This document shows positions 1-42,258 of a stretch of DNA of 42,258 nt, in pieces. The stretch comes from Alphaproteobacteria bacterium. GTDB taxonomy: Bacteria; Pseudomonadota; Alphaproteobacteria; Micropepsales; Micropepsaceae. Under the pieces are notes generated by a model, which had not been told where the DNA came from, did no database searches, and was given only the letters and a program-made list of their open reading frames with translations. Positions within the stretch are counted from its first letter, which is position 1. The number at the start of each line of letters is the position of its first letter. Location: assembly GCA_013697055.1 (NCBI GenBank), contig JACCXK010000076.1, positions 1 to 42,258 on the forward strand, given 5' to 3'. The position numbers and the translations under genes were made by a program.

Positions 1-692
1 CATCCGGTTAGCCGTGCTTGCGCGGTTTCTGCTGGGCCGTAGAAGGGGCCGGCAAAGCCCTTCAACATCCCGCGATCGAGGATCGTAATCTTGCCGCGCA
101 CGAGCTCAACCGCTTGGCTATCTTCCAAGTGTTGCAATGCTGTCGTGACCCCCGCCCGGCGTACGCCCAGCATGACGGACAACAGATCATGGGTGATACC
201 GAGCGTATCGCCTTCCGAACGGTCGTGCGCCATGAGCAACCATCGGCATAGCCTCTCTTCAAGTTTACCGCGGCTGTTGGTGATTATGGTGTAGGTGGCC
301 TGCGCATTGAATCCTTCGACTGCCGCGAGGAAAAATTCGTGAAGATCACGGTCCTCTTTCAGGAACTTCGCGAACACTGTTGCCGGCATACGCCTGCCGT
401 TACCGGCAATCTGCAAGTATAGAGTGGTCAGGGCGACGGCGCCGCCCATGACGACCGAGTGTCCTGTGAAGAGATCCCACCCAATGGTGCCGGCTTCCGC
501 CTGGTGATTTGCTCCCAGGTCAACCACGACAGACACCATGCCGGCATCGGGGAAATAAATATGCTCGACGGGCTTGCCGACTTTTTCGACAGTAAATCGC
601 AGTGGCAGATCGATAGCTTCTAGGTGCGGCACCAGCATCTCTCTGTGCCTGCCCGACAACTTGGATAGTAGATAATTTTGCAGCGCAGCCAT
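1..692 (-). CDS. Crp/Fnr-family transcriptional regulator (3' end outside window)
   Basis: The minus-strand frame is open from an ATG at 692 to the window edge (230 codons) and has no stop, so the C-terminus is missing. The protein starts MAALQNYLLSKLSG. Residues about 20-130 read as a cyclic-nucleotide-type beta barrel (VEHIYFPDAGMVSVVV, then GTIGWDLFTG). Residues about 165-215 read as a winged helix-turn-helix of the Crp type (ITHDLLSVMLGVRRAGVTTA, then a recognition-to-wing stretch ending KITILDRG). Family members bind DNA as dimers and respond to small ligands or redox signals; the ligand cannot be told here. No strong Shine-Dalgarno is visible ahead of the ATG. The gene stands alone with nothing obviously co-transcribed inside the window. 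The family call is firm and the target genes are unknown. Confidence 0.85.
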   Translation of the reverse strand, partial: MAALQNYLLSKLSGRHREMLVPHLEAIDLPLRFTVEKVGKPVEHIYFPDAGMVSVVVDLGANHQAEAGTIGWDLFTGHSVVMGGAVALTTLYLQIAGNGRRMPATVFAKFLKEDRDLHEFFLAAVEGFNAQATYTIITNSRGKLEERLCRWLLMAHDRSEGDTLGITHDLLSVMLGVRRAGVTTALQHLEDSQAVELVRGKITILDRGMLKGFAGPFYGPAETAQARLTG

Positions 693-839
693 TTTATCGC
701 CGGTTAAAATCTAAGGTCCTATCCATCGCGCAAGCGGCGGAAGTGATAAGCCTATTGCAGATGAGAAAAGGGAAAATGCCCTTTGAAACGGAGCTGACAC
801 ATTGCGTGAATACCCCGCTGCGCGAGCGAGAAATTGGTT

Positions 840-1052
840 CTAGTTTTTCGGCGTTCTGCGAAGCTTAAGTAACCGCGACCAAAGCCCGCCGGACGGTGAA
901 GTAGAAGTAGCTCTGACGCCGCGCGGTTTTGTTTTCAGATCGTCTTGTGCGGCACGAGTTAGTTCGTCATGACGACAGTTGGCGTGGGCGGCAGCCCTTT
1001 GGACCGCCTGATCTCGCCGAAGGTGATTTGCAATTTCGAGGGTGGAGGGCAT
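840..1052 (-). CDS. Possible small basic protein, unrecognised
   Basis: A 70-codon minus-strand frame starts MPSTLEIANHLRRDQAVQRA. The first 45 residues look like a charged, helical, soluble peptide; the tail is Arg/Ser/Pro-rich and low in complexity. No ribosome-binding site is visible before the ATG and no family is recognised. It could be a genuine small protein or chance, so it is listed only because nothing else occupies this stretch. Confidence 0.28.
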   Translation of the reverse strand: MPSTLEIANHLRRDQAVQRAAAHANCRHDELTRAAQDDLKTKPRGVRATSTSPSGGLWSRLLKLRRTPKN

Positions 1053-1250
1053 GACTGGAACCCCACGTAACTCTAGTTACAACGGTTGTGGGTCATCAAT
1101 AGTTTCACTGGAGTGGGGAGGAATTGCGCATCTTCCGCCGTTTATTTCGTTGCAACACAAGAAGGCGTGGCAGCGTGACTGCGAGACCCAAACTCTAGCG
1201 GCTGCAATCCAAGGCGGAATGGGATCTGATACCCGAAAGTAGGGCTGTTG

Positions 1251-1598
1251 ATGACCTCGAAACCCGCTCTGATGTTTGCTCTGTTTCTAATGCCAGCAAG
1301 TGTTTGCGCCGAGGAAGAAGCATTTGCGCCCATGGCGCTGAACAGCTTCACATTACTGCCGAGGGCGTTTGCGTCAGCAAAAGTGATGGGCCAGGACGGT
1401 GCATTGCTCGGGAACATACAAATTGTTCAGTCCGACCCTGCCGGAAAGCCCGACATAATTCGGATCGGCGTTGTGGGAGGCAAAATCGTGGCCCTACGCT
1501 CGAACGACGCCAGCTACGAGCAGAAAGCAAATATCGTCGTGACCGATATGGACGCGATGAAGGCGGCTCTGGCAGGCGTGGTATCACAGTCGCCGTGA
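1251..1598 (+). CDS. Small exported PRC-barrel-like protein
   Basis: This 115-residue protein has an N-terminal signal peptide (MTSKPALMFALFLMPASVCA, cut probably before EEEA), so it should be exported to the periplasm. The mature part (LPRAFASAKVMGQDGALLGN followed by alternating short beta strands, GVVGGKIVALRSND) resembles a PRC-barrel domain, a small beta fold found in soluble and envelope proteins that bind partners. Some of these are stress-associated in alphaproteobacteria. A TTG three bases upstream (1248) is in frame, but the ATG at 1251 gives a cleaner signal peptide. No good Shine-Dalgarno is present. The PRC assignment rests on pattern only. Confidence 0.6.
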   Translation: MTSKPALMFALFLMPASVCAEEEAFAPMALNSFTLLPRAFASAKVMGQDGALLGNIQIVQSDPAGKPDIIRIGVVGGKIVALRSNDASYEQKANIVVTDMDAMKAALAGVVSQSP

Positions 1599-2031
1599 AA
1601 AACTTGGCAATGAGCTGGGAAAGCTCCAGTCCTCACCAGAACAGCAAAGTTGCTATTAAACTAGCGGATATAATGACGGCGCAGTAGCAGAGGCAGCGCC
1701 TCTCTGCGTTCCCGATCACAACAGTCTTGATCTTACTCACCTGCGAAGTTTAGTTGCATCGGTGCCGTTAACCTTGCCCGATTTCATAATTTGCTTAACG
1801 AGCAGATTCGTAGCGGAATCTGAGAACCGCGCCTTGCATGGGGGGGCGAACGAATAGCCTGGTTGAACTTTACCGACTCGCGCTAAATCCTTCGCTATGC
1901 GCCTGCCGATCCAGTTGTATTCGCACTTGCCTGTGGGGCGGCGCTGGCTTCCTGCAGCGACACCACGTGGCAGCGCGCTACTCCCTCCAGCGGATCGTTG
2001 CCAGTGCCTGGAACAACTTGACTGCGAATGA
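1599..2031. other. Intergenic stretch without a convincing gene
   Basis: No supported gene on either strand. The short plus-strand frame at 1838-2047 is Cys/Arg-rich, has no ribosome-binding site and no recognisable domain. A small hairpin (6-bp arms AGAGGC/GCCTCT, 3-base loop) lies at 1689-1703 just past the PRC-like gene, but it lacks a T-tract, so it is only a weak terminator candidate. Confidence 0.5.
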
Positions 2032-2481
2032 TTACCTATTTCGATGAGAGCGACGGAAATTCACTGGTGCCGGAGTCGGTTTAGTAGCGCTACGGGTCCC
2101 CCGCCAACTCAGCCCTGACCTCACGGCATTCTTCCAGCTTCGCTGAGCCTGACTTGACAGAGGCCTGCTCGAATGATGCGTGCTGCTAACGCTTTCAAGT
2201 TCGGCGGAAGACGCGTCAGGGTCCAGCCACGTGGCCCGGTCAGGGCCCCAAAGCACCACAGGGGCCCGATCGATATAGCCGTTTAAAGGCGAGCTAGCGG
2301 GCTCTGTTATAATTGCGAAGTTCTGTGAAGGGCCTAGCATGGGGTCCTCGAAATCCTGCCAAACTCCAGCGAAAAACAGCGCGCCGCCTCCCTTGGCCGC
2401 GAATTCCCACGCAGTATCCATTCTCCCAGGGGCTGCCAGGCGCGATCCACAAGGTGCGGGCACGGGATGCATGAGCGTCAT
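2032..2481 (-). pseudogene. SRAP (SOS response-associated peptidase, YedK/HMCES) gene fragment
   Basis: Residues about 30-100 of this frame match the middle of SRAP proteins, which crosslink to abasic sites in single-stranded DNA: GGGALFFAGVWQDFEDP, then QNFAIITEPASSPLNG, IDRAPVVLWGPDRATWLDPD and SSAELESV. The N-terminal part with the initiating catalytic cysteine (Met-Cys-Gly-Arg in the family) is absent. The position where intact members usually carry a catalytic histidine before the R-x-P-V-(I/V)-L stretch reads Ile here. After residue 100 the frame becomes Ser/Arg-rich and unlike the family, suggesting a second break near the 3' end. The 5' break coincides exactly with the end of an IS3 transposase fragment, whose stop overlaps this frame's first ATG. 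Non-functional remnant; family call fairly secure. Confidence 0.65.
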
Positions 2482-2669
2482 TCAGCCAAAAAACGGCCTC
2501 GGGGCTTCTTTTTCCAAGGTACTTTCAGCCCCTTACGGCGCCAGATGCGCTGCACACGGTCCACCCCAACCGACCATCCGGCCCGCTGAAGCAGTCCGGT
2601 GATCCGCCGGTAGCCATAGCGCCCATACTGGGCTGCCAGCGCCACAATCGCCTGGGTCAGCCCGCTTCG
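2478..2669 (-). pseudogene. IS3-family transposase (orfB) fragment
   Basis: The minus strand encodes an uninterrupted 63-residue piece with the typical IS3 orfB N-terminal region: GLTQAIVALAAQYGRYGYRR, then ITGLLQRAGWSVGVDRV, QRIWRRKGLKVP and a basic KKKPRGR stretch, before stopping. In intact elements this helix-turn-helix-like region precedes the DDE integrase core, which is entirely missing here. Just upstream of 2669 the sequence continues in another frame as a plausible ADEAG stretch, consistent with a one-base deletion. No terminal inverted repeats were recognised. The fragment directly abuts the broken SRAP gene and is probably the cause or a relic of that break. Confidence 0.8.
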
Positions 2670-2778
2670 TCAGCGCCGGCAATGAAATATCGCTTGATGA
2701 TGCGGTGAGTTATGCTGAACCACGTGCCTGCAACCTATCACCGCCATTGCTCGTTACCATTCCAAATAGGAGGCGTTG

Positions 2779-3024
2779 ATGAAACCGATTCATTTAGTCG
2801 CTGCGGTTACGGCGTTTTCGCTTGGGATAATATCGGCCTCGGCCAAAACCGTCACATCATCTCACAGTAATCCTAACGAGAATTCCGTGATTGGTGTTGC
2901 GGGACCTGCTCCGGCGGGGAACAGGCCCGTAGCCGCAAACGGGCACTCGTCAGCCCAGCCAAGCAATAAGGCCCTTAAGAAATCGAAGATAAAATCACCG
3001 CCCCCGATGCATGATCCCAATTAG
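2779..3024 (+). CDS. Small exported protein, unrecognised
   Basis: An 81-residue protein starts MKPIHLVAAVTAFSLGIISA, a clear signal peptide ending about ASA-KT. The mature part is short, Ser/Asn/Pro/Ala-rich and likely disordered, with a basic patch (KALKKSKIKS) near the C-terminus. A strong Shine-Dalgarno (AGGAGG at 2768-2773) sits 5 bases ahead of the ATG, so this start is preferred over the in-frame TTG at 2776. The strong ribosome-binding site and signal peptide support a real gene. No family is recognised and no function is proposed. Confidence 0.6.
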   Translation: MKPIHLVAAVTAFSLGIISASAKTVTSSHSNPNENSVIGVAGPAPAGNRPVAANGHSSAQPSNKALKKSKIKSPPPMHDPN

Positions 3025-3420
3025 TTACGCATTGACCTCTGTCAGTCGAGCCGCAAGCGAGAAGGGCCGCCTTGCACATAAGGATAGCGCTGGCAGGGGC
3101 CGGGTCTTGAGTAACCGTTATCAGACTAATCTCACGGACGGGCCGAACGCGGCTCGGTTTCAAGCGCGAACTTAGGGTCCATTCTTGCAAGTCAAAGCCT
3201 GAAGTGGGGCTTCTTCAAATGTCCGCTTTGAGCCAAAGGCGGACATTCCGTTTTGCCTATGTCTGCCATCTTGCTGCGCGGTAAAGGCGAACTTAGCGCT
3301 CTCTTCAGACCACCATGTTCGAATTGCAAGATGCGCTCCGCGAATGGCAGGCCATATTGTTGGTGACGCGTCCGAGGCAGAACCGGGCAGTCTCCGTCTC
3401 GTACCCGATCCGTCGCGGAC
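3025..3420. other. Intergenic stretch carrying an inverted repeat
   Basis: No gene is supported on either strand; the overlapping frames here are shadows or low-complexity. The only structure seen is the inverted repeat at 3218-3247, listed separately. Confidence 0.5.
3218..3247. repeat. REP-like inverted repeat AATGTCCGC...GCGGACATT
   Basis: Nine-base perfect arms (3218-3226 and 3239-3247) are separated by 12 bases. The left arm plus following bases (AATGTCCGCTTT) recurs at 5889-5900, exactly where a kinase gene is truncated. From memory, similar GTCCGC/GCGGAC palindromes are scattered between genes in sphingomonad genomes; this could not be checked. It could act as a folded RNA/DNA hairpin or a recombination site. 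Confidence 0.55.
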
Positions 3421-4293
3421 TTACGCCTTGGCCGCGTTCTGTGCAGCCTCGAATACATCGCGTGCTGACGTCGTACCCGCTACGTGCTCCGTACCCTCGG
3501 CTCCGAGGTTCATCCATCCTGCATTCACGGCCTCAAACATTTCTTCGGCAGGTCCGGTGTGGTCCTTCGGAATGCCGAACTGTTCGAACGCTTCCGCCCA
3601 CCCTGAACGCGGGACTGCAATGGCTTTTACGTTGAGATTCAAGACCTCACCCAATTGCTCGGCGACTTCATCCGGGCTGACCATCGAACCAAGCTCGACG
3701 ACGCGCCGCCCGGACCAAGCTGGCCCGCTCAAAAGAGTTGCGACCTCCGCGCCGATGTCGTTCGTCGCGACCATCGTCGATTTCCGGTTTGTCGGATTGT
3801 AGTAGACCGGTAGGGTTCCGCCCTGGGCAACCTGCAAGCCGTAAAGGAAGTTTTCGAAGAAGCCGCCAGCGCGCACAAATGCGATTGGGGATGTCAGGTC
3901 GCGAAAGCCTTGTTCCAGAAGCGACAAGGCCGTGATCATCCCAAGTCCGCTGGTTCTGTTCGCGCCCATCGACGAAAGCGCAACCACGCGCGGCGGCGCT
4001 GCTTTGGTGAGCGCCTCGACATAGTTCGCAATCATTCCCTTGGCTTCTTTGTAACCGGGCGACGGTGCCCAGACAGCCGGCAACATCACAAACGCGCCTT
4101 CGACGCCTCTGAGCGCCCGCTCGATGGCAATCGGATCATTCCAATCACCGTCTACCAGTTCCACACCCTGGTTCGCCCAGTCAGCCGCCTTCTCGCGATT
4201 GCGGACGAGCCCGCGTACCTCCTTGCCGTGCTTCAGCAGATGTTTTGCTGTCGCGCTGCCAACTTTTCCCGTGATTCCCGTTACCAAAAACAT
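3421..4293 (-). CDS. NmrA-like atypical SDR, NAD(P)-binding reductase
   Basis: This 290-residue protein has an N-terminal Rossmann motif (VTGITGKVGSATAKHL, a GxxGxxG variant), followed by an Arg-bearing strand (VRGLVRNREKA) that usually prefers NADPH, then the DGDW stretch and the central ALSSMGA segment typical of NmrA/quinone-oxidoreductase-2-like short-chain dehydrogenases. The classical Tyr-x-x-x-Lys pair is not evident, which fits atypical SDRs. The length is normal. The start is an ATG with AGGAG a few bases upstream. It lies 44 bases downstream of the DoxX gene on the same strand and the two are probably co-transcribed, divergently from the LysR regulator. The likely role is a quinone or electrophile reductase or redox sensor; the substrate is unknown. 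Confidence 0.85.
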   Translation of the reverse strand: MFLVTGITGKVGSATAKHLLKHGKEVRGLVRNREKAADWANQGVELVDGDWNDPIAIERALRGVEGAFVMLPAVWAPSPGYKEAKGMIANYVEALTKAAPPRVVALSSMGANRTSGLGMITALSLLEQGFRDLTSPIAFVRAGGFFENFLYGLQVAQGGTLPVYYNPTNRKSTMVATNDIGAEVATLLSGPAWSGRRVVELGSMVSPDEVAEQLGEVLNLNVKAIAVPRSGWAEAFEQFGIPKDHTGPAEEMFEAVNAGWMNLGAEGTEHVAGTTSARDVFEAAQNAAKA

Positions 4294-4337
4294 GCGTTTT
4301 CTCCTGATGTTGAGGGACAGAGCATCGCCCTATTGGT

Positions 4338-4757
4338 TCAATGGATTATTGGCAGAAGGGCCTGGATACGGGGATCGCGCAGATAGAGGCTGCCCCATGT
4401 CATCGTGCCCAGAAGTAGGGAAATGATTTCCGGCGGAGACCCCAACTCACCAATGCGGACATGGGCGCAGATGGCGCCGCCCAGGAAGCCTGTCACAAGA
4501 ATCGCGCCGAGGACCGCGGTGGCCGGGATGACGTAAAGGATGGCGCAAACGAGTATGATCGGACCCAGGACATGGGTCAGGTCCATCGCGAAGCCGGTTT
4601 CCTGCAACACGCTGGCGATCTGTGCCGGCGCGAAAAGCTGAATTGTGCCGTCTGCCACAAGAGCGGTAACGACGAACGAACTCATTACCCGGCCGGCCCA
4701 CAGGGCGCGATGCAGGGGCACAGGCCCATCCGGAAGCAGGTTCATGGTTTCGGACAT
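4338..4757 (-). CDS. DoxX-family small membrane protein
   Basis: A 139-residue protein with four predicted membrane helices: around WAGRVMSSFVVTALVADGTI, THVLGPIILVCAILYVIP, ATAVLGAILVTGFLGGAI and EIISLLLGTMTWGSLYL. The pattern, length and the motif LGAILVTGFLGGAICAHVR match the DoxX/DoxX-like family, integral membrane proteins often found with redox or electrophile-response genes. The ATG at 4757 follows GGAGAA. It is the first gene of the two-gene DoxX-NmrA unit that faces a LysR regulator across a 122-base promoter region; the LysR protein is the likely controller. The biochemical role of this subfamily is not established. Confidence 0.8.
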   Translation of the reverse strand: MSETMNLLPDGPVPLHRALWAGRVMSSFVVTALVADGTIQLFAPAQIASVLQETGFAMDLTHVLGPIILVCAILYVIPATAVLGAILVTGFLGGAICAHVRIGELGSPPEIISLLLGTMTWGSLYLRDPRIQALLPIIH

Positions 4758-4795
4758 TTAGTGTTCTCCGATAGGGGGAATTCCTATATTTGGAA

Positions 4796-4828
4796 GGTTA
4801 TTGTTTCCATTAGGCGTGATAAATAACC
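4796..4828. promoter_or_regulatory. Candidate LysR-type operator between DoxX and LysR genes
   Basis: Inverted repeat GGTTATT (4796-4802) / AATAACC (4822-4828) with a 19-base spacer in the divergent intergenic region. A second, shorter dyad TTCC...GGAA lies at 4781-4795. LysR-type regulators usually bind imperfect dyads in the region shared with a divergent target. The position fits, but the arm spacing is wider than the classical T-N11-A box, so this is inference. Confidence 0.4.
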
Positions 4829-4879
4829 TGAAAGTGAACGCTCTGTTCTTTCTGTGAGGAACAATCCGGAGGCGCGAAA

Positions 4880-5785
4880 ATGCAGAATCTCGAACCCATC
4901 CTGATTTTCACAGCGGTCGCTGAAATGGGGAGCTTTACCCGCGCTGCCGATAGCTTGGGTATTCAGAAAGGAAGGGCCTCAACGGCGGTTCGGAAGCTGG
5001 AAGAAGATCTCGGTGTCAGGCTCCTGCACCGGACGACTCGCAGTGTGCAATTGACCGAAGACGGACGAATATTTCTTGCCCGTGGCCGCGATCTGCTTGC
5101 TGAAGTCGATGACCTACACTCGATGTTCGCAGGCGATGGCGTGGCTCTCCGCGGACGGTTGCGGGTCGATCTGCCGACCGAGGTGGCGCGCACCACAATC
5201 GTGCCGGCGTTGCCAGCCTTTATGGCGACCTATCCTGAGCTAGAGCTGGAGCTGTCAAGCACGGACCGGCAAGTTGATCTGGTTCAGGAGGGGTTCGACT
5301 GTGTATTGCGGCTTGGACCCATACGGGACGAGACGCTGATTGCGCGCCCACTGGGAAAGTTGCGCATGGTCAACGTCGCCAGTCCTGCCTATTTAAAGCG
5401 CTATGGCGTACCGCGTTCGATAGAAGATCTCCAACTTCAAGACCATCGGACAATACATTTTTCGACGATGCTGGGCGCAAGGCCCCATGGATGGGAATAT
5501 CCGGACGGCGACAGCTACGCCACGCTTCAATTGCCAGGCGCGCTGCATGTCAACAGCGCGCAAACCTACGAAGCTGCTGCCCTCGCCGGCCTTGGTCTGA
5601 TTCAGGCACCGCTCTTGGGGGTTGGCCGATACTTGGAGAGTGGCGTCCTTGCGGAGATCATCCCCGATCTTCGTCGCCAGGCACTTGCCGTCTCTTTCGT
5701 TGTAGCACATCGGAGCAATCTGTCGCGCCGAGTCCGCGCATTCATGAAATGGATCGAAGAGGTGCTGACGCCGTACCTGGAATAG
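4880..5785 (+). CDS. LysR-family transcriptional regulator
   Basis: A 301-residue protein with the LysR helix-turn-helix at residues 5-65 (FTAVAEMGSFTRAADSLGIQ, then AVRKLEEDLGVRLLHRTTRS and LTEDGRIFLARG) and an effector-binding periplasmic-protein-like domain at about 90-295 (GRLRVDLPTEVARTTIVPAL; DCVLRLGPIRDETLIARPLG). The length is exactly family-typical. GGAGG (4868-4872) precedes the ATG by 7 bases. It is transcribed divergently from the DoxX-NmrA pair, the usual layout for a LysR regulator and its target. Members of this DsdC/YafC-like group commonly sense small electrophiles or aromatic compounds; the effector is unknown here. A small hairpin (GACGAA/TTCGTC, 5789-5804) follows the stop but has no T-tract. 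Confidence 0.92.
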   Translation: MQNLEPILIFTAVAEMGSFTRAADSLGIQKGRASTAVRKLEEDLGVRLLHRTTRSVQLTEDGRIFLARGRDLLAEVDDLHSMFAGDGVALRGRLRVDLPTEVARTTIVPALPAFMATYPELELELSSTDRQVDLVQEGFDCVLRLGPIRDETLIARPLGKLRMVNVASPAYLKRYGVPRSIEDLQLQDHRTIHFSTMLGARPHGWEYPDGDSYATLQLPGALHVNSAQTYEAAALAGLGLIQAPLLGVGRYLESGVLAEIIPDLRRQALAVSFVVAHRSNLSRRVRAFMKWIEEVLTPYLE

Positions 5786-5888
5786 CAAGACGAACATCTT
5801 CGTCCGGCCCTCGAAATCAACATTCTAATGTTCTGACCAATTGATTTGATTCATCTCGACTTGAAGGCGGTGTAGCACAGGCGCGGCC

Positions 5889-5901
5889 AATGTCCGCTTT
5901 T
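5889..5901 (+). repeat. Half-site of the AATGTCCGCTTT repeat
   Basis: AATGTCCGCTTT at 5889-5900 matches the left arm of the inverted repeat at 3218-3247. It sits a few codons before the point where a receiver-domain sequence begins abruptly (about 5915), so it marks the apparent breakpoint of the truncated kinase gene. Confidence 0.45.
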
Positions 5902-5989
5902 CACTCGCGCGGCTAGGGTAGCGGTCGCCGCGCTAAAAGCGGGCGCTATCGATTATGTTTGGAAAGATACCCTGGGGCATTACCGCGAG

Positions 5990-6688
5990 TTGCTTCATGA
6001 AGCCGCCAATGCGGCGATCAAGCAGACAAAGCTAAAACGCGACAAAGAAGAAGCGCAGCGGCTGGTTCAGGAGGGCAAGGAGCGCGCAGAGCTTCTTTTG
6101 GCCGAGATGAATCACCGGATTGCCAATTCGTTGGCATTGGTAGCGTCCCTTGCGCGCATGCAAGCCAGCACGGTTCAAGACAGAGGGGCACAAACAGCGC
6201 TCCAAGAAATGCAGGTGCGAATCTCGGCGATCGCCGGAGTGCACCGCAAGCTTTACACCTCATCGGACGTTCGGTTTGTGGAGCTGGGGTCTTATATGCA
6301 TGGCTTAATCGGTGAAATCAGCACCGCCGTCGATCTTAATGGCAGATATCATTTTCGGATTAACGTTGATGATGATCTCAAGATTTCTACGGACAAAGCG
6401 GTTTCACTGGGCGTCATCGTGACTGAGCTCGTAACCAACGCCGTAAAATATGCCTATCCAGACGGCGGAGGCGAAATCAATATCTCCATTCGCAGCTGTG
6501 GTGGTGACCGGTGCCGCCTTCATGTCGAAGACCAGGGCGTCGGTTGGACTGGAGAAGGAGCTGTCCAAGGCACGGGCCTTGGGACCAAGATTACTCGCGC
6601 CGTTGCATGCAGCCTGCAGGCATCCGTCATTTACGAGCCGGCCGAGCGAGGAACGCGCGCTGTTTTGGAATTTAATTGTAAGAGCTAA
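5990..6688 (+). CDS. HWE/HisKA_2 sensor histidine kinase, 5'-truncated
   Basis: This 232-residue frame has a HisKA_2/HWE dimerisation box with the phospho-acceptor His ([19 protein letters not shown]) and an ATPase domain with the N box ([12 protein letters not shown]), G1 (VEDQGVGW) and G2 (GTGLGTKI). It should autophosphorylate and pass phosphate to a response regulator. Translation upstream of the only start candidate (TTG, 5990) stays open back to 5876. It reads [17 protein letters not shown], the C-terminal strand and helix of a receiver domain, followed by a linker helix. The parent gene was therefore a receiver-kinase hybrid whose first 80 or so residues are gone. The kinase core looks intact; whether it is still translated is doubtful, as no Shine-Dalgarno-supported start exists. 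The frameshifted receiver gene next door may be its former partner. Confidence 0.75.
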
Positions 6689-6885
6689 GGTCTCAAGCTC
6701 GAATTTTCCGAGTTCCGCTATCTCCACCGCTGCACCTGCCTCTGAATTTGTATCTCGACGCTTGGCAAGGAACGGTTGATTCCAGCGGGCTGTGCCATAA
6801 TCCTTTGTTCTATGGGGAAACAATAGCACCCGACGGCGTTCTAGCTAGGCACCTTTCCTACGGAACTGATTGGGCCCGGTTCGTT

Positions 6886-7273
6886 ATGATATCAAAAATG
6901 AACGTGCCGCCCGACCCGTTGCCGGTCGTGCTTGTCGTAGAAGATGACCCAATACTGCGAATGAACGCGGTCTTCATAGCAGGGGATGCCGGGGCCCACG
7001 TTATTGAAGCGCAGAATGCTGACGAGGCGATCCTGATATTGGAAGGTCGAAAATAATGTTCGTATTATTTTCACCGATATTCAAATGCCAGGTTCGATGG
7101 ACGGATTAAAGCTGGCACATGCGATCCGTGACCGCTGGCCACCTATTCAAATTATCCTTACATCCGGCAAGATTTCTCTTAAAACGAGAGACATGCCTAG
7201 CGGCAGTATTTTTCTAAGCAAGCCCTACACCCCTGCTGACGTTATTGGGGCGATTCACTCGTTCGCTGCTTGA
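6886..7273 (+). pseudogene. Single-domain (CheY-like) response regulator, frameshifted
   Basis: The first frame gives VVLVVEDDPILRMNAV (acidic pair of a receiver) and runs to ALILEGRK-type sequence, then hits a stop at about 7054. The +1 frame continues it exactly: VRIIFTDIQMPGSMDGLKLA (phospho-acceptor Asp), IILTSGK (conserved Thr) and FLSKPYTPADVIGAI (conserved Lys), ending at 7273. Removing one A from the AAAA run near 7050 restores a normal receiver of about 125 residues. This is either a real one-base insertion or a sequencing error in a homopolymer. Start candidates are ATG 6886 and ATG 6898. GGAAC-N15-CGTT lies immediately upstream (6862-6885), one base short of EcfG spacing. It probably paired with the HWE kinase upstream. 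Confidence 0.75.
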
Positions 7274-7461
7274 TGGGGCGCAGTGGGTGGCCCGGGCTGG
7301 TGGGCTGGGTATACGGGGTGAAGCGCTAAGAACAACATTCAAGTGCGGCTCGTTCCGTTACAATTCCCAGGCAAATACGGTCAAAGTCTCCCGGTGCCTG
7401 AACCGCGGGCCTTCAGTACAAGATGGTACTGAAAATACTTACGCATAGGAAAATGCGTGCC

Positions 7462-7486
7462 GGAACGGACCTGTTGAGACGGCGTT
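7462..7486 (+). promoter_or_regulatory. EcfG-type general-stress promoter (GGAAC-N16-CGTT)
   Basis: GGAAC at 7462-7466 and CGTT at 7483-7486 with a 16-base spacer match the published alphaproteobacterial sigma-EcfG consensus exactly. It ends 24 bases before the DUF6894 start, a normal promoter distance. Confidence 0.75.
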
Positions 7487-7510
7487 TCATAGGACTAAGG
7501 GGTGGTCGGC

Positions 7511-7756
7511 ATGCCGAGATACTATTTTCACATTCGGGACGCGTCTGGAACGTTGATCCGCGACCTCGAAGGAACGGATTTACCGGATCTAGCTGCTGCA
7601 CGACACGAAGCACGGCGCAGTGCTCGAGGCTTGGCGATCGATGAGATTCGCAGCGATGGTGAAATCGACGAAAGCGCGGTGGTAATTGCCGATGAGACGG
7701 GAAAAACCATGGAGACCATGTCCGTTGCGGAAGTAATTGCGATCCCCGACGTCTAA
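7511..7756 (+). CDS. DUF6894-family small protein
   Basis: An 81-residue protein starts MPRYYFHIRDASGTLIRD and continues EGTDLPDLAAARHEARRSAR, the signature of the DUF6894 family common in rhizobia and sphingomonads (a short beta hairpin with F-H-(I/L)-x-D-G/S, then a D-x(4-6)-A helix). The function is unknown. It appears small and cytosolic with no signal peptide. The ATG at 7511 is preceded by an AAGGGGTGG purine stretch; the in-frame GTG at 7502 would overlap that signal. A consensus EcfG promoter lies just upstream, so membership in the general stress response is likely. It is followed by a separately promoted CsbD gene. Confidence 0.8.
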   Translation: MPRYYFHIRDASGTLIRDLEGTDLPDLAAARHEARRSARGLAIDEIRSDGEIDESAVVIADETGKTMETMSVAEVIAIPDV

Positions 7757-7805
7757 TAGACGGTGTTGCGCATTGCTGATTACCGCATCATTGATAGGCG
7801 CGTTC

Positions 7806-7831
7806 GGAACGTTGCCTTCATGCAAGCCGTT
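7806..7831 (+). promoter_or_regulatory. EcfG-type general-stress promoter (GGAAC-N17-CGTT)
   Basis: GGAAC at 7806-7810 and CGTT at 7828-7831 with a 17-base spacer match the alphaproteobacterial EcfG consensus. It is about 45 bases upstream of the CsbD start, leaving a short leader. Confidence 0.75.
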
Positions 7832-7875
7832 GTGGGAAGGAGCGGAATCCTCCGCCGACGCGAAAGGACGAAAAA

Positions 7876-8052
7876 ATGGATAAGGATCGTATTAAGGGTG
7901 CTGCAAACCAGGCTAAGGGCGCCATCAAGGAAACTGCTGGCAAAGTGACGGGGGATGCCAAGCTCAAGGTCGAGGGCGCCATGGATAAGGCCAAGGGGAA
8001 GGTTCAAAATGCCGTAGGGGGCGCTAAGGATGCCGCCCGCGATCGCGATTAG
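7876..8052 (+). CDS. CsbD-family stress protein
   Basis: This 58-residue protein begins MDKDRIKGAANQAKGAIKET and contains two further copies of the K-x-x-G-A/x-x-x-K pattern (GKVTGDAKLKVEGAMDKAKG and GKVQNAVGGAKDAARDRD). That is diagnostic of CsbD-like proteins: small, Lys/Ala/Gly-rich, highly hydrophilic and predicted to be flexible helices. CsbD relatives are among the most strongly induced proteins in bacterial general stress responses, though their mechanism is not known. An AAGGACG ribosome-binding site precedes the ATG. A consensus EcfG promoter sits upstream and an intrinsic terminator downstream, so the gene is a self-contained stress-induced unit. Confidence 0.92.
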   Translation: MDKDRIKGAANQAKGAIKETAGKVTGDAKLKVEGAMDKAKGKVQNAVGGAKDAARDRD

Positions 8053-8093
8053 AACTGCTCGGCTTGATCAAGCCCGGCGTCCTATGTGCAGAA

Positions 8094-8120
8094 ACCCTGC
8101 CAATGTTGGCGGGGTTTTTT
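8094..8120 (+). terminator. Intrinsic terminator after csbD-like gene
   Basis: ACCCTGCC (8094-8101) pairs with GGCGGGGT (8108-8115), 8 bp with one G-T pair and a 6-base loop, running directly into a six-T tract. A well-formed Rho-independent terminator on the plus strand, 42 bases past the CsbD stop. Confidence 0.85.
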
Positions 8121-8670
8121 GTTGCGAGCTTCGTCTCTTGGCGCAATACCCAAGAACGCCGCGGGAAATCCTTTAAGAGTTGAGGACCCGGCTATGCGCG
8201 ACTTGGGCGAACGTCGAAATGTTCGGCTGATACCAGCTTTTCCTGGGTGGCCGTAGGCGTCATCAGCATGAGATGCCGTCACAGACCCTCGATCAAGCCT
8301 TCGCGCGGGCTCGCTGTTAGCGCAAAGAAGGCAGTTTCCAGGGCGGCGACTTTTCCACCCCACTCTAGGCTGATCAGACGGCCGCCATGCCGATTTCTGG
8401 CCTTGCCCCGGGTAACCGACCCATTGGGGTCTTTCACCGCCATACGCCCTACTGCCTGTCTCTCATCGCCTCGCCGATCGGCTACTTCGGCAGCACTTCG
8501 GCATAGGCCGATTTTCACTGAAGTGTACCTGCTCCCGTGGTGCCAATTCCCTGTTCGTCCGACAAAGTTCCCGGTTCGCATCGGCAGGGATTTCGCCAAA
8601 AAAACTGAATTCGCTGCTATTTCGATGCCGATAACCGGCTTTCGCAGGAAATAGCCGAAATTTCCCAGTT

Positions 8671-8740
8671 ATTTCCCTGATCAACAGGGAATTGGGGCAG
8701 AGACGGGTTTGATCTGCACTGGGACCACAGCCACCCACAC
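8671..8740 (+). repeat. Left copy of island-flanking direct repeat
   Basis: Aligned without gaps to 14261-14330, 52 of 70 bases match by my count, including ATTTCCC, AGACGGGTT, GCACT and CCACAGCCACCC. Both copies are in the same orientation and lie on either side of the helicase genes. Similarity appears to extend, with gaps, about 100 bases further left in both copies. Confidence 0.6.
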
Positions 8741-8947
8741 TGTGCTCACCTGCAAATTTCCAAATCGAAATAATACGGGCGAAATTCCCGAGGCTTAGCT
8801 GCGCTATCTCTCCAAAGGAGCATCAATCGGTCTTGTTTCAGGGCGGTTTTCGCCGCCGATGACCCGCCAGTCTCCTGGCCAGTATGTTTGATTTCCCAAT
8901 TCCTCGAGAGACTTAGCTCGAGACCGGTTCGATGTCAGTGGAGACTG

Positions 8948-8962
8948 GTTAGTGGCACTAAC
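8948..8962. repeat. 15-bp perfect dyad GTTAGTG-G-CACTAAC
   Basis: Seven-base perfect arms around one central base, in the gap just ahead of the truncated helicase. It could be an operator or chance; no other copy was seen in the window. Confidence 0.35.
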
Positions 8963-9021
8963 AGCAAGCAATTCTCAGGCGATTATAGAGCAGCTAGCCA
9001 GGTGCAGCACCGACCCGCGCT

Positions 9022-10617
9022 TTGGTAGCGACGCTGCCACTGTCAGCGGTTATTCGCCACAATCGTTCGCCCCAACTGCCTAACAGCGGTGCCGAAGCTC
9101 CAGTGGCACGGCGAAACAAGCAGGTGGGAGCTGCGATTTCATTGAATTCCCTTGCAGGAACTGGGGGGTTGGCTTTGACGGATGGCACCGCACTACCGTT
9201 TCTCCTGGCTGCCCGTGCGCAGGGTGAGATGGCCGCCAGCTCAGGCCAAGCGCGAGCATTCTTTGCGGAGGGCTTGTGTTCGAGCTATGAGGCCTTTCAC
9301 CACACACGTGATAATCGCGGAGATGTGCGGGACGTTGATGACGAAGGCAACGAACAGACCGCGCCTACGCTAGCCATTAACTCCGATGATCCGCTAGTAC
9401 CCATCATCTGGTACGAGGACCAGATTAGCGCGCTGATCCCGTCGCGAGAGACATCCCCCGAAAACCTGGTCCAACACCCGAAGCTGCGCGCGGTCATAGA
9501 CCGCGTAGTTTACTTGTGGTCCCGCGGCGAGAAAGTGCTCGTGTTTTGCTTCTACCGCGAAACCGCCAAGGCGCTGCGCGACCACCTGAAGGCCGAAGTG
9601 GCGGCTCGAATCGAACGGCTCATCGGCGACAAATTGGGGATCACCGACAAGGCGGAAATCGTACGGGCGATCGAGCGTATCGTCCGAAGTTTGAGTGAAT
9701 CCACCGGGCCGTATCACAAGGCGCTCGAGGCTTACCTGGAGGAGATCCTTAAAGACGCGCGCTTCAAAATCCTGCTTCCGTGGAACGACCAGCTGCGTCA
9801 AATGCTCGTGGCTTACTTTCGTTCGCCAGCGTTTCTCGCTCGCCACGTCCCTGTCGAACTGGTTTTTGCCGATGGCGGCGTCAAGCACGGGGCGGGGAGC
9901 GGGCCCGAGCTTCTGATAGAAGAAATCAGGAACGCCCCAGATGCCCGGGCGCAGGAGCACATCCGCCAGTTCCTCGATTTTGCCAAGGAACTGGCCGAAC
10001 GCAGCCAAAACACACACGCCGGTACCGGCTTTGTGGGCGGTGCGGACGACGAACGCGAAACCCAACTCGACCAGTACCTCGCCGCAGTAGCGGTATACTC
10101 GGAGTTGCAGCAGGACGACCGGGCGCACGACGATGACGAAGATGCCCGCAAACCGGGTTCATATCGCGTGTTGCCGGTGGTACGCATGGTCTTCGGCGAC
10201 ACAAAGCCGGACGTTCGCGAGCGCCTGATGCAAGCCTTCAACAGCCCATTATTTCCCGAGATTTTGGTGAGTAGCTCCGTTCTCGGCGAAGGCGTCGATT
10301 TGCACCGGTTCTGCCGATATATCGTGCATCACGACCTGTGCTGGAATCCAAGCACGCTAGAGCAGCGCACGGGCCGCCTGGACCGCATTGGGTGCAAAGC
10401 CGAATACAGTCACCAGCCTATCGTAATCTATGAACCATATATCGGTGGCAGCGCTGATGAGAAAATGTTTCGCGTCGTTCAGGACCGCGAACGCTGGTTC
10501 CAAGTGGTTATGGGCCAGAAATTTGAATTCAACGAGGCTAATTCAGAGAAGATTGCCGATCGCGTCCCGCTACCTGAGGCGCTGGCCCGCAGGTTAATCT
10601 TCAATCTCCATGTCTAG
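9022..10617 (+). pseudogene. N-terminally truncated SF2 (SNF2-like) helicase
   Basis: The frame encodes only the second RecA-like helicase domain. From about residue 55 it resembles large island-borne SNF2/DEAD-type helicases (RAFFAEGLCSSYEAFHHTR). Motif IV (EKVLVFCFYRETAKALRDHL) is followed by a long helical insertion, then motif V (EILVSSSVLGEGVDLHRF) and motif VI (NPSTLEQRTGRLDRIG) and a C-terminal DEKMFRVVQDRERWFQVVMG stretch. The first RecA-like domain with Walker A and DEAH boxes is absent. The first 50 or so residues are unlike the family, and the only upstream start is a TTG without a Shine-Dalgarno. It cannot be an active ATPase alone. It converges on the ParB-nuclease-helicase gene with 35 bases between stops. 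A related full-length helicase may have accompanied that gene in an ancestral island. Confidence 0.7.
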
Positions 10618-10652
10618 AATCCAGAAACCCCCTAAACACCGCTCTGAAACCG

Positions 10653-13610
10653 TTATTGAACCATTGCACCAGTCCTATTTGCGTCTTTTGCAACGGCTTC
10701 GGCCCGGGCAAATAGATTCAAACGAACCAAGTCGTCGATTGAACCAAAGCTCACATCTTGCAGTTTCCCACTTTGAACCACTATGGCGAGACATTGCGCG
10801 CGACTAATGGCTACGTTGAATCGGTTCCGACTGAACAAAAAGTCCGTTCCCCGTGGGGCGTCGTTTCCGTCTGAGGTTGTCATGGAAACGATTACTACTG
10901 CCGCTTCCTGCCCCTGAAACTTGTCCACTGTCCCTATCCGCGCGCTCGTCGGCAATGCACGCCTTAATCGGTTAACCTGCATATTAAATGGCGCAACGAT
11001 CAGAATATCAGCCAACGTGATAGCCCGCGTTTTTCCATCCTGTTCGTGCAGTTTTTGTTTCAAGAGATTGGCCACCAGCTTCACTATCGCATCCGCCTCC
11101 TCCGCACTGCTCTGAGTACACCCCTCATGATCAAGCGTGAGAAAACTGACCCCCGCGGGCTTTAACGCAGGGTGGGACTTGGGCCCCAGTTCTAGATATC
11201 GCAGCGACGTTTTAGCGTTGGCCGTGAGCCGGCCGTCATAGATGGCATCCGAGATCAGCTGGCAAACGTCCGGGTGCATTCTATAAGACACGTTCAGCAG
11301 GATGCCGCGCTCGGGAGAAACCGTCGCTTCGTTCTGAAGAAGATAATCCAGGCAAGACAGGCCCGTCTCTCCTGGGTGAACTCCCTGGATCGGTTGTGCT
11401 AGCTGCATTTGGTCACCGACAAGGACCAAATTGCGCGCGCACCTGGCCATTGCGATCAAATTTCCCAACGAGACCTGCCCGGCTTCATCGACAAAAAGAT
11501 AATCGTAAGGCGTATCATCCACGGCAAAATGGAAAGCTGTTCCGCCAACCAGCCGGTGTCGCTCATCAATGTCCGCCGTTTTCTGCGCCGTCTCAATAAA
11601 GGTGCCATCAAAAGCAGTTTCCGGATCGCTTCTGCTTCCTTTCTTAGCGCCTACAAAACTAAACTTCGCGTTACGGGCGCGATCCTCTACGGCTGACAAC
11701 ACATTATTGATGGCTTTGTGGGAATTGGAAGAAACTGCCACACGTTTGCCTTCCTTGAGCAAAGCAAGGATCGCATGAGAAGTGGTATATGTTTTCCCGG
11801 TCCCTGGCGGCCCTTGAATAAAAAGTGTGCTTTGGTCCAGCGCGCGTACGGCTGCAACCGAGCCTGCAAGCAGATCTGCCCCTTCAATCACTGGCGCGAT
11901 TGCTTTGCGCCCACGCAGCTTAGGAGGTGCACGAAGCAGAAAATCCATTATTGCCTGATCATTAGCGAGGTTGCCCACCGCAAAGCGGCTGGCGAAGGCT
12001 CCCACTGCTTCCGCGAGCACCTTTTGATCGAGTGGTGCGCCCGGCGATAGGGAACAGTTTGGCGGAAAATCCCCTTTGGCAATGCCTCGCTTGAGAACGA
12101 CTATGCCCTCGTCCGGTTCTACCGCCTCAATTGTACCTGCGTATTCGCACGTCGCCGATATCGTTGGACTAACACTGGGGCGAAGCTTTGTGTCCTGCGG
12201 GGGAAATCGGTAGGTAGCCCGATATGACTTCTTAACGATCTCAACCGGTTTCTGCGGGTCTAAGGTAAGACCGCCCAAGCTTTCTGGATCATCAACCAGT
12301 TCGTCGTCGGACCAGGTCTGTCGGTCAAACATTGCCCACCACTGCGGCTTTTGGGACCTTTGATGAAACCATAGGAGCTCGGCAACCAAAGTCCGCACGC
12401 GTTCGTCACCCGCTTTGGAATTTCGCACACGCGCCGCCAGTTCATGCTTCAGCCGGTCTCGGGCCTCTCGGTCTGCTGCTCTTTGCGCTGCCTCCTCATC
12501 CAGTTCCACTTTTGGCGCGGCTAGCCCGTAGTCTGCACCCGCTGGACGCAATGAAACCAACCAGTCGCGGAGCTTTGCCGTCGAAATGCAGTCGTCTTCG
12601 TTGTAGTGGGCAATCGCATCGAGAATCGATTGATCCGCCGTCACGAGCCACTTCTCATACTCCACGATGCTGTCCGCCGCATTCGTGACTTCGCCGGTAC
12701 GCCCGTCCCAGTAAATTTTCTCCAGGTCCTTCAGAGAATAACTTTCAGTAGATGCTCGTAACGCCTGCCGGGTAACCCGAAACAGATCCACAAACCGCTG
12801 GTCGCGAAGCATCTGGTCGAGCTCGGCTTCCATCGTGGCATAGCGCATAGCCAGCCTCTTAAGGGCCGACTCTTCGTACTGCGCGTAGTGATAAATGTGA
12901 GCAGTCGGAAACCGCTGAAAATGCCCAACCAAAAGACGCATGAACTCCTCGAACGCGGCCTTCTCCGCGGCACGGTCATGCCCCCAGATCGCTTGATAGA
13001 CCGGCTCTTGGCTCTCATTCAGTTGGCCATACAGGCCGAATAGGTATTCGAGGCCCTCCGGATATAGCGGGTCGCCCTCCATGTCGAAAAAGAGATCGCC
13101 AGGCGCAGGTACGGGCAACAACGCAAACCCCCTTCCCGCGTGGACAGGAAGAACCTCCACACTGTGCTTTTCGCCGCTCGCCACGGCTTTCTGCAACCGG
13201 GCCTGAGACACCAGCTTTGCCACTACCTCCGGTGAAATACCGCTTATGGAATACTCGGGCTTTAGCCCCGCCAACCCGGCGAGAGTCGTGATGCCAGCCG
13301 CCTCCAATTTCAACATTTGATTTCTGGCAAGACCAGCTACAAATATTGGGCTATCCAAGTCCGTCATGTCACCCAGGCGCAGACAAGGTATCTCGGGAAT
13401 GCCCAACGACTGTGCAGCTGCAACGCGTCCGTGCCCAGCAACGATCTGGCTCTTGTCGTCTATAAGGACCGGATTCATAAAGCCAAAGCATCGTATCGAA
13501 TCAGCAATCTGTTTGATCTGACGCTTTGAATGCGTGCGCGCATTACGCGTCGCGGAATGTAATTCGGATATTTTTATTAGTTGAATTGTGCGGCACTCGA
13601 CAGCGGCCAT
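10653..13610 (-). CDS. ParB/Srx-like domain fused to exonuclease-SF1 helicase (TM0106-type chimera)
   Basis: A 985-residue protein. Residues about 9-83 are a ParB/Srx-like N-terminal domain (RNARTHSKRQIKQIADSIR, then IVAGHGRVAAAQSLGI) of the kind usually attached to DNA methylases. From about 88 it switches to the middle of TM0106-type RecB-like nuclease-helicases: an AGL helical segment (90-115), then an RNase-H-fold 3'-5' exonuclease-like domain (GDLFFDMEGDPLYPEGLEYL at 171-190; closing YNEDDCISTAKLRDWL). Next comes an SF1 DNA2/UPF1-like helicase: Walker A IQGPPGTGKT near 600, Walker B VDEAG near 706, LVGDQMQLAQP, SYRMHP, GTVDKFQGQEA and NVAISRAQ. The usual N-terminal PD-(D/E)XK nuclease is replaced by the ParB domain. 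ATG 13610 follows AGAGG at 9 bases; the TTG six bases upstream is less likely. Likely role: DNA processing or defence. Confidence 0.8.
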   Translation of the reverse strand: MAAVECRTIQLIKISELHSATRNARTHSKRQIKQIADSIRCFGFMNPVLIDDKSQIVAGHGRVAAAQSLGIPEIPCLRLGDMTDLDSPIFVAGLARNQMLKLEAAGITTLAGLAGLKPEYSISGISPEVVAKLVSQARLQKAVASGEKHSVEVLPVHAGRGFALLPVPAPGDLFFDMEGDPLYPEGLEYLFGLYGQLNESQEPVYQAIWGHDRAAEKAAFEEFMRLLVGHFQRFPTAHIYHYAQYEESALKRLAMRYATMEAELDQMLRDQRFVDLFRVTRQALRASTESYSLKDLEKIYWDGRTGEVTNAADSIVEYEKWLVTADQSILDAIAHYNEDDCISTAKLRDWLVSLRPAGADYGLAAPKVELDEEAAQRAADREARDRLKHELAARVRNSKAGDERVRTLVAELLWFHQRSQKPQWWAMFDRQTWSDDELVDDPESLGGLTLDPQKPVEIVKKSYRATYRFPPQDTKLRPSVSPTISATCEYAGTIEAVEPDEGIVVLKRGIAKGDFPPNCSLSPGAPLDQKVLAEAVGAFASRFAVGNLANDQAIMDFLLRAPPKLRGRKAIAPVIEGADLLAGSVAAVRALDQSTLFIQGPPGTGKTYTTSHAILALLKEGKRVAVSSNSHKAINNVLSAVEDRARNAKFSFVGAKKGSRSDPETAFDGTFIETAQKTADIDERHRLVGGTAFHFAVDDTPYDYLFVDEAGQVSLGNLIAMARCARNLVLVGDQMQLAQPIQGVHPGETGLSCLDYLLQNEATVSPERGILLNVSYRMHPDVCQLISDAIYDGRLTANAKTSLRYLELGPKSHPALKPAGVSFLTLDHEGCTQSSAEEADAIVKLVANLLKQKLHEQDGKTRAITLADILIVAPFNMQVNRLRRALPTSARIGTVDKFQGQEAAVVIVSMTTSDGNDAPRGTDFLFSRNRFNVAISRAQCLAIVVQSGKLQDVSFGSIDDLVRLNLFARAEAVAKDANRTGAMVQ

Positions 13611-13706
13611 GAGCAAATTCCTCTCGATATTTTTCTCCGGGAAATTCCGCGGAGAGGAGAATTTTTGCTCAGTTTCCCTAGGTCGCGAAGCAACGGGTCA
13701 AACCTA

Positions 13707-13724
13707 AAATGCGACGTCGCATTT
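13707..13724. promoter_or_regulatory. 18-bp perfect palindrome upstream of ParB-helicase gene
   Basis: AAATGCGACGTCGCATTT reads identically on both strands and is centred on GACGTC, about 100 bases upstream of the ATG at 13610. A perfect 18-base dyad is unlikely by chance at any one promoter. It may be an operator for a dimeric repressor or a binding site for the ParB-like domain itself; both are inference. Confidence 0.55.
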
Positions 13725-14131
13725 CGTCAACATCCGGTTTGAAATATATTCTGGCCGTGATTTTTCAGCGTCGCTACGTGCAGTCGCAGCGATGCTCTAG
13801 ATAAAATCCCCGTTGCGATTCCAATGTTGTTGCAACGATTGTTGTTGAGAGTTGCTGAATTCAAAATATTGCTGCTTCAAAGGAATGATGCTGTTCCTAA
13901 ATGTCTCTCGTCTCAGTGCTCTTTGATGCTGGTGATCGCGCTAGGTCATTATGTGGCTGCTGACTAAAAAGTTATCGAAGTGATGTTATTCATTTCAAAC
14001 GCAAGTGAACCTTAGTGAACCCCGAATATCAGGGCGCTGTGGTCGGTCTTCGTGGTTCTGACTGAGATGGCCTGCTCAATGGTGTTTCGCCCGATTTGCG
14101 TTCGTGATGTCAGCCAAAAGCGTTCCTGGTT

Positions 14132-14153
14132 CCCGCCTGATACCCGCCTGATA
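14132..14153 (+). repeat. Tandem duplication of 11-base unit CCCGCCTGATA
   Basis: CCCGCCTGATA occurs twice back to back (14132-14142, 14143-14153) inside the right flank. Probably a local replication slip. Confidence 0.6.
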
Positions 14154-14260
14154 AAGTCCCTGTTGTTCTCAGGACTGCCGGCCGGCGGTTGGGGTAAAAA
14201 AGTGCGCTTTTCAGCCCTGGAACCAAGGCAAATCCGGGAAATTCCCCGAAAATCGGTGTA

Positions 14261-14330
14261 ATTTCCCGAATTAACATGGAAAACAGGCTGAGACGGGTTA
14301 ACCCAGCACTGCGTCCACAGCCACCCCGAC
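14261..14330 (+). repeat. Right copy of island-flanking direct repeat
   Basis: Matches 8671-8740 at 52 of 70 ungapped positions, same orientation. Immediately to its right the sequence turns GC-rich and compact, so it coincides with the boundary between the accessory and the ordered half of the window. Confidence 0.6.
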
Positions 14331-14357
14331 CTGCCATTTCGGCAATGTTCAGAGCCT

Positions 14358-14618
14358 TCAGGATTGGCCGAAGGGCGGGTCACCCGGCTTGCCAGAAGAT
14401 GCGCTGATGGTCGCTCCCACCAACCTGTTCATTCTCATGTTCAAACTGCGCATCTCCGCGCGAAGTTTGCGCAGGGAATAGATGAGATAGAAGTTCTGCA
14501 GAAGCAGCAGGACAATAATCGCCGACGCGATCAAAGCGCCCAAGATGCCGAAATGGGCCATCCGGAACGCCCAGCTTTTGACGTCGTCCGTCGGCAGCAT
14601 ATCGAACATTTCGAACAC
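14358..14618 (-). CDS. Small single-pass membrane protein with coiled-coil tail
   Basis: An 86-residue protein has a short N-terminal region (MFEMFDMLPTDDVKSWAFRM), one strong membrane helix (FGILGALIASAIIVLLLLQN), a basic amphipathic segment (YSLRKLRAEMRSLNMRMNRL) that could form a short coiled coil on the cytoplasmic side, and a polar tail. The GTG at 14618 has GAGG eight bases upstream; the ATG at 14609 has no such signal, so GTG is preferred. It is divergent from the TPR-methyltransferase gene. No family is recognised and no function is proposed. Confidence 0.55.
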   Translation of the reverse strand: MFEMFDMLPTDDVKSWAFRMAHFGILGALIASAIIVLLLLQNFYLIYSLRKLRAEMRSLNMRMNRLVGATISASSGKPGDPPFGQS

Positions 14619-14802
14619 GGCTACACCTCAATCCGAATGACATAATCAATCTTGCAGCGCCCGGCTTGTCAAACGGACGACTTCAGTCCCGCTTCCAGGC
14701 CGCGCCGGGATGCAAGTCCGGCGCCCTTGTTTGCGCCATCGTCCTTTGCGTCCCGGTATGGCATAACGGCGCCATAGAGGCGCGGGTGGGCGCCGGGGGC
14801 GG

Positions 14803-15912
14803 ATGACAATGGGCACACAGGACGCCATCACCCTGCATGCCATGGGTGCGGAAGCTTATCGCGCCGGCCGGCTTGCGGAAGCCGCCGCGCTGATCGAACA
14901 GGCGATTGCCGCCGATGGCAGGATGCCCGACTTCCATTACAATCTGGGCATTGTGCTGAAGGCGCAAGGCAAGCTGCGAGACGCGGCCGCCAGCTACCAA
15001 CGCGCCATCGCGCTGAAGCCCGACTATGGCGATGCCCACAACAATCTGGGCAGTGTGTGGAAGGCATTGGGGCAAACGGACAAGGCGCGCGCCAGCTTTG
15101 AGGAAGCCTTGCGCTGCCGGCCCGGTCATGCGGGCAGTCACTATAACCTCGGCATCATCTGCGCCGGGTCCGGCGATGCGCAACGGGCGGCAAGCCATTT
15201 CCGGCATTGCCTGGATGCCGACCCCGACGACAGCCATGGCGCACGCATCCTGCTGGCCCAGCTGGGCGTCGGGCCTGCGCCATTGCAGACGCCGCCCGCG
15301 CATCTTTTGAAATTGTACGGTGCGCGGGCGCAGTTCTGGGACACGGAAATCTATTTCGGGGCCAGGCTGGTCGCCGATGCCCTGCAGGCACATGCCGCGC
15401 GGGACGTGCTGGATATTCTCGACATCGGCTGCGGCACCGGCCTTTTGGGTGCGATCGTGCGCCCGTTGGCGGCCCGGCTGGATGGCGTGGACCTGTCACC
15501 CGCCATGCTGGAAAAGGCCATTGCCAAGGGCGTCTATGACGGCCTGTACCAGGGCGAGCTCGCCGGCTTCCTGTCCGGCAGGCCGCGCGGCTACGACGCC
15601 ATTCTCGGGGCCGCGACGCTGATCCATTTCGGTGACCTGACGCCGATATTCCAGGCGGCCGCGGCGGGCTTGCGGGATCGAGGCCTGTTCATCTTCACCC
15701 TTTTCCCGACGGTCGCGGGAACGGATGATTTTGCCGTCGCCGCAAATCCGGGCTTGGCCCAGAGTGGCTGCTTTGCCCACAGCCCCGGATATGTCCGGCG
15801 CGTGGCCGCGGCTTCTGGGTTTGCCGTCGAAGCGCTGGAAGACGTGATCCACGAACATGATCCGGACGGCAATCCGGTTCCGGGCCTCCTGAACGTGCTG
15901 CGCGCGCCATGA
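14803..15912 (+). CDS. TPR-repeat SAM-dependent methyltransferase
   Basis: A 369-residue protein. Residues about 8-150 are four tetratricopeptide repeats (for example FHYNLGIVLKAQGKLRDAAA and AHNNLGSVWKALGQTDKARA). Residues about 170-365 are a class I methyltransferase: motif I LDIGCGTGLLGAIV near 205, the acidic end of beta-2 in LDGVDLSPAMLEKA, and the post-motif YDAILGAATLIHFGDLTPIF followed by LRDRGLFIFTLFP. Similar TPR-methyltransferases are found in alphaproteobacteria, with the TPR array thought to hold a protein or peptide partner; the substrate is unknown. The gene shares a 4-base ATGA overlap with the downstream cysteine-cluster gene, so the two are translationally coupled. Together with the 2OG oxygenase they form a three-gene unit converging on the TonB receptor. 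Confidence 0.88.
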   Translation: MTMGTQDAITLHAMGAEAYRAGRLAEAAALIEQAIAADGRMPDFHYNLGIVLKAQGKLRDAAASYQRAIALKPDYGDAHNNLGSVWKALGQTDKARASFEEALRCRPGHAGSHYNLGIICAGSGDAQRAASHFRHCLDADPDDSHGARILLAQLGVGPAPLQTPPAHLLKLYGARAQFWDTEIYFGARLVADALQAHAARDVLDILDIGCGTGLLGAIVRPLAARLDGVDLSPAMLEKAIAKGVYDGLYQGELAGFLSGRPRGYDAILGAATLIHFGDLTPIFQAAAAGLRDRGLFIFTLFPTVAGTDDFAVAANPGLAQSGCFAHSPGYVRRVAAASGFAVEALEDVIHEHDPDGNPVPGLLNVLRAP

Positions 15913-16427
15913 CAAACGAAGTCCGCCAATGCGGCGACTGTTCCCTGTGCTGCAAGGTCCTGGGCATCCCGGAGCTGGACAAGCCCAAGGATGCCTGGTG
16001 CCCCAACTTTTCGGCGGGCGCGGGCTGCCGCATCTATCAGGACCGGCCGCCGTCCTGCCGCGAATTTGCCTGCCGCTGGCTGACCGATCCCATGATGGGC
16101 CCGGAATGGAAGCCCAGCGTCTGCAAGATGGTGCTGGATGCCAAGCCGCGCATGCTGGTGGTGCATGTCGATCCCGCCGTCAGCCGGCCCTGGCGCGCCG
16201 AGCCTTATTATTCGGTCCTGAAGCGGTTGTCGGCGCAAGGGATGGCGCGCAGCATCATCGTGCTGGTGATCGAGAAGCGGCGCAACATCGTCATCCTGCC
16301 CGACCGCGAGGTGGACCTGGGCCTGGTGGCCGCGGGTGCCCGCATCGCCATGGAGCGGGTGATGACGCCGCAAGGGCCGCAATGGCAGCCACGGGTGATG
16401 GCGGCGGGAGAAACCGGCTCCTCCTGA
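15909..16427 (+). CDS. YkgJ-like cysteine-cluster (CxxCxxCC) protein
   Basis: A 172-residue cytosolic protein with cysteines at 8, 11, 14, 15, 31, 40, 50, 55 and 72. The N-terminal QCGDCSLCCKVLGIP and later GCRIYQDRPPSCREFACRW match the YkgJ/Fe-S-oxidoreductase-like family (CxxCxxCC, then C-x-I-Y-x-x-R-P-x-x-C), thought to bind Zn or an iron-sulfur cluster. The C-terminal 100 residues form an alpha/beta region without recognised motifs. Its ATG overlaps the TPR-methyltransferase stop (ATGA) and the 2OG-Fe(II) oxygenase starts 50 bases downstream, so it probably works with one of them, for instance as a metal-binding or modifying partner. The partner role is inference; the family call is good. 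Confidence 0.85.
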   Translation: MTNEVRQCGDCSLCCKVLGIPELDKPKDAWCPNFSAGAGCRIYQDRPPSCREFACRWLTDPMMGPEWKPSVCKMVLDAKPRMLVVHVDPAVSRPWRAEPYYSVLKRLSAQGMARSIIVLVIEKRRNIVILPDREVDLGLVAAGARIAMERVMTPQGPQWQPRVMAAGETGSS

Positions 16428-16477
16428 CCATTCCAGGGGCCGTTGCGTGGCCGCAAACTTGGCTTCAGGATGGGCGC

Positions 16478-17047
16478 ATGGAGCTGGACAACATCACGAT
16501 CTCGACTCTGTGGCCCACCGCGGTCCTGCAGTCCCGCTTTGCGGAAAATCTGGATGCGATGAAAAGCGAAGTCTACCGGCTGAACGCCTTGCCCGGCGGC
16601 AGCATCACGAAATCCAATTACGGCGGCTGGCAAAGCGACGTCCGCTTGCACGAGAATCCGGTGTTCGCGCCGCTTTGCGGTCATATCAGCGCCGTTTGCG
16701 CCAAGGTGTTCAAGGTCAAGGGCGCCGCGCTGCACCAGATGTGGGCCTGCATCAACAAGCGCAATGACCAGAACCTGATCCATTCCCACACCAACAATTT
16801 CAACCTGTCGGGGGTGCATTACCTGAATGTGCCGCGGGATTCCGGCGAGATCGTTTTTCGCGACCCGCGCCCCGGCGCCAACCAGGCGCCCTACCGGCTG
16901 TTCAAGGATGACGGCGACAGCGAATACTTCATGCCGGCGGACGGGCTTGTCATCCTGTTCCCATCGTGGCTGGAACATTTCGTCCTGCCGAACCGGAGCG
17001 ACAGCGACCGGATATCCGTGAGCTTTGACCTCACCCTGGAACGCTAA
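16478..17047 (+). CDS. 2OG-Fe(II) oxygenase, PF13759/TIGR02466-like
   Basis: A 189-residue protein. The core reads IHSHTNNFNLSGVHYLNVP (His102, His104), SGEIVFRDPR, then a C-terminal LVILFPSWLEHFVLPNRS (His167) and DRISVSFD (Arg178, expected to bind the 2-oxoglutarate carboxylate). This is the layout of the short putative 2OG-Fe(II) oxygenases that oxidise unknown substrates, possibly peptides or small natural products. The open frame extends far upstream, but the ATG at 16478 has AGGA seven bases ahead and begins the conserved sequence (ITISTLWPTAVLQSRF), so it is taken as the start. It is third in the TPR-methyltransferase/YkgJ unit. The oxygenase fused to TPRs at 21770-23575 belongs to the same family. 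Confidence 0.88.
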   Translation: MELDNITISTLWPTAVLQSRFAENLDAMKSEVYRLNALPGGSITKSNYGGWQSDVRLHENPVFAPLCGHISAVCAKVFKVKGAALHQMWACINKRNDQNLIHSHTNNFNLSGVHYLNVPRDSGEIVFRDPRPGANQAPYRLFKDDGDSEYFMPADGLVILFPSWLEHFVLPNRSDSDRISVSFDLTLER

Positions 17048-17050
17048 AGC

Positions 17051-17080
17051 AAAAGGGCCGGTCCCAAGGACCGGCCCCTT
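17051..17080 (-). terminator. Intrinsic terminator between convergent genes
   Basis: Perfect 10-bp stem GGGCCGGTCC (17055-17064) / GGACCGGCCC (17068-17077) with a 3-base loop. An A-run lies 5' of it on the plus strand, giving a T-tract for minus-strand transcripts. It sits between the oxygenase stop (17047) and the TonB-receptor stop (17099) and best serves the receptor; it may also slow plus-strand transcription. Confidence 0.85.
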
Positions 17081-17098
17081 CGCATTGCTGGCTATGTC

Positions 17099-20000
17099 TC
17101 AATCGTCGAATCTTACACCAATGCGGTATTGCCGTCCGATACAGTCATAGATCCGGCAATCCGTCACGCCGCCGCCCGTGCTGGCGATGATCGGCGGCGG
17201 GGCGTTGAACATATTGTCGACCGCGCCATAGAGCTGGATACGGTCGCTGAAGCGGTAGGAAGCGCGGAAGTCGCCATAGATGACGGCCGGTATGCCGTTA
17301 TTGTCGACGTCGATCCCCTCATTGTACAGGTTGCTGAGGACAGCCGAGCCGATGACGCGGGCCTGGGCAGTGACCGTCCAGTCATTTTCCGCATAGGTCG
17401 AGCTTATCGTGCCGCGGAACTTGGGCGAGGTGAAGCCGGTCAGGGGATTGACCGCGCCATCGCCGCTCACCGCGCCGGCGCCATCAAACGTCACGCCCAG
17501 CGAGGTGCGGGTTTTCTGGTCGGTATAATTCCCCAGCAAATGCCAGGCCAGGTTGCCGTCGAACAGTTCGTGATGGTAGTCGGCCTGGAAATCCAGGCCC
17601 GACACGGTTTCCCGGTTCGCATTGACCGGCGACTGCAGATAGAAGTTGAACGCTCCTTCGCTGTCGGCGCTGAAGGTGCCCAAGGGCCCGCTCAGGCCGG
17701 GCGACACGCCGTTGCCGTCCACTTCGGAGCCAACCGGCAAGGTGCCGTTGCCCGGATAGCCCCTCCCGAAGAAGACCAGCGAGCAGAAATTCGCCACCTT
17801 CTTGTTGGCGCACTGGTCGAAGATCTGGCCCGCGGACGGCGCGAAAATGCCGTTGTGCAGGGTGATCGAATACCAGTCAAACGACAGGGACAGGTTCTCG
17901 ATCCAGTGCGGCGTGAGCACGATGCCGCCCGAAACGGTCTCGGCCTGTTCCGGCACCAGGGCGCTGTTGCCCGCCGCGCCGAAATGGACGTTGAAGGTGG
18001 GACCGCCGGGCGGATAGGCAATCGTCTGGGTGCTGATCAGCGGGTTGGAGAACAATTCGCCGATGCCCGGCGCGCGGATGTCGGACGACAGGGTGGCGCG
18101 TAGCTTGATGTCCTCATTGATCTGGCTGGTCATGCCCAGCTTCCAGGTCTCCACCAATCCGCTGGTGGAATAGCTGGTGATGCGGCCCGCCGCGTTGAAG
18201 TCCAGGGTGTCGACGATATTGTTCTTCAGCACCGGCACGTTCAATTCCAGGAAGCCTTCCTGCACATTGTACTGGCCGGCATACTGGGCAAAATTTCCCG
18301 ATTCAAACACACCGGACGCACCCAGTTGCAGGGGGTCGCGGGTGATGCGCTGCTGCTCCAGCCGGTCTTCAAAGCCGAACGCCACCGCGACCTTGCCCGC
18401 CTCCAGGCCGAAGGGCAGCGTGCCCTGGGTGGACACCGAGAACACCGACTGGCCGATCAGGTACAAGGCCTGGTCGGAAATCCCCTTGTTCAGGCGGCCG
18501 GGCGCGATGTAGTTGAGCGCCGCCTGGGACACCGTGCCTTCGCCGAACAGGTTCAGCGGCACGCATCCGGGCATCAAGCCGCCCGGCTGGATCACCTGGA
18601 AGCCCGCGGCATTGGTGGTGGTGCCAAAGGAGGTCGCGGTCAGGGCCGAACGGCAGGCGACATCACCCGGCAATGGCAGCTTTACGCCCGCTTTATTCAG
18701 CGCCGCGGCGACCTGACCCGCCAAAATCGGATTGCCGCCGCCGAGCGAGTCCCGGCCCGTGGCCGTCACCGTCACCGCATCCACGGCGTTGGAGAAGTTC
18801 TGGTTGTAGGTGTTGTAGGGCGCGTATTGCCGCTCACGCACCGAGGTGTTCTGGGCATAGGCGTTCCAGGACCATTCCTCGCCGAACAGATGCAGGCCGC
18901 CCGTCAGGGTGAACACGCCGCGCATCAACTGGCGGTAGTTCTGGATGTAGTTCTGGCCGATGGCCTTTTCGTAGGCCTTCAGGCTCTTGCCGTTGGTCAC
19001 GTCGGCGACCGTCAGGTTCTGGTTGGCGGCGGTGCCCAGGGTGATGCTGGGAATGCCGCCGGCAATCATCTGCTGGCGGATCGAGGCCGGCAGGAAGGGA
19101 TTGTCGATGCCGATGGTCTGCTGGCTCTGGCGGCCGTTATTGGCCTGGTTCTGTTCGGAATTGGTGCCGTAGTTCAGCATGACCGACGCGCTGATATCGT
19201 CGGTGATGCGGAAGCTGGTATAGTTGAACAGCACCAGGCTGTGATACGGCACGCCGATCAGCGGCGGGTTGGTGATGTCGGAAAAGACATTGGCCGAACA
19301 CTGAATGCAGTTGGCGCCGCCCGGCGCCAGGATACCGAAATTGAACGGCACCGCCTGCGCGTTCGCTCCCACGAACTGGTTGCCCCGGAGCTGGTTGGCG
19401 GTTCCGGGCGTGGCGCCGACCCCGGTATAACCCTGTCCCAGCGAGTTGATGAAGGCGATGTTGCCGGCGAGATTTTGCTGGGGCGTATTCGCCGCCGAGC
19501 CGCCCGTGACACCGGAAATGAAGCCCGTGGACGACGGGCTGGCGGTGATCAAACCGCCATTGGTGAAGGTCGCCGGATAGGAATCGTTGACATGGCACAA
19601 GGTGGGACCCGTCCGGCCGACCGATGCGCAGGGATAGAGCGCCGTGTTGCGGTACCAGGGCCGGTTCCAGCTGAAAAATGTGTTGGGGCTCATGGTGTAG
19701 TTGCCGGCGAACTCAATATGGCCGCGGCCACCCAGGAAGTCGGTGCCGGCGGTCAGTTCGACCTTGGTGCTCTGGTGATCGTCCGCCGAGCTGTTGCCAT
19801 AGACGATATTGGCCTTGAAGCCGGAGAAGTGCTTGTTGATCACCAAATTGACCACGCCGGCCACCGCGTCGGAGCCCCAGGCGGCGGACGCGCCGCCCGT
19901 CACCACATCAACGCGCTCGATGATGCTGGTGGGGATGGTCGAAAGATCGACGCCGCCGATGGCCGGCGGGGCGGAGGCATTGGGGTTGGAGGTGGCGACG

Positions 20001-20368
20001 CGCTGGCCGTCGAACAGCACCAGGGTACGCACCACACCCAAATTGCGCAGGTTGACGGTGTCGAGGCCCGCATCGCCCTGGGAGGCGTTGCCGGCGTGGG
20101 ACCCATTGCCGGGGGAGTCGGAAATGCCGACGGAGGGCAGTTCGCGGATGGCGTCGCCGATATCGACCTTGGCGTCGCGCTCCAGCTGTTCGACGCCGAT
20201 GACAGTGACGGGGGTGGGCGCTTCATAGCCCTGGATCGAAATGCGGGATGCCGAAACCGTGACACTTTCCGGCGTGGCATTTTCTTGCGCGTCGGCGACC
20301 GCGGATACCGCGGCCAACATTGCGGCAACCGAGCCGCCAAGCATGAGCTTCTTGCACAGATTTTCCAT
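17099..20368 (-). CDS. TonB-dependent outer-membrane receptor
   Basis: A 1089-residue protein. Residues 1-27 are a signal peptide (LMLGGSVAAMLAAVSAVADA). A TonB-box-like ESVTVSASR follows. The plug domain at about 50-180 contains PVTVIGVEQLERDAKVDIGD, LRNLGVVRTLVLFDGQR and ERVDVVTGGASAAWGSDAVA. The rest is a 22-strand beta barrel with long Gly/Asn/Pro-rich loops, ending GRQYRIGVRFDD with an aromatic near the C-terminus as barrel assembly requires. The plug wording (LVLFDGQR..., GGASAAWGSDAVAGVVN) is typical of the large receptors expanded in sphingomonads and Caulobacter for carbohydrates, peptides or aromatics rather than ferric siderophores; the substrate is unknown. The ATG is preceded by a GGGGGG purine run. 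It is divergent from the exported hydrolase gene and flanked by two related 2OG oxygenases. Confidence 0.95.
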   Translation of the reverse strand: MENLCKKLMLGGSVAAMLAAVSAVADAQENATPESVTVSASRISIQGYEAPTPVTVIGVEQLERDAKVDIGDAIRELPSVGISDSPGNGSHAGNASQGDAGLDTVNLRNLGVVRTLVLFDGQRVATSNPNASAPPAIGGVDLSTIPTSIIERVDVVTGGASAAWGSDAVAGVVNLVINKHFSGFKANIVYGNSSADDHQSTKVELTAGTDFLGGRGHIEFAGNYTMSPNTFFSWNRPWYRNTALYPCASVGRTGPTLCHVNDSYPATFTNGGLITASPSSTGFISGVTGGSAANTPQQNLAGNIAFINSLGQGYTGVGATPGTANQLRGNQFVGANAQAVPFNFGILAPGGANCIQCSANVFSDITNPPLIGVPYHSLVLFNYTSFRITDDISASVMLNYGTNSEQNQANNGRQSQQTIGIDNPFLPASIRQQMIAGGIPSITLGTAANQNLTVADVTNGKSLKAYEKAIGQNYIQNYRQLMRGVFTLTGGLHLFGEEWSWNAYAQNTSVRERQYAPYNTYNQNFSNAVDAVTVTATGRDSLGGGNPILAGQVAAALNKAGVKLPLPGDVACRSALTATSFGTTTNAAGFQVIQPGGLMPGCVPLNLFGEGTVSQAALNYIAPGRLNKGISDQALYLIGQSVFSVSTQGTLPFGLEAGKVAVAFGFEDRLEQQRITRDPLQLGASGVFESGNFAQYAGQYNVQEGFLELNVPVLKNNIVDTLDFNAAGRITSYSTSGLVETWKLGMTSQINEDIKLRATLSSDIRAPGIGELFSNPLISTQTIAYPPGGPTFNVHFGAAGNSALVPEQAETVSGGIVLTPHWIENLSLSFDWYSITLHNGIFAPSAGQIFDQCANKKVANFCSLVFFGRGYPGNGTLPVGSEVDGNGVSPGLSGPLGTFSADSEGAFNFYLQSPVNANRETVSGLDFQADYHHELFDGNLAWHLLGNYTDQKTRTSLGVTFDGAGAVSGDGAVNPLTGFTSPKFRGTISSTYAENDWTVTAQARVIGSAVLSNLYNEGIDVDNNGIPAVIYGDFRASYRFSDRIQLYGAVDNMFNAPPPIIASTGGGVTDCRIYDCIGRQYRIGVRFDD

Positions 20369-20822
20369 GGAATCCCCCCGGTATATTGCTTTGATTACGG
20401 AATACGTCTCCCGGCCATTAATTGGTCATATTTTCAATATCTCGCCGCTGATTACATTTCGCCGTCAAGAGACTTTGGCAATTCTGCGGACAGGGCCGCG
20501 ACAGATACCGCAGCGATCGTGTGATGCGGTGTGCGTGCTTGCAAACTGACAGTTTGTCCAATTCGGCATTGCACACGGCGCGCATGTCTGGTCGGACCGA
20601 AGTATTTTCTGAGGAAGATCAACGGGCAGTTCCCTGCCTGAGGCCGGCATGGACGGGCGTTGTTGTTGCGTTGCGGTAGCCGAATTCACGCCGCGCAATG
20701 AACTTCTCGGCACGAATACGGCATGCCATTCTCCGCGGGATTTTTTTGCGGCTGTTGCCCGCAAGACGCTGCGGCACCAGTGTATACAGCACCGCGAACG
20801 GCGGGATTTGGGAGAAAAGCGT
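20369..20822. other. Divergent promoter region, TonB receptor / hydrolase
   Basis: A 454-base gap between two divergent genes. The overlapping frames here are unsupported and lack ribosome-binding sites. The first 100 bases next to the receptor are AT-rich and likely hold its promoter. A 15-base dyad (20542-20556) lies near the middle. No riboswitch-like conserved block was recognised. Confidence 0.5.
20542..20556. promoter_or_regulatory. 15-bp perfect dyad CAAACTG-A-CAGTTTG
   Basis: Seven-base perfect arms around a single central A, in the intergenic region shared by the divergent TonB receptor and alpha/beta hydrolase. The symmetry and position suit an operator for a dimeric regulator. No such regulator is encoded close by, so control in trans would be needed. 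Confidence 0.5.
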
Positions 20823-21773
20823 ATGCGAATCTGGCCGGCCGCCATCGCCTTTGCGATTATTGCTGGCCTTCCCTGCGCGGCCCAGCCGGCGCCGGATCGC
20901 GCCGACATTGTGGTGGCCCAGATCGACGACCTGGGAACACCTTTTGCGTTGAAAGCAAACCTTTATCTGCCTGGCACACGAGGGCCCGCACCGCTTCTGC
21001 TGTACATCCATGGCAAGGGCGGCTCCACCAACGACCCGCGCGATCTGGTGGTCCAGCGTGTGCTGGCAGCCATGCGGGCTCGCGGCATCGCGGTGGCGCG
21101 CATCGACTATCGCCGCAGCGGGCGGATGCCGCAGATGCTGTTCGACACCAAGGCCTATATCCGCTTCTTCCGGGCCCACGCCGCCGAGTACCATATCGAT
21201 CCCGCGCGCATCGGTATCTGGGGCGTGTCGCGCGGCGGAAACCTGGCCGCCATGCTGGCGGTGACGGGCGATGTGAAGGCGCTGGAAGGCACCATCGGTG
21301 GCAACGGCGGCCAGTCGAGCATGCTGCAGGCCTCGGTCATTGAATCGCCCCTGACCGACATGTTCCTCAGCAGTGACGAGAAGGCCGCCTCCATGTTTGG
21401 CGATTATCTGGGCACCAACGCGCAAGATTCCGCCGCCATCGTCGCGGCCTACCGCAAGCACGATACGGCCAGCCCGCACTGGAAGGACGTGGAACGGATC
21501 CAGCAGGTCAATCCGCTGAATTATGTCGGCAAGGCCTCGCCGCCGGCGCTGATCGCCTGCGGGGGGCTCGACCCCAGCAATATCGTGCTCAACTGCACGG
21601 CGATGTTCGACAAATATATCGAAAAGGGCGCGCCGGCGTCCTACTACGCTCTGTCCACCGGCACCCATGTGCGGGTGGGCACGGATATCGAAAAGGCCTG
21701 TGCCGACTGGCTGGCGGAGCGCCTGGCCGTCAACCCGCCGCCGATCTTTCCGGAAGAACCGCGCAGGCCATGA
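20823..21773 (+). CDS. Exported alpha/beta hydrolase (peptidase/esterase-like)
   Basis: A 316-residue protein. Signal peptide MRIWPAAIAFAIIAGLPCAA, then an alpha/beta-hydrolase fold: oxyanion-side LLLYIHGKGG, nucleophile elbow IGIWGVSRGGNLAAML (Ser near residue 136), acid in LIACGGLDPSN (near 244) and His in STGTHVRVG (near 281). The pattern is closest to prolyl-oligopeptidase/BD-FAE/acetyl-xylan-esterase-like hydrolases, so a periplasmic esterase or peptidase is expected; the exact bond cleaved is unknown. The long frame runs upstream to 20649, but the ATG at 20823 starts the signal peptide and follows GGGAG. It overlaps the downstream TPR-oxygenase gene by ATGA, so the two are coupled. Divergent from the TonB receptor, it may process the receptor's cargo. 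Confidence 0.88.
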   Translation: MRIWPAAIAFAIIAGLPCAAQPAPDRADIVVAQIDDLGTPFALKANLYLPGTRGPAPLLLYIHGKGGSTNDPRDLVVQRVLAAMRARGIAVARIDYRRSGRMPQMLFDTKAYIRFFRAHAAEYHIDPARIGIWGVSRGGNLAAMLAVTGDVKALEGTIGGNGGQSSMLQASVIESPLTDMFLSSDEKAASMFGDYLGTNAQDSAAIVAAYRKHDTASPHWKDVERIQQVNPLNYVGKASPPALIACGGLDPSNIVLNCTAMFDKYIEKGAPASYYALSTGTHVRVGTDIEKACADWLAERLAVNPPPIFPEEPRRP

Positions 21774-23575
21774 TTCCAAACGTCCAGCAAACGCTTGGCC
21801 TGGGCTGGCAACTGGTTCAGGCCGGCAACATCGCCGCCGCCGATGAGTTGGTGCGGCCGCTGATCGTCTCGCGCATCGACGATGAACTTGTGCCGCTGGT
21901 GGGCGCGATCCGCCTGAGCCAAGGACGCTTTGCCGAAGCCGCTGCCCTGTTCGAGCGGGGCCGCGCACTCAATCCCCACCTGGGGCGCTTTGCGTTTTTC
22001 CATGGCACCGCACTGGCCAGCATGGGCCAGTTCGAACAGGCGGTGCCGGCCTTCCTCGCGGCCATCAAGATGGAACCGAACGCGGCGGACGCCTATCTGG
22101 CGCTGGGGATGGCGCAGCGCAAGCTGGGTCGGCCCGAAGACGCGCTGACCACCTACCGCAAGCTGCTACGCGCCCAGCCCGAACATATCGACGGCTATAT
22201 CGCCCTGGGTTCGGTGCTGGCCGAGACCGGGCAGATGGCGCAAGCCGAAGCACCCCTGCGCAAGGCCCTGTCCCACGCGCGGGACCCCAAGCTGCAGGCC
22301 GCCATCCACAACAACCTGTCCATTGTGCTGGGCAACCAGAACAAGCATGCCGAAGCGCTGGAAAATCTGGAGCGCACCCAGGCGCTGGCGCCGGAACTGC
22401 CCAACCTGGACAATCGCCGCATCGACATCCTGCATAAGTTGGGCCGGTTCGATGATTGCGCGGCGCTGTATGAGCGCTTGTTGGCGCGCGCGCCCGCCGA
22501 TGCGGACATGCACCGTGCCTATAACAGCTTCCTTTATCGCTTGGGCCGCAAAGACCAATATCTCACCTCTTTCGACTGGGCGCCGCAGACCCGCGAAATC
22601 CTCTTGGGCAAGGCCGCCATGCTGGCGCTGGAAAAGCGCGGGACCGAAACCGAGCAGATCTACAGCAGCCTCTTGGCGCGCGATCCGCTGGATGCGGCGG
22701 CCTCGGCCGGCTGGGCCAACAGCCTGTCGCTGATGGGGCGGCATGGCGAGGCGGTGGCGGCCTTTGAAACCGTGTTGAGCCGCCGCGGCGCCAATATCGG
22801 CGCGTTCAGCGGCGCGGCGGCGGCGGCGCTGATGGCGGGTGATCCGCAAAAGGCGGAAGCTTTCTGCCAGGCGGGATTGCGCCAGGCGCCGCATGACCAA
22901 TCCTGCCTCGCCATGCTGGGCACGGCCTGGCGGCTGCAAGGCAAGGAACAGGACGAGGAGTTGAACGGCTATGACAGCCTGATCCGCGTTTTCGACCTGG
23001 AACCGCCGGAGGGCTTTTCCAGCATGGCGGATTTCAACGCCGAGCTGGGCGGCGAGCTGGAGCGCCTGCATCCCAAAACCAAAGAATATCTGGAACAGTC
23101 GCTGCATGGCGGCAGCCAGACCGAAGGCCATCTGTTCGGCGCCGGCCATGTGCTGGTGGAGAAGCTGCGCCCCCGCATCGAGGAAGCGCTGTCTGCCTAT
23201 ATCGCCGGCCTTGCGCCGAACGAGCAGCATCCCTTCCTGTCACGGCGCAGGAACAATTTTCGCTATGCCGGCGCCTGGTCCTCGCTGATGCGCAGCCGCG
23301 GTTTCCATATGAACCACCTGCATCCGCAGGGCTGGATCAGCTCGTGTTACTACGTCACCGTGCCGGAGGTGGCCAAGGACGAAAGCACCAGACAGGGCTG
23401 GATCAAGTTCGGCGAGCCGGAGCTGGATGTGGCGCTGAAGAATCCCATCCGCCGCGCCGTGCAGCCCGTGCCCGGGCGGCTGGTGCTGTTTCCCTCCTAT
23501 ATGTGGCACGGCACCATCCCGTTCCAGGACGCCGCCTTGCGCACCACCATCGCCTTCGACGCGGTGCCGCTCTAA
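21770..23575 (+). CDS. TPR-repeat 2OG-Fe(II) oxygenase
   Basis: A 601-residue protein. Residues about 1-390 are a long tetratricopeptide array (for example RFAFFHGTALASMGQFEQAV, AYLALGMAQRKLGRPEDALT and YIALGSVLAETGQMAQAEAP). Residues about 410-600 are a 2OG-Fe(II) oxygenase of the PF13759/TIGR02466 type: RSRGFHMNHLHPQGWISSCY, KFGEPELDV, then PVPGRLVLFPSYMWHGTIPF and LRTTIAFD, where an Arg should bind 2-oxoglutarate. TPRs probably recruit a protein or peptide substrate for oxidation. The gene is coupled to the exported hydrolase by a 4-base overlap, and its stop overlaps the convergent MFS gene's stop by 4 bases. The fold call is strong; the substrate is unknown. Confidence 0.9.
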   Translation: MIPNVQQTLGLGWQLVQAGNIAAADELVRPLIVSRIDDELVPLVGAIRLSQGRFAEAAALFERGRALNPHLGRFAFFHGTALASMGQFEQAVPAFLAAIKMEPNAADAYLALGMAQRKLGRPEDALTTYRKLLRAQPEHIDGYIALGSVLAETGQMAQAEAPLRKALSHARDPKLQAAIHNNLSIVLGNQNKHAEALENLERTQALAPELPNLDNRRIDILHKLGRFDDCAALYERLLARAPADADMHRAYNSFLYRLGRKDQYLTSFDWAPQTREILLGKAAMLALEKRGTETEQIYSSLLARDPLDAAASAGWANSLSLMGRHGEAVAAFETVLSRRGANIGAFSGAAAAALMAGDPQKAEAFCQAGLRQAPHDQSCLAMLGTAWRLQGKEQDEELNGYDSLIRVFDLEPPEGFSSMADFNAELGGELERLHPKTKEYLEQSLHGGSQTEGHLFGAGHVLVEKLRPRIEEALSAYIAGLAPNEQHPFLSRRRNNFRYAGAWSSLMRSRGFHMNHLHPQGWISSCYYVTVPEVAKDESTRQGWIKFGEPELDVALKNPIRRAVQPVPGRLVLFPSYMWHGTIPFQDAALRTTIAFDAVPL

Positions 23576-24846
23576 ACCCGCGGCGCGTAGATGCCGCGGG
23601 TCGGATTCACGAACAGCCAGGGAATGATGCAGACGAAGGTCACGCCCGCCGCGACAGTGAAGGCATAGTCCCAGCCATAACGGGTCGCCAAAAACGGCGT
23701 CAGCGAGGCGGTAATCGCGCCCGCGATCTGGCCGCACATGCTGACCATGCCGGACACGATGCCGGCATAGGGGCCGCCCAGATCGGCCGCCACCGCGTAA
23801 TAGACCGACTGGCCCAGGTAGATGGCGCCCGCCCCTGCCGCCAGCAGCAACGCCGCCGTCACGGGATTGCCGGCATGACCTCCCACGATCAGGATGACGC
23901 CGCTGAGAAACAGCGAAAAAGCGCCGAATACGCAGCGGCCGATATAGGCGCCTTTGCGCTGGGCCAGCCAGTCGCTGATGAAGCCGCCGCCCAGGCAACA
24001 GGCAGTGGTGGCGATGAACGGCAGCATCCCCAGCACCGCACTGCTCTTCATGTCGAAGCCGAGCCCATCCTTCAAATAAATAAAGAACCAGGTGGAGAAG
24101 ATGGTGGCGGCATAGCCGAAACCGGCATAGGCCAGCGCCGTGCCCCAGGTATCCTTGCTGCTGAAGATGCGGCCCCAGGGCACTGGCGGGCGCGCGGTAT
24201 CCATTCGCGCCGGCAAGCCTGCCTCGATATGCGCCAGTTCCGCAGCGCTGACGCTGGAATGCTGGGCAGGAAGGTCGCGCGCCGCCCACCACCAGAAACA
24301 GGCGACCGCCAAACCGATAACGGCCGACGCATAGAAAACCGCATGCCAGCCGAAATTGACGATAATGAATGTCAGCAGCAGCGGCGACACGCCGGAACCG
24401 AACTGGGAGCCGCCCTGGATCCAGGCATTGGCCTTGCCGCGCTCGGCACTGGGAAACCAGGCGGCGACGAACTGGTTGGCGGAGGGATAGGCCATCGCCT
24501 CGCCCAGTCCCAGGATGAAGCGTACCGCGATCAACACCCACAGCGCATTCGCCATGCCCGGCGGCACCAGGGCGGTGGCGACCGTCAGCGCGCTCCAGAA
24601 AACCAGGGCGCCGGTCAAGGTGCGGCGGGGCCCCAGCTTGCCGACGACCCAGCCCGAAGGGATCAGGAACGTCGCGAAACCGAGCTGGAAGGCGCTGAAG
24701 ACCCAGCCGAGCTGGATTTTGGAAATATGGAAATCGGCGGCGATGTAGGTGCCGGCGATGGACGTGTTGCTGCGATCAATGTTGACCACCATGGCGATCA
24801 GGAAGATCACCAGCACCAGCAGGTAGCGAACCGGGACCTTTTTCAT
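23572..24846 (-). CDS. MFS transporter, anion:cation symporter-like
   Basis: A 424-residue protein with 12 membrane helices. The N-terminal NIDRSNTSIAGTYIAADFHI and QLGFATFLIPSGWVVGKLGP (motif A region) and ILGLGEAMAYPSANQFVAAW followed by RGKANAWIQGGSQFGSGVS are typical of the anion:cation symporter branch (D-galactonate, glucarate and similar organic anions). ATG 24846 starts MKKVPVRYLLVLVIFLIAM; the longer frame to 24972 only overlaps the upstream aldolase gene. It is last in a minus-strand unit (amidohydrolase, IolE-like, HpcH aldolase, MFS) with gaps of 12 to 19 bases. It likely imports the acid that these enzymes degrade. Confidence 0.9.
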   Translation of the reverse strand: MKKVPVRYLLVLVIFLIAMVVNIDRSNTSIAGTYIAADFHISKIQLGWVFSAFQLGFATFLIPSGWVVGKLGPRRTLTGALVFWSALTVATALVPPGMANALWVLIAVRFILGLGEAMAYPSANQFVAAWFPSAERGKANAWIQGGSQFGSGVSPLLLTFIIVNFGWHAVFYASAVIGLAVACFWWWAARDLPAQHSSVSAAELAHIEAGLPARMDTARPPVPWGRIFSSKDTWGTALAYAGFGYAATIFSTWFFIYLKDGLGFDMKSSAVLGMLPFIATTACCLGGGFISDWLAQRKGAYIGRCVFGAFSLFLSGVILIVGGHAGNPVTAALLLAAGAGAIYLGQSVYYAVAADLGGPYAGIVSGMVSMCGQIAGAITASLTPFLATRYGWDYAFTVAAGVTFVCIIPWLFVNPTRGIYAPRV

Positions 24847-24865
24847 GGCGTGGTTCGCATCGGAA

Positions 24866-25648
24866 TTATTTCCCGGCCGCCATCTGGCGCATGCTGGCCA
24901 GGCATTTGCCGGCCGATGCCGCCAGCAGGGAGACGTCATCGCCGCAGAAGATGAAATTGGCGCCTGCGTCATACCATTTCTTCATGTCGGCATCGCCAAA
25001 GGTGATGCCGATGCTGGCGGGCATCTGGCGCGCCTTGGCGGCGGCGATCACCGCATTCATGCCGCCCTGCACGGTGGGATGCTGGAATTGGCGCAGCACG
25101 CCGGCTGAACCCGACAGGTCGGTGGGACCCAGGCAGGCGACATCGACGCCGGGGGTATCGAGAATGCCGTCGATCTGGGCGACGCCATTCACATGCTCGA
25201 TCTGCACCACCACGATGACGGACTCATTGGCCTGGGCGACATAGGCATCGGTGTTGCGGCCATAATCGGAAGCGCGCCGGGGACCGAAGCCGCGGGTGCC
25301 TTCCGGTGGGTATTTGCAGGCGGATACCGCGATGCGGGCTTCCTCCACCGAACTCACCATCGGGATCAGGATGCCTTCGGCGCCCATGTCCAGCGCCTGC
25401 TTGATCAACACATGGTCGTTCCAGGCCACCCGCACCATGGGCACGGTGGGCGAGCCGTTGAAGGCGATCAGGCAGTTCTGGAAGCTGTCATTGCTGAATC
25501 CGCCATGCTCGGTGTCGATGAACACCCAGTCGAAGCCGGCGCCGGCCATGATCTCCGCGACCGTGGGATTGGCGACGGTGAGCCATGCGCCGAAGGTGGT
25601 TTCGCCCTGTCTCAGGCGGCGTTTCAACTTGCTGCTGCGTTCCGACAT
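24866..25648 (-). CDS. HpcH/HpaI-family class II aldolase
   Basis: A 260-residue protein with the HpcH/HpaI barrel: GAWLTVANPTVAEIMAGAGF, WVFIDTEHGGF, KQALDMGAEGILIPMV, VVQIEHVNGV (metal-binding Glu) and VACLGPTDLSGSAG (metal-binding Asp). These metal-dependent enzymes cleave 4-hydroxy-2-oxo acids, such as 4-hydroxy-2-oxoheptanedioate or 2-keto-3-deoxy-L-rhamnonate, to pyruvate plus an aldehyde. The start is ATG 25648 (MSERSSKLKRRLRQGE) behind AAGGAT; upstream codons of the frame overlap the IolE-like gene. The context suggests it performs the last carbon-carbon cleavage of the local pathway. The exact substrate cannot be read. Confidence 0.9.
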   Translation of the reverse strand: MSERSSKLKRRLRQGETTFGAWLTVANPTVAEIMAGAGFDWVFIDTEHGGFSNDSFQNCLIAFNGSPTVPMVRVAWNDHVLIKQALDMGAEGILIPMVSSVEEARIAVSACKYPPEGTRGFGPRRASDYGRNTDAYVAQANESVIVVVQIEHVNGVAQIDGILDTPGVDVACLGPTDLSGSAGVLRQFQHPTVQGGMNAVIAAAKARQMPASIGITFGDADMKKWYDAGANFIFCGDDVSLLAASAGKCLASMRQMAAGK

Positions 25649-25664
25649 GACGTGATCCTTGTGT

Positions 25665-26555
25665 TTAACCCAGGCCGATTTCGCGCAAATAAGCGCGCGT
25701 GCGTTTGGCGATGGGCAAAGGCTTGTCGAAGGGCGCCGGGAACATGTCCTGCTCGACAATGCCGAAGCCCGTGTAATCAATGTCGCGCAGCACGTCGCGG
25801 AAAGCGATGAAATCCACCGCGCCCTGGGATGGCTCCACGAACATGCCCTGCCCCACCGCCAGGGCGAAGGGAATGTTTTCGGACAAAACCCGCGCCCTGA
25901 GCACCGGATCGACGCTTTTGAGATGCAGGTAGGGGATGCGGGCGTGATGCTTCTTCATGAAGAAGACCGGATCGCCGCCGCAATAGGAATGATGGCCGGT
26001 ATCCAGCACGATGGAAACCAGCTTGGGGTCTGTCGCGGCCAGGAATTTCTCGATCTGATCCTCATGCTCGACATAGGTCTGAGCATGGGGGTGGAAGATC
26101 AGCTGCAGCCCGTAATCGTCACGGGCGATGCGGCCAACCCGTTCCGTGGTGTCCACCAGCCGCGCGAAGGCGGCCTCGTCCAGGCGGGCGGGCGCAAATT
26201 GCTCGCCGGTGAAGAGATTGGTGTAGCAGTCCTGAATCAGCACCAGGTATTTGGCGTCGAACTGGTTGAGGATGGGTCCCAGCCCGCGCAATTGCTTTTC
26301 AATACGTGCCCAGCCGGTATCGGGATTGGGCAGATCGCCTTCCACAAAAGAGCCGGACACTTTCAGGCCGCGCTTGTCCAATTCCTGTTTCAGGGTGGCG
26401 GGATCGGTGGGCAGGTAACCGAACGGCCCCAACTCGGTCCATTCGTAACCGGCTTCGGCAATCTCATCCAGGCAGCGGTGCCACGGCGTTTGCCGCGCGT
26501 CGTCGGCAAACCAAACGCCCCAGGAGTCTGGGGCACTTCCGATGGTCAGGTGCAC
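25665..26555 (-). CDS. IolE-like sugar-phosphate isomerase/epimerase (TIM barrel)
   Basis: A 296-residue xylose-isomerase-like TIM barrel starting MHLTIGSAPDSWGVWFADDA, the entry typical of IolE (inosose dehydratase) relatives. Metal-binding positions are visible: GYEWTELGPFGY, LVLIQDC, LIFHPHAQTYVEHEDQ, VSIVLDTGHHSYCGGDP, YLHLKSVD and FGIVEQDM. Family members are dehydratases, epimerases or isomerases of polyhydroxy ketones. No other inositol gene is present, so a myo-inositol pathway is not supported; a dehydration or epimerisation of another substrate feeding the adjacent aldolase is more likely. Sits 12 bases after the amidohydrolase stop and 16 before the aldolase. Confidence 0.88.
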   Translation of the reverse strand: MHLTIGSAPDSWGVWFADDARQTPWHRCLDEIAEAGYEWTELGPFGYLPTDPATLKQELDKRGLKVSGSFVEGDLPNPDTGWARIEKQLRGLGPILNQFDAKYLVLIQDCYTNLFTGEQFAPARLDEAAFARLVDTTERVGRIARDDYGLQLIFHPHAQTYVEHEDQIEKFLAATDPKLVSIVLDTGHHSYCGGDPVFFMKKHHARIPYLHLKSVDPVLRARVLSENIPFALAVGQGMFVEPSQGAVDFIAFRDVLRDIDYTGFGIVEQDMFPAPFDKPLPIAKRTRAYLREIGLG

Positions 26556-26567
26556 ATATATCTCCTG

Positions 26568-27869
26568 TCAGGCGGTCTTGCGCATCGGGCCGGACGCGCG
26601 CGACAGCGACGCCTCGCGCTTGGCGAAGACGCCGCCCTTCAAGACGCCAACGATCTTGTCCGGGTCCTGGAAGATGCGGATGTCGGCCAGGGGATCGCCA
26701 TCCAGAATGACCAGGTCGGCCAGGAAACCGGCCTGGATCTGGCCGGTCTGGCCGCCCAGCTGCATCAGGTCGGCGCCGTGGCGGGTGGCGGCGACGATCA
26801 CCTCCATTGGGGTAAAGCCGAACAGCTCGACAAAGATTTCCAGGTCGCGGGCATTCTCGCCCTGGGGCGAAGTAATAAAGGCGCCATAGTCACCGCCCGG
26901 CAGCACCCGCACGCCGCGCTTGTGCAAATCGCGCATGCAGTCGGTGAAGATGCCGATCTCGGTCTCCAGCGACGCCAGCTTCTCGGCGCTCCAGCCCAGG
27001 CGGAATTCGTCATGGCGGCGGAACATGGCGATGGGAAAGCCCGCCGCGGGCACGACAAACACCTTGTCCTTGACCGATTCCAGCATGTCGCGCGCTTCCG
27101 CATCGGCATGGGGCGCATGGAAGATCACTTGCACGCCCTGGCGGACGCACATCTTCACGCCGGCCGAGCTGGAGCAATGGGTCGCCACTATCAGCTTGCG
27201 GGCATCGGCGACCTGCATCACCGCTTCCAGCTCGCGCTCGGTGATGACCGTGACGGTGTCGTCGGCATGCATATGGCCCCAATCGCGGTCGCCCGAGACA
27301 TTGACCTTGATCGTGTCCACCCCGTCGCGGGCCGCCAGCCGCGCCGCCTTCATGAAATTGTCGGCGCCGTCACAGGCGACGCTGAAACGCAGGGTGCGCG
27401 GAATTTCCATGTAATTGGTATCGAGGTCGCCCAGGTTGCCGGTGGGGGTAATCTCCTGCCCGGCGGCGCGGATGCGCGGGCCTTCGAACAGGCCCTTGTT
27501 GATGGCGTCGCGCACCGCCACGTCCAGCCGCGGTTTGGCGGAGGCGGCCGAGAACAGGCTGGTCCAGCCACGCTTCAGCAAAAGCTGCGCGTTGGCCAGC
27601 GCGGCCAGGGCATGGTCCTCGGGCTGTTGCTCGACGGCATTGTAGATGGAGGTGAGGTTGTTGAAGGAGATATGGCAGTGCGCCTCGGTCAGGCCGGGCA
27701 GCAAGGTGAGGCCGGTGCAATCGATCACTTCGTCGCCAGGGGCGGCGGCGGTTTCCACCGGCGCGGCGGTCACGGCGGCGATACGCTCGCCTTCCACCGT
27801 GACGGTGCCGCGGAATGGTGCGGCACCACTGGCGTCGATGATCGACGCATTGCGAAAATGACGGCGCAT
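26568..27869 (-). CDS. Metal-dependent amidohydrolase (imidazolonepropionase/prolidase-like)
   Basis: A 433-residue amidohydrolase-superfamily enzyme. The flanking beta domain and metal site are visible: GLTEAHCHISF (His64, His66), TIKVNVSGD, LIVATHCSSSAG, QVIFHAPHAD, and the C-terminal LPGGDYGAF (Asp), followed by the family-typical GQIQAGFLADLVILDGDPLA. Closest in pattern to the cytosolic carboxypeptidase (Zn-prolidase)/imidazolonepropionase branch, so it likely opens a cyclic amide or cleaves a dipeptide-like bond. First gene of a four-gene minus-strand unit. The ATG is preceded by GGGGCAGGGG. A 295-base gap upstream probably carries its promoter. Confidence 0.88.
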   Translation of the reverse strand: MRRHFRNASIIDASGAAPFRGTVTVEGERIAAVTAAPVETAAAPGDEVIDCTGLTLLPGLTEAHCHISFNNLTSIYNAVEQQPEDHALAALANAQLLLKRGWTSLFSAASAKPRLDVAVRDAINKGLFEGPRIRAAGQEITPTGNLGDLDTNYMEIPRTLRFSVACDGADNFMKAARLAARDGVDTIKVNVSGDRDWGHMHADDTVTVITERELEAVMQVADARKLIVATHCSSSAGVKMCVRQGVQVIFHAPHADAEARDMLESVKDKVFVVPAAGFPIAMFRRHDEFRLGWSAEKLASLETEIGIFTDCMRDLHKRGVRVLPGGDYGAFITSPQGENARDLEIFVELFGFTPMEVIVAATRHGADLMQLGGQTGQIQAGFLADLVILDGDPLADIRIFQDPDKIVGVLKGGVFAKREASLSRASGPMRKTA

Positions 27870-28164
27870 CCCCTGCCCCTTTCGGCTGTATACCGTTATT
27901 TTTCAGGAAGCTTGCCCATCAAGGACCGCTTTGACAAGGGCGCAACAGTCCCGGAAATGCCTGAAAAACCGGTGTTACGGCCAAACAGACTGTTACGGTC
28001 CAGCCCAGGCCGGCCACCGCCTTCATGCCGGGCTTGTAGGTGCGAAGCGGACCGGACGACAAGCACCGCCTCCCGGCGCTAGTGCGAAGGCACGCGGCGA
28101 AGCCCAGGACGTGCTGGGCATCTTCAAGGCGATATTGGACCTGACCGGCGAGATGACCTGACGG
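27870..28164. other. Intergenic gap with spaced direct repeat
   Basis: The 295-base gap separates the two halves of the catabolic cluster and probably holds the promoter for the amidohydrolase unit. TGTTACGG occurs at 27973-27980 and 27991-27998, 18 bases apart start to start, which could be a two-site operator. A plus-strand frame ending TGEMT (to 28161) resembles a gene tail but has no supported start or domain, so it is not called. Confidence 0.4.
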
Positions 28165-29223
28165 CTAACGCGTCATGCCGCGCGCGGCCACGCGCCAGTG
28201 GTCGACCAGTTCGCCATCGCGGCTGACCGCCACCTCGTCATGCAGGTTGGTCACGACGCAGACATGGTTGGGCAGGATGCGGATGCGCTCGCCGATGGCG
28301 GGTTTTTTGGCGCAGCGGGACAAATCCAGAATGCCATGCTCCTCGTTCAGCCGCTCGACGATGGCGCCGGGATAATCCAGCACCAACCCATAACCTTCGC
28401 CGGCTTCCGGCGGAGCGCGGTCGCTGGACAGGCTCTTGGAGCCGGCATCGATGATGGCGCGGTCTTCGGTGGGACGGCTGACCACGGTGGCGTGCACATG
28501 CAGCGCGCATTCGTCCAGGGTCGCCGCGCCCATCGCGACGGTGGAACGGTCCTGGTAGATATAAGTGCCGACGCGCACTTCGGTCAGGCCGGCGATTTCA
28601 TGCGCCGTCCAGGCATTGGGCGTGCCGCCGCCCGAAACAACGGGAATATCAATTCCCGCTTCGGCAAACTTCTTTTTGGCTTCAGCCACGAAAACCGCCG
28701 TTGCCGCGGTCGAGGGATAGGTCATCAACCCGTCGAAACGCAGCCCCGGCAACTGGACCGCACGCTGCGCCAGGGTCAGCGCCTCCCCAACCGTGGTAAC
28801 GCCGGTGCGCTTGGCGCCGCTGTCGAATTCCACCAGCACGCCGATGGTGACCCCGGCGGCGCGTGCCGCATCGTCCACGGTGTTCAGCGCTTCACTGGAA
28901 TCCACTGCCACCCGCAGCTTGGTCCGCTTGGCCACCTCGCCCAGACGCTGCGCCTTGCCCACCCCGACCATGGGATAGGAGATCAGGATGTCATCCATTC
29001 CGGCCTCTGACATCACCTCGGCCTCGCCCAGCTTCTGGCAGGTGATGCCGCCGGCGCCCAGCTCGACCTGGCGATGGGCGAAAGCCGGGATCTTGTGCGT
29101 CTTGATATGCGGCCGTAATGCGAGGCCATGGGCATCGCAATAGTCCTGCATCTTCTTCAGGTTTGCCTCGACCCGGTCCAAGTCGATTACCGGGACGGGC
29201 GTTTCAAGATCGCTGATACGCAT
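28165..29223 (-). CDS. D-threonine aldolase / D-serine dehydratase-type PLP enzyme
   Basis: A 352-residue fold-type III (alanine-racemase-like) PLP enzyme. LRPHIKTHK carries the PLP Lys (Lys41). VSGGGTPNAW binds phosphate. The C-terminal domain GILDLSRCAKKPAIGERIRI and PNHVCVVTNLHDE (His-x-Cys) supplies the metal site of the DSD1/D-threonine-aldolase family. It should cleave D-threonine-type beta-hydroxy-D-amino acids, or dehydrate D-serine or beta-hydroxyaspartate. The gene lies between RidA (11 bases upstream) and the amidohydrolase unit, next to an N-acyl-D-amino-acid deacylase, which supports a D-amino-acid substrate. A dehydratase would release an enamine that RidA hydrolyses, making the trio coherent. 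Confidence 0.9.
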   Translation of the reverse strand: MRISDLETPVPVIDLDRVEANLKKMQDYCDAHGLALRPHIKTHKIPAFAHRQVELGAGGITCQKLGEAEVMSEAGMDDILISYPMVGVGKAQRLGEVAKRTKLRVAVDSSEALNTVDDAARAAGVTIGVLVEFDSGAKRTGVTTVGEALTLAQRAVQLPGLRFDGLMTYPSTAATAVFVAEAKKKFAEAGIDIPVVSGGGTPNAWTAHEIAGLTEVRVGTYIYQDRSTVAMGAATLDECALHVHATVVSRPTEDRAIIDAGSKSLSSDRAPPEAGEGYGLVLDYPGAIVERLNEEHGILDLSRCAKKPAIGERIRILPNHVCVVTNLHDEVAVSRDGELVDHWRVAARGMTR

Positions 29224-29234
29224 CGAAGGCCTCG

Positions 29235-29606
29235 TTACTCGGGGAGAACCGCCACGCAGGAAATCTCGACCTGGATGCCGTAGAGCTGGCAGCCGATGGT
29301 GGTGCGGGCCGGCGGCTCCGAGGGGAAGAATTCCTTGTAGACTTCGTTATATTCGGGGAAGCGCGTCAGGTCGGTGAGATAGGCGTTGACGTTGACGATG
29401 TCTTTCAGGTCCGCGCCCGCCGCCTTGAGAATGGTCTGGAGGTTGCGGATGGTCTGGCGGATCTGTTCGGCGAAATTGTCGGACATCTTGCCGGTGGCGG
29501 GATCGACGGGACCCTGGCCCGAGACGAACACCGTCCCGTTGGCGATGACGGCGTGGCTGTAGTGCCCGCCTGCCTTCATGCTGTCCACTTTCAAAGCTTT
29601 GCGCAT
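29235..29606 (-). CDS. ridA: RidA-family enamine/imine deaminase
   Basis: A 123-residue RidA (YjgF/YER057c/UK114) protein. Typical landmarks: HYSHAVIANGTVFVSGQGPV, a central LQTILKAAGADLKDIVNVNA, then EYNEVYKEFFPSEPPARTTI with the catalytic Arg (Arg101) and VEISCVAVLPE with the conserved Glu. RidA trimers hydrolyse reactive 2-aminoacrylate-type enamines/imines made by PLP dehydratases. The gene lies directly upstream of such an enzyme and downstream of the D-aminoacylase (12-base gap), consistent with that role. A GGGAGACG ribosome-binding site precedes the ATG. Assignment to the family is sure; being the organism's main ridA is not. Confidence 0.93.
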   Translation of the reverse strand: MRKALKVDSMKAGGHYSHAVIANGTVFVSGQGPVDPATGKMSDNFAEQIRQTIRNLQTILKAAGADLKDIVNVNAYLTDLTRFPEYNEVYKEFFPSEPPARTTIGCQLYGIQVEISCVAVLPE

Positions 29607-29618
29607 TATCGTCTCCCT

Positions 29619-31205
29619 TTAATTGGTCAGAACGCGTCCGGGCCTTGCGCCCGTTGGCTTGCCGTCCTTCACAACGGCCTCGCCCGCCACCCACACCGTT
29701 TCAATGCCCACCGGCAATTGTGCCGGATCATCGAAGGTCGCGCGGTCTTCTATAGTTTCGTCGAATAACACCAGATCGGCAACCATGCCGGGGGCGATTA
29801 CGCCTCTGTCGCGCAAGCCAAAACGCCGCGCGGCCACGGAGGTCATGCGGCGCACCGCATCCTCCAGCGAAAACCAGTGCTCGTCGCGCCGCAATCGCCC
29901 CGCCACGCGTGGGAAGGTTCCGAAGGCGCGGGGATGCGGCTTGGTGCCCGGGCGCGGCAGGCCGTCGGAGCCCACCATATGAAGATCGTGGGTGCAGGCG
30001 GCGCGCAGATCGTCATTGTCGAGCTGGAACATCACGATGGTGGTCTGGCCCTCATCCTCCAGAATCATCCGCACCATGAAATCGAAGGGATCGACGCCTT
30101 CCTGGGCCGCCGCTTTTTCCATGTCCAGGCCTTCGAATTTCTTCAAGGCGGGATTGGAGGTGCCCGAGATACGCACATTGCCCCAGCCGATCATCGCCAC
30201 CTTGGAAATCCAGGGTGCGTGCGGATCTTCGATGGCGCGGCGCAACTCCGCCAGACCCTCGCTGGTGCGCAAGGCCGCCATCAATGCCTGGATGCCGCCG
30301 GCATGCATCGCCGGCGGCACCAGCTGCAGCATGTAGCTGCTGCCGGCGAGATAGGGATACATGTCGAAGCTGACATCGACGCCGCGGGCATTGGCGGCTT
30401 CCAGTTGCGCGATGGCCAAAGGAATTTTGCCCCAGTTGGGACGGCCCGCCGCCTGCAGATGGGACAGCAGGCCCGGCGCTTTCGACGTTTCCAGCAGGCC
30501 CAGGAACTCGTCGATCGATTCGATCAGCCCGCCTTCATAGCTGCGCACATGCGCCGCCAGGATTTTGCCGCGGTCGCCCGTCGTCCGCGCCAGGGCGTGA
30601 AGCTCCTCGGCATCGGCATAGGCGCTGGGCGGATAGACAAGGCCCAATGACAGACCGAAGGCGCCATCCGCCAACTGCCGGTCCAGAAGCTGCTGCATTC
30701 GAGCGCGTTCATCCGCGGTGGCGGGGCGATCATCATAGCCCAGCACCGCCAGCCGCAGGGCGGCATGACCCACCAGCGAGATGACGTTCAGGGAGATGCC
30801 CTGGGCGTGCATCGCATCGCGGTAAGCGGCAAAGCTGTCGAACACTTCATCGGCGCCGATCTCCCCCAGCAGGGTCGCAAAATGCTGCCGCAGATTGTCC
30901 GCCGAGCCCGGCTGGCAAGGATAAAGCGAGAAACTGCAATTGCCGACCACCAGGCAGGTGACGCCCTGCATGATTTTTTCCACACGCTCGGGCTCTCGCA
31001 GGCACATCAAATCGTCATGGCAATGGGCGTCGATAAAGCCCGGCGCCAGATAGCGCCCGCCGGCATCTATGACGGTGGCGCCGCTATCGGGCAACGACGA
31101 CTGGACGGCGGTGATGCGGCCGTTTTCGATGCGGACATCGGCGGTGAAAGAAGGCGCACCCGTGCCATCCACGATACGCGCATTGTGAATAACAAAATCA
31201 GCCAT
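29619..31205 (-). CDS. N-acyl-D-amino-acid deacylase (D-aminoacylase)
   Basis: A 528-residue amidohydrolase of the D-aminoacylase family. APGFIDAHCHDD supplies His61 and His63, VVGNCSFSLYP the bridging Cys90, ILAAHVRSYEGG and GLLSHLQAAG the later His ligands, and HMVGSDGLPRPGTKPHPRAF the catalytic Asp with the substrate loop. The relative spacing mirrors the characterised Alcaligenes enzyme (His67, His69, Cys96). It hydrolyses N-acyl-D-amino acids to the free D-amino acid and a fatty or acetic acid. It starts 3 bases after the MFS stop and is followed by RidA, so the four genes form one unit: import, deacylate, then degrade the D-amino acid. Confidence 0.93.
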   Translation of the reverse strand: MADFVIHNARIVDGTGAPSFTADVRIENGRITAVQSSLPDSGATVIDAGGRYLAPGFIDAHCHDDLMCLREPERVEKIMQGVTCLVVGNCSFSLYPCQPGSADNLRQHFATLLGEIGADEVFDSFAAYRDAMHAQGISLNVISLVGHAALRLAVLGYDDRPATADERARMQQLLDRQLADGAFGLSLGLVYPPSAYADAEELHALARTTGDRGKILAAHVRSYEGGLIESIDEFLGLLETSKAPGLLSHLQAAGRPNWGKIPLAIAQLEAANARGVDVSFDMYPYLAGSSYMLQLVPPAMHAGGIQALMAALRTSEGLAELRRAIEDPHAPWISKVAMIGWGNVRISGTSNPALKKFEGLDMEKAAAQEGVDPFDFMVRMILEDEGQTTIVMFQLDNDDLRAACTHDLHMVGSDGLPRPGTKPHPRAFGTFPRVAGRLRRDEHWFSLEDAVRRMTSVAARRFGLRDRGVIAPGMVADLVLFDETIEDRATFDDPAQLPVGIETVWVAGEAVVKDGKPTGARPGRVLTN

Positions 31206-31208
31206 TGC

Positions 31209-32501
31209 TCAAACCAGTGTATCCGGATCCGGAATGGGCTCGATCCGGCCCAGCATGAAGCCATAGGCCAGGATGCCGACCAGAAGCACAATGCCGGCCA
31301 CCAGGAACGCGCCGGAAAAGCTCCCGGTCCAGCCCACGATGAAGCCGGTGGTGATCGGCGCCACCACGCCCATCAGGTTGTTCACGAAATTGGTGAAGCC
31401 GCCCACGGTGGCGGTGCCGCCGCGCGGACTGATCAGCGACACCACCGAGGAGGCCACCGGCGCCGCCGCCGAAATCCCCGACAGGGCGATGGAAATCCAC
31501 ACCAGCGCCCAGAAGGGGTCTTGTGTGAAGGAGATGCCGAACACCGCCAGTCCCGCCACCATGCCGCCGATGATGAAGATCTTGCGTGCCTTGCTCTCGT
31601 CCACGCCGCCGGCGATGAAATAGTCCACCACAAAACCGCCGATCAACAGGTCGGCCAGCGAAGCGCACATCCAGGGAATGATGGTGAAGGCGGCCGATTT
31701 CAGGATGGTCATGTGCAGGGTCTGCACCATGTAGCCGGGCAGCCAGGTGAGGAACAGATAGAAGGAATAGCCATAGGCGGAATAGCCGATGGTGTGGGCC
31801 CACACTTTCTTGTTCCGCAGCACATAGCCCAGCATGTTGACCTGGCCGATGCCGGAAGGCCCTTCCTTAACCGCGCCGCCGTCCATGATGTAGCTATGTT
31901 CGGCGGCGCCCAGCTTCTTGTCCTCACTGGGATCGCGGTACAGAATCCAGTAGGCGAAGAAATAGGCGATGCTCATCATGGCGGTGATACCGAAGCCCCA
32001 GCGCCAGCCGAAACGGACGACGAAGAAAGCGACCAGCGGCACGCCGATGACATTGGCGAACTTGGCGGCGGAATCGAACACCGCCGTGGAACGGCTGCGC
32101 TCATGGCGGGGAAACCAGTAGCCGGTGGCTTTCTGGCAACTGATCATGCCCGGCGCCTCGGCCACGCCCAAGAGCATGCGGGCGACGAAGATCCCCAGAT
32201 AGCCGGTCGACAGCGCCGTGAGGGTGGAGGCCAGGGTCCACAAGAATGCGCCGACCCGGCCCACCCGCGTGACACCGAAACGATCCAGCAGCATGCCGCT
32301 GGGCAGTTGCGCCAAGGAATAGGACCAGAAGAAGGCGCTGAGCAGCAGGCCGATCTGTTCGTTGGAAAGGTTGAGCTCTTTCTGCAGCTGGGGCGCGGCC
32401 ACGGAAATACTGATCCGGTCCAGGTAATTGACCAGCACACCGACGGCCAGGAGCACACCGATGCCCCAGCGGCGATTGCCGATCTTCAAAACTTCCGCCA
32501 T
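31209..32501 (-). CDS. MFS transporter, anion:cation symporter family
   Basis: A 430-residue, 12-helix major-facilitator protein: YLDRISISVAAPQLQKELNL at helix 1, FFWSYSLAQLPSGMLLDRFG (motif A region) and ARMLLGVAEAPGMISCQKAT, all typical of the ACS branch that imports organic anions. The ATG at 32501 opens a minus-strand unit with the D-aminoacylase, RidA and the D-threonine-aldolase-like enzyme. It is the likely importer of the N-acylated D-amino acid or related anion. It differs from the second MFS gene at 23572-24846, so the locus has two distinct permeases. Confidence 0.92.
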   Translation of the reverse strand: MAEVLKIGNRRWGIGVLLAVGVLVNYLDRISISVAAPQLQKELNLSNEQIGLLLSAFFWSYSLAQLPSGMLLDRFGVTRVGRVGAFLWTLASTLTALSTGYLGIFVARMLLGVAEAPGMISCQKATGYWFPRHERSRSTAVFDSAAKFANVIGVPLVAFFVVRFGWRWGFGITAMMSIAYFFAYWILYRDPSEDKKLGAAEHSYIMDGGAVKEGPSGIGQVNMLGYVLRNKKVWAHTIGYSAYGYSFYLFLTWLPGYMVQTLHMTILKSAAFTIIPWMCASLADLLIGGFVVDYFIAGGVDESKARKIFIIGGMVAGLAVFGISFTQDPFWALVWISIALSGISAAAPVASSVVSLISPRGGTATVGGFTNFVNNLMGVVAPITTGFIVGWTGSFSGAFLVAGIVLLVGILAYGFMLGRIEPIPDPDTLV

Positions 32502-32587
32502 CCCTGCCCGCCCTTGTTGGACCGTTGAGGGCGATCCGGCTGCTAGATGGCAAGCCTAGCCGGGTTTTGCCCGACTGGGAAATGGGC

Positions 32588-33769
32588 CTATTTGTTGCCT
32601 ATTTTCACTTCATCGCCATCCCGCAAAGCATCAGCGGGATTGTCGATGATGCGGTCTTTGGGGCTGATGCCGCCGCCCACGTCCACCGACGCCCCCATGT
32701 CGCGGGAGATGATCACGGTCTTGAGCTTGACGTGGTTGGTGGCGTCCACCGTCGCGACCTGCATGCCTTCGTCGCGGAACATCAAGGCGGTGGCCGGCAC
32801 GCGGATGCCGTTGGCCCCGGCCGGCAACGGGAATTTCACTTCGGCATAAGCGCCCGGCTGCAGCGCATTGTCGGTGTTGTCCAACCCGAATTGCACCAGC
32901 ACGGTTCCGGTCGCGCTGGCCACGGCGCCGGCGCTGGCCACCAGGACGGAGTGGAACACCTTGCCCGGATGCTGGGGCACCGAGAAGGTCACCTCCATGC
33001 CGGGGCGGATATAAGACGCATAATTCTGCGGTACCCGCACATAGACTCGCAGCTTGGTCAGGTCCGAGACGGTGAATAGCGGTGTCGAGGCAGGCGTGCC
33101 CACTGTCACCAGCGCGCCGACATCCACCGCACGGCTGGTCACCACGCCGTCAAACGGCGCCACCAGGCGGCGGAAATTTTCCTGGCTTGAAACGCTGTAA
33201 AGCCCGGCGCGCGCGGCAGCCACCACCGCGTTCTTGGCGGCCAGGTCGGCATCTTTCTCGTCCTTGGACTGGCGGGCGACAGCGCCTTGCGCGAACAGGG
33301 CGTCATAGCGCCGGGCCGTAGCCTCGGACAATTTTTGGGCCGCCTGGGCATTGACCAGATTGGCGCGGCCTTGCGCCGCCTCGCCCGTCATGCCCGGTGT
33401 ATCCAATTCAGCCAAAAGCTGACCTTTTTTAACGGGCGCGCCGATGTCGACATACCATTTCTTCACATAGCCGCTGATCTGGGCGTAGATCGGGGCGCTG
33501 GTGAAGGCCTGCACGTCGCCCGGCAGGCTCAGGGTGCTGCCGGCCTTGGTGCTTTTGAGCTTGATGACCTGCACGGTGGGTATCGCCTGGGCGTCGGTCC
33601 ATTCCGCGGTGTTGTGGCTCTTCCACATCCGCCAGCCGATTCCCAGAACGGAGATCAGCACAGCCGCGATCACCGCAAGCTTGCCCCAGCGCTTCAGGCC
33701 GGGAGGCGCGCTGTGCTGCAGGAGCGGATCCGGTTCGCCGGGACCCATATCGGGATTCTTATCAGGCAT
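32588..33769 (-). CDS. RND efflux periplasmic adaptor (membrane fusion protein)
   Basis: A 393-residue HlyD/AcrA-type adaptor. An N-terminal membrane anchor (WGKLAVIAAVLISVLGIGW) is followed by the lipoyl half-motif FTSAPIYAQISGYVKKWYVD with GAPVKKGQLLAELDTPG, an alpha-hairpin (QAAQKLSEATARRYDALFAQ), the second lipoyl half FRRLVAPFDGVVTSRAVDVG, then beta-barrel and membrane-proximal domains (LQPGAYAEVKFPLP, IRVPATALMF). It bridges the inner-membrane pump and an outer-membrane channel. ATG 33769 lies inside the end of the permease gene (8-base overlap), so the adaptor is translated after the permease, the reverse of the usual adaptor-first order. No outer-membrane channel gene follows. Confidence 0.92.
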   Translation of the reverse strand: MPDKNPDMGPGEPDPLLQHSAPPGLKRWGKLAVIAAVLISVLGIGWRMWKSHNTAEWTDAQAIPTVQVIKLKSTKAGSTLSLPGDVQAFTSAPIYAQISGYVKKWYVDIGAPVKKGQLLAELDTPGMTGEAAQGRANLVNAQAAQKLSEATARRYDALFAQGAVARQSKDEKDADLAAKNAVVAAARAGLYSVSSQENFRRLVAPFDGVVTSRAVDVGALVTVGTPASTPLFTVSDLTKLRVYVRVPQNYASYIRPGMEVTFSVPQHPGKVFHSVLVASAGAVASATGTVLVQFGLDNTDNALQPGAYAEVKFPLPAGANGIRVPATALMFRDEGMQVATVDATNHVKLKTVIISRDMGASVDVGGGISPKDRIIDNPADALRDGDEVKIGNK

Positions 33770-36700
33770 AGACGTCTCCGGTCTGGGCGGCATGAGCGGT
33801 GGCCTTTTTCGCCGCTCGCCGGCCATGAATGATGCTGAACACCACCGGCACGAACAACAAGGTCGCGGCCGTGGCGAAGATGAGGCCGCCGATCACGGCG
33901 CGGCCCAGGGGGGCGTTCTGTTCCCCGCCCTGCCCCAGGCCAAGCGCCATGGGCGTCATGCCGATGATCATGGCCAGGGCCGTCATGCAGACGGGGCGGA
34001 AACGGGTGAAGCCCGCTTCCACCGCCGCGAGCACAGCATCGCCGTGATGGGCGAGGCGCTCGCGCGCAAAGGCGATCACCAGGATGGAGTTGGCCGTGGC
34101 GACGCCCATGCACATGATCGCGCCGGTCAGAGCGGGCACCGACAAGGTGGTGCCGGTGGTGAACAGCATCCAGACAATGCCGGCCAAAGCCGCAGGCAAG
34201 GCAGTGATGATGACGAACGGATCGGTCCAGGACTGGAAGTTTACCACGATCAGCAGATAGATCAGCACCACTGCCCCCAGCAGTCCATAGAACAGGCCGG
34301 AGAAGGACGTTTCCATGGTCTGCACCTGACCGCGCAGAGTAACGGTGGAGGCGCGGGGCAGATACTTCTTGTTGGCGTCGATCACCTTCTGCACATCCGC
34401 CGCCACCGCGCCCAGGTCGCGGTCTTGCGTGGTGGCGAACAGGTCCACGGTGGGCTGGATATTGTAATGCGTCACCACGGCCGAGCCCTGGGTGCGGCTG
34501 ATGCGGGCAATGCCGCCCAGCACCTGCGGCGCGCCGCCGCCCGCCGGCGTGATCGTCAGGTTCTGCAACGCTTCCAGCGAGTCCATCCGGTATTCCGGGG
34601 TCTGGGCCTGCATCTGGTAGGAAACGTTGTTCTTGGGATTCAGGAAGAAATTCGGCGCCGATTGCGAAGTGCCTGCCAGGGCGGTGCCCAGTGCATTGGT
34701 GACATCGCGCTCGGTCAGGCCCAACTGCGCCATGCGATCGCGGTCGGCATCCACCTTGAGCTTGGGCTGGCTGCTGGACTGGTGCATGCGCGCATCCACC
34801 AGGCCGGGAATGGTACGGATCTGGCGCAGGATGCGCAGGGCGAAGGCTTCGGTCTCTTCGCGCTTGGTGCCGCTGACCTGCACGTCCAGCGGCGCCGGCG
34901 CGCCGAAGTTCAAAATCTGGCTGGTGATGTCGGGCGGCGGGAAGGAAAAGGTGACCGCCGGAAACAGGCGCGGCAACCGCTCGCGCAAGGTGCGGACATA
35001 GCCGGGGGTGGGACGGTGACCGTCATTCAAGGTGATGAAGATATCGGCGTCTTGCAGGCCGGTGGTGCCGGAGTTGGAATAGATCAGGTTCACGGGGCTC
35101 TGGTTGAGGCCGATATTGTCCACGATGGTGGTCAGTTCGCCGGCGGGAATGACCCGGCGCACCTCCCGCTCGATCTGGGCCACGATCTGGGTGGTGTCTT
35201 CGATGCGGGTGCCCGCCTGGGTGCGGGCATGCAAGGTGATCTGGCCGGAATCCACCGAGGGGAAGAAGTCCTCGCCCAGAAAAGGCACCAGCAGCATCGA
35301 CACCGCCACCGCGCAGAGAAAGCCGAACACAAAGGGCCGCCGCCGCGTCATGGCCAGCGCCAGAAGATTGCGATAGCTCTCGCGGGTATCGGCAAAGACG
35401 GTCTCGAAACGCTTCTGCAGCCGCGCGAACGCGTTGTTGCCCAGGGCGGCATGTTCCTCGGCATGGGGCTTGAGCAGATACAGCGACAGGGTCGGCACCA
35501 GGGTGCGCGACAGGATGAAGGACGCGATCATCGCAAACACCACCGCCAGCGCCATGGGCATGAACAAAAAGCCCGCAACGCCTTCCAGCGCGAACATCGG
35601 CACAAAGGCGACGCAGATACACAGCAAGGAGACAAAAGCCGGCTGCGCGATCTGCATGGCGCCGTCCATGATGGCCGGGCGCACGGCCTTGCCATGCTCC
35701 AGATGCCAGTTGATGTTCTCGATGGTCACCGTGGCGTCGTCCACCAATATGCCCACCGCCAGCGCCAGCCCGCCCAATGTCATGATGTTGAGCGTCTGAC
35801 CGGTCGCCCAAAGCGCCATCAACGCGCACAAGACCGCCAGCGGGATGGAGGTGGCGATGATGATGGTGGAACGCCAGCTTCCCAGGAAGAACAGGATCAT
35901 CAGGCTGGTCAGGGCCGCCGCGATAAGGCCTTCGCGCACCACCCCGCTGATCGCCGCCTTTACGAAAATCGACTGGTCGGTCAGCACATTGACCTTGAGC
36001 TCGTCCGGCATCTGGGCCCGGAGCGCCGGCAGCATGTTCTTGATGCCCTCGACCACATCGATGGTCGAGGCCTTGCCGTTCTTGAGCACGGTGGAAAGCA
36101 CGGCGCGCGCGCCGTCCACATGCACGATGTTGTTCTGCACATTGCTGCCGTCGCGCACATGGCCGACATCGCGCAGATGGACGGTGCCGCCGCCCACCGT
36201 CTTGACCGGCATGTCGTTGATCGCCTCGATGCTGTCGGCGGCATTGTTGAGCTGCACGACATACTGGAAGGTGCCGATCTTGATGTTGCCGGCCGGGGTC
36301 AGCTGGTTCTGGTTGGCGAAGGCGTTCTGCACGTCCGACGCCGACAGGCCGCGGGCCTGCATCGCCTGGGGGTCGAGGTCGATCTGCACCGAGCGGGTCT
36401 TGCCGCCATTGGGCGCGGTGGTGCGCGCGCCGCGCACGGTGGCCAGGCGCGGGCGGGCGAAGTTCTGCGACTGGTCCGCCACCTGCTGCTCGGACATGGT
36501 CTTGGAGGAATAGGCCAGCTGGATCACCGGCACGGTGGAGGCGCTGTAGTTGATGATGTTGGGCGGCTGCATGCCGGCCGGCATCTGGCGGATGGCCTGC
36601 TGGGACAGCGCCGTCACCTCGGCGGTCGCCATGCGGATGTCCACGTCGGGCTGGAAATAGATCTTGGCGATGCCCAATCCCTGGATCGACAGGCTTTCGA

Positions 36701-36944
36701 CATGCTCGACATCGTTGACGCCGGTGGAAAGCTGGCGCTCGTAGTTGGCCATCACCCGCGCGCCCATGTCGTCGGGCGACAGGCCGGTATAGCTGAAGGC
36801 CACGCCCAGCACCGGGATGCCGATTTCGGGGAAGATATCGGTTGGCGTGCGCACCGCCGCCAGCGGCCCGAAGACGAGGATCATCAGGGCCATGACAATG
36901 AAGGTATAGGGCCGCTCCAGCGCGACCTTGACGAGCCAGGTCAT
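33762..36944 (-). CDS. RND-family efflux permease (HAE1-like)
   Basis: A 1060-residue pump with two homologous halves, each with a periplasmic porter domain and membrane helices. Starts MTWLVKVALERPYTFIVMAL. Helix 4 has LALAVGILVDDATVTIENIN, keeping the paired Asp of the proton relay (near residue 403). In helix 10 (near 948) the sequence is CMGVATANSILVIAFARE, where AcrB-type pumps have a Lys (GLSAKNAIL); Thr occupies that place here. Other landmarks: FPPPDITSQILNFGAPAPLDV in the porter domain and GMTPMALGLGQGGEQNAPLG in the last helices. The class and direction (efflux from inner membrane/periplasm) are sure; the substrate is unknown. Overlaps the sensor kinase by 4 bases upstream and the adaptor by 8 downstream. 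Confidence 0.93.
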   Translation of the reverse strand: MTWLVKVALERPYTFIVMALMILVFGPLAAVRTPTDIFPEIGIPVLGVAFSYTGLSPDDMGARVMANYERQLSTGVNDVEHVESLSIQGLGIAKIYFQPDVDIRMATAEVTALSQQAIRQMPAGMQPPNIINYSASTVPVIQLAYSSKTMSEQQVADQSQNFARPRLATVRGARTTAPNGGKTRSVQIDLDPQAMQARGLSASDVQNAFANQNQLTPAGNIKIGTFQYVVQLNNAADSIEAINDMPVKTVGGGTVHLRDVGHVRDGSNVQNNIVHVDGARAVLSTVLKNGKASTIDVVEGIKNMLPALRAQMPDELKVNVLTDQSIFVKAAISGVVREGLIAAALTSLMILFFLGSWRSTIIIATSIPLAVLCALMALWATGQTLNIMTLGGLALAVGILVDDATVTIENINWHLEHGKAVRPAIMDGAMQIAQPAFVSLLCICVAFVPMFALEGVAGFLFMPMALAVVFAMIASFILSRTLVPTLSLYLLKPHAEEHAALGNNAFARLQKRFETVFADTRESYRNLLALAMTRRRPFVFGFLCAVAVSMLLVPFLGEDFFPSVDSGQITLHARTQAGTRIEDTTQIVAQIEREVRRVIPAGELTTIVDNIGLNQSPVNLIYSNSGTTGLQDADIFITLNDGHRPTPGYVRTLRERLPRLFPAVTFSFPPPDITSQILNFGAPAPLDVQVSGTKREETEAFALRILRQIRTIPGLVDARMHQSSSQPKLKVDADRDRMAQLGLTERDVTNALGTALAGTSQSAPNFFLNPKNNVSYQMQAQTPEYRMDSLEALQNLTITPAGGGAPQVLGGIARISRTQGSAVVTHYNIQPTVDLFATTQDRDLGAVAADVQKVIDANKKYLPRASTVTLRGQVQTMETSFSGLFYGLLGAVVLIYLLIVVNFQSWTDPFVIITALPAALAGIVWMLFTTGTTLSVPALTGAIMCMGVATANSILVIAFARERLAHHGDAVLAAVEAGFTRFRPVCMTALAMIIGMTPMALGLGQGGEQNAPLGRAVIGGLIFATAATLLFVPVVFSIIHGRRAAKKATAHAAQTGDVYA

Positions 36945-38299
36945 CCCGCCTGGACCGGCTGGGGCGAGACGCTGCGATCCCAGGCCGAGCGGATGGCGTC
37001 GCCGCCGTCCGGAGAATCCGGCGCCGCCGGCAGCCAGATCGTGATGCTCAATCCTTCTTCGGCGCCGTTGACGGCGGTGATGGTGCCGCCATGCGCCAGC
37101 ACGGCACGCTTGGCGATGGCCAGGCCCAGGCCATAGCCATGCCCGCTGGAAGGATCGCCCCGGTAGAAGGGATCGAACAGCGATGTGAGCTGCTCCGGTT
37201 TGGCGCCGGGGCCCTGGTCACGAATATAAAGCGTGGTGCCGGCCTGGTTCGATTCCATCTCCAGGGTGATGGTTTCACCGCGACGCGAGAAGCGCAGCGC
37301 GTTGCGCACGATATTCTCGATGGCGCGGTTGACCAGCTTGCCGCTGCCCACGATCAACGCTTCATGACCGGGTTCCGGGTTGGCAACGAACTGGATGTCC
37401 ACGCCCTTTCCCTGCGCCTCGAAGCGGGCATCGTCGGCGACCATGCGGGAGACTTCCGAGACGAAGAAATACTCGTCGGAGGTGGCGGCGCCGCTTTCGA
37501 TCTTGGACAAGGTAAGAAGCTCGCCGACCATTTCTTCGAGCTTGTCGGCTTCCTTGCCGATCCGCTCCAGCGACTGGGCTTCTTTTTCCGGCGACTGGCG
37601 GGCCAGCGCGATGGCCAGATGCAGCCGGGCCAGCGGCGAACGCAACTCGTGCGAAATATCGGCCAGCAGCCGGTCGCGCGAGGCCACCAGTTCTTCCAGG
37701 CGAGACGCCATGCGGTTGAAGTCGGTGGCGAGGTCGGTGATCTCGTCGTGGCGCCTGAGCCAGGCATCGCCCAGCCGGACTTTCAGGTCTCCCGCCGCCA
37801 GCCGCCCAAAAGCGGCGCGGATGCGGCGGATGGGAACGATGATGAACAGGGTCAGCAAGGCGCTGAAGATGAAGACGCCGATCAAGCCGCTGTAGAATGT
37901 GTGCGGACCCAGATCGAGCGGCAGGGGCGGCGACACATAGCCGTTGAAACGCGTCACATGATAGGTGACGGCATAGCGCTGTCCCTTGGGGTCCACCGCA
38001 ACGGTCGAATAGACGCCATGGACGGGATCGTGCGGCGGCTCGGTGCCTGCCGGGATGGGACGCACCGTCAGATATTCTCGCGCGGTCGCGGGCCAGGTCT
38101 TGAATTCTTTCTCAAAGACCGCTTCGCCGCCGACGCCGATGACCGTCCTGGCGCCGGCCAGCGCCGTTTCAGCCTGGGCCGAGGTCGAGCGGCTGGGGCT
38201 CTGGCTCAGCAGCGCGTCCGCCAGCCAGACGAAATAGGACACCACGATGAAGCTGACGCAGACGCTGAGAAACAGCTTGAGGAAGAGCGGCCGCCTCAT
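36941..38299 (-). CDS. Sensor histidine kinase (CpxA-like)
   Basis: A 452-residue kinase. Two membrane helices (LFLKLFLSVCVSFIVVSYFV near 5-25; HTFYSGLIGVFIFSALLTLF near 132-150) frame a periplasmic sensor of about 105 residues. Then a HAMP linker (VPIRRIRAAFGRLAAGDLKV), the His box LADISHELRSPLARLHLAIA, and an ATPase domain with N box (RAIENIVRNALRF), G1 (IRDQGPGAKP), F box (LFDPFYRGD) and G2 (GHGYGLGLAIAKRAV). The length and layout fit the CpxA/envelope-stress class. Coupled by 4-base overlaps to the response regulator upstream and the RND permease downstream, so it most likely senses an envelope condition and controls this very operon. The signal is unknown. Confidence 0.93.
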   Translation of the reverse strand: MRRPLFLKLFLSVCVSFIVVSYFVWLADALLSQSPSRSTSAQAETALAGARTVIGVGGEAVFEKEFKTWPATAREYLTVRPIPAGTEPPHDPVHGVYSTVAVDPKGQRYAVTYHVTRFNGYVSPPLPLDLGPHTFYSGLIGVFIFSALLTLFIIVPIRRIRAAFGRLAAGDLKVRLGDAWLRRHDEITDLATDFNRMASRLEELVASRDRLLADISHELRSPLARLHLAIALARQSPEKEAQSLERIGKEADKLEEMVGELLTLSKIESGAATSDEYFFVSEVSRMVADDARFEAQGKGVDIQFVANPEPGHEALIVGSGKLVNRAIENIVRNALRFSRRGETITLEMESNQAGTTLYIRDQGPGAKPEQLTSLFDPFYRGDPSSGHGYGLGLAIAKRAVLAHGGTITAVNGAEEGLSITIWLPAAPDSPDGGDAIRSAWDRSVSPQPVQAG

Positions 38300-38997
38300 C
38301 GCGTCACCTTGAGCCGGTAGCCCACGGCGCGTACCGTTTCGATCTCGATCGCCTTGCTGGACGCGGTCAGCAGCTTCTTGCGCAGGTTGCTGACATGCAC
38401 ATCGATGCTGCGGTCATAGGGTTCGCGCTTGCGGCCCAGCACGCTGAGCGACAGCTCGTCCTTGGTCGCCACCGCATCCTTGTTGCGCAACAAGGCTTCC
38501 AGCAGGTCGAACTCGCAGGTGGTGACCTCGAAGGGCTGGCCGTCGAAGCTGACCTGGCGATTGGCCGGCACCAGCCGCAGCTTGCCCGCCGTGAAATGCT
38601 GCGCGGGTTGCGATGTGGGCTTGCGGCGCAGCACCGCCTTGAGCCGCGCCAGCAGCTCGCGGGCATAATAGGGCTTGGCGATATAATCGTCGGCGCCCAT
38701 TTCCAGCCCGGCGACGCGCTCATCCTCGGCGCCCTTGGCGGTGAGCATGATCACTGGCACGGCGCTGCTGGACCTTATGCGCTGCAGGGTTTCGATGCCG
38801 CTGATATCGGGCATCATCACGTCCAGGATGACGGCGTCCAGGTCCGGGTCCAGCGCGGCAATCGCGCCATCGGTGCCGTTGAAGGCGGCAGTGGTCTCGA
38901 ACCCCTCGCCGCGCAGGAATTCGGTCAGCATCGCGGTCAGCGCCGCATCGTCATCGATCAACAGGACCTTGGGATTGGCCGGTGCATCTTGTGTCAC
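38296..38997 (-). CDS. OmpR-family response regulator
   Basis: A 233-residue regulator. Receiver: VLLIDDDAALTAMLTEFLRG, phospho-Asp in AVILDVMMPDISG, Thr in MLTAKG and Lys in DDYIAKPYY. DNA-binding winged helix at about 135-230: TTCEFDLLEALLRNKDAVAT, KREPYDRSIDVHVSNLRKKL and IETVRAVGYRLKV. Two GTG codons stand in tandem (39000, 38997). AGGAGG at 39002-39007 is 2 bases from the first and 5 from the second, so the second is preferred. That Shine-Dalgarno overlaps the stop of the preceding gene, so translation is coupled. It is the partner of the adjacent kinase and probable activator or repressor of the RND genes. Confidence 0.93.
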   Translation of the reverse strand: MTQDAPANPKVLLIDDDAALTAMLTEFLRGEGFETTAAFNGTDGAIAALDPDLDAVILDVMMPDISGIETLQRIRSSSAVPVIMLTAKGAEDERVAGLEMGADDYIAKPYYARELLARLKAVLRRKPTSQPAQHFTAGKLRLVPANRQVSFDGQPFEVTTCEFDLLEALLRNKDAVATKDELSLSVLGRKREPYDRSIDVHVSNLRKKLLTASSKAIEIETVRAVGYRLKVTR

Positions 38998-39006
38998 CAC
39001 GGCCTC

Positions 39007-39426
39007 CTACTTCTCATACGGCACAAGGTGCCACACGCCGCCTTCGCCATCGCCATGCGGGTCTTTGGGGCCGTCATGGAAGAAGGTGTAAACCAGATGG
39101 CCGCGATAGGCCCATTGCAGGCGGCCATCGTCGCGCTTCACCGTGGTCCATTCGCCCATCGGCTTGGCGGAGGCCGGGGCATAGACCGGCGGGCGGGCGC
39201 CCATGCAGCCTTCGTTGCAAAGGGAACGATCGGGCTTGTCCAGGTCGTAGGTATAAAGCCGCTGGCTGGACGGAAAGCGCCGGAAGACAAAGCCTTGGTC
39301 ACCTTCCTGTGACAAAGCGACTTCGGACGGGTAGGACAAGGCTTCGTTGAAGGCCGCCAGCGCGGGCGTGCCCATGCAGAGCGCCATGACGGCAACGGCC
39401 GGCAATGTCACCGGCCGGCGCGTCAT
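39007..39426 (-). CDS. Exported YxYxxD-repeat (COG4315-like) protein
   Basis: A 139-residue protein with a signal peptide (VTLPAVAVMALCMGTPALA). The mature part has the two short repeats of COG4315-type secreted proteins: RLYTYDLDKPDRSLCNEGC and HLVYTFFHDGPKDPHGDGEG, with the conserved C-x3-C turn, PPVYAP, WTTVKRDDGRLQWAYRG and the closing GVWHLVP. These Y-x-(F/W/Y)-x-x-D proteins are periplasmic or lipid-anchored and of unknown function, often near redox or heme genes. The ATG overlaps the previous gene's stop (ATGA) and its own stop overlaps the response regulator's Shine-Dalgarno. A place in an envelope redox operon fits the family's habits. Confidence 0.88.
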   Translation of the reverse strand: MTRRPVTLPAVAVMALCMGTPALAAFNEALSYPSEVALSQEGDQGFVFRRFPSSQRLYTYDLDKPDRSLCNEGCMGARPPVYAPASAKPMGEWTTVKRDDGRLQWAYRGHLVYTFFHDGPKDPHGDGEGGVWHLVPYEK

Positions 39427-40958
39427 TTCGTTTCCGCGGCCGCCACTTCCGTCGGTTTTTCGTTGCTGACCTGGTTTTGCGGCTTGGCCGGCTGGGCCGC
39501 GGGCGGGGCGGCCGGGGGCGGCGCCACGGTGCCGCGGCGGCGGCGCATCCAGGGCGGAATGCCGTCCTTGTCCTCATTGGCGTAATGCGGACGTTCCAAG
39601 GTCTTGATGAAGAAGTCCTTGCTGGGCAGGTCGGCAATGTCGTGCTCGAACGAGCCGACAGCGGCTTCCGTGGTTCCCGGCGGCACCGGCTGCGGCACGC
39701 GAGTTTCGGCGCCCTTGATGGTGTTGGCCTTGATCGCCAGGAACGCCTGCATGCGCTCTTCATCCAGCGCCAGCTTGGGGACTTCCATGGCGAGGTTCTC
39801 GGGATCGACCACATAGGCCGAAGCCAGCTTGATGCGATAGACCGACGAGATGCCGTCATTCTTCCCGGTCTTGGGATTATACATGCCGTCGGCATTGCGG
39901 CGCAGGGCGAAATAGAGCGAGACATGATCCTCATGCTCGCGGATGCCCTGCTGGCCGCCGTCCTGGGCGAAGGTGTTCTCGGTGTAAAGCTCGCGCCAGT
40001 CGCGATAGCCGGCCAGCAGGCCGGTGGCGGCAAGACCATCCGGCGACATGTTCAGCCGCACCTTGCCCTTGGAGAAGTTCGTGTCGCCGGTCTGGTCATA
40101 GAACCAGGCGATGCGCGGAGAATGCAGGTGCTCGACCTGCTCGGTCTCGACCACGCCGTTTTTGATCTTGGCCTTCAGCTTGGTGTACTGGGACGTGTGC
40201 AGGATGCGGTAGGAATAATCCACCGAGATACCGCCGCGCGCATCCTTCACCAGCTTGTCGGGCGAATAGCCGATCTCCAGGGTCGCCTCATCGTCATTCA
40301 TCGGGTCCTTGTTGCCCGACACGCGGACGACCATGGTGTAGAGGCCGTCCTGCATCTTGTCGTTGGCGCGCAGATCGAGGGTGGCATTGCCGTTGCCGCG
40401 CCAGGGTGCATCACAGCCCCAGGCCCGGTACAGATTGTTGTCGATGCCTTTTTCACCATCGGGACTGACAAAGTCGGCCGGCTTGACCTTGCCGTCCAGA
40501 TTGAAGCCATCGCCGATGCGGCTGGTGACCTGCGGCTGGCCGGGATCTTCCGCCGCCCAGGGGTTCACATAGGTCTCAATGCCGCGCTTGTAGCCGCGAT
40601 AGGCGACGGCGCGGTTCCAGATATGGAAGCGCGTCAGCACCGGGGCGCGAACATCGTCCAGGCCCGGCGGCTTGGCGATCCAGTCGATCTCCTGCTGGCT
40701 GCGGAATTTCTGCCGCTGCACCGCGATCTTGGTATTCGCATCATTGGCGAAATGGGTGGACGCGCCGTGCGGGCAATCCACCCCCGGCTCGATCTCGGCG
40801 CCGCGCGCGTAATCGGCGCGGCCGCCATAGCGGAAGGCATATTCATACTGGCCCACGACATAGCCGCGCACCCAGGGGGCGGCGGAGGCGGGCATCGCCG
40901 TGCCGGCCATCAAGCCGACGGCAGAGGCGCAAATCATAAGACGCTTTTGCAGGATCAT
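39423..40958 (-). CDS. Large exported protein of unknown function
   Basis: A 511-residue protein with a clear signal peptide (MILQKRLMICASAVGLMAGT, cut after PASA). The mature part begins with an aromatic, beta-rich stretch (PWVRGYVVGQYEYAFRYGGR) and is mostly beta-strand-like, with acidic, Asp/Asn-rich loops (NKDPMNDDEATLEIGYSPD) and two notable cysteines (VDCPHG, WGCDAPW) that could form a disulfide. The C-terminal 60 residues are Arg- then Pro/Ala-rich (WMRRRRGTVAPPPAAPP) and likely disordered. No CxxCH, cupredoxin or catalase motif was found and no family is recognised. A GGAGGAGA ribosome-binding site precedes the ATG. Its place between a copper protein and a two-component system argues for an envelope redox or stress role, which is inference. 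Confidence 0.85.
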   Translation of the reverse strand: MILQKRLMICASAVGLMAGTAMPASAAPWVRGYVVGQYEYAFRYGGRADYARGAEIEPGVDCPHGASTHFANDANTKIAVQRQKFRSQQEIDWIAKPPGLDDVRAPVLTRFHIWNRAVAYRGYKRGIETYVNPWAAEDPGQPQVTSRIGDGFNLDGKVKPADFVSPDGEKGIDNNLYRAWGCDAPWRGNGNATLDLRANDKMQDGLYTMVVRVSGNKDPMNDDEATLEIGYSPDKLVKDARGGISVDYSYRILHTSQYTKLKAKIKNGVVETEQVEHLHSPRIAWFYDQTGDTNFSKGKVRLNMSPDGLAATGLLAGYRDWRELYTENTFAQDGGQQGIREHEDHVSLYFALRRNADGMYNPKTGKNDGISSVYRIKLASAYVVDPENLAMEVPKLALDEERMQAFLAIKANTIKGAETRVPQPVPPGTTEAAVGSFEHDIADLPSKDFFIKTLERPHYANEDKDGIPPWMRRRRGTVAPPPAAPPAAQPAKPQNQVSNEKPTEVAAAETK

Positions 40959-40988
40959 GACGATCTCCTCCTGGAGCCGGCGCTGCGG

Positions 40989-41375
40989 TCAGGATACCAC
41001 AACGGTGCCGACCATTCCCATGGCTTCGTGATAGGCGCAGACGTATTTGTACGTCCCTTTTTCCGTGAAAGTGTGGCTGAAGGTGCCTTCTTCCTCGATC
41101 GCACCCGAGTCGAAGGGCGCCACCCCGGCGGGCAGGGCCGCGTTGGCGGCCGTGGCGGCCTTGGACGGGTCGAAGGTCACCGTGTGGCTGATGTTGTGCG
41201 GATTGGTCCACTTGACCGTGTCGCCGCTCCTGATGGTCACCGTCTCGGGAATGAAACGCATCTTGGGCGACTGGGCCATGGAGACATCGACCGTCTTGGC
41301 CTGGGCGAAGGCCGGCGTGACGGCCGAAAAGCCGAAGGCGGCAAGAAGCTGTGTGAAGGCGCGGCGATTGAACAT
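40989..41375 (-). CDS. Plastocyanin/pseudoazurin-like blue copper protein
   Basis: A 128-residue cupredoxin with a twin-arginine-like leader (FNRRAFTQLLAAFGFSAVTP). Type 1 copper ligands are visible: His in NPHNISHTVTFDPSK, and Cys, His and Met in YKYVCAYHEAMGMVGTVVVS. These small proteins carry single electrons between periplasmic redox partners. AAGGAG lies five bases ahead of ATG 41375; the in-frame GTG at 41381 overlaps that site, so ATG is chosen. The stop of the upstream gene overlaps the same Shine-Dalgarno. A nearby cytochrome c' and a secreted redox-associated protein make an electron-transfer or copper-handling role plausible. Confidence 0.93.
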   Translation of the reverse strand: MFNRRAFTQLLAAFGFSAVTPAFAQAKTVDVSMAQSPKMRFIPETVTIRSGDTVKWTNPHNISHTVTFDPSKAATAANAALPAGVAPFDSGAIEEEGTFSHTFTEKGTYKYVCAYHEAMGMVGTVVVS

Positions 41376-41384
41376 GGTCACTCC

Positions 41385-42008
41385 TTAAACCGGCGGCGAA
41401 ACCTGGTTGATCAGCAAGTCGGATACCGCGCCGGCCTCGTAACCCAGCGGATCGGCGTCATCCATCACGCCCTTGCGGACCACAATGTCGGCGCTGGCTT
41501 CGAAATCGGTGATGTCCTCGGCCTTGACGCCATCGGCAAAGAAAGCGGTGCCCGCATAGGGGCTCCAGCTTTTCCAGTCGGCGGCGCCCTTGGTCTTGTA
41601 GCGCCACACCGGCTGGAAATTCGCCATCTGGAAACTGTGGCGCGGCGCGGCGGGATCGCGCTTGGGCGGCGGCACGGTGTCGGCCTTGGTGCGCGCCTGG
41701 GTGAAGGTGAACCAGGTGCCCTTGTCGGCCATGGTCAGGTCGGCGGCGCGCCAGGCCAGGTACTTTTCGATATCGTCGCGGCTGGTGAATTTGTGGCCGG
41801 CAACCACCAGGTGATAGCCGGTGGCGCCCTTCTTCGTCGCGGTGAACACACCCGGCTTGGCCGGCGGAACCATCGGCGCATCGGCAGCCGGCGCAGGCTG
41901 CGCCGGTGTGGCAGAGGCCTGGGCGCCGGGCGGATCGGCGGCAAAGCTGCTGCCCGCAAGGGCGCAGAATGCGGCGGCGCCAAACGTAATTCCGATAATG
42001 CGTTTCAT
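41385..42008 (-). CDS. Exported protein, unrecognised family
   Basis: A 207-residue protein. The signal peptide (MKRIIGITFGAAAFCALAGS, cut near SFA) is followed by a Pro/Ala-rich linker and a globular part rich in aromatic residues: GATGYHLVVAGHKFTSRDDI, EKYLAWRAADLTMADKGTWF, FQPVWRYKTKGAADWKSWSP and FEASADIVVRKGV. The frame extends upstream to 42068, but ATG 42008 starts the signal peptide and has GGCGGGAAAAG before it. It lies between a cytochrome c' gene (62 bases upstream) and the blue copper gene (its stop overlaps that gene's ribosome-binding site). No domain is recognised. Likely periplasmic and part of the same redox group. Confidence 0.75.
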   Translation of the reverse strand: MKRIIGITFGAAAFCALAGSSFAADPPGAQASATPAQPAPAADAPMVPPAKPGVFTATKKGATGYHLVVAGHKFTSRDDIEKYLAWRAADLTMADKGTWFTFTQARTKADTVPPPKRDPAAPRHSFQMANFQPVWRYKTKGAADWKSWSPYAGTAFFADGVKAEDITDFEASADIVVRKGVMDDADPLGYEAGAVSDLLINQVSPPV

Positions 42009-42070
42009 CTTTTCCCGCCCTGTTCTCGTTCTTGGTTCAAATAGAACCGATAGCCCATGCCCGTACAATT

Positions 42071-42258
42071 CTATTCCTCGTTATCTTTTTCATAGTCTGG
42101 GGATCTGTAGGTGTCGTGGCAGCTTTTGCATGTTTTGCCGATGGTCTGGACCTGGGCTTTGAGGCCGGCTTCGTCCTTGGCCTGTGCGATCTGGTTGAGC
42201 TTGGCGGCATCGGCCTGGAGCTGTTTGCCGAACTTGGTAAAGTCGTCGGGCTTGGCCC
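42071..42258 (-). CDS. Cytochrome c' (class II cytochrome c), 5' end outside window
   Basis: Sixty-one C-terminal codons are present; the gene runs off the right edge. The sequence shows a helical stretch (FGKQLQADAAKLNQIAQAKD) then VQTIGKTCKSCHDTYRSPDY with the CxxCH heme site near the C-terminus, the layout of cytochrome c' and c-556 (four-helix bundle, C-terminal heme). These periplasmic proteins bind NO/CO or carry electrons. First gene seen in the long minus-strand redox-RND operon. Confidence 0.88.
   Translation of the reverse strand, partial: AKPDDFTKFGKQLQADAAKLNQIAQAKDEAGLKAQVQTIGKTCKSCHDTYRSPDYEKDNEE

Follow-up and report, generated by a model that had tools for sequence, protein, structure and literature searches.

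A methyltransferase-type ParB/Srx domain joined in frame to a TM0106 exonuclease-helicase in an alphaproteobacterial island

We analyzed a window of 42,258 nucleotides, the whole of contig JACCXK010000076.1 as read on its forward strand (assembly GCA_013697055.1, Micropepsaceae). Its minus strand carries one long gene in which a ParB/Srx fold (residues 1-83) is followed by a TM0106 body with exonuclease and SF1 helicase (TIGR03491; residues 86-985). We take TM0106 to be the same family as COG2251. The gene starts with ATG, and an in-frame TTG lies at 13616. It sits in an island with a GC content of about 0.50-0.60, compared with 0.60-0.67 to the right. The convergent neighbour is a helicase remnant that lacks residues 1-459 of 936, about half of its protein, and contains no stop in 522 codons. 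Both outer edges of the 4.3-kb block 9049-13355 thus lie inside interrupted genes. A degenerate and apparently non-coding element of roughly 130 nt with TTCCCTG...CAGGGAA arms, here called R, lies upstream of the long gene and again beyond the block (Table 1).

Table 1 Features of the locus, and copies of element R at related loci
Feature	Position	Strand	Basis and remarks
Chimeric open reading frame	10653..13610	minus	985 codons plus stop; ATG at 13610, stop at 10653-10655
ParB/Srx-fold domain of ParB-methyltransferase type, residues 1-83	13362..13610	minus	Box I THSKRQIKQIADSI, Box II GHGR; without Box III helix
Junction, residues 84-86 (D-L-D)	13353..13361	minus	alignments of both families
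Helical TM0106 region between nuclease and exonuclease, residues 86-145	13176..13355	minus	alignment; helices in model
RNase_H_2, predicted 3'-5' exonuclease, residues 173-352	12555..13094	minus	Pfam, E 1.1e-29; PMC3985635 (part of the text)
SF1 helicase core, residues 575-950	10761..11888	minus	nearest solved relatives IGHMBP2/SMUBP-2, UPF1, Dna2
Shine-Dalgarno-like GAGAGGA	13619..13625	minus	sequence; 8 nt ahead of ATG
5'-truncated helicase remnant, convergent	9049..10617	plus	corresponds to residues 460-933 of an open frame of 936 residues in genome G026
Element R	14201..14332	plus	about 0.6 kb upstream of ATG
Second copy of R	8613..8745	plus	direct orientation, left of block 9049-13355
Copies of R at other ParB loci	L006:2637-2767, L016:2121-2258, L025:9767-9915, L056:1903-2035, L039:126-219, L009:1436-1581, L038:2983-3048		profile search

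The fusion is present in the assembled sequence and combines the domains of two known families in a new way. Similarity to methyltransferases stops at about residue 83 and similarity to TM0106 sets in at residues 84-86, just past the TM0106 cysteine cluster and just past the final strand of the ParB core. The GC content on the two sides of the joint is 0.51 and 0.55. Comparison of 9001-9100 with 13311-13400 revealed neither a target-site duplication nor microhomology of 7-12 nt. The unbroken frame of 985 codons claimed in the original prediction is confirmed by translation, and the computed joint falls within the interval 13340-13365 proposed there.

Positions 217-462 of the 462 in TIGR03491 match residues 91-351 (E 1e-53), with a score of 182.9 bits against a curated cut-off of 97.45. 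The N-terminal RecB/Cas4-like nuclease with its cysteine cluster (positions 1-216) is absent, as the match begins at 217 and the alignment agrees; this is the TM0106 body without RecB-like nuclease that had been predicted. It opens with DSPIFVAGL, where full-length proteins read ADSPIFVAGL, and continues into the region of residues 86-145, which is presumably helix-hairpin-helix-like. Then follow, as in other TM0106 proteins, RNase_H_2 and a C-terminal AAA helicase (AAA_11 from residue 589, AAA_12 to residue 945). The translation contains GPPGTGKT, DEAGQ, GDQMQL and AISRA, in accordance with the prediction of intact helicase motifs. The sequences nearest to the helicase are those of IGHMBP2, UPF1 and Dna2, and a weak model gives the same kin by fold. 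This full-length AlphaFold model (mean pLDDT 67.5, pTM 0.44; Foldseek TM-scores of 0.13-0.23 by query length) served for secondary structure and for naming the helicase kin, and for nothing else. The available part of PMC3985635 groups the RNase H-like domain of COG2251 with presumed 3'-5' exonucleases.

The TM0106 part is 58-63% identical to the nearest full-length proteins. It keeps 118 of the 119 columns that are invariant in 11 homologs, the exception being a G to S change at residue 479; leave-one-out values for the homologs themselves range from 0.79 to 1.0. In the tree the chimera groups with two genomes of the same genus, G354 and G031, with moderate support (84/89). Measured from the shared node its branch is 0.38, those of G354 and G031 0.13+0.28 and 0.13+0.26. 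As this is no longer than the branches of its relatives, we see no faster evolution and no sign of relaxed constraint. The kept residues and the branch length point to constraint or to recency, and speak against a gene that has long been dead.

At the front end, Pfam ParB_N matches residues 9-77 with 25.6 bits (E 1.3e-5), slightly below its cut-off of 26.3, and the PADLOC model for type II methyltransferases (MTase_II) matches residues 8-86 (E 3.4e-15). The closest sequences are N-termini of ParB-methyltransferases (45-56% identity), and solved ParB and sulfiredoxin sequences appear among the weak matches. An AlphaFold prediction for residues 1-105 reached a mean pLDDT of 83.7 and aligns with ParB from M. 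xanthus (7bnk_B; Z 12.1 over 93 residues, rmsd 3.8) and with sulfiredoxin (6ky4; Z 11.4 over 85 residues, rmsd 3.4). A ParB/Srx fold is therefore predicted with confidence for residues 1-80, and the N-terminal domain named in the original prediction is borne out by Pfam, PADLOC and the fold alignment alike.

In 30 relatives, 27 columns of the ParB part are conserved at 85% or more. All 22 that lie within residues 1-83 are kept in the chimera; past the joint, two of five coincide (A95 and N97). These 22 columns and the 118 kept on the TM0106 side exceed what chance would produce. ParB-methyltransferases continue at this point into a QKRAYVLADNKLALNAGW-type helix and then into the methyltransferase. 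We take this helix as the equivalent of Box III; the names of the boxes follow PMC12704722, and their placement on the residues of the chimera is our own. An ADNK/ADNR helix occurs in all 12 ParB rows of the alignment and is missing from the chimera, which has TM0106 sequence in its place. Box III is accordingly not recognized in the chimera, where A95 and N97 are the only coincidences. In the 105-residue model a TM0106-derived helix, residues 88-104, lies behind the ParB core (pLDDT 61-65). According to the available part of PMC12704722, orphan forms of the ParB-CTPase fold often lack Box III, and bacterial SAM-methyltransferase fusions of this fold bound ATP, so the cap may bind a nucleotide weakly. 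The designation of the module as a CTPase in the original prediction is not supported: its ParB is of the methyltransferase type, whose fusions bound ATP according to that same part, and the junction has removed the Box III helix.

On its sequence, and with the upstream element in agreement, the front end is a descendant of a ParB-DNA-methyltransferase and not of a partition ParB. A partition-type ParB was rejected, as the 24 Pfam families scanned gave neither an HTH nor a C-terminal dimerisation domain. The seven neighboring ORFs scanned include no parA. Likewise, none of these 24 families identified a methyltransferase catalytic domain, and the window holds no significant remnant of one.

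Methyltransferase-type ParB folds are very common in viral contigs, with at least 595 relatives among the 600 matches listed. In 80 viral loci retained (L084-L163), the fold is followed by a methyltransferase-like motif in 46 and by no such motif in 34; the split was made by short motifs and is rough, so that some of the 34 may be missed methyltransferases. About a dozen of the latter end, by eye, in a short zinc-ribbon-like tail. Altered forms occur elsewhere in the genus: a truncated ParB remnant with 79 open codons (L075:5372-5608), and an apparently frameshifted ParB-methyltransferase whose two parts lie in overlapping frames (L077:91-1076), the shift being close to where the ParB fold ends.

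R was found in the window among the 20 listed of 53 direct repeat families. A profile built from eight copies and searched within 1.5 kb of ParB loci placed it upstream of seven of 39 distinct other ParB loci, with side and main orientation preserved; the loci were selected for ParB, and the frequency applies to such loci only. Four of the seven had served as profile seeds. Among the other three, L039 is a fair match (E 1e-7) and L009 and L038 are weak (E 6e-4 and 3e-4). When blastn was run with the two copies from the window alone, L006, L016, L025, L039 and L056 were found. The element at L025 also contains a short, weak match in the opposite orientation. R further occurs 2.7 kb upstream of the remnant L075 and once without ParB (L076). 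When the genus was searched at the DNA level with the upstream region, four candidates being scored per genome, only G426 and G018 gave a match besides the genome itself. Judging from these similarities, the ParB part seems to have brought the upstream region of a methyltransferase gene with it. Candidate roles for R are a mobile-element end, a regulatory RNA or a binding site, and an element that recurs upstream of ParB-type methyltransferase genes is a testable side finding.

Within the genus, TM0106 occurs in four of 68 other genomes. For a wider comparison, samples of 385 genomes from the class and 398 from the phylum were used, with repeats removed and the two best candidates per genome scored; a match over at least 500 residues was counted as a TM0106 place. 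Among the matches listed there are 26 such places in 24 other genomes across the genus, class and phylum samples, and none repeats the ParB::TM0106 junction, all beginning at residue 81 or later. Two of them, G505 at a contig end and G624, which starts at residue 400, are partial; the remaining 24 lie in open frames of 1,093 to 1,267 codons. A further weak match in G243 covers residues 78-355. ParB does not precede TM0106 at any of 21 loci inspected, two of which are apparently one gene: 20 begin with a RecB-like nuclease and one, L082, has another N-terminus. At L082:830-2215, on a phage contig, a TM0106-like exonuclease module without helicase stands behind a different, cysteine-containing N-terminus, which shows that this module can follow an N-terminus of another kind. 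The relatives L010 and L058, also exonucleases without helicase, were rejected as ParB fusions since they have a RecB-like nuclease in front, and L005, considered as a second fusion for its match to residues 6-172, is a ParB-methyltransferase.

Matches in plasmids (40 listed of 568 records) start at residue 74 or later, and those at three named MAG loci at residues 84-90. None of 204 phage records covers 80% of the chimera, and viral contigs scanned with the whole protein gave no match. Among the titles listed in the literature searches, none describes a ParB-TM0106 fusion. With two candidates scored per genome and 40 of 568 plasmid records listed, a divergent fusion could escape these samples. 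The role in defence or plasmid control once suggested for the gene finds no backing, as the seven neighboring ORFs scanned offer no such partner and no second genome with the fusion was found.

The genome itself was searched for the two halves that the fusion lacks. The RecB-like part has no match in it, and all four other TM0106-carrying genomes gave a match in the control; a separate nuclease gene replacing the lost part was rejected on this basis. A methyltransferase query returned a distinct intact gene on contig C119, the ParB part of the chimera and a weak match on C201, where the gene encodes a full methyltransferase including an N-terminus of its own (CcrM-like, our name). Neither missing half was thus located elsewhere in the draft assembly, which is 97.14% complete, has 2.32% contamination and comprises 256 contigs. 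Apart from element R, 13280-14700 has no second copy in this genome.

Overall, we consider the chimera to be probably (about 0.55) the product of a recent illegitimate recombination, a side effect of island decay and not a machine shaped by selection. Such an event would have joined the upstream region, the ribosome-binding site and the first 83 codons of a phage-type ParB-methyltransferase gene in frame to the exonuclease-helicase part of TM0106. Translation would proceed from the start signals of the methyltransferase gene, and the product, lacking the cysteine-cluster nuclease, could couple 3'-5' exonuclease activity to an SF1 translocase. Its ParB cap would fold, and because its Box III helix was cut off it would be passive or at most weakly nucleotide-binding. 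In our view the cap has no selected function, as the fusion was found in one genome, no partners are seen and the neighboring gene is broken. The original prediction had also allowed for an accidental junction, and this alternative is in our reading the likelier one, as biological recombination and not as an assembly error. Its impression that the gene looks expressed and active does not follow from the open frame: the broken helicase next to it is stop-free over 522 codons as well, so the absence of stops in the island says only that the events are recent.

The best arguments against a by-product are the clean joint and the kept conserved residues; the coincidence of A95 and N97, the helix 88-104 behind the ParB core and the other N-terminus of L082 also count against it. 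They lend some weight to a selected new architecture, possible though on balance unlikely, in which a ParB fold with a bound NTP, probably ATP, would gate the exonuclease-translocase or load it onto DNA. It might be, for instance, an anti-phage or anti-plasmid nuclease with a nucleotide-linked sensor in place of the RecB-like nuclease. Residues are kept in both halves, the branch is not longer than those of full-length relatives, the ParB/Srx fold is confidently predicted for residues 1-80 and start signals are present. Moreover, the ParB-CTPase fold is joined to many partners, including methyltransferases and HNH domains, in the available part of PMC12704722, and the rough motif test left 34 of 80 viral ParB loci without a methyltransferase-like motif. 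Selection is made less credible by the single genome, the lack of a visible partner, the broken neighbor and the lost Box III helix. In these 34 viral variants at most 382 residues follow the fold, too few for a nuclease-helicase; one of them, L159, is cut by a contig end. The working design that would suit a selected protein is itself doubtful: a methyltransferase-derived ParB fold, with a TM0106 helix standing in for Box III, would serve as switch or loader of a DEDD exonuclease-SF1 translocase without RecB/Cas4-like nuclease.

An assembly artefact, a false join at 13353-13361 between two sequences that belong to different places or different organisms, appears improbable. The many contigs of the draft, its contamination and the want of a second genome with the join would fit such an error. 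It is opposed by the single-copy state of 13280-14700 outside R, the kept frame, a join at domain boundaries, the similar GC content across the joint (0.51 vs 0.55) and the failure to locate either missing half elsewhere in the assembly. Least probable is a dead pseudogene, untranscribed or useless and intact because the event is recent, which the equally stop-free broken helicase would suit and against which stand the start signals and upstream region that arrived with the ParB part and a branch no longer than those of full-length relatives.

If the fusion is real and used, it would be a snapshot of a new nuclease-helicase architecture being born, in which an exonuclease-helicase acquires the start signals of a phage-type methyltransferase gene along with its nucleotide-binding cap. 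If it is not used, it is a clean case of plausible-looking fusions arising in decaying islands, and it cautions against inferring function from an unbroken frame.

Compared with known systems, the chimera shares exonuclease and helicase with the TM0106 family (TIGR03491, C-terminal SF1 helicase), whereas a ParB fold takes the place of the RecB/Cas4-like nuclease and its cysteine cluster. Its helicase core is related by sequence and fold to Dna2 and to IGHMBP2/UPF1-like SF1 helicases, but its exonuclease is of another fold and it carries a ParB cap in addition. Membership of MkoA/MkoC, which we take to be the Mokosh defence helicases, is not supported: no match extends over a whole model, and the best stretch, positions 772-1073 of the 1112 in MkoA, is the SF1 core. 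With ParB-N DNA methyltransferases of the phage and orphan type it has residues 1-83 and the upstream R in common, while the Box III helix and the whole methyltransferase are missing. Finally, in the ParB-CTPase-fold fusions of PMC12704722, the available part of which describes no exonuclease-helicase as a partner, the fold is likewise joined to an unrelated enzyme; in the chimera this enzyme is an exonuclease-helicase.
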